A stretch of DNA of 64,000 nt from Maylandia zebra. Lineage: Eukaryota; Chordata; Actinopteri; Cichliformes; Cichlidae. Shown in pieces: positions 1 to 64,000 of the stretch (its first letter is position 1; each line of letters opens with the position of its first letter). A program made the position numbers and the translations under genes. The DNA lies in assembly GCF_041146795.1 (NCBI RefSeq), contig NC_135187.1, positions 5,157,556 through 5,221,555 on the forward strand. Direction: 5' to 3'. The notes under the pieces are model-generated. The model saw nothing but the letters and a program-made list of their open reading frames with translations, made no database searches and was not told the origin of the DNA.

Positions 1-267
1 CGGATGGCCCCCTACAGAGGGCAGTCCCTCCCCTCCTTTCCAGAGGGACGTGTACAGAGCGTCCATGACCCTGCTCAGAGGGACCCCCGACCGGGGCTGC
101 GTTCCCCTCCCTCGGACTCTCCACCCCAAAGCCCCGAAGCTCCGCGTCCACCTCAGGGGCTCAGGAGGTCAAGGAGGGAACGTAGGCTACCACCCCGCCT
201 CAGAGACTGTGTCGTTCCCTCGGGGACGAGGAACTTATTGCTGGGGGGGCAGTGTAACGATGGTTAA
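1..267 (+). CDS. C-terminal end of a Ty3/gypsy-type Pol, cut by the window edge
   Basis: The frame is open from the left edge to a TAA at 265-267. The peptide is rich in Pro, Ser and Arg and contains an RRSRRERRLPPR segment. Basic-proline tails of this kind typically end the integrase part of fish gypsy polyproteins. It runs straight into a G-rich tract (243-249) and an LTR start at 253, the expected order for Pol, polypurine tract and 3' LTR. The frame ends a few codons inside the LTR. No catalytic domain lies in the window, so the family call rests on tail composition plus LTR context. It could equally be the tail of another LTR-element polyprotein. Confidence 0.55.
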   Translation, partial: RMAPYRGQSLPSFPEGRVQSVHDPAQRDPRPGLRSPPSDSPPQSPEAPRPPQGLRRSRRERRLPPRLRDCVVPSGTRNLLLGGQCNDG

Positions 268-520
268 GTGTTATTGTACATGTTGGTTATCTTTGCACAC
301 TGTTGTTGTTCTTTTAAGATTCATGTTTGGTTGTGCTGCAGGAAGTAGGGAGGGTGGTGTGGAGGAAGGGGAGGGGGGACCTGGGTTCTGTGTTGTGTGG
401 GTGCCAGGCTGAAGAGAGGTGTAGCACGAGGGCGCTCTCCCCTGAGTTAGCAACCCGCTTGCTTGTGCCGAATAAACGGACAAACTGAGACCCAACCGTC
501 TGGTTCTTGAGAACGTTACA
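253..520 (+). mobile_element. 3' LTR of a Ty3/gypsy-like element (268 bp)
   Basis: The segment starts TGTAACG and ends CGTTACA, a perfect 7-bp inverted repeat with TG...CA ends. A run of seven G with a CAG just before the start looks like the polypurine tract. An AATAAA polyadenylation signal lies at 471-476, about 45 bp before the 3' end. The matching 5' LTR and the target duplication partner are outside the window. Confidence 0.75.
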
Positions 521-1287
521 ATACAATTTATGCTATATCCACACATTGAGTCAAGTATTTGTCAGTAATGCATTAATACAATATATTACTGAACTAAACA
601 AGAATAGAATATAGAATTAAAGATAAAGAAGAGCAAAATGATGGAGCTATTGACAGATTTTGAGGAGTGGACATATGGGGATTACATTACATTGTTATTG
701 CATGAAAAGACACGAGTGCAACCGTAAAGCACGAACTGCATCGAGGTCACAGACACACCTACGTTATGCTGCTAACACAAGTTTGGATCTTTGTAAAACA
801 TCTGCACAGACATGTTGACACAAGGCTACCCAAGAACCAGAGTGATTTTAAAGCCGAGTGAATGCTGACCCCAGCCCAGCAGCCAGACCCCGAATGTTAA
901 CATGTAAGCAGCCAGGCTGCTGCCCTTAAGTAGAATCACTGTTGAGTGCTTTAAAGTCCCCTTGAACTGTCTTCTGTTTCAGAAGTAAACTGTTTTTATT
1001 TTATTTTAATAATTGTCTCTGAACATTTCAGTGTGAACACTTGTTTTATGAGGGTGGGAGTTGCTGAGACCAAGATCTACTATGTGTGGGAAACTTATCA
1101 GTGCTGCAGTTTTAGATTAACAACTGTTTTCAGTTATGTTTACTGCATCTGATCCTTTTTGTGAGTTCCTGTTGTAAATGTTTAGTTTCTAATTTGAGAG
1201 TTGTGTTTGTGTTTTGCAAGGATCTGATTGAATCCTGCTGTCCTTTGTTTTAATTCGTCCACTCAACCCTGTACGGCTATAAGATGA

Positions 1288-1291
<4 letters not shown>
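521..1291. other. Non-coding stretch, nothing recognised
   Basis: AT-rich sequence with no open frame of note, no repeat I recognise and no credible exon. It is host or old-repeat flank of the LTR. Confidence 0.5.

Positions 1292-1338
<47 letters not shown>
1292..1338. repeat. (GT)n microsatellite
   Basis: About 23 uninterrupted GT units; the reading frames across it are artefacts. Confidence 0.97.
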
Positions 1339-1341
<3 letters not shown>

Positions 1342-4055
1342 GATAACTTCTTGTATTTTTCTAATTGTTTTTTGTTTGCAGCATTTCCCTTTCAAAGGGT
1401 GCTGCAGGTAAAGTATGGTTATACTTAGTAGTGTGAAATGACTGCACTGCTTTCAAAGATATGGTGTGATGATGGCAGTGCAGTTATAGCTATTTGGACT
1501 TTATTTATTTATTCATTTATTTTATTTTTCAGGCCTCGCTTGGACTTTAGTGTATATAGCGCATATAGTTAATCCTTTTTGGAGGATTACTGGAGGCCCC
1601 TGTGTTAAGGAGCTGGCAGGCTAATGACCACTTAATGTCTGAGCTGTCTCCATCACTGATTTATGTTCTAATGTGCACCTTTGTGGGGTGATGTCTAGAC
1701 AATTTCAAGGTTGCAGTGCATGTGTGTTTGCTCCTTACGTCACTTTTACTCGCTTGCACGGACTCAACATGAAGGTATGCTAACAGACAAACCAATTAAG
1801 TTTCCATATTCCATTCTTCATAATTCATTTAAGCCTTTAAAGCCAAGTGTATCGTATTTGATACATGTATTTTTGTGAGTTTGAGACTTTACATTATGAG
1901 CGTGACTTTCTTTTTTAAAACTCAAAAATGATATAAATTGCATGACAAATTTTTAGTGACTAAATTGCAAATATATGGCTTATTCAGCAAACGTGATACA
2001 AATGAAAACACTCCATTATCGAAAAATGAAAGATTTCTGGTAGTTATTTCATGGTTCAGGTTTTAAAGTGTTAATGGTACTACTAAGAACTGCTACAAAG
2101 TATTTTTACTTTATTATTTACTACCTTTGGCAGTAAATACTTTTGTAAGAAAAGTGAATAAAAATAAACAAGTTTAAGAATTTCAACAGTAGCTACTATG
2201 ACACCAGAGTGATTAAGTATAGTTCTCACATCTCTTTCTGGATTTTATAACTTTGCTTACTTCTACTACTTTTTGACAGATTCCAACCGCTGCTGGCCGG
2301 TCAGAGTATTTATTTCCTGTCAGATGCCAGAAGTTCAGAAATGAAGAACAAACAACTCCCGCCTCAGATGTCCAAACTGCTCAGATATGTTTGAACATGT
2401 TCCAGCATGTCTGAACAGGAACACCACACCTGGAGCTGGTCACAGTCAGAGGCCACACTGCAGGTCCCCAGATTAGGCTAGAAGCCCCCGCCTCCCCACC
2501 CCAGCTCAGTCTGCATAGTAAACAAGGCCTATAAATTCAAGACTGACTGGCCACAAAATGTCACTGACATCCTTCCTCGTTTCATGCATTTAAAACATAA
2601 GTGGCTGCTGACATGCATCAAATTCATTTTCCCGACAAAAAGGTCCTTAGGTGAACTCTAAAACACGAGGTTTAGATATTACGGCTGCTTTAGTAGAGTT
2701 GAAATATTTCAGGATGTGAGACTAGTATTAGATATGACAACTTAATTTCACTACCTTGTGGTAGCTCAAAATAAGGAAGTAAATGGGAAGTAAATGCTCG
2801 CTGTGTTGAAATATGTGGAGGATGTACTACTGCAGTGATGACAGTTCTTACAGCAATGAATGTGGCAGATCATTCTGTTACCTTCTAATATTCTATGATT
2901 CTTTAGTGAGCAACACTTAAGTTCTTTCACATTCAACCACTCACCACCTCCAACTTTATCTCTTTCCATGCCATTTTTTCTTATCATGTTTCCTGCATGC
3001 AATATTTACCAAAAAAGCCTTCTTTCTTAGGAAATATATAATTTATCTTGCACCGAACACATTCTGAGTGTATTTGCCTTTCCAAACATTATGCACACAA
3101 GATAGTGAGTTCTTAATAATTTCATTTACGTCTCATCCATTTACACATTACTCATCCCGACTTCCTGCTTCACTCAGAGACATAAAGAACCACAGCAAAA
3201 CCAGACTTTGACGTGTCAAAGATGTCAAAACTTCTCTTCAGATTACACAGAGGGGTATTTTTCAGACTGTCTTTTCTTTAGTTGCATGCCAAGGGGAACA
3301 TTTAAAAAAAAATCCTTAAACCTCATGGAAAGATTTGGAAGGAGTAAAACAAACAGTGAAAGAATGTTATCGAAAAAATATGAGGAAAGATTAGTCAGCA
3401 AAGCAGGGCAGATGAGTTGTTTGGAAAAAAGCAGCAGGCAGGTTTTCAAAAAGTCAGCATGTACAGCAATTAAAGTTAATCTTCATAAAGTACGGTATGA
3501 TTTTTAATCAAGAACCACAATAGGAAGTGGCTCCTGGCTGGATGAGAGAATTAAAGCATGACAGAAGAACAGACGTCAGGGGTTTTATAAGTCTGTAAAT
3601 AAAAGAGATAAACATCACAGTTTGTTATTTTTCTCCAATTTGTGACGTTAAAGTTTTTTTTGTCTGAAGCATCTGCCAAACTTCTTTTGCAATCAAGTAC
3701 TTTTTGTGTATCCACTTTCCTATCAATTCTTACTTAAGTCAACGATTTCCTTTATTTCATTTACTCATAAATTTTTCACATGAAATTTTATCAATTTAAG
3801 CAAGAGAGTAAATTTCTTCTGCTCTTCAGCCACTTTTTAAAACCTTCACCAGTTTAAGAAGTTTCATTTCTTTTTCTGAATACTGATAATTAAAATGATA
3901 GTTTTCATTCCGTCTAATGTATTTTAGTCAAAATATTGTTCTGTTTTTTACTTTGTAGCATTACCACATCTAATCTCACCTCCTTTTACTTCAGCTCACC
4001 TCACTTTGTGGCTTTACTTAATTTTAATTTACAACCATATGTCATAAACGGCTGT
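1339..4055. other. Non-coding stretch; possible orphan splice signals only
   Basis: Mostly AT-rich. A pyrimidine-rich tract ending in CAG at 1379-1381 and a CAG/GTAAAG at 1405-1413 bracket a 26-nt segment that could be a microexon, but no partner exon is visible. A TATAAA-like box lies at about 2530 in a more GC-rich stretch (2280-2560). No convincing gene model can be built. Confidence 0.4.
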
Positions 4056-4552
4056 GTAGCGCTGGCAGGATAGGACCCAAATGTATTGTCACAGGCATGA
4101 CTTAAACTCCAAGAACACAGCTTCATTTGCTGAACAAAAAAGCGATGCAAAACTATATAAGGAAATCTATGAATCTGAACATGTAGGGAAACACAGGGAG
4201 AATTACACAGCCAGGAGGGAGATCACGACACAGGACCGAGGGAGACGCTGACATAATTACACAGAAGGATAACGAGGAAAGTGAGAACACATGGGGAACA
4301 CAGCTGACATGAATTAACATGACACCACAGGTGAAGCACAACTAGACATCCTGAACGTGGAAACACGAGACCTTCACAATAAAACAGGAAACGAGGTACA
4401 TGACACAGAAGTGGAGGAAAGGCATAAAAACAGAACAGCCTAGGCATTATAGGAATAAACTCAAGACTAACTAAAGGAATTTAACAATAAACTATATGAC
4501 ATGAAAATGCAAGAACACAGAAAACTGGGTCAAATGACCCAGGACCACGACA
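4056..4552 (-). mobile_element. LTR-like dispersed repeat, copy A
   Basis: Read on the minus strand it begins TGTCGTGGTCCTGGGTC and ends near a GTGACA followed by a GGGTCCTAT-like tail. It shares this start and its internal style (aacacagctg, ttcctgttttattgtgaag, ctcgttatccttctgtg) with copies near 36.4-38.2, 45.5-45.9 and 54.7-55.5 kb. It looks like a solo LTR of a fish LTR retroelement. Boundaries are approximate and I could not pair a target duplication here. Confidence 0.5.
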
Positions 4553-4879
4553 CCACAGGTAGCTGTCCTTCAATTTCTTTTGTACTTTTCCTTATCTTAA
4601 CTTACTAGACTTCAATTTTCTTAACTGCTCACTTTGACATAAATTCAGTTTTATTTACATCATCACGTTTTATCTCATCTGGTTGAAGAACCAATTAGCA
4701 AGACACACTCACTGCTCCACCTAGAGGATTGGTTAGACATTAGTGATTACCAAACTCCAGTCCTCGAGGACTTTTCCATGTGTCCCTGCTTCAGCACACC
4801 TAAATACCATTTGTAGGTCATTAGAAAGACAAGTAGGTTTAAGTAAATCTAAGTGCTTGGAAAAATGTACTTCTATTGC

Positions 4880-5500
4880 ACCATGTTCATTCACTCATGA
4901 GCTGCTGTAACATGAATCAAATGGCTGAATTGCTGCCTCAGCATGCAGTCAAATCTATAGAAGCTGTGTCCCAAAACATAGGCTGCCTCCTCCTGAGGCC
5001 ACACTTGTAGACAGATTACGTCACAGCGATGCGCTGAAGGCTGTCCCAATTCGTAGACTCCCCCAAATCCGGCCGACAAATGCGTCCTCCTTTTCCTCAG
5101 ATTTGAAGCAGGGGTCAGGTGTATCCTTCGTGGCCCACCAAATCCCAGAATTCATAGCGTGGCCCAGCCAATTCCAGTTTCCAACAATGGCGGCCGCTAC
5201 TAAGTTTTAAAATTACTCTTATTACACTTTCTGGGTCACAAAATAAACTTTTAAGATATTTTCAGGCAAGAATGTAGCTGTGTGAACTTCAAATATCTGC
5301 TTGGTTTATCAAGACATCACATATTTGCAAAAGTGCTCCGACGTTGTCGGAGATGTCTGTTACCCACCTGCTCGATAGCAAGCCGGGGGGTTCAATGGTC
5401 ATTTGAGTCTGCGAGAACAGCAGACTCCCGGCTTCATTGTTTTCAGGCCCCCGCGGTCTTTCACTACTCAGGTTAAACATGATATATAAGTCGCTCGGAT
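4880..5500. repeat. Dispersed non-autonomous repeat, class uncertain
   Basis: Segments such as gtgtcccaaaacataggctg, gattacgtcacagcgatgcg and atcccagaattcatagcg recur in many fish repeats that I associate with non-autonomous DNA transposons. No transposase and no clear terminal inverted repeats were found. The call is from recognition of the repeat style, not from a second copy in this window. Confidence 0.35.
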
Positions 5501-5618
5501 AACTTAAAAATGTTATTGTTTGGCTTTTTTCAGTGTTTTATTTGTTCCTGAGTAAATTGGTTTGGCTGAGATCAAAGTTTTGAGATTAGATTAAATAAAA
5601 CTTTATTAATTCCTGGGT

Positions 5619-6261
5619 TGTAACACACCCAAAAAGATTCTAGGTCTGACCAACCGTCTCAGCTGTGGGCAAAAAAATGACAGTCATAAAAATTCTAAAA
5701 GATAATTTATTGATACAGTACTCAAAAGATAAAACAGTCCAGTGTCCCATTTGCAGATCAAGTAAAAGCACACAGTCCCAAGGCCAGAACCAGCTATGCC
5801 ACAACGCCAGTTGCACTCCACACATCGACTTCAACAGGGTTAGCAGTTGTCCTTTGAGACTAACCACCCTTAAAATAGATAGCCAGTGGTCACTCCAGCC
5901 TCTGCAACTCCGCTGCCTTTAGGCTGTGGCATATAATAGGCCCTGGCCTGCACAGAGAGACAAAATTACACCTTCACTATATAATTCACAGCGCACAACC
6001 CATCCATCCCAAACATATCAGGCTTCATCACATTACAAACCTGCACAGAGAGACAAAATCACACAGCAGTGTTTGTTGTGTGGGCTATAAGTAGACCAGT
6101 GTATCAGTGCAATCAGTTACACCTGCCTCTAATTAGTCCAACCCCATTACAGCCATTAGCTCACCAAAAATGTGGCACACACAACCACTCACAACTCAGT
6201 GCAACTTCACACAATAATATGGAGTTGAATTAATACAGGCACATTAGTCTACCATGTTACA
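5619..6261 (-). mobile_element. Solo LTR (643 bp) with 4-bp target duplication
   Basis: The ends are TGTAACA and TGTTACA, an inverted repeat. GGGT sits immediately on both sides (5615-5618 and 6262-6265), a 4-bp target-site duplication. Read on the minus strand an AATAAA lies about 85 bp before the 3' end. No internal coding region remains, so this is a solo LTR left by LTR-LTR recombination. It interrupts an older repeat whose two halves read ...aataaaactttattaattcctgggt and gggttcctccggg.... Confidence 0.78.
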
Positions 6262-6265
6262 GGGT

Positions 6266-8809
6266 TCCTCCGGGATTTTCACACAGCTGAATAAACGTTG
6301 AACAGAAAACTGATTAAACAGAAGTGTGAGGTGGTTAAAAAATTTACTCCAGTGTCCTGTTATATTTTAGATAGCAAGGAGCAGACAGCCAAGTTTATTC
6401 AACTCCAATGGTCGTAGTTCCTAGTAAAACTAAACCAAACTTTCATTTGATGGTGAACGAGATTCAATCATTCTGGTTATGACTGTTTACGAGCTTCTGT
6501 GACTTGATTAGTTTGTGAAATAAAGCCATCCAAAGACAAGAACATATCACTTTCTTTCTGTCTTTCACAGATCAGAGCGACCAGTGAACTGTGATGGATT
6601 GGGAACCGGATGAGCTTCTACAACCAGAACTACTTAAATGATGTTACTTTCAACCTTTCCACCAGAGGGCTCAGTGGGTGGTTTTGAAAAGTGTGAAACC
6701 TGCAGAGAAGTTCTTAATATTTTACAATAAAACATACTCATATCACATAAATAAGTTAAATACTAGAGTGTAGTCCGAGATACTTTACATGGGATAATTA
6801 TGAGACATTAAAGAGACACTTTAAACAACACGATGCAATATACAGAAAACCAGGAACATGAAGACGATGGGGCTGTAACAGTGAGAATCATAAAGAAGCG
6901 AAAAACAGAAAGTAAAATGAGAAATGAAAGACAGATAACCTTCAAAGTAAGACAGGAAATAACCTAAAGACAAGACAGCAGAACTCATGACTCGAAGGGT
7001 AACACTAAGCAGCATCACAGAAGTGATGGAAGTCACTGACACTTAGATAAGACAGAGGGAACTCAAACTGTGGAGATTAGTAATAAACTGAAACATATCA
7101 CTAGAACAACCATAAACCTAAAGCAGGAACTCAAAACCTTGACCAACGTTTTCTTTCAGCTGCTCCCATTAGGCCACATCATCGTCCTCCATCTCATCCT
7201 CTCCCAAGAATCTCTTCTGTAACATCAACCCTCTGCATGTCCTCCTTCACTACGTCCATGAACCTCCACCTACCTGGCAGCTCCATAGTCTACATCCTTT
7301 GTCCAATATGTCCACCCCACCAACAGTAGGGCAGTAAAACAAGAATAAATTAAAACTCAGATGGACTGTAAAAAAATCTTTTGCTTTTTCTAATTTTGTA
7401 TTCTTGTCTAATATTACTAAGCTCAGTATGTAGCACATGAATGAGTTTTCCTGAAACTGTAGCATCTACATTTCTTTTTGGCAAGATGTTGACTCCACCA
7501 ACAGTCTGGTCACGTTATCATACATGAATCTAGCTTCTTGTTTCAAAAATCCACAGACTCGTATCCTGCTCGATATAGACATGTAGCAACGGCACGCAAT
7601 CGCTGCTATGCAGAGACGCTCTGCAGGTACTGACACGCACTGCAAAATGCAAATCTCAGCTTTGATTTTGGGTCAAACTGTGCTGCTTTGAACGTGTCCA
7701 TCACACATGTGCCTACTTTTCCTGCCGCTATCAGTCTAAATTACACAGATGCAGGGACTTGTTACAACTGAACCCTGAAATTATATTTGGGTGCAGTGAG
7801 GTGATATTGGGGTGTATTTCACCTCAACTCATCAACTCGTTTCATTGTCAAAAATCAAAGAGTCTTAAAACACAGGTCTTACTGCTGGTTTGTGTAATTT
7901 ACTGTAGGTTTTTTGTCTGTCTGTCTCAGATACAGGAGACTCCCGACATCACTAACTGGTGAATCATCAGTCATGTTTTTGTCAATTATTAGTGTTCATG
8001 AAGTTCACTGATTCAGTGACTGTCTGTGACTCATCAGCCACGAAATCCAATTGTGCAATTTCAAAGCAGAGATGACTGTAGCCCGAGCACTACCATGATG
8101 GAGCTCACAAAAGTGCAAACCTAGAGACACACGGTGAACTTCATTAATCCTCTCAGGCTTTGAGCTTCACACAGATATAAGCCAACATTCTTCTTGAATT
8201 GTATACCAATTTTTTTAACCCCTCAGTCATAAAAGGCTGACGGGGTAATGTCTTCACCCTGCTGGGTCCCTTGAGAGTGAGGCAACACCGGAGCTTTAAA
8301 TTGATACAGCTGGTGCTTCTACCAGAAATGTCGAATTTCAGTGACCTTTACATGAAGAGGTTAAGTTTTCTGAAAATCTTGTGCATGCCATAACTTTCAG
8401 AACACGGCGACGTAAGATTTTGAAATTTATACAGCAGGTATAGGTACAGGCTGAGGGGAAGCACAGTTGGTCGGCAGCATTTTTTTTTCCTTCACTCTTT
8501 AGGGTTTTGGTTAAGAAATATGAGAACTTATTAATTGTATGATCTGAACTAGAATTGATGCTTTAAGAAAGACCAAGTTCAGGGATTTTCTTTTCTTTAG
8601 GGTTCAATGTGAGGTGGTCTCTGGCTGGGGAAGACAAAGCTGATGGCAGGTAGGTTTCCGGATATGTTTTCCCAAAGGTGATACAGGCTTGTTTCGAGCT
8701 GACACGTAAGAAGAATGTAGAGAACAGAGAGAATCACAGGTGGGCAGAAAAAATGACAAGTTAATTAGTGATTCTTGGCTGTCGTTGTAAAAGTGAGCAG
8801 GGATGGTTG
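6266..8809. other. Non-coding stretch with one possible orphan exon
   Basis: A strong polypyrimidine tract and acceptor (about 6550-6570, ...ctgtctttcacag) precede ATCAGAGCGACC..., with an ATG at about 6594 opening only 15 codons before TGA. No donor or further exons were found. About 6785-7130 has the character of an old LTR-like repeat on the minus strand. The rest shows nothing I can name. Confidence 0.35.
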
Positions 8810-8905
8810 TGTTACCCTGAGAGAGACTGGTGACCTGTCTCGGTCCATAGCAGCTGGGGGAGGCTTCAGCACCCGCTGAGATGGATAAAGCAGAAGATGG
8901 ATGGA
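8810..8905 (+). repeat. L2-type SINE/LINE 3' tail, degenerate
   Basis: The order 'agactggtgacctgtc', 'agctgggggaggcttcagc' and 'gatggataaagcagaagatggatggatg' is the usual fish L2-related 3' tail ending in an ATGG microsatellite. Confidence 0.55.
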
Positions 8906-9569
8906 TGTGAAACACATCTTTCTCTGTTGTCTCTGTACCAGGTGCAGGTCTTAAGGGGTTATTATCATAAAAGCAGCATTTCAGATTGAGGCCTGCAGAA
9001 AGAGAACTAGAACTAGAACATCTGGAGGAGAACAGCAATAAAATGCCAGTATCTCCATGCTGTAGAGAAATGAAGCAGTTTAAGCACTTTTTAAGCACTG
9101 TCCTCTTCACATATGTATAGCAGTGCATGCACTATGAGGTCTCTATCCTCAGCTCTATAACCCCAGATGTTGTTTTTTCAAATGTGTCGTCTTGAATCTG
9201 GGTGACATTCTTTCACACAGCTCTCTCTGGCTTTAAACAATTTCCTCTGAATCTCCCAAAACTTGTAAAAAAGATAAAAGTGTAAAAAAAAAATCCCTGG
9301 AGGGCTTCATAATTGTAAAACAAGTTGTACCGCCAGAGTCTTTAAAAACATTTACACAAAAAAAATACTCATTGTGGGAATGTTCTATATTTTTTCCTTT
9401 TTGGAAAGTGGCTGCTGGAAGTTCTTCCCACAGTCCAGAGACATGCTTGGGTTAAAGTCTTTAAAATACTTTCCAAAATCTCCCAAACTTTGTCTTCTGG
9501 GAGACAGATTTGAGTTACTTTCAGATGTAACTAAAGCAGAAATCACTCTATCACTGCAAAATGTTTGTC

Positions 9570-9635
9570 TCCATGTGTTAGCCCTGTGACAGACTAATGA
9601 TCTGTCCAGGGTTTATCCTGCCTCTCGCCCAGTGG
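9570..9635 (+). repeat. L2-type SINE tail, left half (split by Tc1)
   Basis: It carries 'gtgacagactaatgatctgtc' and 'cctgcctctcgccc'. The expected continuation (tagctgggctaggctccagc... ending in aagaggatggatgga, to about 11310) lies on the far side of the Tc1 copy. The Tc1 therefore inserted into this older repeat at a TA. Confidence 0.65.
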
Positions 9636-9637
9636 TA

Positions 9638-11243
9638 CAGTGGGGCAAAAAAGTATTTAGTCAGCCACCGATTGTGCAAGTTCCCCCACTTAAAATGATG
9701 ACAGAGGTCAGTAATTTGCACCAGAGGTACACTTCAACTGTGAGAGACAGAATGTGAAAAAAAAAAATCCATGAATCCACATGGTAGGATTTGTAAAGAA
9801 TTTATTCGTAAATTAGGGTGGAAAATAAGTATTTGGTCACCTCAAACTAGGAAAATCTCTGGCTCCCACAGACCTGTAACGTCTTCTGTAAGAAGCTTTT
9901 CTGTCCCCCACTCGTTACCTGTATGAATGGCACCTGTTTGAACTCATCATCTGTATAAAAGACACCTGTCCACAGCCTCAAACAGTCAGACTCCAAACTC
10001 CGCCATGGCCAAGACAAAAGAGCTTTCGAAGGACACCAGGAAAAGTATTGTAGACCTGCACCAGACTGGGAAGAGTGAATCTACAATAGGCAAGCAGCTT
10101 GGTGTGAAGAAATCAACTGTGGGAGCAATCATCAGAAAATGGAAGACATACAAGACCACTGATAATCTCCCTCGATCTGGGGCTCCACGCAAGATCTCAT
10201 CCCGTGGGGTCAAAATGATCATGAGAACGGTGAGCAAAGATCCCAGAACCACACGGGGGGACCTGGTGAATGACCTGCAGAGAGCTGGGACCAAAGTAAC
10301 AAAGGTCACCATCAGTAACACACTACAACGGCAGGGAATCAAATCCCGCAGTGCCAGACGTGTTCCGCTGCTGAAGCCAGCGCATGTCCAGGCCCGTCTG
10401 AAGTTTGCCAGAGAGCACATGGATGATACAGCAGAGGATTGGGAGAATGTCATGTGGTCAGATGAAACCAAAGTAGAACTTTTTGGTATAAACTCAACTC
10501 GTCGTGTTTGGAGGAAGAAGAATACTGAGTTGCATCCCAAGAACACCATACCTACTGTGAAGCATGGGGGTGGAAACATCATGCTATGGGGCTGTTTTTC
10601 TGCCAAGGGGACAGGACGACTGATCCGTGTTAAGGACAGAATGAATGGGGCCATGTATCGTGAGATTTTGAGCCAAAACCTCCTTCCATCAGTGAGAACT
10701 TTGAAGATGAAACGAGGCTGGGTCTTCCAACATGACAATGATCCAAAACACACCGCCCGGGCAACAAAGGAGTGGCTCCGTAAGAAGCATTTGAAAGTCC
10801 TGGAGTGGCCTAGCCAGTCTCCAGACCTCAACCCCATAGAAAATCTGTGGCGGGAGTTGAAAGTCCGTGTTGCTCGGCGACAGCCCCAAAACATCACTGC
10901 TCTCGAGAAGATCTGCATGGAGTAATGGGCCAAAATACCAGCTACTGTGTGTGCAAACCTGGTAAAGACCTATAGTAAACGTTTGACCTCTGTTATTGCC
11001 AACAAAGGTTATGTTACAAAGTATTGAGTTGTATTTTTGTTATTGACCAAATACTTATTTTCCACCCTGATTTACGAATAAATTCTTTACAAATCCTACC
11101 ATGTGGATTCATGGATTTTTTTTTCACATTCTGTCTCTCACAGTTGAAGTGTACCTCTGGTGCAAATTACTGACCTCTGTCATCATTTTAGGTGGGGGAA
11201 CTTGCACAATCGGTGGCTGACTAAATACTTTTTTGCCTCACTG
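9638..11243 (+). mobile_element. Tc1/mariner element copy 1 (1606 bp)
   Basis: Long terminal inverted repeats of about 200 bp begin CAGTGGGGC at the left and end GCCTCACTG at the right. TA dinucleotides at 9636-9637 and 11244-11245 are the target duplication. The internal region holds one transposase reading frame on the plus strand. It is nearly identical to the copy at 26392-27992, so both are young. The right outermost terminus differs from the left by a substitution or two, whereas copy 2 has matching termini. Confidence 0.95.
10005..11027 (+). pseudogene. Tc1 transposase (DD34E), truncated by a nonsense mutation
   Basis: This is a cut-and-paste transposase that binds the terminal repeats and catalyses excision and TA-targeted integration. 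The ATG at 10005 opens [12 protein letters not shown]. An N-terminal paired-like helix-turn-helix pair covers roughly residues 1-110. Catalytic residues are visible: Asp in WSDETK, Asp in QHDNDPKHT, and Glu in NPIENLW 35 positions later (34 between), the DD34E signature. The frame stops at 10923-10925 (TAA), where copy 2 has GAA. The original stop is at 11025-11027, so the protein is 306 instead of 340 residues and lacks the last 34. Catalytic residues are retained, so residual activity cannot be excluded, but the tail is conserved in copy 2 and its loss is probably damaging. Confidence 0.93.
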
Positions 11244-11329
11244 TAGCTGGGCTAGGCTCCAGCTCCCCCATTGCAACCCTGAAAAAGATAAGGGGAAGAG
11301 GATGGATGGACATAATTGCATAAGTGTAG

Positions 11330-11420
11330 CAGTGCAGTAAAATCTGAATGTAGCGTAAAGCACTTTGTGGTCCTTAGGGACTAAGTAAAGTGCTATACAA
11401 ATACAGGCCATTTACCATTT
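11330..11420 (+). repeat. SINE 3' tail fragment
   Basis: The segment 'aagcactttgtggtcc...aagtgctatacaaatacaggccatttacc' matches the tail style of the SINE at 32849-33208 read on its own strand. Confidence 0.5.
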
Positions 11421-12200
11421 TATTGTAAAGTTGCAGATCAAAACGTAATGAGAAGTTTTCCTTCATGTCTGTAACTGCTGACGCTGGAAATCACACACAC
11501 ACACACCTGCTTGCACCACAATAACAATGGCACCCTGTGCTTGCCCGCAGCCATGCCCACTGTGGTTTCATCACAGCACTGAGATGCTGACTAATTAAAG
11601 AAATGCTTCCGACGCGGCCAAAAAGTCCCGTGTTGAAACAAGTCGCTTGTTTTCCCAAACTGTATTTTATTGTGTCTAACACGTTCCCCAGTGTTATGGA
11701 CAATAAATCTGTGTATGTGCTCATTATTCAAGTGGTAAGAAAAAGGAAGAAAAAGATGAAAAGGAAGAAACTGTGTCAGCACATTTATGAATGAACAAAA
11801 GGGTTACTTTAATGGCTAAATTGTCGACAGTGATGAATTCCCAGTTACGGAGTAAAGGTTATGAAGACTGTTTTTGTTGACAGATCTTGTAGATATAGAG
11901 ATCTGTCATATATAGTTCATGGCAGTAGTACTTAAATCTTAAAAGTTAGTCATAGCTCGCTGCCAAATAAACAAATGTAGAAGGTGAATAAATACAGGAA
12001 AAACTTAAAAGTAGCATTACAGGCTTGGATAGATTCTTAGCCACTGTACCACAGATTTATATGACTCTGTTGGGTTCTTACATACAAAGCAATGTATTGT
12101 ATATAATGTTTTTGTTTACACTGTTAATTCCTAATAAGCATCATCTGGGTAGGTGCAGCATAAACAGATTTGTCAGCAGAAGACAGGTTTTTTTAATCCA
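11421..12200. other. Non-coding stretch, nothing recognised
   Basis: It holds a short CA run at about 11493-11505 and AT-rich sequence. No exon or repeat family is recognised. Confidence 0.4.
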
Positions 12201-13728
12201 CACTGCTCAAAACAATAAAGGGAATGCTTAAACAACACAATGTAGCTCCAAGTCAGTCACACTTCTGTGAAATCAGACTGCCCACTTAGGAAGCAACACT
12301 GTTGTACAATCAATTTCACATGCTGTTGTGCAAATGGAATAGACAACAGGTGGAAATTATAGGGAATTAGCAAGACATCCCCAATAAAGGAGTGATTCTG
12401 CAGGTGCTGACCACGGACCACTTCTCAGTACCTATGATTTCTAGCTAATGTTTTGGTCACTTTTGAGTGCTGGCGGTGATTTCACTTTAGTGGTAGCACG
12501 AGACGCAGTCTATAACCCACACAAGTGGCTGAGGTAGTGCTGTTCATCCAGGGTGTCACATCAATGCGAGCCGTGGCAAGGTTTGCTGTGTCTGTCAGTG
12601 TAGTGTCCAGAGCATGGAGGCGCTATCAGGAGACAGGCCAGTGCATCAGGAGACGTGGAGGAGGCCGTAGGAGGGGCAACAAACCAGCCGCAGGACCACT
12701 ACCTCTGCCTTTGTGCAAGGAGGAACAGGAGGAGCACTGTCAGAGCCCTGCAAAATGACCTCCAGCAGGCCACAAATGTGCATGTGTCTGCTTAAACAGT
12801 CAGAAACAGACTCCATGTAGGTACCATGAGGGCCTGACGTCCACAGGTGGGGTTTGTGCTTACAGCCCAACATCGTGCAGGAAGTTTGGCATTTGCCAGA
12901 GAACACCAAGATTGGCAACTTTTCCACTGGTGCCCTGTGCTCCTCACAGATGAAAACAGGTTCACACTGAGCACATGTGACAGACGTAACAGAGTCTGGA
13001 GACGCCGTGGAGAACGCTCTGCTGCCTGCAACACCCTCTAGCATAACCAGTTTGGTGGTGGGTCAGTGGTGTGGGGTGGGTTTCTTTCGGGGGGGGGGGG
13101 CGCACAGCCCTCCATGTGCTCGCCAGAGGTAGCCTAACTGCTATTAGGTACCGAGATGAGATCCTCAGACCCCTTGTGAGACCATATGCTGGTGCGGTTG
13201 GCCCTTATGCAAGACCTCATGTGGCTGGAGTGAGTCAGCAGTTCCTGCTGTGGACTGGCTCAGTGTTCCCCAGACCTGAATCCTGAGCACATCTGGGACA
13301 TCATGTCTCACTCCATCCAACATGTTGCACCACAGAATGTCCAGGAATTGGCGGATGCTTTAGTCCAGGTCTGGGGGGAGATCCCTCAGGAGATCATCCG
13401 CCACCTCATCAGAAGCATGCCGAGGTGGTGTAGGGAGGTCATAGAGGCACGTGGAGGCCACACCCACAACTGTGCCTCATTTTGACTTGTTTTACAGTAA
13501 GGACATTACATCAAAGCTGGAGTGGGGTTTTTTTTTTCACTTTCATTTTGAGTGTGACTCCAAATCCAGACCTCCCCAGGTTGCTAAATTTTATTTTTAT
13601 TGATAATTTTTGTATTTTTTTTGTTGACAGCACATTCAACTTTGTAAAGAATAAGAATATTTAATTCATTCAGATCTGGAATGTCTTATTTTTGTGTTCC
13701 CTTTAGTTAATTTTTTCTTTGAACAGTG
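12201..13728 (+). mobile_element. Degenerate Tc1-like element, second family (about 1.53 kb)
   Basis: The left end reads CACTGCTCAAAA-aATAAAGGGAA and the right end ...TGTTCCCTTTAG...TTTGAACAGTG followed by TA (13729-13730), forming imperfect terminal inverted repeats. The left TA has decayed to CA. Transposase pieces lie in several plus-strand frames: a helix-turn-helix part (about 12525-12760, with [11 protein letters not shown]), a catalytic part (about 12847-13040, with AFAREHQDW and LLTDENRF) and a C-terminal part (about 13303-13485). Stops and frameshifts separate them, so it is a fossil. Confidence 0.85.
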
Positions 13729-14063
13729 TATTTTTAAATGTGCTGTTTATTATCATTAGTTATTTAAATGCTGATGTCAGCACCTTTCTTTCTTCGGGAC
13801 AGGTAAACTCCTCTTACCTGCGCATGGTTCACGTTAAAGCTGAAAACAGTCTCATACAGGACAGTCGGTCTCTGGGATGCTGCAGATGGCTCGATGCTGC
13901 CCCCTTGTGTCAGCAGGGAGGAGAACATCCATATAGCTCCTAAATTATTGAAAGGATTTCGAGTTTGCTACAGAAATAAAATATGGAGTTTATAGTTTGT
14001 AATGCCATAATTCTTTTGATTGTTAAGATTTGGAATTACATAGCAAATAAATGACCAATCAGA

Positions 14064-15200
14064 CTCACTGGCCACTTCATTAGTTGCACCTTGCTAGTGT
14101 TAATATCAACACTTCACCGAGTTCTTTTGATTCCTCAGAGGCATCCGATGGAAGACAAAACACTGCTCAGTAGACCATTTAACTATTTCTCTTTCACATT
14201 ACTTCTAGAAGGGAGATGCGTCCTGCATGACACACTGCCGCGAATCTCAAAATGGTGATGTGTCCCTGACATTTTTATTACAGAAGCTGTCTCATTCTAG
14301 TCTAAACAACAGTGTCTCAGGAACTTTCCACTTGAGATAGTCCCCTCTTATCTACACTTTTCCCAGGCAAGTGAGTGTGAGAGTCTGTAGCTTTCCACTC
14401 CCCAAGGACACATGGTCTCATGCCTTTATTTTTCAGGGCTGAGTCAGCTTAATACTACGCTATATAACGTTATAACACTTATTAATAAAAAAGCATAGCA
14501 TTATTGAGGCACTGAAAAAATATTTATTCCCAACACTAGTTGTAGGATGGGTATCCTAAAACTGCTAGAAACATTATTCAGAGTTTCTGGTATATATTGA
14601 CATGACAACATCACACAGTTGCTGCAGTTTAGTTGAACATCCATTACAGGAATCGCACCCTAGGGGTAGGCTGTGAAATTCTCAATTGGGACTAAGTCAC
14701 CACATTGTGACTTTACCTTCTAAATGTCACTGCAGAAATCGAAAGGAGGTGTTGTTTTTCCAAACATCTGTCATTCAGCCTGAGTTTCCTACACTTAGCT
14801 GGCATGTGGTGTAATCTTCTGCTGTAGTCCATCTGTACACTAAGTTTGACATGTTGGGTGTTCAGAGATGCTCTTCTACATACCTTGGCTGTAATGAGTG
14901 GTTATTTGAATGACTTTGATGTTGCCATCCTGTCACTTAGAGTCAGTTTGGTGACCCAGACTTTCTCCTCTGACCTCTGACATCAGTAAGGCATTTTCAC
15001 TAAGAGAACGCTGCTCACTGAAGGCTCACTTTTGTTTTTCTCAGACCGTCCTGTGTAAATTGTAGAGATGGATGTGGAAAAATCACAGTAGATCAGCAGT
15101 TTCAACCAACTATGTCACATTCAAAGCCACTCAAATCACATTTACTCCTCATTCTGATGCTCAGTTTGAACTTCAGCAGGTCGTTTTGATCAGATCCGTG
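14064..15200 (-). mobile_element. Degenerate Tc1-like element, third family, copy 1
   Basis: The left terminus ACTCACTGGCCACTTCATTAG matches, as an inverted repeat, the right terminus of the copy ending at 18850 (CTAATGAAGTGGCCGGTGAG). The interior reads as a decayed transposase on the minus strand, e.g. the block around 14840-15080 ('ttcagagatgctcttctacataccttggctgtaatgagtggttatttga', here quoted as pieces), shared in order with 18500-18760. Many indels; no open frame. The right end is not resolved. Confidence 0.7.
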
Positions 15201-15699
15201 TGAGTAACTGCGTTTGAATAACTGCCGTGTGAAAAATGACGACCCACAAAAACTACAACACTATGTACCACTAGAGGGCAGCACAAACCGTGGAGTCATG
15301 CCTGAATGCAAGGATAAGCTGCATGAAGAATACTTCCACACCACACTGGCAGACACATGCACAACAACAATTCAGAAACACACACACAAACGGAAACCTT
15401 TACACACAACACAAATTGATTATTAAACCTAATCCTAGTGTGTTCTGAGTGTTCTACAGTTATAAGCTAAGTATATACAGATATTATATGTGTATGGACT
15501 GAAAAATTCCATTTATTATTTTTTAATGTCACCTCATTTTGAATTGGATGTCACAAAAATCATCAAAATATTTCAAAAACTTGAGACAGAGAAGTTGTGT
15601 AAGGCTGAAAACCAAAAAACAAGCAAAAATAAAGACATGTTGTAAAAAGAGCTTCCTTTTTTTTTTTCACCGAATATTTGTATATGTGTATATGGGGTC
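15201..15699. other. Non-coding stretch, nothing recognised
   Basis: A short frame with many His/Thr codons at 15214-15426 has no recognisable domain and is likely chance. Confidence 0.35.
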
Positions 15700-16330
15700 A
15701 GAATGCACATTTGTGTCTGTGTGTACCTGTTCGTCTCTGTCTATATGTCAGGTCAGGTCTTAGACTCTACCCTTCAGGGAACATCTCAGGGTATGGAGGC
15801 CTATCTCCCCACACTCCCTGCCGGTGGCTGATGCCCTCAGACGTTGGTGGTTCTTGGTGTCCGGGGCTGGGCGCTCAGGCATGTACCGGCTCACTCCCGG
15901 TGGCTACTTGGCGGGGCCTGGCACCTGTGGCTCGGTTGGGCCCTTTCCGGAGGGTGGGGCCTCTGGGCCGTCAGGCCTCTGGGCCGTCAGGCCTCTGCGG
16001 CTCGGTCCACTCTGGCGTGGCTGGCTGCTAGCAGAGCCCGCGGGCACGTCACTGCAGCCCCTCTGGCTTCTGCTCCGTGGCTGCTAGGTGACCGCTCGTT
16101 TGGGGCTCTCCTCAGCTCTTCCCAGGAGGGCGGCACGGATGCCCCTCCGATGGTCCTCCTTGGGCTCTCGCACTCTGGGGCCTCTGGATGTCTGAGGGCT
16201 GGATCTCCTCTATGCCTGCTTCATGCCCTGGGGGACGGGGCTATGGCTCCCCACACCCTCTAGCAGACCATTACATGGAGAAACCTTTTGAATACAAGTG
16301 TTGATCCACACAGGTGTTCACAGACACAAA
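15700..16330 (+). repeat. GC-rich dispersed repeat of unknown class
   Basis: A sharp GC and CpG-rich island in AT-rich flanks. It includes a local duplication of GGCCTCTGGGCCGTCA (about 15957-15990) and long open frames in two registers rich in Gly, Ala, Trp and Leu, as expected for any GC-rich DNA. I recognise the style as a repeat widespread in cichlid-type genomes, but I cannot assign a class. A CpG-island promoter is the alternative, without a gene next to it. Confidence 0.4.
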
Positions 16331-17999
16331 GGTGACCAGGTGGGAAAATAGTTCAAAGTGTTGTTTTAATGTAAGCTGCCAGGCAATTTAATAGATGCAT
16401 ATTTTATCATTCACACTAACTCAAACACTCCAGCAAATTCTAAAAAGGCTTTAGCCCTTAGCAGCAGCATATGACACTCTGAGCTGTCATATCAGAATTG
16501 CAACAGTAGCTTCACTCTTAATACTTAACCCTGCTCTGAATGTTTTTGGTATGTTGCTCAAAAAGAAATAAATTCATAAATGTTTAGCATGTGATATAAA
16601 TCATTTGTACAACTCTCTTCCAAAATCATATTTTAGTTGTGTTTTTAAATATTTTGTTATTATATTCTGCTTTTTAAAAGTTTTTCCAGAGCATTTCAAG
16701 TTTTTCAGAAATAACCTTTATACCCTGTCATTTAATGTTTTTCAGGTCAGTTTTAGTTAAAATATACTTTACTATTTCTAATGTCTGTATAATTCATAGG
16801 TCATACAAATGCAGTGATGTGATTACAGGACAGTCAGGGTAAAAACCGAACACAGCCTTACTGTTTTCATTGGAGTTAGGTAGGTCAGGAGCTGCTAATC
16901 AAAGGCGTTTGAGTCCCTAAACATCAGCAAGTATGAGCACCCCCATAAATGCATGAGGCTTTTTTCAGTTTGCTGGTGTGGAGCATTCAGGTGTGTGTTT
17001 GCACATCTTCACTTCTCTGAAGATTAATCCTGAGGACAGATCCTTCAGTGCTCAGAGAAAACACAGCTGTAAAAAATACTCACAAACCTGCGCCTAAATA
17101 AGTCCACAGTGGTTTGAGAAACTAATAATAGTTTTTACTTATAAAGCGAGTTCCACAAACTGCTGAATCATAAAGTCTACAGTGGTTTCTAATTGACTGT
17201 GAAATTAAAGGAAATCCGAAATGTTACTTCAAAACCTCTGTTCACAAGATCATATTCCTGTCTGACATTTTGCAACTTGATGGTGTCATGAACTCTAGCG
17301 TGACCTGATTGGCTCATAGGACAAGGGGGAAAAAACAGGAAGTGATTGCATATACAGATATTTCTCAAAAGCAGTGGAATGGGGGGAAGGAGAAATACCC
17401 AAACCTGAATAAATGTTACAGTTTGCTGTTTCAAAAAGCTTAATTCTAAATCCAAACAAAAATTAAATTAATAAGTCACACTGAAAATATCACAGTGCAG
17501 TGTTTACTGTCTCTAATTAAAAAGTGGATTTTTCAGAGAAATGAATTACATTTCCTTCTTATTTTAGAGATTACGAGTGTTTTGTGTACCTTAAGCTTTA
17601 CTGCTTGTGGACTATTGACAAAACATTTCTCCTTGTTTCTTACAACAAAAGTATATTTAGCTTTGTTTCTTTAGCATCTCTTTAGGTCTTCACCAACTTT
17701 GCTCTCGCTGTGCACACAAGGCTGAGCACTATCCCTGCCTCAACTTTGTGAAAACTTGTACTTATGTTTTATTCACACAGAAAGTCACACTTGCTCTCTT
17801 AATGCACTGCTTCACTGGTATTTTAGGAACCTTCAAGCCAGAAGTTTTTACTCAACACCTGTCCTTTGACTGTTTCCTTTTATGGGCTTTTAAAGAAAGT
17901 TCAAAAGAAGTTGCAAAAATTTTGTTTTTTATCTTTTTTTTAAAGTTTGTGTGAAGCGGCAAGAAAGAGTTCACACACAAAAATATGTAACCACCAAAA
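16331..17999. other. Non-coding; possible DNA-transposon fragment at 16860-17000
   Basis: The segment 'aggagctgctaatcaaagg...acatcagcaagtatgag...cagtttgctggtgtggagcattcaggtgtgtg' has the look of the 5' part of a fish DNA transposon. Nothing else is recognised. Confidence 0.3.
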
Positions 18000-18099
18000 C
18001 AAATGTAAATTTGACAAATTTAGCAAATTTAACAAATTTAACTGATCAAAAAAGATGAATAGTTTAAAAAAATGTGGATAAATGAGTACCACTCTCTGC

Positions 18100-18850
18100 C
18101 CTGAAAAAAATGAATGTTGTGCAATACATGGGGCATTTTATTATAGTTGAGCTGGTGGATGTTTCCATGATGGAAATCTCATCCCAAAGGTACTCTGTTG
18201 GATTGAGATCTAGTGTCATGTTCACGAAACTGGTCTGAGATGATCTGAGCGCTGTGGCACATTATCCTGCTGGAAGCAGTCAGAAGATGGTTACACTGTT
18301 GTCATAAAGGGACTGACAGCACTCAGGTAGGCTGTGCAATTTAAATAATTCTCAGTTAGGACTAAGGGGCCCAAGTGTGCCAAGACAATATTTCTAACGT
18401 CACCACTACCATCACCATGGAGGCAACAATGGAGCCATGCTATCATGTTTTTATGCCACATTGTGGCCTTACCATTCAAACGTCACAGCAGAAATTGAGA
18501 GCAGGTGTTGTTTTTTCACTGTTCCGACATCCAGTTATGTGAGTCTGTGTAAAATGCATCAGTTTCCTACTGTTAGCTGACTGCAGCGGCACATGATGTC
18601 TTCTGCTCTAATCCAGCTGTACACTAGGTTTGACATGTTACCTCCAAACTGTTATTTGAGTGATTTTCTTCAGAACATCCTTTGGAAACTGTAGAGATGG
18701 ATGTGTGGGAAAATCAGCCATGAAACAATCAAAATCACTTAAATCACCTTTTTTCTCCAGGATGGCTTTATCATGTACACGCACCTAAATGCACTTATTG
18801 GTCAACAAACGGTCGAACAGGTGTACCTAATGAAGTGGCCGGTGAGCGTA
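18100..18850 (-). mobile_element. Degenerate Tc1-like element, third family, copy 2
   Basis: The right terminus AGGTGTACCTAATGAAGTGG...GGTGAGCGTA pairs with the left terminus of the 14064 copy. The interior (e.g. 'gtggatgtttccatgatgg', 'tcctgctggaagcagtcagaagatgg', 'gttacactgttgtcataaaggga') is decayed transposase on the minus strand with internal deletions. The left terminus is missing. Confidence 0.72.
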
Positions 18851-20099
18851 TTATTAATAGTAATCTAAATAATAGTCTAAATTAATGGATCATTCTTCTT
18901 TTGTTGTTGTTGTTGTTGTTTTTTATATGTGAAATTGTCCAAAATTGGCATAAAAAAATAGACACAGCTCTGAGATGAATACAGTCCTGTAAGATGTAGT
19001 GAAATACAATATAAACCTTAAATGTGTACTTAAACTGTTATTGTGATCAGGCATATGAATGAAATCATTCTCCTAAATGTTATTGTGTTTCAGAGACTAT
19101 ATAGACTATATACACTCTGCTGAGTGTTTTCTGTTTTCTCCTTCCTTTTTTTCAAAGCGTAGTCCCTCGTGTGGCTTTCGGGTTTTAATGTTTACTTGCC
19201 TCATTGTCCACTATCTTTTAATAACCTGTAAGTCACTGAAGTTCTTTGTTTTACTGCTGACCTGTTTCATTAATTTCGCCTGTGCTAAATCAACATTGTT
19301 TGCACACAATCAGAGGATCCATTCTGGCATTCTCTGTCTGCTGGACAACTGCAGGATCATGCATTTTTCTCTTTATACTTCTTGTCAATAAAGGTTGAGG
19401 TTTAAGTTCACTGTCTATTGTAATATGTGGCACTTTCCCCATACTCAGTGTTCCACAGCTTTTTATGTTTATCAGTCATGTTACTTAAGCTTGGTTACAT
19501 TTTCATTTTGATACAAATTCTTTTACTTTCTTTTTTTGTGTGTGTTTTTATTATTTCTTCAAAGGAGTGAGTTGCATCAGCCACATCTGTGGTCTCCTCA
19601 GTTTCTGTCGTGACGTTCTATTACGGGATGACTATTCAAGGCCAAATAGCCCCCTGTTTCCTGGAAACAGCTGTAACCTCATGACGACATGGAGGCTGCG
19701 GTTCAGTTTAATAAATTGCTACTCTAAAATCTGGGCATACGTTTAATGGAAATCAGCAAAAAAAATAAAAAATTAAAAAAGGTGAGACGGCTCCAACATG
19801 CATGACAATGCGAGAATCCCTCTGCTGTAACTACGCAGTCAGCGACTCCATTTGAATAAATGCGATGCTGAAGAAGAAAGCAATCGCTCTAAAGTCTGAT
19901 TAATTTGTTGGTCATTCAGTGTCTGTGCTTTTGGATCTGTGTGTGTGTTTGACAAACAGAGAGGCGATGTGAGGGTGGGTTTGTGTGGAAAAAGAGAAGC
20001 AGCTATATGAGGAAAGGAAGACAAAGCTAGACACATGACAGTAACACAGAGAGGAAGTCTGCGTGTGATAGACATGATACAAAGAGAACCACTTGAAGT
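18851..20099. other. Non-coding; upstream region of GPCR gene 1
   Basis: It contains a (TTG)n run at about 18900-18920. The last 150 bp (from about 19980) show patchy similarity to sequence upstream of the second gene's 5' exon (about 42760-42850), such as a shared 'gaggaagt' plus 'tgtgatagacatga'-like block, so the proximal promoter probably lies here. Confidence 0.45.
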
Positions 20100-20199
20100 A
20101 ACTGCGACACAGATAACAGAGCACACATCTTCACTTCTGCCTCTGACCACAACGACTGAAGCTCACCTCAGCTCTGAGAGATCAGTCCAGTAACTGCAG
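20100..20199 (+). promoter_or_regulatory. 5' UTR exon of GPCR gene 1 with splice donor
   Basis: The segment 'cttctgcctctgaccac...gactgaagc' closely matches 42870-42915 upstream of gene 2. Both end in a CAG followed by a splice donor, here CAG/GTAAGG at 20199/20200. The following intron would run to the acceptor at 29818-29819 (about 9.6 kb). The transcription start is not resolved, so the left boundary is approximate. The call rests on paralogue conservation and the matching donor position. Confidence 0.65.
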
Positions 20200-21563
20200 G
20201 TAAGGACTCTGAACTTTGTCTGGACTTGTCAGATGACATTGTTACTTGATATTTCCCACTTATGACCAAAAGTTTTACATGTATTGTGGAGTTTTTACAC
20301 ACTTTGTTTTCTTACATCATCCAAATTTTTAAAAAGAAAAAACCAGGTAGGGTTTCCTTATATAATTCCTTAAGAGTTTGAGCTGTATATATTTGATTGA
20401 ACTTACAATCGGGTGGTGGTTGTGATTGATACTAGACTAAAAAGGGGAAATATGTTATGATAATCTAAAGACTACACTCATAAAGAAAATGATTAAAGAT
20501 TTGATGCATTAGATGCTACAGGTTCAGTAGGCAGAACACTTTTGAACATTTATCAACACATCCATTCATTTTATTAACCACTAATTCAGTGCAGGGTTGG
20601 GGAGGTAACCTACCTCAGCTGACAATGAGGGAAAGGTTGGGTACTCAGCAGTCTATCACAGGGACAACACAAATACATAAACATTCACACTGACAATCAA
20701 TTTCTAATTATCAGTTGATCTAATGTATATGTCTTTAGACTGTGGGAGGGTGATAGAGCACCTGGAAAAAAAGAACACGCATTACAAATACTTCAGAACT
20801 ACCAACACCACAAACACAGTTAGTGACCCAGATTAGAGGAGGCTGTAAATCAGGTGTGAGCAATTAGTTTCCCCAAGAGGTCAAATGACAAATTGGGGCT
20901 GTTGTGGAGGCTTGCTTTAGATAATATGCCAATTTTATAAGCCGTGCAAGAATTATGGTAAATACTGGTGTTTCAAACATAACATGCAGAAACAGCAGCT
21001 TGATTTCTAGTTATTACACAATGTTTTTGTGCATGGACAGTACCTTTTATGAAATTTCACCATGACTGTTTTTTTACATACAGGATACTATTAGAAAAGG
21101 CTACCACAAAAGACATCTAAGATTATGTCCACATATTACATATGTGTAATTGTGACCTCTACAAACCACACATTCAGGTTCCCTATATGTTAAATTTAAA
21201 CACAGAGACACAGGGCAGAAAGTTCCCCTCTTTTTGTTAAAGATATAAGCTGCTCAATCTGTTGTCTGTTTCTGTGATAATGTCAAAATAATTCAGTACT
21301 GTAAATGCATTATTGTATGCATTTACATACATGATCATCACATTGATGATCACATTGTTGTGTGATCATCAAATAAAAGATGGCATACAATTTCACTTCC
21401 TTGTAATTAACATATATTTGAAATAAATTGATTCTACACATTTGATCTATCAGTTACTTCTGTAGCACCCGTGAAAGTGAATAATTATCAGGTAACAAGA
21501 TACCTCAAGGCTACAGTCCCACAAACTGGAACAAATCCCTGTCATAATGAATGCACAAGCATA

Positions 21564-21565
<2 letters not shown>

Positions 21566-21640
<75 letters not shown>
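21566..21640. repeat. (TG)n microsatellite, 75 bp
   Basis: About 37 TG units without interruption, in intron 1 of gene 1. Confidence 0.98.
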
Positions 21641-21642
<2 letters not shown>

Positions 21643-24259
21643 GTATGACCACAAAAGAACACAAGGCCAACAGCGAAGCTGAAAGCCAGCACTAGGGGAG
21701 CTTCATTCAGTGAGTCCTCTGCTGAAATAAGTATGAGCACAAGCTCAAAGCCTGACAGTTAATCGCTGCTTTAGTTACCCGATGAATGCATGTGGTCAGC
21801 ATACTCACCTTTAGCATAACTCTGGTTCTTACCTGTTAGCCTTCTGCTTTCTTTGCAGGGGATTGCCAACAGCTACTGTCTTGTTCAAAGCAGCAGTTTT
21901 AAATAAAATAAAATAAAAGTAATGTTCACATTTCCACTCCTCATAAACTGAAGGCTGCTCTCTCATTTTCTGCCTCACTGCATGCAAATGGAAAGCAGCT
22001 GATTGTAACAGCGATTCTGTCTTGAGGATAATTAAAGAACTCATTGCAGGCAAAAAAAAAAAAAGTTTGACTTGTGGCTGTAATGTGATTACTGTAATTA
22101 TTTTTACTACATTATTGTGATACTTGTGTGATTTTCAGTATTACAGAAAAAATTATATTTTTACTTTTTGGTAGTGATGCATTTGCATTAAAGCTCCCCG
22201 TTCCTTCTTCTTATTGTATTTAAAGCTGTTGGCAGTAGAGAAAAGGTACCAAATTCTGTAGTTTTGTCATGAGGACAAAGTCTGACTGTGTTTAGTTTCA
22301 CTGCAATCCATGCTGTACAGCAGGAGTGGACTAACTGACCAAACAAAGAGTAATGTTTCTGTCCGTAGATCAAACTTAAAAGCTTTAATAGGTACTTTGT
22401 CACACAGCTGTGGGACTGTGCTAACAAAATGAGGGCTTCGCCATCTCTAAAGGCAAATAGAAGGCTCATTAGCTCCTAAAAGCCTAAATGTATTACACAT
22501 GCACTCACATGCAAGCTGGAGATCAGCTTCTAGTTCAAAAGACATTGTGCCATGTACAGTGAATCAAAACAAGAACAATGAGCATGACATTACACACAAA
22601 CAGTCTGTATCCATTAAATGTTAGAAAAGTGATTACGTTTTTCATATGTTAAATTTGCAAACTCGGGGAGATTTTTGTGTAAATTAGTTTAAAAACAAAC
22701 ATCAGCATTAACATGAGCTGTGACTCTCTGAGTGAAGACGAACAGTATCAGAGGCCTGAAATTGAAAACTCCCATCAATCATTTTATAACCATCTGTAAA
22801 CCGAATGTGCAGCATTATCTACATTTTTAACCACTTTCAGAGATGTCCTGATAAGTCTTGTATCTTCTTTGCTGCATTTGCACATTATCTTATCATCTCC
22901 CATATCAGAAACATCCTGTCTCAGAGTGATGCTAATAGACTAGTTCATGCATCTATTATTTCTAGAATGCAATAATTTATTATTATCGGGATATCCTAAA
23001 AAACTCCATAAAACCTTCAGTTCATCTGACAGAGCACGCTGCTTTAAGACTGCTGGTTTATTTATCGTTCTGAGGATATTTAACATTAGAATCGGAAGTC
23101 GGTCCTTCAGGTTTCAGGCTCTTCTTCAGTGGATCCAACTCCCAGTTTGGATTTGGGACTGTTATTGTGATTTTAGTGCTTCATAAATAAAATCTGAATT
23201 CAACTAAACTGAACATAATCACATCCACAACACGTTGGGTGAGAGAAACAGGTAAAATGGATTTAATGTTCTAATCTTTGGCACAATGAAAATAAAATCA
23301 GTTTAACTGCTATAAATCAATAAAAACGTGTTGGTACATACAGGCAGGATTTACTCTAAATATGTCATTTTATCACCTCACTTTACATAAAAGCAGCAGT
23401 GTCCATGCTTCACCACCCCCCACACCCCCCCAACTCAAGCTCTCAGTCGGATGGTCACGCAAAGCAAACGTAAGGAAACACTTTGTTACAGCAAAGCGAA
23501 TCTACAAGGCAAAACAGGATTTTCACACTTCCTGTCAGTGTTTGATCTTACTTTTTGCAGTTGTAGAAACACAAAGATTTGATGATTTAAATTCTATTTA
23601 AATGTTTTCTACAGTTTATTTACTCTACAGCCTGCCTCTTTGTCTGCGTGCCTCAGATGCAAAACACCTCACACGTAAAGGAAATGACATTCAGAGCTTC
23701 TTTTCATCTCTTTCGTGTTTTGTGAAGTCTGTGGTTGGCTGCTGACTTTCCTGCTGGCAAACCACATCAACTGTGTGTCACCTATGTGCGTAAAAAAAAG
23801 AGTCCGACGTTTTTTTTTTAAATTTTCTTTATAATCTGGTCATTGCAGCCATTCAACTTTAAAAGGTTTTAGCAAGAATGTTAATTTTAAAAGAAATATA
23901 AGAAGCCTGTTTACATGCTCTACAGCCATAAAAGTAACCAATCGTGTTGTATTAAGATCACGTGCACTTTTCTGCTGAACAGCTGCAAGTATGTTATCAG
24001 ATTAGTAGCCAACTTTCAATTTAACACTTTTACTAATGAAAATGTATAAACAAAATGGTTTTCTGATCAAAAAGGCAATTCTCTGAAAAATACCAGTAAA
24101 ACAGGTAAATTGAAAGAAAACATCTGTGCAGGAGATGTTTTGGATGGATGGTAACAAAAACACTTCTCAGATTGTTTTCAGATTCTCAGATGAATTCTAA
24201 AACTATGTTTTGCTTGACTTGATTTTGCTCATTATTTAAACTAAGATAAGCTGTCTATC

Positions 24260-24710
24260 TGTCAGGGTATGGAGAAGAGAGGACCTAATGTGAGAAACAG
24301 GCAGTTTCAAGCTGTTTCTAGGAATGAGAAAAAACATAAAGGAAAAAGGCCACAAACCAAAAAATGAATCCAAACACACACATAGTAATTCACAAATGTC
24401 TTGACAAAGGGCAAAGGGAAGAAGATATAAAATATGAAACTGAAATAGTAAACAAGAATGAACTAACACGGGGGGAGGCATAACAGGACAACAGATAAGT
24501 GACAGAGTAAAGACAGAAAACAAAAACATGCAGAAGTTAAAGTCCCTGTATAAACAGATCGTGTTAAACGGGAACCAAACCAGAGAATCGCAGTCATTCC
24601 CAAGAAAACCACAAAGTTAAAACTGGAATTAATGACATGAAAAGAAATATAACTCACTGTTAAAATAACATAATAATCAACAAGTTTGACAAACACAAAA
24701 AATCTAAACA
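24260..24710 (-). mobile_element. Weak LTR-like repeat, copy B
   Basis: Read on the minus strand it ends ...CATACCCTGACA at 24260 and has the oligo-pyrimidine style of the LTR family seen at 36.4-38.2 kb. The 5' end and a target duplication are not resolved. Confidence 0.3.
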
Positions 24711-25780
24711 CTAATTACTATAACAGTATCTCATGTAGCAACATAATCTCACAGCAGTTTTTGGAAAACGCAGCTATAAGCTATTGACTGTTTTTAGGCT
24801 ATTTTCTTTCTGACCGTACTTGCTGGCACACGGTTACACTATATATTAAATATGAGTGTGAATTCTTTAAAGCACTGGTAGAAATCTGTGGTTTGTTAAG
24901 CATTTGTATCTGCTGTCCTTCACAGACTGATGACACACTTCCTCAGTCACATTATCTCTTGGGTTTAAAAAGGTCAGATGACGCCTCCTCTGATCTCGGC
25001 CATCTTGGCTGCTATGTGAACAACTGAGCCATTGCACTTTTTGGTTTGTCCTGCAGACCAACTTTTTTTTTAACCCACAGTAACCCATATTTCAGACAGC
25101 CCAGCCAATTCAAAAACAAGTCTTACACAGTCCTGTCACATTTTAATCTAATAATTTAGCTTCATTAATTCTTTTTTTCTTTTTTAAGTTTTTTAGTTTA
25201 GTCTCAGAAAGTTGATTTTGTTCATCTGGACGTAGCGTCGTCAGTGAGACGGGTTCACTGAGAGGACTTCATCACTTGCAGTCCACTCACTCTTATCATC
25301 ATGGCCCTGTCAGGCCACAGCCCACACTTTTGATATTGCTGCATTAGGGGAATTTCTTCAAATCTACCACAAATGTACAGTTGAATTTCAGGGTAAACAG
25401 CCTCAGAGCCACTCTGAGCCCACAAAACAAGATTCTGAAACTAGAGCCATTTAATTACTTTAAATTTTTCATGAAAATGTCCAAAAGGATAAAATGTTGA
25501 AGTGATTTGTAGACAAAGACAATGGTTATGGAAGAACACTTCTGGTTATCATTTAGTCCTGCAACTTAAAAACAGAAGGAGCAAATCTGAGCTTTTTTTC
25601 ACACTTTGTCAGAAACTGAATTAGTGTAATTATTTTTTGAAACCTTAACTTCTTCCTACGAAGATTTCATTACCGGCTGAATGATAAATAAGTCTAGGCA
25701 TGGATGCAAAATGCCGTTTATCTGGTTTACAGAGACATTCAAACACAATGCAGGGTTTTTACGGTTTTGTTTTTTTTATC

Positions 25781-25970
25781 TGTGGTTGAAGTAGGCTGTG
25801 CACTCACTGCAGTGCCATGTTCATTTCCCCTTGCAGCAGCTTTGCTTCTCTAAACAGCAGAAACCATGTTTGTGCTCGACAGCTGGGCTCTTTTTCTTTA
25901 AAGCTCAACAGTATTTGCTTGCAGTGGTAAGATCACTTTTTCATTTATGACCTCTGGAAACACATTTTAT
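25781..25970 (+). other. Conserved non-coding block, copy 1 (intron 1 of GPCR gene 1)
   Basis: It shares 'gccatgttcatttc', 'gctttgcttctctaaacagc', 'agtatttgctt-cagtggtaag' and 'atcactttt-atttatgac' with 40435-40615. Weaker related blocks lie at 44015-44080 and 53960-54065. It contains a donor-like AGTG/GTAAGA. It could be an alternative 5' exon, an enhancer or simply duplicated intron; no open frame is shared. Confidence 0.6.
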
Positions 25971-26391
25971 CAAGTAAGGTTTTGTTAATCTTGTGCTGCA
26001 CTTCATAGCTTTGTGCTGAGGCCACCACAGTTGTTGATTGTTTGTCGGCACTTTCACTATAGCTGAGCTAAATCAAATTTATCTAAACTGACTTGGGTCT
26101 TTGAGGGTTCCATGCATTTATTCTGAAAGAAACTCGGTCTCCTCATTAGAATCATAATAATTTTGATTTTAGACTTCACCCTTTAAACTCTCATGATCAG
26201 ACCTTTGTCCTAGAGTGACAGTTAAACATGTGCATTAAGTGTATTTAAAAATGTAAATCTGCAACTCTTCTGAAAATTGTGCCAGAAGCAACATCCTATA
26301 ACCACTGTTAAAGATAATATTATTAATGACACATTTCTAACATTTAAATGACAAAACTGTATGCAGTAAGGTGTCTGGAGATCTCAAAGTA

Positions 26392-27992
26392 CAGTGGGGC
26401 ATAAAAGTATTTAGTCAGCCACCGATTGTGCAAGTTCCCCCACCTAAAATGATGACAGAGGTCAGTAATTTGCACCAGAGGTACACTTCAACTGTGAGAG
26501 ACAGAATGTGAAAAAAAATCCATGAATCCACATGGTAGGATTTGTAAAGAATTTATTCGTAAATCAGGGTGGAAAATAAGTATTTGGTCAATAACAAAAA
26601 TACAACTCAATACTTTGTAACATAACCTTTGTTGGCAATAACAGAGGTCAAACGTTTACTATAGGTCTTTACCAGGTTTGCACACACAGTAGCTGGTATT
26701 TTGGCCCATTCCTCCATGCAGATCTTCTCGAGAGCAGTGATGTTTTGGGGCTGTCGCCGAGCAACACGGACTTTCAACTCCCGCCACAGATTTTCTATGG
26801 GGTTGAGGTCTGGAGACTGGCTAGGCCACTCCAGGACTTTCAAATGCTTCTTACGGAGCCACTCCTTTGTTGCCCGGGCGGTGTGTTTTGGATCATTGTC
26901 ATGTTGGAAGACCCAGCCTCGTTTCATCTTCAAAGTTCTCACTGATGGAAGGAGGTTTTGACTCAAAATCTCCCGATACATGGCCCCATTCATTCTGTCC
27001 TTAACACGGATCAGTCGTCCTGTCCCCTTGGCAGAAAAACAGCCCCATAGCATGATGTTTCCACCCCCATGCTTCAGTAGGTATGGTGTTCTTGGGATGC
27101 AACTCAGTATTCTTCTTCCTCCAAACACGACGAGTTGAGTTTATACCAAAAAGTTCTACTTTGGTTTCATCTGACCACATGACATTCTCCCAATCCTCTG
27201 CTGTATCATCCATGTGCTCTCTGGCAAACTTCAGACGGGCCTGGACATGCACTGGCTTCAGCAGCGGAACACGTCTGGCACTGCGGGATTTGATTCCCTG
27301 CCGTTGTAGTGTGTTACTGATGGTGACCTTTGTTACTTTGGTCCCAGCTCTCTGCAGGTCATTCACCAGGTCCCCCCGTGTGGTTCTGGGATCTTTGCTC
27401 ACCGTTCTCATGATCATTTTGACCCCACGGGATGAGATCTTGCGTGGAGCCCCAGATCGAGGGAGATTATCAGTGGTCTTGTATGTCTTCCATTTTCTGA
27501 TGATTGCTCCCACAGTTGATTTTTTCACACCAAGCTGCTTGCCTATTGTAGATTCACTCTTCCCAGTCTGGTGCAGGTCTACAATACTTTTCCTGGTGTC
27601 CTTCGAAAGCTCTTTGGTCTTGGCCATGGCGGAGTTTGGAGTCTGACTGTTTGAGGCTGTGGACAGGTGTCTTTTATACAGATGATGAGTTCAAACAGGT
27701 GCCATTCATACAGGTAACGAGTGGGGGACAGAAAAGCGTCTTACAGAAGACGTTACAGGTCTGTGAGAGCCAGAGATTTTCCATGTTTGAGGTTACCAAA
27801 TACTTATTTTCCACCCTAATTTATGAATAAATTCTTTACAAATCCTACCATGTGGATTCATGGATTTTTTTTTCACATTCTGTCTCTCACAGTTGAAGTG
27901 TACCTCTGGTGCAAATTACTGACCTCTGTCATCATTTTAGGTGGGGGAACTTGCACAATCGGTGGCTGACTAAATACTTTTATGCCCCACTG
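26392..27992 (-). mobile_element. Tc1/mariner element copy 2 (1601 bp), in intron 1 of gene 1
   Basis: The terminal inverted repeats CAGTGGGGCATAAAAGTAT and its exact complement are intact. TA duplications lie at 26390-26391 and 27993-27994. It is oriented antisense to the GPCR gene and splits a roughly 9.6-kb intron. It is nearly identical to copy 1 throughout, including the long terminal repeats. Confidence 0.96.
26607..27627 (-). pseudogene. Tc1 transposase with a 2-bp frameshift
   Basis: The start codon is at 27627-27625 and the normal stop at 26609-26607. The N-terminal helix-turn-helix region and the first catalytic Asp (WSDETK) are in one frame. At about 27076-27077 two bases present in copy 1 (the GT of CCTACTGTGAAGC) are missing, shifting the frame just after NTIPT. 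The remainder, with the QHDNDPKHT Asp and NPIENLW Glu and the full C-terminus ending in VTKY, is intact in the other frame. The 1021-bp length against the expected 1023 agrees with one 2-bp deletion. It is a single-lesion pseudogene whose lesion differs from that of copy 1. Confidence 0.94.
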
Positions 27993-27994
27993 TA

Positions 27995-29322
27995 TATAAA
28001 GACTCTTCACACACCCCAAAAGCCACTTGGTACCATTTCGGCAGTTTTCTGAGCAGGTCAGGGGATTTTTTTCCACTTGCACGGGAGGTCTGTGGAAAGT
28101 GTTTGAAGTGCCTGAAATATTTTTAGCATGTAAGCAACATAGCTAGCAACACTGCACTGCATTAGTGCACATATAGAGAAGTCTCTAAAATATTAGTTGA
28201 CCTAGAACTTTCAGGAAGGAAATAAGACATGCTTCTGAAACAGTTCACCTACATGTGAATAATGGAGAAGTGTAAACACGACTGTGCAGATAATCCGCCC
28301 GTATGTTATGGGACGAAAGAAACTGACTGGCTGTTTTCCAGTGTTTAAAATACCCACACCTGTGACCTGGGACTAATGAATGCATACATTTATCTACTTA
28401 AAGTGGTTCTTATTCTGCTTTTCATTATTTTCTGTCTTATACCGTTATAATCATGCAAGCTCAACTTTAATATGACTTCAAATACAGTTGTCTCTGTATA
28501 TACACAAGTAACCTGTGTCTCGATAAGCAGTGTTGAGAGGACTGTAAAGCGAGACAAGCACACAGCCAAAAAGCCAAAAACCTTTATTTAGTTAAAGGGA
28601 AACACAGGCATCCATAAAACACACAGGAGCTAAACTAATACTTTGGAAAAACTCAGGAGCCAACCAGAGCAGAGCCTTAGTGTGTTCCAGAAAGAGAGTT
28701 TACTTCAACGCTGAGTCAGTTACGGCGTTACAGACTCTGTGAACTTAACTGGATAGTTTCTCTTTGAGTTTATCTCTGATTCCTTCCTTCCTGCTGCTCC
28801 TGCCGCTGTCAAAGTTCAGAGCGAGGTGAATTATTCTGCAGAAATTGATCCTGATATCCCAGTAAAATGTGGGTTTGTTCCACTGACAACTTCATGGTTA
28901 ATAAAAATAGTAAGTGTGGGAACAATGATTACATCACAGATTTATTCTCAGCTCAGAGTTAAATCTTCAGACTATCGGACAGTTTCCTTGCAGTGGAACT
29001 GAAAACTCAGAGTTGCTGATTAAACTCAGATTGTTCAGTCTGCTTCCTGGAATACGGACTAAAAAAGACAGGAGTGAAAACGAGACAGACAGTCACAGAA
29101 ATAAACTGAAAACAAGAGAAAAAACAAAACCAACAACCAAAGTAAAACAGGAAGTGAACAGACAAGCAAACAGGCAATACTAAAAAAAAGAAGACAGTAA
29201 AACAGAAAAAGGAATATTAAACATTTAAAACCATCTATAGGAGAACAGGATTATAACGTATAAAGACAGAGCTGAAAAAGAGTGGAAGGAAAAAATATAT
29301 ATAGATATACATATACACACAT
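27995..29322. other. Intron 1 of GPCR gene 1, remainder
   Basis: AT-rich, with no recognised element apart from a possible old repeat at about 28540-28800. Confidence 0.4.
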
Positions 29323-29490
29323 AAGCAGCACGGTGAGCTCATGATTAGCACTGTTGCCTCACAGCAAAAATGTCCTGGGTTTAAATCCACCATCTGCATC
29401 ATTGCATGTTCTCTTTGTGTCTGTGTGGGTACTCACAGGTACTCCAGCTTGGGGTTAGGTTAATTGGTTATTCTATATTTCCTATAGGTA
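29323..29490 (+). repeat. tRNA-headed SINE fragment
   Basis: The sequence 'gcagcacggtgagctcatg-attagcactgttgcctcacagc' followed by 'tcctgggtttaaatcc' resembles tRNA A and B boxes, then 'tgcatgttctctttgtgtctgtgtgggtact' as in fish SINEs with L2-type bodies. A related copy lies at 34069-34265. Confidence 0.65.
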
Positions 29491-29826
29491 TGAATATGAT
29501 GTATAAAACAGGGCTCCAAAACTAAAAAACAAACTAAAACTCGGGGATCTGCAGAGCCATGTGAAACCATGGACCTGCTCTAAACATTTTTCCTGCTCTT
29601 TAGTCTTTAGGATGTCAGCGAGGTCATATGCTGATCTCATGCCTAACTGTATACAGATAGGCTCCATCAATCAGAAAAAAGTTGGCTTATAGGTGGAGTC
29701 TGTGAATCTATATTTGTTTTTTAATATAGACTCTTGTGTTTTCTTCCCGTCTCTCGGTTGAATTACACAATAAGTAACATGCCTGACATTTTGGCCCTTT
29801 TCTGTTTTCTCTTTTCCAGCCACACA

Positions 29827-32818
29827 ATGTTTCCAAATACTTCTCTGCCCACCCACACACTCAAGTCTTCTAAGGATGACCAGGCGGTGGACATTGATGC
29901 CATCATGGACAATGTCAGCATCATCCTGTACACACTGACTGTTGTACTCGGCATCACAGGGAACTCTGTGGTGATCTGGGTGGCTGGATTCAAACTTAAG
30001 GTAGATATGGAGTGTGTCATATATTTGAAATAACTTAATATTTACAGTTTAATATTTTACAACTCCCTATAAGACTGCAGGTTTTCACTGCAGGTAACAT
30101 GTATGTGTAACATTGCATGTGACAAATAAAGGCGGGATTTATTGATTGATTGATAAGCGTCAGTAACATTTGGGTAATAACATATTGGGATAGAAGACAG
30201 CACAGATATGTGACTTTGTCAGTGTCACAGCACCAACACAGGAAACCCAAAGCAACTTAAAATAAAAGAAAACAACAACAACAATTTGTCCCCTGCTTGT
30301 AACTTTTGCAGGGAGCTGTAACCGGGATAATTCACTTGAGTATAGGGGCTCTTTTCTTTGTTACATAACATAAGATTCACACTCATATAAACACTAGCTG
30401 TTTTTGCTAATGCTAAAACTTTGTAAGATGATTTAAAATGTGGGATTATTCATGAAAAGTGATACAAATTAAAAATGCAATTCTAGTCAACATTTTATCT
30501 CACGCAATCCTTTTTTAATTTAACCTTCAAAATAGGCAAAACTCGCGTATAAGGAAATCAACTTAAGTCCTAAAAAGCTTATGTCCAAGTGTGTCATAGC
30601 TAAAGAAATAAGAGTTTGGCAAAGGGTTAACAAGAGAAGTAATGATCAGTGAGCAGAAACTTGGCTCTGTGAAGAGAAAGAGGAATAATAATGTCTTGTC
30701 TTGTCTTGAGAGTGTCGATGGAGAAGTACAGAGACAGTCAGAAGTAGTTGTTCTGTGTCTTTGTGGATTTAGACAAAGCATATGATAGGTTCCATGAGAG
30801 GAACTGTGATACTGTATGAGGAAGTCAGGAATGGTAGAGAAGTATGTGAGGGTGGTGCAGGACATGACGACATGAGGACAGTGAGATGGTGGTAGGATGT
30901 GTGATAAGAGTTACAGATGGGTTGAAGGCATCAGGAATCTGGGCCCTTTTTGTTTGAAGTAGTGCTGGACAGGCTGAAAGATGAAACCAGGCAAGAGTCT
31001 CTGTGGACTGTGATGTTTGCAAATAACATTGTGATCATAGTGAGAGCAAGTGAGCCTGGAGAGGTGGAGGTATGCTCTGGACAGATGTGGAATGAAAGTC
31101 AGTAAAATCAAGACCAAATACATGTGTGTGAAACTGATGGACATGCAGGGAGTCGAGATATTTGAACTCATCTGCCTTCACTACCTGTGTTCAACTATCC
31201 AAACTGACAAGAAAAAACAGAGAAGAAGAAAGTAGCAAGAGTGAAAGAGGAGATTTACAAGAGAAGGTTTAGTGAGACATGCTATGATTAATGGTTTGAA
31301 TACAGTGACATTAACGAAAAGACAGGAGGCTGAGTGAAGAGCTGAAGATGCCAGGATTTTTATTGGGAGTGATCAGAATGAACAAGATTAAAAATTAGTA
31401 CATCAGAGAAACAGCTGGGGCTGAGCAGTTTGGAGGCAAAGGGGGAAAAGATGAGGAAAAGAGGAAACCCACCAAGGAGGCGAATCCTAAAGGAATCCGT
31501 GAATCTGTAAGAAGAAGAAATGAGGAATTACTCACAACACATTATGCCTGACTGGGGATTTGTTGCTTGTAAAAGTGGATAGTGTGGCTAAATTTATATA
31601 TAAATATATGTTTAACTAACAGTTTTGAATGTGGTCAGTCCACTGAGTAGTCAGTTGTTATTGTTGCAAACATATCGATCCCCTCTACCTGACCCAATAG
31701 GACATGGTTAACACTTTTCTCAAGGTACTTACTTTACCCTGCAGGACAGCACTAGTAATGGGTGGTTACCAGGTTTAAGGTCAAACTGTTTCCAGGTAAA
31801 AACAGCAGATGAGGGCGCGTACTAGTGATGCACAAATGATAATGGCAATTCAGTGCCATCAAAATCTTTGATTTTCTTTATGTTCCTGTTATCATTGTTG
31901 TTTTATTTTCTTCTTCATCCACAGCCAAAGGTCACCAACGTGTGGTTGGTGAATCTGGCGATAGCAGACCTGATCTTCTGCTTTACACGAGTTTTCTCTC
32001 TCACTAAGAAGCTCTTCTTTGAGCACTGGCCTTTTGGTCTCTTCGTCTGCAAGTTCAATGGCTTCTTCAAATATGCCAACATGTTCTGCTCTGTCTTCCT
32101 GCTGGCTGTGATCAGTCTGGATCGAGTGCTCTGCATCTGGCAGCCCATCTTCACAAAGCGTCGACGCACCATGTGGGTAGCGAGGATGGTGGCGGTCTGC
32201 GTCTGGATCGCAGCGATCCTCTTCAGCATTCCCTACTTCATCCATCGCCAAGTCTACCTGGGCAAGAAGAACCTAAGTAAGTGCTCTGTGGATCCGAAGG
32301 AGAAGGCAGAGGGGTACAACAGCACCAAAGCTGCTCTCTACTCCATCCGCTTCCTGTGTGGCTTCATATTTCCCTTCATGGTGATTCTGGTCTGTTATAT
32401 CTTGGCCGCTGTAGGAATCAGACGCACCCGCCTCTCAGGGAAATCCCGCCCCCTGCGTATACTCGCAAGTTTGGTCATTGCCTTCTTCCTGTGTTGGGCA
32501 CCTTACCATTGCCTCTTACTGGTGAAGATGGTGGACAATAAAAATGCAGTGGTGAAAATCTGGTACCCTGTAGCAAAGGGTGTTGCCTACTTTAACAGCT
32601 GTGTGAACCCATTGTTGTACTTCTGCATGGGGCTAGATGTGAGGGGGCGATTCAGGCAGAGTCTGATGGGTGTTTACAAAAGAGCTCTGGCAGACGATGT
32701 TGATGGACAGACATCTCACTCCAACGATCGCTCTTTGGATGAAACCTCGGTGTCAAAGCACAGCACTCTCATAGCGGAGGGATCAGGTCTGACAGCAATG
32801 GGTGTGGCTAAAGTTTAA
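29827..32818 (+). CDS. Chemoattractant-type GPCR 1 (FPR/CMKLR1-like), two coding exons
   Basis: Exons are 29827-30000 and 31925-32818, joined in phase 0 (donor AAG/GTAGAT, acceptor CCACAG/CCAAAG), giving 355 residues. The 5' exon begins at an acceptor (CTTTTCCAG, 29819), with A at -3 of the ATG. It is a seven-transmembrane receptor of the plasma membrane. The N-terminus has an N-glycosylation site (NTS). GN at 45-46 lies in TM1, LAIAD with Asp73 in TM2, Cys100 pairs with Cys178 in loop 2, DRV (124-126) replaces DRY, CWAP (248-251) is in TM6 and NPLLY (286-290) in TM7. RFLCGF and FFLCWAPYH and the C-terminal style resemble chemerin and formyl-peptide receptors, which couple to Gi in leukocytes. 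The exact orthologue is unclear, so no symbol is given. The tail is Ser/Thr-containing. An AATAAA at 33271-33276 could end the transcript. Confidence 0.9.
30075..30155 (+). repeat. LINE 3' tail with (TTGA)n
   Basis: 'cattgcatgtgacaaataaagg...' followed by ATTGATTGATTGAT is a typical LINE end, inside intron 2 of gene 1. Confidence 0.5.
30690..31520 (+). pseudogene. LINE reverse transcriptase remnant in GPCR gene 1 intron 2
   Basis: A decayed non-LTR retrotransposon RT. Motif A is visible as FVDLDKAYDR (about 30758-30790), then VVQD around 30855. The catalytic box that should read FADD is now FANNIVI (around 31015-31035). MKVSKIKTKYMCV follows at about 31090-31130, and near 31361-31480 remains of the C-terminal region are seen. 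Frameshifts and stops interrupt it. Both catalytic Asp codons have become Asn, so it is dead. The clade is not certain. Confidence 0.75.
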
Positions 32819-32848
32819 GTTTTCCCTCTATTGATCCTGAAGCTTGGT

Positions 32849-33208
32849 AAATGGCCTGCATGGTAAATGGCCTGCATTTGTATAGCGCTTTTCTAGTCCA
32901 TAGGACCCCAAAGCGCTTTACACTACATTCAGTCATTCACCCATTCACACACACATTCACACACTGGCGATGGCAAGCTACATTGTAGCCACAGCTGCCC
33001 TGGGGCGCACTGACAGAGGCGAGGCTGCCGGACACAGGCGCCACCGGGCCCTCTGACCACCACCAGTAGGTGGCAAACATGGGGTTAGTATCTTGCCCAA
33101 GGATATTTGACATGCAGCCAGGAGGGAGCCTGGGATCGAACCACCGACCTTCTGATTAGTGGCTGACCTGCTCTGCCACCTGCTCTGCCACCTGAGCTAC
33201 AGCCACCT
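32849..33208 (-). repeat. tRNA-derived SINE, full or nearly full
   Basis: Read on the minus strand the head 'ggtggctgtagctcaggtgg' and the later 'ggtggttcgatccc' look like Pol III A and B boxes. The body follows and ends in 'aaagcgctatacaaatgcaggcc'-like sequence. It lies just 30 bp after the gene 1 stop, so it probably forms part of the 3' UTR. Two internal tandem duplications are visible: 'ggtaaatggcctgcat' and 'ctgctctgccac'. Confidence 0.7.
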
Positions 33209-34068
33209 TGCAGGACATGTTTCAAACCTATCACAATATCATCATTATATGATACGTACACTGGTAATGAAATAAATAGAAAGTCTTCACCTATGATTGG
33301 ATTGATCCACAGTGGCTCAAAAAAAAAAAAAAAAAAAAAAAGGAGCTGTGAGAAGTGTTTGTGTCCACCTTAACCTGGATTAGCTGGGTTGATGTATCAC
33401 AAGAGAGGATAAGGACAAAATGAGTATATTGGATAAATTATCAAACTGACACCCCTCCATGATATCAAAGTACTACACGATTGTGGCATTATTATTATCC
33501 ACACCAACCTAGGGACTAAAGAACCAGATTTAAACAGGTAAGTTTATGTGGATAAAATAATTCAAGAAAACAAAGAAAAAATATGTTTAGATTAGACAAG
33601 AGGGCAGCATACTAATAATCAGCTAATGCTAACAAGCTTGAATAGCTAGGGTCACACACTAACACAGAAGCCTGTCAGACAATGCTCAATGATATACAGA
33701 CGTCTCGGACAGCCTGCTTGTACAGTTACTGCACAGTTTTATTTTTCATGTTTGTTTTGTTTGTTCAACAAAGAGAAAATAGTCTGACTCCAGATGAAAA
33801 GTGTACTTAAAAAAATAAAGATGGTCACTTTGTACTTGATTTCGGCATAGTGGGCAAAAAATATTTAAACAACTAATGTTGTAATGCAAGTACTGGGACA
33901 CTCCTTCTTTCACATTTTCCTTCTCAAACCAGATTTTATTTCCTGGTGGTGCATTTGAAAAATTCCAAAATGTGAGCAAGTCATTTTTGAAAATATTTAT
34001 TTTTAAGAAAAAGCTATTGTGTTGTAGATATATTGCAAAGCTGTTTTACATTTTATGTTGTTCAAAGT
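33209..34068. other. Probable 3' UTR/intergenic, no gene
   Basis: It contains a poly-A run (33319-33341) and an AATAAA (33271-33276). The rest is AT-rich. Confidence 0.4.
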
Positions 34069-34265
34069 GGGCAGCACGTGATATAGTGGTTAGCACTGTG
34101 GCCTCACTCACAGGCCAGTGTGGAGTTTGCTTGTTTTTCCTGTGTTTGTGTGGGTTCTCTCTGGGTACTCTGCATTCCTCCCACAGTCCACAGACATGCA
34201 GATAGTGGTGTTAGGTTAACTGGTGACTCTATATTGCCCATAGATGTGAGTGTGTTAGTAGAGCC
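34069..34265 (+). repeat. tRNA-headed SINE fragment
   Basis: 'gggcagcacgtgatatagtgg', 'tggagtttgcttgtttttcc', 'gtgggttctctctgggtactc' and 'ggttaactggtgactctatattgcc' in order match the same family as 29323-29490. Confidence 0.7.
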
Positions 34266-36400
34266 CTGGATGTCACATTTCTGAGTTGTGTTTTTGAACA
34301 TGTAATTGAAGTCACAGAAGAAAAGTGGAACTGTGATGAAGCAGAGGGAAGTGAGACTACTAAAAGAAAAGCCAGTAATAGCTTTAGTCATGACTCTGTC
34401 TTGTGTATAGAGGTCATTCTGAAAGTTAGATGAATGGAAACTGTGCAGTGTACCAAGCTGCATCGTGTGGTTTTTGTTTTTCGTCTTTTTTTGTTACCAT
34501 GAGAAATGCGTCAAAAGTATTTCATCCATCCTGTGTGTATCTTACTGCTACTTAAGAGGGAGAGTGGGCTGAGACTTTTATGGCAGTCAAATATTATGAA
34601 CATGGAATCTAGTTAATATCAATCCATAGCAACCAGCTTATAAAACACAGCACCAGAGTATTTACTCAGCTGCTTACACATCACTAACTCTGTTTACAAT
34701 AAAACCGTTTATCTGAAACCTGCTGTTCCTTTTGTTTAATAACATTTCTGCCATAAAAATATGATTAAAGCTAAACGGAGTAGCTGCAATGATGTGCACG
34801 TGGGTTTTTGTAAATAACTGAAATATAACATATGACTTTGTAAATAGCACTGTCTATGGGATTATATTGATAAAGTTTAATTTTGAAGTGTCATTGTGCG
34901 AAGGTCTGCAATATGTCTGTGCTTTAAGAAACAGTGTTCATTAAAAACTGAAAAAATAAAATTGCTTTTGTGTTTTATGTTTACAATAAAAAGCTCAACT
35001 ACTAATTGAAATCCTTCTGACATTCAGTGTAAATCACACAGGAAGTAAACGTGTTCAAGTTGTATTATATGGACGGAGATATTTCTCTTTGACATAGTGC
35101 ACCAGAGTTTGCTTCCTTTTACAGATTTGCCACTGAATTTCCACAACCATAACCTTAACCATACTGAAGCTAACATGCACAGACAATAACACTAACATTC
35201 AGCTTATAAACTATATTTTATACCTTTGTGGAGATGAACAACATCAGTGTTCTTGTCTGGGGATATGTAGGTTAAGACATAAATTACAATGATGTAAGAT
35301 TAAGACATACTTCATCACATGACCTGGTTCTTTGGCTTTTGGCATCATGAAGAGAAGCTGGGGGTTATCAGACTCTTCTACTGTGTTGAACTGCCATTTA
35401 TGAATTCTGGAGGGCAGTACAATGTAAAAACTTTTATTTGGCCCTTTGTCAGTTACATTTCTTAAAGAACAAATAACTACTCAAACTGAACAAAAGTGGC
35501 ACTTTTTATTTTGCTTCAAATAAATCTCTAAATGAGCAACTTGACTTTCTGTCTTGAAAAATTGAAATGGAGCTAAGCTCTAGATTCCCACTGGCCTCAT
35601 TGTGGTGTGGCTCAGCCCTAAACAAGCTGGCTAAATCAAAACGAAACTACGTATTGACAAGTATCTTGCCTTCAAACAGAAAGCTATAATATGTGAAATG
35701 AAATGGGGGAAAAAAGCAAAGAGGATGTGATCTGATTATTTCTGCGAAACCACTGTTCAGAAGAAGCTTTCAGGAGAAGAGGAAGCTTTTATTTAGAAGA
35801 ACATTATTACAGACACTGTCCTCATTTTGGATATTTCTTGTCTGCTACTTTCACTGAATCAGACTTTAAAGACTTTGAAGCCATATGTCACAGTGGCTGG
35901 TGTCCCCTTCTTAGATATAATGCATGTGCACATACTACCACCTATATATGAAGTAGTGGATTACAGTTTCTGTAGTTTACACATAAAAACAGTCAAAGAT
36001 TTTATGTGTAACTAAAAGTAAAATGTTAAATGTGTTTGGAGTACCTCTGACTTGGTAACAATAGCCAAACCAAAATTTTCATATTGATGCCAATACTATT
36101 ATTTGGCGTGAAGGCTGCCACATAAATTGGTTCAAATGTGAAGGAGGGAGGAGGAAAATGCTCTACTTCGACTCGTAACAAATCCTTTAACATATTTTAC
36201 ATTTTTTGTGAATGAGTTAATGTTGTTTGCTCGTTGGGTGTTGTTTTGAAAGTACCTGGAGTTGGGTGAACATCAGCACCTTTAACTAATATTATTTTTC
36301 TATTATGTTCGAGTCATGAAGTGTTATAAATACAGGAAATATCCAGATCCAATTTTAAAGCTAAAAATAACATTTAAAGTAAGTTAAAAATCAAATCAGT
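34266..36400. other. Intergenic, nothing recognised
   Basis: AT-rich; short frames without domains. Confidence 0.4.
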
Positions 36401-36451
36401 GTCATTGTCAGGGCTCTGTGTGCGAGCAGGCGGCGAGGGAGGAGGATCCAA

Positions 36452-37729
36452 TAGTGATTTGACGTTCTGTATCGAGGCTTCGAAGCTTGTGTCGAGTAAT
36501 TGAGGGGGCGTTTCCGCCATGCGCGTATCGAGGCTTGCTTCATTTATGGGAGGAGCTGAAAATGATGACGTCCGAAGCCTCGCTGCCCGGCTGTACCACG
36601 TGACTGGTTCATGAAGTGGTTCGAACTTTGCCGCGAGATATGACAGCGATATAAACCCCTCAGACTTCATTCAAAATGTGGGTGTTTGATGGAGAGTTGC
36701 GGTTAGTGAGAGTTTGGAGACAGTTTTGAGGTTTATGAGAGTGAGGAGAGAAAGTCAGGAGAGAATGGAGCCAGCTAAGAAGAGGAGGATGTCCTCCCCT
36801 GTGTTTTGATCTTATTCCTCCCAACAAGGTATGTAAATTTCTACAGAAGATGTATTTTCATAATACTGATGGTGCAATACAATTTATGTTAAGTGGCTTT
36901 ACTTTTGTACAAGGTGAAGTGTTTGCTATGTGCCAGGGAGCTGGGATATAACAACAACACCTCATCCATGCTTAGGCACTACAGAGCTTTGCATGAGAAT
37001 AAGGGGAACACAGATTGTGGAGCAAGACCAGGTGAGCCATCAAATGCCATGATAATATAGCATGCAGTAATGTTACTAAATGATATAACAATATTATACA
37101 GCTGTAATAGGTTACGTGTGTGATATTTATATTTGTGCTTTGTCTTTATTGTCTTTCCTCAGGAGAACAATCTCAAATAGATGAAGACCTGGTTAGCATG
37201 GTGATTGAGGACTCCCAGCCATTTAGCATTGTGGAGGACAAAGGATTTAAAAGATTTGTTAAATCATTAAATCCTAGCTATGTTCTCCCCACTAAAAAGG
37301 TCATAAAAGCAGTGGAAATTTAGTTTTTACAGAATAAAATGTGAACAGGCAGGACTGAGGCTCAAAGCCTCAGTGTGTAGCTGTCCATACCTCAACGTTA
37401 CAAAAGCACAACCACTGTCCACACCCCACCTCACAGTAAATGATCATTTCCATTTTAAGCATTTCCAAATAATCATTTTCCATACTGCCAGTATAAATAT
37501 ACAAAGTATACTGCCATCACTACAATATACATGTTTTACACACTCCTTTTGTTGTTGACATTTACAGGCAGTGTGCAAGAGGCCATACTTCAAATTCTTG
37601 CCAACTAATATTTTTACGTCCTGTAGATGTCCTACTAGAGCAAATGAAGCTTCAAGACGCTTTGCGCTGGGGTGAACCAATTGGATGAAAAGCTTCAATG
37701 CTTCATGAAGCTTCATCTGCCCATCACTA
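36452..37729 (+). mobile_element. hAT element copy 1 (1278 bp), internally deleted
   Basis: GGATCCAA occurs on both sides (36444-36451 and 37730-37737), the 8-bp target duplication diagnostic of hAT. Ends are TAGTGAT... and ...ATCACTA, with sub-terminal GAAGCTTC-type repeats. It carries only the N-terminal BED part of a transposase. It is the same element as the copy starting at 55506, and it lies in the 3' part of LTR copy C. Confidence 0.92.
36765..37323 (+). pseudogene. BED-zinc-finger N-terminal hAT transposase remnant, broken
   Basis: Three exon-like blocks are seen: 36765-36828, 36914-37031 and 37163-37323, with GT/AG boundaries (AACAAG/GTATGT, ACAAG/GTGAAG, CCAG/GTGAGC, CTCAG/GAGAAC). 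The second block encodes CLLC...HYRALH, a C-X2-C...H-X4-H BED finger. In the first block a short deletion relative to copy 2 removes the WEH codons and creates an early stop, so this copy is non-functional. The catalytic core is absent from both copies. Confidence 0.75.
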
Positions 37730-38239
37730 GGATCCAAGCGCAGGACTCAGACACTGAACTGTAAATCAAACCTCAGCTTTATTGCTGGCATAAAACAAAA
37801 GAAGAAACTGAGCAATGGTACTGAACATGGAAAACTGCCACAAAAACACACATGCATGATCTGATGGTACGACGCAACACCAAGCATGGGAAAACACAGG
37901 GCTTATATACACAGGGTAGTAACGGGGGAATCTGCAACAGGAGGGAGACACAGCTGGGGGAGATCAGGGCTAACGAGACATGGGGAACAAAGCTGCACAC
38001 ACTAACATAAGAAAAAGACTTTCACAATAAAACAGGAAACATGAATCACAACTCAGAGACACGGACTCAACACAGAACGACAGAAAATGACACATGGAAC
38101 TGAACTATATATGAAACCACAATTCCTAAACATGGTTAACAGAAACATGAAACTCAAATAATAATCATCACAACCACAACAAGAGAACAAGAAAACAATC
38201 CATGATGCAATCCATGACTCAAAATACCGTGACAGTCAT

Positions 38240-39304
38240 ACTCACTCCAAATGCCATGCACAGTAGCAAGGCGACAGATGTGATTCGGCACAACAGAAAT
38301 AAACTGAATTGAAGGGAATTGAACCAATTTATTTTATTGCGTTAAAAAATGATTTTCAGAGCTTAATTTTCATTTGTTCAAAAGGATTTCTTTCTATAAT
38401 ACTGACACGTTGTGGCACCATTTGCACAATCATGGTACACCATGATTACATTTGTAGTTTATTATTAACAGGAACACAGTGGAAAGTATATAATTGGGAT
38501 CATTTAAATGAGTGGTGGAAACCACTTCTTCTTCCACCTGTCATAGTAATATGCAAAATATGACAGTGAAGAGTCATCACGGTTCATGTGTGCTCACTCA
38601 CTCACTCACTGACAATAATGGCTGATCACAGACGGCCAAGACACAGTTTATGACACATGTGGCAAGACCACAAACCTTGTCAAACACAAACAAAAGTAAA
38701 TCATAACACAGAACATGATGATGAGATAACGAGGCAAACTGAAGAGAGGGATAAACTGAGAGGGATAGGTGCTGCTGAGGAAAGAAGTGTCACTCGTAGA
38801 GTCCTTTGGTGCTGCAGGCACTACCGCCTCACATCAATTCAGTTGGTCAATATTTAGTCAGGTAATGTTGTAGAGCATTTAAAGTGGATTATATAGAATA
38901 GCTTTCATTAAATTATACAGTATATCTGCAGTGAAGGTTAGGCTTTCAAAAATAAAAATACAACTTAAGAATATTTTATATATAAAATAGATAGATAATA
39001 ATATGTAAATAGAAAATGTTTCCCAGCTTTATTATTATTATCAGTCACATTTGTTTTGACTGACTGCATTCTTGTATGATAATTCTTCATAATGAAACAA
39101 TAAGAACAAGTAGTCTGATGTCTAGTATTCATTATGAATGTATCATTTGAAGTAACCTACTTTTGCTTTGGATTTTGCAAACACACTAAGGTTTTGTAGA
39201 AAGTATTTGTTTCAGATCAGTATCGTCGATATCAGCCTGAATTTTACTTGATATTAGACTGGAATGAAAATCAGTGGTGTCACACATCACTGCTAGATCT
39301 AGCT
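38240..39304. other. Intergenic, nothing recognised
   Basis: AT-rich; a short CTCA run near 38597-38610. Confidence 0.4.
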
Positions 39305-40036
39305 GTGTTTTAACAATGCCATTGGCATTTATCCACTGCACCTGAAAGAGGGTGCCTTTCAAATGGATGAGGAGTGGAAGAGCTCATGATCCAAAGCATA
39401 CCACATCATCTGTAAAACACGATGGAGGCAGTGTGAAGGGTTGGCTGTGCATGGCTGCCATTGGCACTGGGACACTAGTGTTTATTGTGACACAGGACAG
39501 AAGCACCCAAATGAATTCTGCGATGTTCAGAGACATATTGTCTGTTCTAATTGAGCTAATGCAGCTAATGCTAAATGCAGTCAAATCGATTGGGCTGCAT
39601 TTCATAATACAGATGGACAATGACCCAAAATATCCAATCAAAGCAACCCAGGAGTTTATTAAAACAAAGAAGTGGAATACTCTTGAATGGCCAAGTCAGT
39701 CACCTGATCTTAACCCAACTGATCATAGATTTCACTTGTTGAAGACTAAACTTCAGACAGCAAGGCCCACAAACAAACAGCAACTGAAACCTGCTGATAT
39801 GAAGGCCTAGCAGGGCATTAAAAAGGAGGAAACCCAGCGTCTGGTGATGTCCATGAGTTTAAGACTTTAGCCTTTCATTGCTGGAAAAGGGTTTTTAACC
39901 AAGTATTGTACATAGTTTCAGTTATTTAATTAGTCCAAATACTTTAGAGCCCCTGAAACATTTACAATTCATTGTAGTAACGTACAGAACCAAAATTATT
40001 AAAAAGTCTCTGTCCAGATATTTATGGACCAAACTG
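39305..40036 (+). pseudogene. 5'-truncated Tc1-like element with transposase remnant
   Basis: A frame at 39352-39810 carries the second catalytic Asp in QMDNDPKY and the [10 protein letters not shown] block, but the catalytic Glu position reads TDH (Asp in place of Glu). The 3' end ...TATTTATGGACCAAACTG is followed by TA (40037-40038). The 5' half including the first Asp is missing. It belongs to a Tc1-like family different from the 9638 and 26392 copies. Confidence 0.8.
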
Positions 40037-40434
40037 TATTTACATGTAATTATATCTGGTTTATACTGTGAACTTGACTGGCATGCTCCAAAAATTATGT
40101 TAATATATGTTAAGTATAGAAAAAAAAGAAAACAAAACAAAAAAAGACTAAAAGAAAGAAAAAGAATAAAATGTTAGACTGATGGCATCTTGTAAACAAA
40201 AGGTCAAACTAAACTTGAAAACTAAAATCATTCTGGAAGAACACTTTCTGGGCATCAATTTAACTCTAGATTTTAGCAAAATAGCCTTTTGATCTTATTT
40301 CACACTTGCATACTGAATTGGTGGCACTAATCTATGGCGCTCTACTCACTTCCTTCAAAGTGTTCAGCACCTATGATACATGACTACATGAGTGAAAGCT
40401 GCAGGTCATTTGGTTGGAGCCACAATAATGTGGT

Positions 40435-40615
40435 TTCGGCTCAGGCTGATGTGGGCTGTGCATTCATTACAGAGCCATGTTCATTTCTTGACCGCAAAAG
40501 CTTTGCTTCTCTAAACAGCAGTGAGACAGTCTTTGTGCTCAATCGCTGGGACCTTTTCCAGTATTTGCTTCCAGTGGTAAGATCACTTTCTAATTTATGA
40601 CATAACTCCTCCATT
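40435..40615 (+). other. Conserved non-coding block, copy 2
   Basis: Strongly similar to 25781-25970, with scattered similarity continuing about 150 bp further (40690-40750 against 26270-26330). It lies upstream of the gene 2 5' exon, where no coding exon accompanies it. Confidence 0.65.
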
Positions 40616-41104
40616 AACATGTCTTCAACCAAGGCTTTCATGTTACTCCTGGAAACAGTTAATTATTATAAAAATAATTATGTAATTTTCATCTCTGAGA
40701 ATCAACAGGCATATCCTACAACTTCTGTTAAAAAATAATAGTAATAAAACGTTTAACCATTTTATTTTCAAAACCTTAGATCAGGAAACAGCAAACAAAC
40801 ATTGATCTGAATATCTCAGACTGGTGCCAGTGGTGACACAAGGTTGCAGGGTTTACGAAGGGAGGTGGCTGGAAACTATACTGGAAACTTGACTGGCATT
40901 CAAACAACTTTTTTAGGTTTTGCAAATTTCAAAACAATGCTGTGACACATGAGGGGTCGGAATAATGTAGCTCTGACAGCAATTTGTGGCTTTCTGAGCA
41001 GGACAGATCTGAAACCGTTTGTGGTGAACTACCATTCAAAGAGCCGCGGTGGTGTGCTAACACATCCTGTGGCATATTATTACACTTGCTGCTAAAACAC
41101 CCAG

Positions 41105-41620
41105 ATGTGTCCCACTTGTTTAAATCGATTTATTTCAATTTAATTACACAGTGGCAATTCACAACACCAGCTGCATCAAAGCACTTGACTTTACCTTACA
41201 CTACCTCCTTTCAACAAGCCCTTGGTGATGGAGGGAAGGCAAAAAATAAAAACTTGTTTTTAACAGGGATAAACCTCCTGCAGAAGCAGGGTCATGGATG
41301 GGCAGTCTGCCATTAACCGTTAGGAATAAGGAAATAGCAAGCAGAAGGATATAGGACAAAGGACAGACAAGAGGAGGCACACTTAATAATGAATTATTAC
41401 TGAAGAAATACTCACTGCGTCATGGGATGTCCCCCAGAAGCCAATGCTTGTTGCAGCATATTTAATGGATCACTTATCTCGAACAAACACTAGTAAGCCT
41501 GCTGTCCGAAAGAAATGAAATGTTAGATACTATGATGCTTTGAGATCTATAAGATAAGATGGGGCCTGGTTATGTAAAACTTTATATGTGAGGAAATTAA
41601 ATTTTGGATTCTGTACGGTT
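41105..41620 (+). repeat. Dispersed LINE/SINE-associated repeat fragment
   Basis: 'aatttaattacacagtggcaattcacaac', 'cttggtgatggagggaaggc', 'ataaacctcctgcagaagcagg' and 'gatctataagataagatggggcctgg' follow the order of a common fish repeat. Quoted pieces are short parts; divergence is high. Confidence 0.45.
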
Positions 41621-42849
41621 AATTTACTTTTTTCTCAAAATGGATGAAATGCTTTGGCACATATTTACTAGTTAACAAAATAAGAATCTGGCTCCAGTTC
41701 CACACACTTAAAAATACAATCTGAAAAATGTTTTAACTGGTGGTGTTGCATTAAAAGCTATTTGCTTTTCTGAAGAATTTCTGCAGACGGTTTTTGAGAT
41801 GAGCAGCCTACTTTCTGTTTTCCCCCTTAACTGCAGAGCATTGAAAAGATGGTTCCTTGATAAAAAAAAAAAGAGCCATTTCTCTGAAACAGCAATGATA
41901 AAGACATGTAAATGACAAACAACTGATCAGATGTGCGCAGCAGTTTTTGATACCAAAAATCATTTCCCAAATTCTAAAACCACAAATGGTGTCAGTTATT
42001 ACATCTTTAAAAAAAAAAAAAGTAAAAAGAAAAAGAAAACACCAATTGAGAGGGCAACATGGAAGGACAACAGCAAAACAAATAAGAATACTAACTAGGC
42101 TTACTAGCACTTGATTGGTCGATGACCTATTTACTCCAGAGCTATAACCACCCCAACAGTAGTACAACCGAGGCAGCTAAGCCAAAAAAACTGAAAGTCA
42201 CCATACAAATACACCATACAAATAAATAGGAACTGAAACAGAGAAATGTGAAATTCAGTTCTTGGAAAATCATGAGGTTAAAAGGAAAATCAAAACTCAA
42301 TAATGTTGCAAACACATCACTGGAAGAAAAATAAATAAATACAGTAATAATAAGGTAATGTGTCTCATCAGAGGGTGATGAGACACACTCATCACCACTT
42401 CGCATCAGTGTGAGGATTTACGCCCTGTTTTTGCTGTTGTCCTGCATCCTGTTTTCCCCTTCTAGTGTGCTTTTCTATGTTCTGGATTCTGTTTTCTTTT
42501 GTTTGTGTGCATTTGTATTCTGTGGCTTCTGTGCCAGCTGTGAAAAAGGGGCTTATGTTTTAATAATTTATTTATGCATTTGGATCTTAATTCTGCAACC
42601 TCTGGCAGTATCTATGCTTGAACAGCTGTGTGTTTGATAACCAAGGAGGTTATGTGAATGTAGTTGTGTTCAGGAAAAAATAAAAGAAAACAAAACCAGT
42701 ATGCATGCAGAAAGGAAGGTTTCTTAGCTCATTTCTTAAAAGGAAGATAAAGCCAAACACATGATTGGAAGAAATAGAGGAAGTGATGTGCATGTGTATA
42801 GAGTACTCGAATGTGACAGACAGTAGATAATAGCCGAACTTGACGTAAC
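41621..42849. other. Intergenic; upstream region of GPCR gene 2
   Basis: AT-rich. About 42410-42540 has the style of the LTR-like family on the plus strand but no clear ends. The last 90 bp resemble the region upstream of the gene 1 5' exon. Confidence 0.4.
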
Positions 42850-42950
42850 CACGGCACAGATGAACATGAGCGGATGCATCTTCAATTCTGCCTTTGACCA
42901 CTGAGACTGAAGCAACTCCCCTCGGCTCTAACATCAGTTCAGCATTTCAG
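42850..42950 (+). promoter_or_regulatory. 5' UTR exon of GPCR gene 2 with splice donor
   Basis: 'cttcaattctgcctttgaccactgagactgaagc' (split here only for description) is the counterpart of the gene 1 exon at 20130-20165. It ends CAG/GTAAAA at 42950/42951. Intron 1 then runs 3502 bp to the acceptor at 46451-46452. The left boundary is approximate. Confidence 0.65.
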
Positions 42951-44014
42951 GTAAAAAAAACTTTATCTTGGTCAAATTTCTCAATTTATATTCCTCCATT
43001 AAGACAAACATTTGTTACAGTTACTGTAGTGTTTATTAACAGTATGTTTTTTTCTGCCTATTTCTCCTGCTTAAAATATTTTTTCACTCTATGTTATGTC
43101 ATCAAATGGTGCTCAACCAGGAGCCTAACCTGACCAGGGGAGACATTGTGTTTTTACTCTTTGACTGAAGTCTGGCACACATTTTATTAACAACACATAA
43201 GTAAGTACAATTTATTTATATATCACTTTTTTATATATAAAAATCACAAAGTGCTTCACAATAAAATCAGAAATATCAATAAAATAATATAAAACAACAG
43301 AAAAAAATAATTTAGAGCTTGTTTCTAGAGAAATGTATTCAGAAATGTCTTCAATGGAGTCTAGACAGCGTACACACAACAGAAGAGAATTTTACAATTA
43401 AAAAAGAAAAAGATGTGAAAATTTAAACTATAGATTAACAGAACACACTTTTAAAAAAAACTGGAAAAATAACATATGTCTGATCATGCATTAGGACTCA
43501 GAAGATTTTCTGGGAAGAAACATTAGCTCAGTCACTAATATAAGCCACAGGAGAGGCCGTTAGAGGTTTGATGCACTCTAGTTTAGTCAGCAGTCAGACT
43601 TCTATGTGAACAGAGAGGCACTCTCAAAGTTGTGTGTTTCTTTTGTGGGGTTTTTTTTTTCTGTCTTTAAGTTGCCAAAAGATTTTTTGGAATGTGTTAT
43701 TCCAGCCAAAATCTTTTCTCTTCTTTCTTTATTATCACATCTTTTTTGCTAATTTGCATTAAAACCATAATTCTGCTTGCTAAAGTTACTGAACATAACA
43801 GGTTTATTAAAAAACATATAATACATTCACAGACACTGATATGGTGAAACAAATTTTTGTCCCATTTCTTTAGAGTCTTCAGTTTAATCTATAATAGTGA
43901 CACCTGATCAGATATGGATGTAAACTTTAATTTGAGTGGTTGGTAGGGACAGAAAACCACATGTTTTCTCATCTTGTAAACTGTATGGTCAAATCGTTCG
44001 TTGTTTGTTTTGCC

Positions 44015-44080
44015 TTTAACTGCAGCAGCTTTGTTTCCCAATAGAAAACACACTTAACAGCTCTTTTCCTATGAAGTGCT
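44015..44080 (+). other. Conserved non-coding block, copy 3 (intron 1 of GPCR gene 2)
   Basis: 'actgcagcagctttgtttccc' and 'cttaacagctcttttcct' relate to both copy 1 and copy 4. It lies in the same relative place as copy 1: after the UTR exon and before the first coding exon. Confidence 0.45.
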
Positions 44081-44245
44081 ACTTACCCTCTTTCTATTTT
44101 TCCCCCCTCCACACACTCATTCAGCTGCATCATACATGCAATATGTTTTGTAGTTCATCTCCGGTTGTATTGAGCTACTTTTAGGACCCACTGATGGCTG
44201 GATTATTCTGATGAAATCTTGATACATAAAACCTTATATTGTGTA

Positions 44246-45388
44246 AGGAGCTTGGAAAAGAAAAGCATCTGGACTTCTTTAAGTTGCTTGAACATGTTTC
44301 ACCTGTCATCCGAGAAGCTTCTTCAGTTCTAAGGGTCAAATGTGGAGAGTCCCAGATTTAAGCTCTGTGGGAGTAACCCACCGAGAGGGACAAAGGACCC
44401 CTAATGATGCTCTACCTATATCACATGAGTCAAGGTGTGAAAATGGGTGTAGTTCACAATCAGCCAAGGTTTTGGGTGAGCTCATTGTGAAACCTAGCCC
44501 CCACCCCATATGTGATTTCCTGAGGTCAGATGGCCCAGGATGTGAGTGGGCGTTACGGCGTCTGGGAAGGGATCTCAAAACTGGATTATAGATGGCAGAC
44601 AGTTGGTGTTGTAGAGAGAAGAACACAAACCTGAGGACAGTCATACCCATTGTTAGCAGCATAAACTCAGCCACTTACAACATTTCGAAACACCTTGCTA
44701 CCATCCTTGCACCTCTTGTGAGGAACACCCCACATCACATCAAGAACTCCACCGACTTCACCGACAAGGTCCAGAAACTTACCCTGGATTCAGATGAAAC
44801 CTTTGATGTAGTCTCTCTCTTCACTTGGTGTCACCTATTGTAGCCAACCTTTACATGGAGGAAGTGGAAAGAAAAGCTCTTGGCTCCTTAAAGGGAGAGT
44901 ACCCAGCCACTGGTACAGATATGTAGACGACACTTGGGTCAAAATCAAAAGACAAGAAGTGGAATCCTTCACTGCTCACATCAACGCTGTGGATAAAAAC
45001 CATCAAGTTCACCAGAGAAGACACAAAGGATAACTGTTTGCTTTTCCTGGATTGCGGCGTGCGCATTGAAGACAATGGAAGCTTCACCATTGAAGTTTAC
45101 CGTAAGCCCACACATACGGACCAGTACCTCCTCTTTGACTCCCACCACCCTTTTTCACACCTTGGCTCATGTGATATAGGTAGAGGATGATTAGGGGGTC
45201 CTTTGTCCCTCTAGGTGGGTTACTCCCACAGAGCTTAAATCTGGGACTCTCCACCATTTGACCCTAGAACTGAAGAAGCTTCTCGGATGAGAGGTGAAAC
45301 GTCTTCAAGAAACTTAAAGAAGTCTAGACGCTTTTTTTCCAAGCTCCTTAGACTGCGATGACCTGGATGACTGAGAACCTTCACAGAC
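44246..45388 (+). mobile_element. Penelope-like retroelement, internally deleted, with inverted terminal repeats
   Basis: AAAACCTTATATT(g/a)TGTA occurs on both sides (44228-44245 and 45389-45406), an 18-bp target duplication with one mismatch. About 200 bp at the left (44246-44445, e.g. 'atccgagaagcttcttcag') reappears inverted at the right (about 45150-45350, 'ctgaagaagcttctcggat'). Between them are Penelope RT remnants: around 44650-44820 (ISKHLATILAPLV, NTPHHIKNSTDF) and 44850-45140 (RYVDDTWVKIK, then EVYRKPTHTDQYLLF). The RT is split by a deletion and frameshifts, and no GIY-YIG endonuclease remains. It sits in intron 1 of gene 2. Confidence 0.88.
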
Positions 45389-45488
45389 AAAACCTTATAT
45401 TATGTACATAATTATGTTTCTTTATTTAAACATGTTAAAATAATATAGCAAAAACAAAATGATAATAAATGCCGTAAAATATTCAAAA

Positions 45489-45889
45489 TGTCATGCACGG
45501 CTGTGTTGAGGAAACAAGGTGTACAAAAAAACCCCACACACAACAAATAAGGGATGACAGGATGAGCAGAGGACTTAAATACACACAGGATAACAAAAGG
45601 ATGGGAAACAGGAGGGAACGCAGCTGGAACAAATACGGACTAAGAGCAGGCAAAGCAAAACTAAACACGCTGAACACAGGATGAAAGGCTGTCAAAACAA
45701 CAGACAAAGTACAATAACCATGGAGACAAAGACTAAGAAACACGGGCTTGACACTGCGATTGGGGGTACACAAAACAGAAACACAAAAATAAGACCTAAA
45801 ACCAGGAATGCAAACTAAATCTCTGAATAAACCACAATCCAAAGAGTCCGGATACAAAATCAGCAGGTCAAAGACCCAGGACTGTGACA
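45489..45889 (-). mobile_element. LTR-like repeat, copy D
   Basis: On the minus strand it begins TGTCACAGTCCTGGGTC and ends GCATGACA. A TATTTAAG box lies mid-element and AATAAA does not stand out. It belongs to the same family as copies A, C and E. No target duplication was matched, so the ends may be eroded. Confidence 0.6.
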
Positions 45890-46458
45890 CACAAAGAAGT
45901 GGGAAGAATCATAGGCTTTAGCATAAGCTCCCACCCCCTTTCCCCTATTTACTGACTGCTAATCAGCACTTTTTCTTCTTGTGTTACATGTATTTGGTTT
46001 TATAACCGCAGTAACCCACCATGAGCTCTACACATATTTAATATTTACATATGTATACATATGCACATGCGTACACGTGTACACAAACTTGGTGTGTAGT
46101 TGATGAGAACATCCAGTCAAAGCCCTTTTCCTTGTACTTTGCAAATCATTATTTTTGAACCACTTTTTAAAACTGAAATATGCTTGAATATTTCTTCCCC
46201 CAGTCTGTTCCACAGCTTCACTCCACATCCAGAAAAGCAAAACCTTTTTAATGTTGTACATGGATGTTTTAATGTTAACTACCAGCTCAAATTGTATTCC
46301 CCTTCTCTTTAACGAAACAGTTTGGGAACACGGTAAGGAATTTCAGTATTTTTGATTGAGGTAGTGAGGCCATTAAATGATTTTCTACACTGTTTACTCA
46401 GGAGATTCATGCTGAGTAACATTTTGCACTTTTTCTGTTCTTTCTTTCTCAGCACACA

Positions 46459-48402
46459 ATGTTTCCTAATGCCTCGCTGCTCACCGACACTCTCAAACCT
46501 GAGGATGACCAGGCAACTACTGTGGGCATCAATTCCATAGTGCACAATGTCACCATCGTCCTCTTAATGCTCACCATTGTGCTCGGCATCACAGGGAACT
46601 CCATGGTGATCTGGGTGGCTGGCTTCAAACTTAAGGTGGATATAAAAAAAACAAAAGTATAATATGTTTCAAATGCCTTCTGAGCTTGCCATTTGTCTTT
46701 TTAACAAAAGCTCAGTGAAAACAACAACTTGGGGTTAATATCTTGGCTAAAGAGATTTGGCATGCAGACTGGAGCAGCCAGGGATCAAACCACCTCCTGA
46801 TCTGCGGCTAACCTTATCTTTCAGGTTTAGGTATAAAAAATACTTGTTTGGGGTTAAGAATGGACCAAAATACATCCTTTTACAGTAAAAAGTAACAGGT
46901 TGACTAACTTAGGATGACATTTGCAACCACAGATCATTTTTAACTAAGTTGAAGATGTTTCCTGTATCATACGAGAAGCTTATTGAAGAAGCAGCTTTTC
47001 AGAGGTGATGCAAACACATACCAACAGGGACTAGAAAGAGAGAGCACATTTGTCCCATACAGACTCCTCTTCATTGGCTCGCTGTTAAATCCAGAACCTA
47101 CTTTAAAATCCTTCTTCTTGAATACAAGATCTTGAATAAGACCTTGAAAAATCTCGATTTTCAAGATTGCTTATATAAGCATACAGTTAGCGTTTGATCA
47201 GGTGACTCTGAATCCTCATTTGCTTCACAGGAAGCCTCCAGGCTTAGTCTGGCTGTCCTATCTTATAAAACTAGCATTACCTGAGAGCATTAATCTGTAG
47301 CTTTCGCAAAGCAGACACTCCGGTGTGCAATGGCTTCCTTGTGGTTGAGTTCTATACATGCAGGTTTTTGAACTGACACACAAGAAATTTAACTTCATAT
47401 GTGGTAATAATACCTAAACCTTTGAAGTGATGTTATCTGCTTGTGGTTATATGTTTTTTTAATGCACAGCTTTTGACATAAAGAAATCTCCATAGATAAC
47501 ATGATCCCAGTCAGGTTACTTACTATTTTCTAGTTTTTTACTCTCTTCTTTTTTCCATCTTTTATTTTCTTCTACGTCAACAGCTGACGATCACCAATGT
47601 GTGGCTGGTGAATTTGGCGATAGCAGACCTGATCTTCTGCTTCACACGAATCTTCGCCCTCACTCGGCTGTTCCTGTCAGACCACTGGCCTTTTGGCCTC
47701 TTCCTCTGCAAGTTCTATGGCTTCTTCAAATACACCAACATGTTCTGCTCTGTGTTCCTGCTGGCTGTGATCAGTCTGGATCGAGTGCTCTGCATCTGGC
47801 AGCCTGTCCTCACAAAGCGTCGACGCACCCTGTGGACAGCGAGGGTGATAGCAGTCTGCGTCTGGATTGCAGCGATCCTCTTCAGCATTCCCTACTTCAT
47901 CCATCGACAAACTTACATAGACGACAACAACCTGACTAAATGTTCTATGAACCCAAAAAAGATGGAAGAGGCTCACAACAGCACCAAAGCTGCTCTCTAT
48001 TCCATCCGTTTCTTGTGTGGCTTCATATTTCCCTTCATGGTCATTCTCATCTGTTACATCCTGGCTGGTGTGGGCATCAGACGTACCCGTTTGGTGGCAA
48101 AGTCCCGGTCTCTGCGTATACTAGCATGTTTGGTCATTGCTTTCTTCCTGTGCTGGGCACCTTATCACTGCCTCCAACTTGTGAGAATGATCAATGGTGA
48201 TAATGCTGTGCTGAAAATCTGGTTTACTGTAGCACAGAGCATTGCCTTCTTTAACAGCTGTGTGAACCCACTGCTTTACTTTTGCATGGGGCTAAAAATG
48301 AAGCATGGGCTTAAACAAGGTCTGATGGGAGTTTATACGAGGGCTCTGGCAGATGATACAGGTGGCCAAATTACTCAGTGCACTGATCAGTCTTTGGATT
48401 AA
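46459..48402 (+). CDS. Chemoattractant-type GPCR 2 (FPR/CMKLR1-like), two coding exons, short tail
   Basis: Exons are 46459-46635 and 47584-48402, joined in phase 0 (AAG/GTGGAT; CAACAG/CTGACG), giving 331 residues. The structure and features match gene 1: MFPN start with an N-glycosylation site, GN in TM1, LAIAD, the loop 2 disulphide, D-R-V at residues 125-127, FFLCWAPYH in TM6 and NPLLY in TM7. Identity is greatest in TM2-TM7 and lowest at the N-terminus and loop 2, where ligands bind in this family. A TAA after QSLD ends the protein about 25 residues before the gene 1 stop; the sequence beyond is still alignable with the gene 1 tail. An AATAAA lies at 48462-48467, 60 bp after the stop. A Gi-coupled leukocyte receptor role is inferred from family resemblance only. 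Confidence 0.9.
46725..46825 (-). repeat. Degenerate SINE fragment
   Basis: 'ttaatatcttggctaaagag', 'ggcatgcag', 'agggatcaaaccacc' and 'ctgatctgcggctaacc' correspond in order to 33080-33170 of the SINE after gene 1. It lies in intron 2 of gene 2. Confidence 0.6.
46985..47170 (+). pseudogene. LINE (L2/Rex1-like) RT C-terminal remnant
   Basis: The segment near 47028-47140 (ctagaaagagagagcacatt, ctcttcattggctcgctgtt, aatccttcttcttgaatac) matches the 'REHITPVL-SLHWLPV' type conserved end of L2/Rex1 RTs. It is short and broken, in intron 2 of gene 2. Confidence 0.5.
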
Positions 48403-49029
48403 AGCTCTGTGTTTACAGCACTCTTTTAGCAGCAGAAATGAGTCGGGCAGCAGTGGGTGTAAATAAAGCTGAAGGTTCTCTCAGTAATCCGGACTCTCAG
48501 AATATTATATGCCCATGTTTTCGTTTTTTTTTTTTTTTTCTACCAGTGTAACTGGAGTGCAGACATCTGTCTGTTACTGAACTGCAAATCTTTTTTTTTT
48601 TTCATTTTAATGCAATTACAGTGTGGATTTTTGACAAGATCATAAATGACCTGTCACCTGGCTACATCTGTAAGTTTAAGGCTGAATCAAGTTTAGGTAA
48701 GTGTATATTTTTAAAGTAAACTATTTCTTTGCTGTAAAGTAAAAAAAAAAAAAACCATACACATATGCACATCATGTTTAGATCTAGATATGTTTACCAT
48801 AGACTATTTACATTTTTTTTAAATGCCCTCAAATTTATGGAATGGTATAATTTTTAAATTGACAGGCAATATATATCACACATGTAATCTGTATCACTAT
48901 TGCAACATTTTACTCAAATAATATATAAACATCAAATAAATTCTGTATATGTACATATTTGTGTTTGTGGATCTCTTTCAAAGTTTGTCTTTGAACACTT
49001 TTTTTTACCTAAATTCTGTTAAATGCAAC
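48403..49029. other. 3' flank of GPCR gene 2, no gene
   Basis: Poly-T runs at 48526-48540 and 48591-48602. AT-rich, with AATAAA at 48462-48467 and about 48935. Confidence 0.4.
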
Positions 49030-49440
49030 AATTGTGGACAAAATCCTGTTGCAAGTAAAAGTGTGGATGCGCTGGATAGTCACTTAGAATCTATCTTTTC
49101 CTCACATCCGCATAGCAGCTTGCCCATATCAGTAGCATCAGTCACTGAAGAGGAAATGTGCACTGTTTTATCAAGCTCAGCAATGCCTCGGCACCTGGAC
49201 ACCAGAAGCAAAATTTCCTTGGTCAAGGAATTGACCTCACAGTCCATTGTTCTTTCAGTGGGCTTGTTTCAGTTATTGTGCAAATGTACTGTTTATGAGG
49301 TTGGGGAAACCTGCAGTCAGCTGAGACTGAAGAAATCACTTGGATAAGTGCTGAAACGTTTCTCCCACTGAAAACAGATGTACAGGATCAACCTTTTGGA
49401 ATCTACTTAGCTGGATGATTGCGCATGCATCAAGAAATCT
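49030..49440 (+). repeat. Retroelement remnant ending in a Penelope-like terminal repeat
   Basis: A frame at about 49040-49347 has no recognised domain (LDSHLESIFSS, SVTEEEM). It runs into 'gagactgaagaaatcacttggataagtgctgaaacgtttc' type sequence and 'ctggatgattg', which parallels the terminal repeat of the 44246 Penelope-like element in layout but is another family. Boundaries uncertain. Confidence 0.4.
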
Positions 49441-50300
49441 TATTGGGTGTTAACCAAAGTACTGTGGATTCAAACTTGTTAACTATTGGGTTTGCCAGTT
49501 TATATTCATCTGGAACTCCTCTCGGTATTCCCATTGCATCCATACATGTTGGAGAATTTTGTGTAAGATCAAAATTGTCTAATATAGACTGTCTACTTAG
49601 ATTTCTGGACTGCTGTACCTTTTGCCTATGTCCTATAACTGTTACTGGCAGTCCCAACTGGTACCTAACCAGATACTAGGGAGGAAATTTAACAGCCTTT
49701 TCCCTCCACAATATCAAAACAAATCTACCCATGATATCAAAATCTTGAGGAATTTGACCATAAAGTCACATTCATTGTGTTGTTACCCCAGTCAGGGCTT
49801 ATCTCTCCCACTTTGGTAAGATTCCTCCGTGTCAGACATGTATAATTACCCTCGTTTGGTGTGAAAACTGATGGTGTGGTCAAGTCGGGTGCTATAGGAA
49901 ACAAAAGCTCAGGACAGAACAGTTATCAGTCATGTGTTGACTATGCAAAGCTAGTATACATTTAAATTCCTCTCGATCTTCTGGGTATAATGGTACATTA
50001 TAATTGGATCTATCAGGGTTAAACTCAATGAGTTAAATTTTGTCTTTCTTTTTTGAGACATCAATAACATATGCCCTTACTAGTTGTATTCTACTTTTTA
50101 CTGATTGACTACCTTCAAGGAAAAAAAAAAACAGTCCCGTGGACGAGTTCTTGCTATTACATAAATCCATTTTGGATGTGACAAATCGGCCATGTCTTTT
50201 CTTATATACAAATATTGTTTTGGCTATTTTACTCTTGAAAGTTCGATTAGCATTTTTTACAATGCCCTGCAATGCTGGATGGTAAAATGCTTCAGAGATG
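49430..50300 (-). pseudogene. Probable endogenous retrovirus envelope remnant
   Basis: On the minus strand a frame at 49657-49430 contains GVPDEYKLAN and LWLTPNK, which I recognise as the style of a conserved stretch in fish endogenous retrovirus Env proteins. An upstream frame (about 50300-50033) has KKRHGRF and Asn-linked sites and could be surface-subunit remains. No fusion peptide, heptad repeats or membrane anchor follow, because the frame is cut at about 49430. The call is from memory of the family and needs a search; no protein is intact. Confidence 0.4.
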
Positions 50301-50389
50301 AGTAACACCAAGAGCTTTCTCCACCTCTGCCAAATGTTTTTTGGAGCAGAACCAAAACCGAATCCACACAGGCAGTTCAGGAAGCTGAC

Positions 50390-50722
50390 CCAGGGCTGGC
50401 TGCATGGACTCCCCGGAGCCTCCAACGGAGACGGAAGATGGCTGGAGCGGCTCCTCAGACGCTCCAACGGAGACGCATGTCTGGGCCCCTCGAACCCCCA
50501 GGGGAAACAGACAGCTGGCGCAGTTCTCCAGAACCCCCAGCGGGAACAGACAAAGGACCAGCATGTGTACGGACCTCTGGCGAAGATGAGACAGATAGCT
50601 GGAACAGTTCTCCTGAACTGCCAACGGAGACAGATGGCGGCGTGGGAGCGTACTGGATGGCCTCTCCTGAGGCTCCAGTAGGAACAGATGCAGGGTCAGA
50701 AGGTGCAGAGACCCCTGACTGA
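50390..50722 (+). repeat. Imperfect tandem repeat with Pro/Glu/Thr-rich coding potential
   Basis: Units of roughly 45-75 bp recur, each with a variant of 'tccaacggagac' or 'ccccagcgggaacagac' and 'agctgg'. Translated, they give repeats like SPEPPTETE and SSPELPTETD in shifting frames, so the array has gained indels. It may be a repeat tract from a retroelement gag or env leader. The function is unknown. Confidence 0.5.
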
Positions 50723-50789
50723 ACAGTTAGCTGAACAAGTGGTTTAGCTAAAAGGTAAACAAATGCAACCGATGCATGAAACTATACAT

Positions 50790-51274
50790 TTTTAGACATA
50801 AGTTGGAATGGCCACCGTTTTCTTTGTGAGTATTTATTACACGGCGTGCTGCGGGGAAAAGCCTGTTCTAACGTTTCAGTCTAAGGTTTATTTTTTATCA
50901 CCTGTCGGCTCTTTTTTACTTCTCATCCGTAAATAATCTGCTCTTTCACGTGATTCAGTTTATTTTGAAAAGTCTCAACAGGATCTTGAGCTTTATTGTG
51001 AAAGGTTTATGTGGAACATAAACAAGCGGACACGTGATGGTGTTACCGTCGTTGTTGCTAACGACAACGTCCGTAGTGTGGTTATATTAAATATAAGAGA
51101 AAGAGAGAACTTCAAGAAATTAATATAGCCACTACAGTGACCATCAAAACGATGAAAAAATATTGCTGTAAAAAGTTTATTTTGCGACACCATGAAACAA
51201 ACGATAGCGTAAAATGAAACGATAGACGTTTTTATATCGTCATCCGATATATATCCTTATATCGAACAGCCCTA
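50790..51274 (-). mobile_element. hAT-like non-autonomous element
   Basis: The right terminus (minus-strand start) is TAGGGCTGTTCGATATAAGG, then nested CGATAT repeats, typical of a common fish hAT-derived non-autonomous family. Its inner part (51075-51239) is repeated at 51377-51540. The left boundary is approximate. Confidence 0.5.
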
Positions 51275-51376
51275 CTTCCAGGGACTCTTTCAGTCCAAAT
51301 TGTTCAGATCTGCTTAAATGATGGCGAGATTATCAAACTAAAATTTCAGTGCACTGTGAAAGTAACAAAAATAAAA

Positions 51377-51540
51377 AGTGTGGTTATATTAAATATAAGA
51401 GAAAGAGAGAACTGTAAGAAATTAATATAGCCACTACAGTGACCATCAAAACAGTGAAAAAGTATTTCTGCAAACGTTTATTTTGTGACACCACTAAACA
51501 AACGATAGCGTAAAATGAAACGATTAATTTTTTTATATCG
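51377..51540 (-). repeat. Direct repeat of 51075-51239 (offset 302 bp)
   Basis: 'agtgtggttatattaaatat', 'agccactacagtgaccatcaaaac' and 'acaaacgatagcgtaaaatg' (each quoted in part) recur with few changes. It looks like a second, truncated copy of the same element, or a partial duplication. Confidence 0.8.
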
Positions 51541-51545
51541 AACGT

Positions 51546-52180
51546 GTGAGGAAGAAATTGAACTCACAGATAGCTGCATGCTCGAGTAATCATAGCTCTG
51601 TTTCCCTCCCTCTGATGCGTTCTCAAGCAGCTCCTGCTCTGAAAATGTGTAGCTTGCTCATCAGCTTAGAAGTGACTGCATGCAAAACAACAATCAGACT
51701 CACTCACACCCGTGCACACACACAGGCCCATTCTGACGTCAATAACGAGCCTCCCTTCGCGTGTCCTGACACGAGGCTCCACACAGTCCTTGAATGTAGC
51801 TTTACCCTGCACGTTGGTAAAGGCTTTTATGTCACCCTCGGTGATGGGCCCCTTCTCTATGTGTGCCCGATACTGGGCCTCACGATCCCCGATCATGGCT
51901 CTCCCCGAGAGACTTAAGTAGTTCCCAACTACACTCCGTATATACGAAACTGAAAGTATAGTCATACAAAGTTGTTCCCAGATGAGATCTGCTTTGGAAG
52001 TGTGGATCCGTGCCCGTCGAGGGGGAGACAGACACTATACAACTGGCCCAGCAACAAACCTTACGTCCTGGAACTTCTCTACAGGCCACCTAAGGTCCTG
52101 GCTGATGTCAGGCTTCGGCCCGTCGTTCCCCTCCTCGGCGAACTAAGATCCCACATCCGCCTCGAAGGACCAATTAAATA
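51546..52180 (-). pseudogene. Probable retroviral leader/gag remnant
   Basis: A minus-strand frame (51965-51666) has charged sequence such as AMIGDREAQYRAHIEKG and no recognised domain. Its position beyond an LTR-like unit (poly-A signal at 53278-53283 on the minus strand) suggests a gag or leader region. The family is not established. Confidence 0.3.
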
Positions 52181-52188
52181 TCAGGGAT

Positions 52189-53209
52189 TAGGGATGGGTA
52201 TCGTTTAGGTTTTATCCGATACCGGTGCCAAACCGGTACTTTTGAAACGGTGCCGGTGCTTAAACGGTGCTTGAACCGCTGCTTAAAGAATGGAGAACCC
52301 AAAATTGGTCCAAAAACTTCTCATGTTCAGCTGTTTTTTTTTTGTAAAAAGATAACAATGTTAGCCTTTTCTGCAGCTATAGGGCATATATGGTATCACT
52401 CTTGGCTGGAAGCAGTGCTTAAACAATGGAAAAAACACAAACTTTGTCCAAAAACCTCTCATGTTTAGCTGTTTTCCACTTTGTCTTTGGTCATTTTAGC
52501 CTTTTTGGCCAGGGTGAAGGGAGTATCTGCCATCAAACAATAAGGCAGCCGCATGTAGCTATGATGATGTTTGCTAGTTCACCTTACATGCATTAATGTA
52601 ATAACGTGGTTAGCCTACTCAACGTAAATTACACACGAACAACATTAAGCTACGCAGAGAAGAACGGCTGCTGCTGCATCATCATCCTCATCATTTCTGC
52701 TACACTGGCAGGGCTAGGGGCCAGGACTCTCCTCTTCGGGTTTCTGGGGGATGTTGCTAACTCCGGGTCCGATAACAGGCACCACACCCGCAGTAGATGC
52801 GCTCGGTGTGAGGTCTCGCAGCAAGCTATCAAATACGACGCATTTTTCGGCTTTTAAAAAAACCGCTATGCGTTGCCAGGTGTTTCATTGGATTTGAGGT
52901 GTGACCTCCTTTGCATAGTATCACAGTATCAGCTTAAAGCACTTGTTGCAGGCTGCTGAGTTTGCATCTTTTGCTGTGAAGTACAACAAGACTTTGACTG
53001 CTTCACCTTGGGCATTTTTAATCTGTAGCTCTGCTCTAAAAGAATGTACGTACCTGGACCCGCCCACTATCCTCGTAAACGTAAAATGATTGGTGATAAT
53101 TCAAAGTGTATGACATCTCAGGAAAAAAAAGCACCGAAATGTGCGCTGCTTTTCGGTCTGGTTACTGCCGTTTATGTCCGAACCGGTGCCATCATGGCAC
53201 CCATCCCTA
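52189..53209. mobile_element. Non-autonomous hAT-like element (1021 bp)
   Basis: The perfect 11-bp terminal inverted repeat TAGGGATGGGT/ACCCATCCCTA is flanked by TCAGGGAT on both sides (52181-52188 and 53210-53217), the 8-bp target duplication expected of hAT. The sub-terminal 'gataccggtgccaaaccgg' palindromic style matches a well-known fish repeat. No transposase frame is present. Confidence 0.9.
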
Positions 53210-53217
53210 TCAGGGAT

Positions 53218-53645
53218 ATATACCTGAAACTGCTGGATAAGCAGACACTCACTCAAGAACGAGATAGCACAGCACTCTTTATTGCATTTGCTGAAAAGGA
53301 AGTAGCTGCCTCCGAACTACTTCAACTACCTTCCCTCTGCAAGCTGCTTTCATTGGTTAGCCTCATGAATATGCATTTTACAAATACATGTGACATGCCT
53401 AAGCAGGCATATCTAAACAACATCAGTCTGTGTGTGTGTGTGTGTGTGTGTGTATTTCTGTGTGACTTCCTGCTGATTACAAAAGGGTCATCTATGCTCC
53501 TCCAGTATATGGCTCAACTTTAACGGTTCACCATATACAAGCATAGGCGAGCCACTAAGTGGCCGGGAGTGACCATTCCTCGGAAGATAAGGAAACCAGG
53601 ATCTCGCATGTAATGTGCCTGTAGTTAAACATTACGGCCTCCCCA
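53218..53645 (-). mobile_element. Probable retroviral LTR, minus strand, interrupted by hAT
   Basis: An AATAAA on the minus strand (53278-53283) is followed by about 60 bp to the hAT insertion point. Upstream (to about 53640) is a (TG)n tract and a 'ttgtggggagg' purine tract. LTR identity is inferred from the polyadenylation context; the ends are not resolved. Confidence 0.35.
53429..53453. repeat. (TG)n microsatellite
   Basis: About 12 TG units. Confidence 0.95.
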
Positions 53646-53959
53646 CAATTTAAAGGCTGGGGAGGAGAACAAAAGAATATCTGAACATACTCTTTAAGAC
53701 AAGGCTTACAACCTAAAGCACAACAATAACAACATTTCATGAAATCACTCTAACAGCGTACTCACTTATTTCCTCATACAGATTACAGTGTTTACCCTCC
53801 ACTGCGCAGCACCTGATCTTATCAGTTCTGTACGTTATAAAAAGTTTTTGTTTAACCATGCACGAAGTCCTAATCCTTCATTTGCACAGTAAAATGTTTC
53901 CTCTTTTTCTGTTTGGTCATGTTCCCTCTAGTTAGGCAAAGGACTTATGAAGGTTTTTC

Positions 53960-54065
53960 TCTATGATTGCAGAAACCAGATTTTTACTTAACAGCTCTTT
54001 TCCTTTAAAGTGCTACTGTTTTTGCTTCCCTGGTAAAATCTCTTTTACTTTATAACATGTTAACT
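53960..54065 (+). other. Conserved non-coding block, copy 4
   Basis: 'acttaacagctcttttcctttaaagtgcta' aligns with copy 3, and 'tttgcttccctggtaaaatct...ttatgac-like' aligns with the end of copy 1. It lies 5.5 kb after gene 2, with no further receptor exon before the mobile-element nest begins. Confidence 0.45.
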
Positions 54066-54399
54066 TTCTGAACATATCTTGTTTTACCAACAACAGCATT
54101 GTTAACATCTTTATCTTATCTTTGTGGCTCTTTTGGGGAAAGTTATGTAATTTAGGACTACTGTAGAACATTATTTACTCCATTAAGCTCTCACAGCAAG
54201 AGTTTTTCTTTTTTTTAAATCTTGCATTAAAAAAAGAAAAAAGAATTCCTAAATCTTTGGAAACTGTAGTAGCTGAAAGGACTGATATTTAATTTCCAAC
54301 CCCTATGAAGACTGGAGAAGAATGTTTTCAGCTACAAATAATCCATGAATCAGGGTTGAACCTTGAAAGAGGCTGTACTTTTTTAAAATGCCTTACAAG

Positions 54400-54570
54400 T
54401 GATCTGGGAAACAGCTGTTTCCATACCAGGACATGATGTTCTGCGTGAAGATGCTTTCCACAGCACCTGTATAGAAAGTCCTGAGCATCCCTGGAGAGAC
54501 CCTGAACTTCCTCAGTTTTCAGAGGTGGTACCTGCGTTCACTTGGGGTGGGATGTAAGACCATCCTTAGA
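54400..54570 (-). pseudogene. LINE RT C-terminal fragment
   Basis: On the minus strand the segment carries AVESIFTQNIMSWYGN-type sequence, the pattern of the end of RT in Rex/CR1-type LINEs. Short and broken. Confidence 0.4.
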
Positions 54571-54670
54571 CTATAACCTGAGTTTTAATATTTAGAGATC
54601 TTGGTTTATAGATTTCAACATGAGCCATAGTTTTTGTTTCTTGATACTTTTATTAGTTTCATTTTGTTTT

Positions 54671-55505
54671 TGTCATGGTCCTGGTACTTTTACTTTTGAT
54701 AGTTTTATGTATTGTGACTGTGGTCCCATATGGAAAAGAAATAGTAAAAACTTATATGTGATTACTCATGAAAGTGGCCACTTTCTTATTACTTTCATAT
54801 ATTGTTTTAGTAAGTATCCAAAACATACAAGTTTCATTATATAATTTTTCAAGGGATCTTATATATGTTTTCACTCTTGTATGCTTTTCATACAAGTTTC
54901 ACACAAGACAGATACAAACTTTATAAGATTTATATATATCTTTTCCATATGGGGTGTTTTGGTTTCCCTGGGTTTAGTTGTGTTCCCTGTTTGGTGTCAT
55001 CCTTGCCTGTGTATCCCCTTTTGTGTTGTAAGGTCTCTGTGTTAGTCTGCGTCTCTGAGTCTGTGTCCGTGTGTGTGTGTGTGTTTCCTGTTTTACATTG
55101 AAGGTCCGTGTCTGATCTCAGTGTGTTCAGTTTACTTTCCCCTGGTTCGTCAGGTCTGATTACTCCCAGCTGTGCCCTCCTTTTGTGTCTCATTCCCTCG
55201 TTATCCTTCTGTGTATTTAAACCTCGTGTCTGCCTCTGTTAGTTGCTGGTTCGTCTGTGTTATTTGGTGTTTTCTTGTCTGTGAATCTCCCGCTGGCATC
55301 CTGTGAATTCTCCCTGCAAGTTGCTTTCTCTCGTGTTCAGGTTTGTTGTTTAGGTTTTAGTTTTCCCAGTGTAGTGTATTTTTAACTTTGGTTTTTCGCC
55401 TTTTGTTTGTTATCACTCGGGTTCTGTGTCAATAAAGCCCTCTCACTTCACTGCATATCTGCATCTTGGGTCCTTTGTTAAATCCACACGGCTTGCTCCG
55501 GCAAC
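54671..55505 (+). mobile_element. LTR, copy E, 5' and central part
   Basis: It starts TGTCATGGTCCTGG, has GTATTTAAACC as a TATA-like box (about 55214) and AATAAA at about 55430. It is interrupted at its 3' part by a hAT at 55506, and the rest of the LTR must lie beyond the window. A small inverted-repeat element (54725-54953) is also nested in it. Confidence 0.65.
54725..54953. mobile_element. MITE-like element (229 bp)
   Basis: The ends CCCATATGGAAAAGA and TCTTTTCCATATGGG are a perfect 15-bp inverted repeat around an AT-rich core. The target duplication is unclear, and TTAA is not present, so piggyBac is not supported despite the CCC/GGG ends. Confidence 0.7.
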
Positions 55506-56702
55506 TAGTGATGGGCAGATGAAGCTTCCTGAAGCACTGAAGCTTTTCATCCAATTGGTTCACCCCAGCGCAAAGCGTCTTGAAGCTTCATTTGCTCTAG
55601 TAGGACATCTACAGGACGTAAAAATATTAGTTGGCATGAATTTGACGGGTGTGGCCTTTCGCACACAGCCTGTAAATGTCAACAACAAAAGGAGTGTGTA
55701 AAACATGTATATCGTAGTGATGGCAGTATACTGTGTATATTTATAGTGGCAGTATGGAAAATGATCATTTGGAAATGCTTAAAATGGAAATGATCATTTA
55801 CTGTGAGGTGTGGTTGTGGTGTGGACAGTGGTTGTGCTTTTGTAACGTTGAGGTATGGACAGCTACACACTGAGGCTTTGAGCCTCAGTCCTGCCTGTTC
55901 ACATTTTATTCTGTAAAAACTAAATTTTCACTGCTTTTATGACCTTTTTAGTGGGGAGAACATAGCTAGGATTTAATGATTTATCAAATCTTTTAAATCC
56001 TTTGTCCTCCACAATGCTAAATGGCTGGGAGTCCTCAATCACCATGCTGACCAGGTCTTCATCTATTTGAGATTGTTCTCCTGAGGAAAGACAACAAAAA
56101 CAAAGCGCTAATATAAATATCACACACGTAACTTATTACAGTTGTATAATATTGTTATATCATTTAGTTACATTACTGCATGCTATATTATCATTTGATG
56201 GCTCACCTGGTCTTGCTCCACAATCGGTGTTCCCCTTATTCTCATGCAAAGCTCTGTAGTGCCTAAGCATGGATGAGGTGTTGTTGTTATATCCCAGCTC
56301 CCTGGCACATAGCAAACACTTCACCTTGTACAAAAGTAAAGGCGCTTAACATAAATTGTATTGCACCATCAGTATTATGAAAATACATCTTCTGTAGAAA
56401 TTTACATACCTTGTTGGGAGATATAAGATCAAAATGTTCCCACACAGGGGAGGACATCCTCCTCTTCTTAGCTGGCTCCATTCTCTCCTGACTTTCTCTC
56501 CTCACTCTCATAAACCTCCAAACTGTCTCCAAACTCACTAACTGCAACTCTCCATCAAACACCCACATTTTGAATGAAGTCTGAGGGGTTTATATTGCTG
56601 TCAAAGGTTCGGCAAAGTTCGAACCACTTCCTGAACCAGTCACGTGGTACAGCCGGGCAACGAGGCTTCGGACGTCATTTTCAGCTCCTCCCATAAATGA
56701 AG
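55506..56702 (-). mobile_element. hAT element copy 2, cut by a Ty3/gypsy insertion
   Basis: The plus-strand left terminus TAGTGATGGGCAGATGAAGC equals the inverted right end of copy 1 (36452-37729). The two copies align along their length until 56702, where the gypsy LTR begins within the sequence matching 'cttcatttatgggagg' of copy 1 (about 36538-36553). The target duplication would be CCGGCAAC at 55498-55505; its partner is off-window. Confidence 0.88.
55920..56481 (-). CDS. BED-zinc-finger fragment of hAT transposase, spliced frame open
   Basis: Exons on the minus strand are 56481-56410, 56324-56207 and 56080-55920, with GT/AG junctions identical in place to copy 1. Joined, the frame stays open for 116 residues. 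The BED finger has the aromatic WEHF at the start, then CLLC and HYRALH (C-X2-C...H-X4-H). Then comes a linker (IDEDLVSMVIEDSQPF, KGFKRF) that in full-length hAT proteins precedes the catalytic domain; that domain is absent. Full transposases bind and mobilise terminal repeats. A BED-only product could bind DNA without cutting, but expression is unproven. Confidence 0.6.
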
Positions 56703-58282
56703 TGTAGCGCCTCTACTCAGGACCAGTACACTCTCACGTCAAATAGAGACCCTAGACATCTTTCTAGGTTCAGGAGGAGGTTTTGTTTTGGGGACTCACA
56801 AAAGGAGTTGGCTTGGAAGTGAATAACTGGGACCTTTATTGCCTCAGTACCATTTATATACATATACAACACAATAACCCAAATTGCACACTAATAGTGC
56901 ATTTTAAAGGTGAATACATGTAAAACAAAACAAAATAAAGACATTTAAATGGAAGATTTATACTGAACAGTATCAGAGCTCTTGGGAATGAATGAAACAG
57001 ATTAAAGTGTTCCTGTTGTGAAGTTTGAATTGTCCAGTCTGAATTGTCCTTTAAAGTCGTTGAAAACCCAAACAGGTGTACTGTAGGGGAATTGTCAGTG
57101 TGCAAACCCTATTATCCGGGTAGGAAAAGTAGTGCATAGGGCTTATCTGTAATCCAGGGTTGCTTGAATCAGTTTCTCAGGCAAATCCCACAATCCGATC
57201 GCATGGCTGGCCACACCATTTCACGATCATCCAGGATCTCATTTGGGCTGTTCTCGCCGTCAGTGGTTCTCCAGAATCCTTCTAGTAGTTCAAAAAAACC
57301 AATCTACACAAACAGTGCAGAACAATCAATTTCTTTTCCCATTTTGTGTTCTTAACATGAGCTCATTAACTTCTTTTCCAAATGTATTAATCACAAATGG
57401 CATTCCCTTTAGCTTTACCAAGTTACAAGAGTTACAGTAACTTGTTTGTACCAGTATCAACAATTTTATCAAAATTATATCACAACAAAGAACATCAGCA
57501 GCTTAAACAGTAATGTAAACAGTCATAGCAATGAAAGTGACATTCATCCTTAAGGCTTACAAGAAAATGTAACTTAATTCAGTGCAAATACTATTAAACT
57601 TGAAATATGCTCATATCTATTAAGACATAACCATTCTAATATAAACAGAGCTATTGCTTCTACTTGAATACCTCCCCGATCGGAATATGGCTTCAGCGGG
57701 GTGGGGTGGCTAACAGCTATTAGCAGCTAGCATCGCATCGCATCTAGCATCGGCATCGTTTAGCTCAAAGCATTCAACACTTATAACACACTGTAAAGAA
57801 CAACAGGAGAAGTGAAACAACACGCCAGATTCTCATAGCTCCCGATTGGTTTTTGTTCAAAGGTTTCTGAGCTGAATCGGCTAGTGAAATACATTATCTA
57901 ACTTAACAGGTAGCTAACGAAAGCACGTGACTCACCGGGATTTTCAGACACAAATAACTTGACAGACGTTATTCCCTTTGTGGTCAGAGTTCGGGGCCTA
58001 ATAAAAGAGTACCTTATTAGCATTTATACGTAAAACAATCTGGTCTCATTAACCGGGTTGCAGTATTGCATACCAAGATACTTTTTCCATGCGCTCCGAC
58101 ACGTACTTGACCGCCATCAGAGGGAAGATCTCACAGGAAGAGAGAGGTAATACTTCCTGCGCACTAGACGCAAGGTCGTCAGAACACAAGACTGCATCAC
58201 AGCGCCCCCTTGTGACAATAACAGGCTATAGCCTTAGATTACAAAAAGGGATTTTGCAGCCCTGTATTTCACATGGGTTACA
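56703..58282 (-). repeat. 3' LTR of the gypsy element (1580 bp)
   Basis: On the minus strand it begins TGTAACCC (58282) and ends GGCGCTACA (56703). An AATAAA lies at 56840-56835, about 130 bp before the 3' end. It is long for a vertebrate gypsy LTR. The 4-5 bp before it on the plus strand (TGAAG) is the presumed target duplication; the partner is off-window. Confidence 0.85.
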
Positions 58283-61200
58283 CCCTCCCCCTTTGACCCA
58301 GCATGAGCCCCTTCATGCGTCACGCTGTGGTCTACAGATGAACTCTCATAGTCACCTATTGTATAAAGTGCTTGGTTAAAGCTCTCTATGAGGCTCTGCG
58401 CAAAGGAAATTAAGGGATTTCCCAACTCAGGATAATGGAAGCGCCTTGGTGGTCGACGTGTCCTTTCTGACTTACGAACATGGTCATTTTTTTCTCCACT
58501 GTCAACAGTTTCCTTATGCTCCAGAGCTACCTCAGGGGTTTGTGGGTTCAGATCAATGGTTTCCGTAGCTATAGGAGCCTCTACATCAATGGACGGTACA
58601 TCAATGCTGTCTTCGGCCACAGCTGATTTTTGATTAGTCATAGTTGGTAAAGTTACATCGTCTTCAGTAGGGTGTTGCTCAGCCACAACATCTGGCTCCT
58701 CTCCTTCAGCTACTTCAGGAGGTACCCCTACAGGCTCTGCAGGCAGCAAAGGGGAGCTGCCTCTGCAAGGCTCATTCTGAGGCTGAGGGTTTACACAGTC
58801 TGCTGGCGTAGCTGGTATACAACTACCCTCCGGTACTGTTTTTCCGGTTTGCTGTCGTCTCTTCGGGATTTCAAACACCTGAACCAACTTTCCAGGAATG
58901 ACAGAAGACTGCCTAGGATAGACAGGTGAGTCGTCTTCAGATTCTGATTGCTCCTCCAGTAACAGAGGCTGACTGCGCCTCGTTCTTGGCCTGCAACTCT
59001 TTGGCTTGACCTGGTCAACTTCCTCAGCTTCAGATAAGTCACCACAAGGGAGTAAGAGATCCCTGTGAAGAGTTCGAATAGGACCATCTCCATTCATAGG
59101 CTGTACAACATACACAGGTAGGTCTACCATCTTTTCCACCACTCTGTACATGGTTGACTCCCACTTATCTGCAAGTTTGTGTTTATTCCGAAGTCGCAGG
59201 TTCCGCACTAGCACTTGATCACCTTTCTCCAAAGTTGACTCCCTGACAGTTTTGTCAAAACGGCGTTTATTCCGTTCAGCAACCTTCTGAGAGTTTTTGG
59301 CAGCGATCTGATAGCTCTCTTGAAGGCGAGCCTTCAGAGCTCTCACATACTGAGAGTGAGATGTAGGAGAGCCATCTTTAACTGGCAGGCAGAATGCAAT
59401 ATCCACGGGAAGCCTCGGCTGGCGACCAAACATTAACTCGTATGGGCTAAACCCAGTGGTCTCGTTCTTGGTGCAATTATAGGCGTGAGTTAGTGGTTTC
59501 ACATAATCGCGCCAATGAGTTTTCTCTTTGTCTTGTAGAGTTCCTAACATGCCAAGAAGAGTTCGGTTGAACCGTTCAACTGGGTTTCCCCGTGGATGAT
59601 AAGGACTGGTGCGCACCTTCGTGATACCAGCTAGGGCACAGAGCTCTTTAATGAGTTGGGACTCAAAATCCCTGCCCTGATCACTAAGCAGGCGCTCAGG
59701 AAAACCATAATGCACCAGAAACTGCTCCCAAAGACACTTCGCAACTGTTGTAGCCTTTTGGTCTTTTGTTGGCATAGCAACAGCGTATTTGGTGAAATGA
59801 TCAGTTATGACCAGAATGTCTTTGGTGTTGTGACTGTCAGGCTCCAAGGATAAATAGTCCATGCATACCAGTTCCATGGGACGGGTTGTTTGGATACTCA
59901 CAAGAGGTGCTGCTCTTTCAGGAAGAGTCTTTCTTCTAACACAACGTCCGCAAGACTTAATCTTTCTCTCTACATCAGTTGCCATTTTAGGCCAATAAAA
60001 TCTTGACCTAACCAAGTCGAGGGTTCTTTCCAAACCCATATGCCCCATGTCGTCATGAAGGCAAGTGAGAATGGTGGACCTTAAAGACTCAGGGACGACA
60101 AGCTGAAAGGTGACATTTTCACCTGATTTGCGGGTTCTGTAGAGGAGACCATTTTTCAGTTCCAAACGTTTCCACTCTTTGAGCATTAGTTTAAGCTCTA
60201 AGGATGCAGAGTTAGGATTGGAATTTGCTTCACCTCCATTTTCTAACATGTTGACCACATACCCAATAATTGGGTCAGACCTCTGATGCTGTTGGAGTTC
60301 TACCTCACTATAGGTAGGTATGACAGAACAACCTAATGTTCCATCATCTGCGTAGACGTCTGGCACCGCATCGGTATGTAGAGCAAGGGACTCTACCAAA
60401 GTGATAGAAGGTAGGCTATTGTCAGATTCACCTAAGAGATGACGGTGGCACAAGACACTGAATGTGTCAGCTGTCACATCTTGTCTGTTGGGAGATGAAG
60501 AGAGATGATGGGAAGCGAATTGTTTCATTCGCTCTTTTTCTTCAAGAGAAGCATAGTCATCATCCACAGTATCATGTGGCCGCCTAGAGAGGCCATCTGC
60601 ATCTTGATTGCTCTTACCAGCACGATACTTAATATTAAAGTCGAAGGTGGAGAGAGCGGCCAACCAGCGGTAGCTGGCAGCATCGAGCTTGGCTGACTTC
60701 AAAACATAGGTCAATGGGTTGTTGTCCGTTAAAACCGTGAATGTGTTCCCGTAGAGATAATCTTGGAACTTCTCTACAATGGACCACTTTAATGCAAGAA
60801 ATTCCAGTTTATGAGCTGGATACCGCTTTTCACTGGGTGAAAGTCCTCTACTTGCGTAGGCAATAACCCTCACTTCACCATCCTGTTCTTGATACAAGGC
60901 TGCCCCTAACCCAGAGGTGCTCGCATCAGTATGGAGGACGTATGGTAATTTTGGGTTAGCATATCCAAGCACTGGAGCTGATGTCAGTTTCTCTATGATT
61001 ACCTCAAAAGCTTCCTGACAAGCAGGTGTCCAACGGCTGGAAAGAGGCTCTTTAGGGTTCAAGTATCCGCTAGGACCGGGTGTCACCTTTCTGCCCTTCC
61101 TGTATGGTGGGTAGCCTTTGGTAAGATCATTCAGGGGTTTGACAATTTTTGAATAGTCCTTCACAAACCGTCGATAGTACCCTGCAAAGCCTAGGAAAGA

Positions 61201-63003
61201 CTTGAGGTCACTGAGCGTCTGGGGTCTTGGCCAGGTTTTGAGAGCTCTGACCTTCTCAGGATCGGTCTCTACACCTTTGGTAGACACGATGTGTCCTAGG
61301 TATCGCACAGAACTTTGGAAGAAGGAGCACTTTTTGGGAGAAAGTTTCAACCCATATTCTCTCAGTTGCTGAAGGACACGTAGAAGCCTGGTTTCATGTT
61401 CCTCCAAAGTGCTGGAGAACACGATGATGTCATCTATGAACACCAGAACTTCTTTCAGATTGAGGCTGCCCATACACCGTTCCATTAAGCGCTGGAAGGT
61501 GCTGGGAGCGTTGGTGATCCCCTGGGGCATACGGTTAAACTCGTAAAATCCCAAGGGGCACACAAAAGCTGTCTTGGGCTTATCACATTCCTCCATCTCA
61601 ATCTGGTAATAACCAGACTTGAGATCCATTACTGAAAACCATTTGGATCCAGCAAGGGCTGAGAAAGCCTCTTCAAGGTTTGGAAGTGCGTACGCATCTC
61701 GTATTGTTAACGCATTGAGCTTACGATAATCAATACAAAGACGGACCTCTCCATTCTTCTTTTTAACCACCACAATCGGTGAAGCATAAGGGGACTCTGA
61801 TTCACGGATTACTCCTGCATCAAGGAGTGCTTGCAAGTGCTTCCTCACAGCTTCATAATCATTTGGGTGGATTGGCCTGGACTTTTGCTTAAAGGGTGCT
61901 TCGTCCTTTAAGTTTATGTGATGTGTGACTTTAGATACATGTCCAAGATCCAAATCATGCTGGGCAAAAACATCAGCATAGGCACTTAGACGCTGGGTAA
62001 CCCTCTCTTTCCACTCCTGCGGGAGGGGAGAATTGCCAAAGTCAAATGTCAAATCTGGGTGAGCAGGTTCATCAACTGGCTGTGCAGTAACATTACAACA
62101 TTTCACAGTGTCATCATTTTTGGTTGAAATGGGTGATTCTTCATATATCTTTGCAGGACTATGGAGCTCTGCAATGACACATCTAGAAGGCAGTGTTACG
62201 TCATGCTCAGTTTCATTTCTCACCCATATAGGTAACCTATGAGGATGCTTCTTGGGCAAAGTGACAAGACAGCACTCCACAAAAATTCCCCCTGGTAAGG
62301 TGGATGTCGTTGGCTGTTCAACAATGGCACATTCACCAGCACTGCTGGATCTGACACAGCCTTCAAGGAGGACCCTCCCTTGAGCTGGTACTACGTGTTG
62401 CACCTTGCCCTTAAGAGTTACAAAGCCATCGTTTCCGGCTAGGTTTATCTCTCTCCTGACCTTGAGTGTACGGAGGATCTGCCTGTAGCCATAGACCGAC
62501 GACAAATCATTGGGATCTTTACCTTGACAATATTCGTCGTACAGAACATCAAGTGCATTTGTCCCAATCAGCACAGGCAAGTCACAGTTAGAGCGTAAGT
62601 CAGGTACTACTAAAGCAAGGCTAGAAACCTCAGGCTCAGTTTCAATAAAGCTTTTTGGAAACTTAAGGCTGATGGGTATGTATCCCAAGTAAGGAACATT
62701 TTGGCCACTAGCAGCCTCAACATCCAGGCCACTGATAGGCTGAATGGGATGTTCTGAAAGATTGGTGTTGTAAAATGAAGCGGACACTGTGGTCACTTGA
62801 GACCCAGTGTCAAGGAGACAACTGCAATTGACTCCCGACACGGTAACATTTGCTGTACATTTCTGTCCTACAAGTCCCTTGGGTAACCTAATCTGGGGTC
62901 GTGCTGCACGAGAGAGAGAAGATACTTTGCTCTGAGGCTCCGGTTTGGGACGTTCATGATTACTTTCAGTTCCTGGTAGTCCCTCCCCAGAAACTGATTT
63001 TAG
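58234..63003 (-). CDS. pol: Ty3/gypsy Pol: protease, RT, RNase H, integrase
   Basis: The frame is open from the frameshift site at 63003 to the stop at 58234 (1589 codons) and has no own ATG near its start, consistent with synthesis as Gag-Pol. Counting from a GTG at 62841: protease DTGS at 11-14. RT has MDLKSGYYQ (Asp406) and VFIDD (Asp470-471). RNase H has HTDAS (Asp639), Glu680 and LTDNN (Asp706). Integrase has a zinc-binding H/H...CGRC part (about 929-967) and catalytic Asp995, Asp1054 (SDQGRD) and Glu1090 (NPVERF), a DD35E spacing. A GPY/F-like and acidic-proline tail ends the protein, whose last codons lie inside the LTR. It copies RNA to DNA in cytoplasmic particles and integrates it. 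The gypsy assignment is secure; the clade is not. Confidence 0.96.
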   Translation of the reverse strand, partial: LKSVSGEGLPGTESNHERPKPEPQSKVSSLSRAARPQIRLPKGLVGQKCTANVTVSGVNCSCLLDTGSQVTTVSASFYNTNLSEHPIQPISGLDVEAASGQNVPYLGYIPISLKFPKSFIETEPEVSSLALVVPDLRSNCDLPVLIGTNALDVLYDEYCQGKDPNDLSSVYGYRQILRTLKVRREINLAGNDGFVTLKGKVQHVVPAQGRVLLEGCVRSSSAGECAIVEQPTTSTLPGGIFVECCLVTLPKKHPHRLPIWVRNETEHDVTLPSRCVIAELHSPAKIYEESPISTKNDDTVKCCNVTAQPVDEPAHPDLTFDFGNSPLPQEWKERVTQRLSAYADVFAQHDLDLGHVSKVTHHINLKDEAPFKQKSRPIHPNDYEAVRKHLQALLDAGVIRESESPYASPIVVVKKKNGEVRLCIDYRKLNALTIRDAYALPNLEEAFSALAGSKWFSVMDLKSGYYQIEMEECDKPKTAFVCPLGFYEFNRMPQGITNAPSTFQRLMERCMGSLNLKEVLVFIDDIIVFSSTLEEHETRLLRVLQQLREYGLKLSPKKCSFFQSSVRYLGHIVSTKGVETDPEKVRALKTWPRPQTLSDLKSFLGFAGYYRRFVKDYSKIVKPLNDLTKGYPPYRKGRKVTPGPSGYLNPKEPLSSRWTPACQEAFEVIIEKLTSAPVLGYANPKLPYVLHTDASTSGLGAALYQEQDGEVRVIAYASRGLSPSEKRYPAHKLEFLALKWSIVEKFQDYLYGNTFTVLTDNNPLTYVLKSAKLDAASYRWLAALSTFDFNIKYRAGKSNQDADGLSRRPHDTVDDDYASLEEKERMKQFASHHLSSSPNRQDVTADTFSVLCHRHLLGESDNSLPSITLVESLALHTDAVPDVYADDGTLGCSVIPTYSEVELQQHQRSDPIIGYVVNMLENGGEANSNPNSASLELKLMLKEWKRLELKNGLLYRTRKSGENVTFQLVVPESLRSTILTCLHDDMGHMGLERTLDLVRSRFYWPKMATDVERKIKSCGRCVRRKTLPERAAPLVSIQTTRPMELVCMDYLSLEPDSHNTKDILVITDHFTKYAVAMPTKDQKATTVAKCLWEQFLVHYGFPERLLSDQGRDFESQLIKELCALAGITKVRTSPYHPRGNPVERFNRTLLGMLGTLQDKEKTHWRDYVKPLTHAYNCTKNETTGFSPYELMFGRQPRLPVDIAFCLPVKDGSPTSHSQYVRALKARLQESYQIAAKNSQKVAERNKRRFDKTVRESTLEKGDQVLVRNLRLRNKHKLADKWESTMYRVVEKMVDLPVYVVQPMNGDGPIRTLHRDLLLPCGDLSEAEEVDQVKPKSCRPRTRRSQPLLLEEQSESEDDSPVYPRQSSVIPGKLVQVFEIPKRRQQTGKTVPEGSCIPATPADCVNPQPQNEPCRGSSPLLPAEPVGVPPEVAEGEEPDVVAEQHPTEDDVTLPTMTNQKSAVAEDSIDVPSIDVEAPIATETIDLNPQTPEVALEHKETVDSGEKNDHVRKSERTRRPPRRFHYPELGNPLISFAQSLIESFNQALYTIGDYESSSVDHSVTHEGAHAGSKGEGVTHVKYRAAKSLFVI
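58283..58294 (-). promoter_or_regulatory. Polypurine tract of the gypsy element
   Basis: AAAGGGGGAGGG on the minus strand abuts the LTR start. It would prime plus-strand DNA synthesis. It overlaps codons of pol. Confidence 0.85.
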
Positions 63004-63009
63004 TTTAAA
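62947..63009 (-). promoter_or_regulatory. -1 programmed ribosomal frameshift signal between gag and pol
   Basis: On the minus strand the heptamer T-TTA-AAC (63009-63003) is in the gag zero frame, immediately before the gag stop (63002-63000). After 6 nt comes CAGTTTCTGG (62996-62987), loop GGAGGGACTA (62986-62977) and CCAGGAACTG (62976-62967), a 10-bp stem with one G-U pair. GGGAC in the loop (62983-62979) can pair with GTCCC at 62951-62947, forming an H-type pseudoknot. The pol frame is exactly -1 to gag. Confidence 0.85.
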
Positions 63010-64000
63010 GCTGACATATTCTGTTCCTCCCAGACTTGTAGTTTTTGGTTGAACTCCTTACGTTTCATTTCAACTAGTTCAGGGTTTGGTTCATTGCTGC
63101 AAGAGGGAGCAATATGACCATCCTCGCCGCACCTGAAGCAGTACCATGGGCGTGGCTTCTTAGTGGGCTTAGTCTCACTTGGGTCAGATTTCTCTTTAGG
63201 AAGAATCTTGAACTTAGGTTTGGTTTTCTTATTTGGCTTGTCAGAGTTCTGGCTTGAACTGTCAATAGCTGATGCTTTCAGTGAAGCCACTTGGGCTTGT
63301 AGCTTTGCAAGTTTCCTTTCTAACTTATGTGCATCAAAAGGCACTAGCCTATCATTAACAGCTGATACGTCTGTATCATCAGTGACATACTCTCCTACTT
63401 CAAGGGAGTTCAAATGTGCCTTAGGTTTAGAAATGCCTAAGTGCTGTTTCATTCGGCTGGACTTTGCCGCTTGCCGGTCCTCCTCAGTACGTAGCATGAG
63501 GAGCAACTCTGGAAATGAAGGTGGCTTGTCCTTCTTCTGCTCAAGCTGCAAGGTTGTGATCAAGCTGTTGTTCCAGCAACCTCTACAAAACTGTTTAAGC
63601 AGTTGGCGATCTGAATCATTTGTAGTGATGCCACCTCTTTTAATGACTTTACTCAGGGTTATCTGCAACCGCTGTAAATAGGCAGAAGGCTTTTCACCTG
63701 AGTTCTGGTTTGTGCTCAGGAATTTGGCAAAAAGCTCATCCCCATCATCAACAGTACCATACGCTGAGTCAAGAAGGCTGAGATAGTCATGGGGAGAAGC
63801 GTTATGACCAAGGTGCTTTACAATGTTAGCAGCTGGTGGAAGAAGGCTCTCAACTATTTTCCTTACCATATGTTTGTCAGATATGGTACAATCTATGAGG
63901 TGGAATTCAACATTGTTGCGCCACGTATCATAATCAGCTTCGAAAGTAGAGCAAGGGGTTTTCCCCGAGAAGGGCCTGAGCTTTGCATGACCTTGAGAAG
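63000..64000 (-). CDS. gag: Ty3/gypsy Gag with CCHC zinc knuckle, N-terminus off-window
   Basis: The frame is open from the right edge to TAA at 63002-63000. An internal ATG at 63869 is probably not the start, because coding-type sequence (including DYDTWRNNVEFHL) continues upstream to the edge. The capsid-like region with VRKIVESLLPPAA, SAYGTVDDGDELF and GEKPSAYLQRLQ resembles the PNMA family of gypsy-derived host proteins. A Lys/Ser-rich linker follows, then CFRCGEDGHIAPSC (C-X2-C-X4-H-X4-C, about 63150-63100) that binds RNA. Gag builds the particle and packages RNA. It ends on the slippery heptamer that feeds ribosomes into pol. Confidence 0.93.
   Translation of the reverse strand, partial: SQGHAKLRPFSGKTPCSTFEADYDTWRNNVEFHLIDCTISDKHMVRKIVESLLPPAANIVKHLGHNASPHDYLSLLDSAYGTVDDGDELFAKFLSTNQNSGEKPSAYLQRLQITLSKVIKRGGITTNDSDRQLLKQFCRGCWNNSLITTLQLEQKKDKPPSFPELLLMLRTEEDRQAAKSSRMKQHLGISKPKAHLNSLEVGEYVTDDTDVSAVNDRLVPFDAHKLERKLAKLQAQVASLKASAIDSSSQNSDKPNKKTKPKFKILPKEKSDPSETKPTKKPRPWYCFRCGEDGHIAPSCSNEPNPELVEMKRKEFNQKLQVWEEQNMSALN

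Follow-up and report, generated by a model that had tools for sequence, protein, structure and literature searches.

How is a pol gene translated when it lies out of frame with the gag gene that precedes it? The question is raised by a retroelement in the 64,000-nucleotide stretch of Maylandia zebra DNA analyzed here (the window), in which gag ends and pol begins in two different reading frames of the minus strand. Sequence comparison argues, with very little doubt on our part, that a programmed −1 ribosomal frameshift signal lies at this junction, in a young PNMA-gag Ty3/gypsy element. We accept the signal because the comparative evidence, namely the slip site, the frames, and the stems found in relatives, settles the question.

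The 3′ part of gag (63000..63998, minus strand) runs off the window and encodes a PNMA capsid domain (Pfam PF14893, E 4.6e-23, above cut-off) as well as a CCHC knuckle motif that can be read directly in the sequence. The Pfam zf-CCHC and RRM_1 matches are below cut-off (E 0.0034 and 0.037), and gag also matches a PNMA2 chain in the PDB (E 9.7e-15). The start of gag lies beyond the window; the full gene has 565 codons from the first ATG (L005). The pol open frame (58234..63057, minus strand), at −1 to gag, contains a D-T-G protease motif that starts near codon 64 from the slip site, together with reverse transcriptase, RNase H, and integrase. Pieces of pol match the Pfam reverse transcriptase, RNase H, integrase zinc-binding, and integrase core domains, and two protease matches (E 0.015 and 0.031) both fall below cut-off. 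The order of reverse transcriptase, RNase H, and integrase, in combination with LTRs, is that of Ty3/gypsy elements (Metaviridae). The original prediction was therefore right to call this a Ty3/gypsy element, and the PF14893 match sharpens the assignment: as judged from its domains, the element is a Ty3/gypsy retrotransposon with a predicted PNMA-type gag.

The 3′ LTR comprises at least 56702..57372 (minus strand) and may extend past the upper edge given. Because this LTR and the 5′ LTR, which is outside the window, do not differ at any of the 671 bases compared (the extent of the stretch fetched), the insertion is probably young. The 301-base junction matches four places in the genome. A second copy of the element lies ≈91 kb off on the same contig and in the same orientation (contig coordinates of the two copies, 5305559-5314345 and 5214265-5223051); over the 661 bases searched, its LTRs match those of the window element with 100% identity, and they have the same spacing. 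Given these identical LTRs and this spacing, the two copies may reflect a duplication of the region, or else two recent insertions. Elsewhere in the window, there are two Tc1/Sleeping Beauty-type transposase frames, at 10005-10925 on the plus strand (Pfam HTH_SB, HTH_Tnp_Tc3_2, and DDE_3) and at 27001-27627 on the minus strand (HTH_SB and HTH_Tnp_Tc3_2, no DDE_3), and two plus-strand open frames that match the 7-transmembrane receptor family 7tm_1 (31853-32818 and 47599-48402).

The junction occupies 62947-63009 on the minus strand, exactly as first proposed. The slippery heptamer TTTAAAC (63003..63009) stands in the register T-TTA-AAC with respect to gag, from which the pol frame is reached as TTT-AAA, and relatives share this arrangement. 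Gag is open as far as the TAA stop at 63000..63002, which adjoins the heptamer and likewise recurs in relatives. The frame of pol overlaps gag at −1 and is open from 63057 to 58234, which amounts to 1607 codons from stop to stop, in agreement with the ≈1.6 thousand first reported. Downstream is a predicted H-type pseudoknot. Folding and covariation define its stem 1, with the 5′ arm at 62987..62997 and the 3′ arm at 62966..62976 (both minus strand); the stem has 11 bp, including one G-U, and encloses a 10-nt loop. Stem 2 is formed by GGGAC inside that loop (62979..62983, minus strand) and GTCCC past a 14-nt linker (62947..62951, minus strand), on the evidence of relatives and nucleotide constraint. 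The spacer between the heptamer and stem 1 is 5 nt (the stop plus two bases), or 6 nt if the stem is counted as 10 bp. The original prediction thus holds for the heptamer and its register, the adjoining stop, the frame of pol, the complementary loop and downstream segments, and the 10-bp stem with a 10-nt loop and 6-nt spacer, since 10 versus 11 bp is a matter of how the end pair is counted.

The check by RNA folding that had been proposed for this junction gave a divided answer. A 43-nt fold is strongly supported (z −4.56, 0 of 300 shuffles equally stable), whereas the 81-nt fold gives weak evidence (z −1.56, 16 of 200 shuffles equally stable). The 81-nt fold of a single sequence is unconvincing alone, and the case therefore rests on comparison. 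A scan of the genome (962 Mb, 63 contigs) with a reduced pattern of heptamer, TRR, spacing, and GGGRC returned 128 occurrences versus 13 for the reversed control. No Rfam family matches the junction, and no relatives were found in the viral contigs scanned.

If the two frames reflect a shift during translation, then relatives in the same genome should be arranged alike. Searches with gag and pol gave at least 131 and at least 150 matches, respectively. We used 121 of the 131 gag rows, with 10 N-terminal pieces of split matches left out, and all 150 pol rows, and counted as a gag/pol pair any partners within −60 to 250 nt of one another. This procedure yielded 117 pairs and left the remaining rows partnerless. 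In 116 of the 117, pol is at −1. Copies with gag and pol in one frame, which had been named as evidence that would speak against a frameshift, thus come to a single case, L088. The frame of L088 is broken just after the junction, since its −1 frame closes 68 nt past this point, and yet pol remains open over 1552 codons. Together with L049 and L115, L088 illustrates that damaged copies do occur, as they would if the two frames arose from decay or assembly error in a dead copy. A dead copy is nonetheless at odds with the recurrence of the same layout in nearly every pair, the long open frames, and the identical LTRs, and we consider the chance that decay or misassembly explains the junction to be negligible.

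The slip site and the stop were followed through 98 distinct places, of which 96 gave a slip site; L050 and L123 yielded no junction. The script sought four heptamer forms, which had earlier been seen beside the stop without use of a pattern, and within this set of forms the 96 places comprise TTTAAAC (69), GTTAAAC (11), GTCAAAC (10), and GGATTTT (6). U_UUA_AAC ranks among the heptamers on which mammalian ribosomes slip most, and equine arteritis virus is known to have the variant G_UU(A) (PMC5009743). The same source lists the heptamer as the IBV site, which bears out the earlier description of it as a strong −1 site in viral systems (PMC5009743). On a gag/pol tree with 6 of 14 inner branches open, GTTAAAC takes two changes and GTCAAAC one; its 17 rows consist of 16 representatives, degenerate L049 being left out, and the added L110. 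A stop triplet directly follows the heptamer in 93 of the 96 places (TAG in 52, TAA in 23, and TGA in 18). The three places that do without it, L118-L120, form a sub-family in which TTTAAAC is followed by TGG. The gag stop of these three lies 15 nt past the heptamer and begins at the last base of the stem 1 5′ arm.

The directly adjoining triplet is the gag stop in 92 of the 96 places, L049 being degenerate, and a pseudoknot placed after a stop is also the layout of stop-codon readthrough stimulated by such a structure. Readthrough nevertheless fails here because it would continue in frame 0, where pol does not lie and where translation of the 17 representatives described below would run into another stop 4 to 67 codons on. 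It also leaves the conserved heptamer unexplained, and we consider it extremely unlikely.

Gag proteins from elsewhere provide a further view of the slip site, which predicts that gag should end in Leu-Asn. We examined 120 related gags among 1014 related proteins. Among the matches listed, 90 of the 120 have an exact Leu-Asn C terminus, for which the chance expected from composition is ≈0.4%, and 109 have Leu-Asn at the end or no more than two residues from it. Among these same matches listed, four of the 120 end in Ser-Asn or Asp-Phe, and seven show none of these endings. When kinship among the matches listed is taken into account, the 101 gags of at least 500 residues fall into 50 word-sharing clusters, and 47 of the first members show Leu-Asn. 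The closest gag among the matches listed, P0002 (97% identical), is assigned to Oreochromis niloticus in one source and to Mustela putorius (ferret) in another; the ferret label may be contamination or a mislabel. Because the stop as a rule directly follows the heptamer in this genome and commonly does so in others, the data suggest that this stop has a role, although three places do without it.

A different account of the two frames would have pol translated on its own, through re-initiation or internal initiation past the gag stop, with the stems as generic structure only. The position of the first ATG in the pol frame bears on this idea. In 9 of the 17 representatives it falls within codons 8-34, ahead of the protease motif, where a separate start could serve. 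In the window element, however, the first such ATG is at codon 460, far past the protease motif, which makes re-initiation unlikely there. It also follows the protease motif in L025, L027, L057, and L099 and comes just before it in L076 (66 versus 70), and L108 and L118 have no pol-frame ATG in the 127 and 100 codons read. As separate initiation would also leave the conservation of the heptamer without explanation, we regard it as very unlikely.

We found 32 junction variants and took on 31, leaving out L115, which has no stems. Grouped by eye, the 31 variants are represented by 17 sequences with a mean pairwise identity of 63% (highest 83%) over 46 bases. Across these representatives, the core of stem 1 pairs in 147 of 153 cells, versus at most 84 when the registers are slid by 1-6. 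Changes on both sides are seen at 9 of the 11 pairs, and the 37 both-side cells compare with 10.7 in shuffles, none of 500 being as high. With all 16 pairs counted, 91.5% of cells pair, and the covariation score is 0.409 versus 0.224. The number of further pair types is not exceptional among the 17 representatives (56 of 500 shuffles). Beyond the representatives, at least 8 of the 9 core pairs of stem 1 form in 95 of the 96 places.

Stem 2 behaves differently. It pairs fully in all 17 representatives, with no covariation among them: four pairs are invariant and one alternates between A-U and G-U. It consists of GGGAC or GGGGC with GTCCC in 94 of the 96 places, the exceptions being L095, with GTACC in the 3′ arm, and L115, in which it is absent. 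The covariation that was to be expected of both stems is thus present in stem 1 and lacking in stem 2, for which nucleotide constraint stands in its place; the pseudoknot itself is assigned from the pairing of the arms. A pattern search over a short range was used to find the arms of stem 2, and the elements share ancestry; these conservation counts should therefore not be taken as independent trials. Folding z averages −3.2 but is weak in L028 (−0.27), and L013, when folded without a pseudoknot, takes up a different hairpin as its lowest-energy structure.

These patterns also bear on whether the conservation mirrors the protein sequence of pol, with no RNA signal at all. Conserved pol codons do include this region's Gly codon and some of the stem. 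The codon before this Gly, however, has G as its third base in all 17 representatives, with E, A, V, M, or R as the residue; the xGT codon of stem 2 encodes R, S, or C across representatives; and the Pro of stem 2 is encoded by CCC in 17 of 17, compared with 101 of 374 in downstream pol. As the nucleotides of stem 2 are fixed where pol residues vary, this comparison points to selection on the RNA rather than on the protein. With the both-side changes in stem 1 added, conservation of the protein alone is scarcely credible as an explanation.

One sub-family departs from the standard slip site. Ten places (L108, L110-L115, L117, L122, and L124) carry G_TCA_AAC, on which re-pairing of the P-site tRNA at −1 should be poor. 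The stop is kept in all 10 and both stems in nine, and pol is open for 405 to 1555 codons. In the remaining member, L115, the stems are lost and the junction is shorter than those of its sisters, with gag (535 codons) and pol (1031 codons) still open. Loss of the heptamer and stems from copies with open frames had been put forward as evidence against the signal; the heptamer and stems are kept in nearly all of the 96 places, and L115 is a case in which the stems have gone. Among the matches listed, the gags P0038 and P0104 have a Ser-Asn C terminus.

A programmed −1 frameshift at this junction would operate as follows. Most ribosomes would terminate at the TAA after TTTAAAC and release Gag. 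In a minority, the pseudoknot, which starts ≈5-6 nt downstream, would hold the ribosome while TTA occupies the P site and AAC the A site. The ribosomes so held would slip to TTT and AAA, enter the pol frame, and produce Gag-Pol by reading through protease, reverse transcriptase, RNase H, and integrase. We infer the slip itself, together with its efficiency and the ratio of Gag to Gag-Pol.

Such signals have precedents. The mammalian PNMA3 and PNMA5 genes use the heptamer GGGAAAC. Like the fish element, they combine a PNMA-type gag gene with a classical heptamer and an H-type pseudoknot (PMC5009743); unlike it, they belong to the host and encode no pol domain beyond the shift (PMC5009743, PMC11011659). 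Shifting in PNMA3 reaches ≈20% (PMC5009743), and the relevance of the PNMA3/5 frameshift has been called unclear (PMC11011659). A layout with two frames and pol at −1 is also common among animal LTR retroelements and occurs in PEG10. PEG10 differs in its sushi-type gag lineage, whereas the gag of the fish element is of the PNMA type and its stop adjoins the heptamer. In IBV, stem 1 is long, at ≈11 bp, as in the fish element. The coronavirus-type signal of IBV, U_UUA_AAC with an H-type pseudoknot, shares the same heptamer (PMC5009743). IBV is, however, an unrelated virus, and the resemblance is one of mechanism rather than membership. The original prediction that so complete a signal would be unusual was overstated, given that a 2003 survey found pol at −1 in 28 of 51 animal retroelements, many with classical heptamers (PMC5009743).

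The PNMA domain architecture has been placed in ancestral metaviruses (PMC11011659), and 71 PNMA domains have been counted among 1119 gag genes in zebrafish (PMC8672886). The word "frameshift" is absent from the main text of PMC8672886, PMC3257199, and PMC3424704. Among the matches listed from openly licensed PMC papers, we recognized none that describes a frameshift signal shared across PNMA-gag elements of fish and supported by covariation. The mechanism itself is already textbook; what this analysis contributes is the comparative case for one conserved slip-stop-pseudoknot block in the PNMA-gag elements of this fish. The 32 variants in one genome, along with the gags of other fish, constitute a set of natural mutants for the slip site, the stop, and the pseudoknot. 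It is possible, although we find it somewhat doubtful, that the heptamer, stop, and pseudoknot are one ancient, inherited RNA cassette of the PNMA-gag lineage that has persisted while the fish elements diverged deeply, with the joined stop as a working part and the mammalian PNMA3 and PNMA5 signals as its last traces. If so, the G_TCA_AAC sub-family would show that the cassette works with little re-pairing in the P site. The findings place a predicted pol-producing frameshift in the kind of element that gave rise to the PNMA genes.
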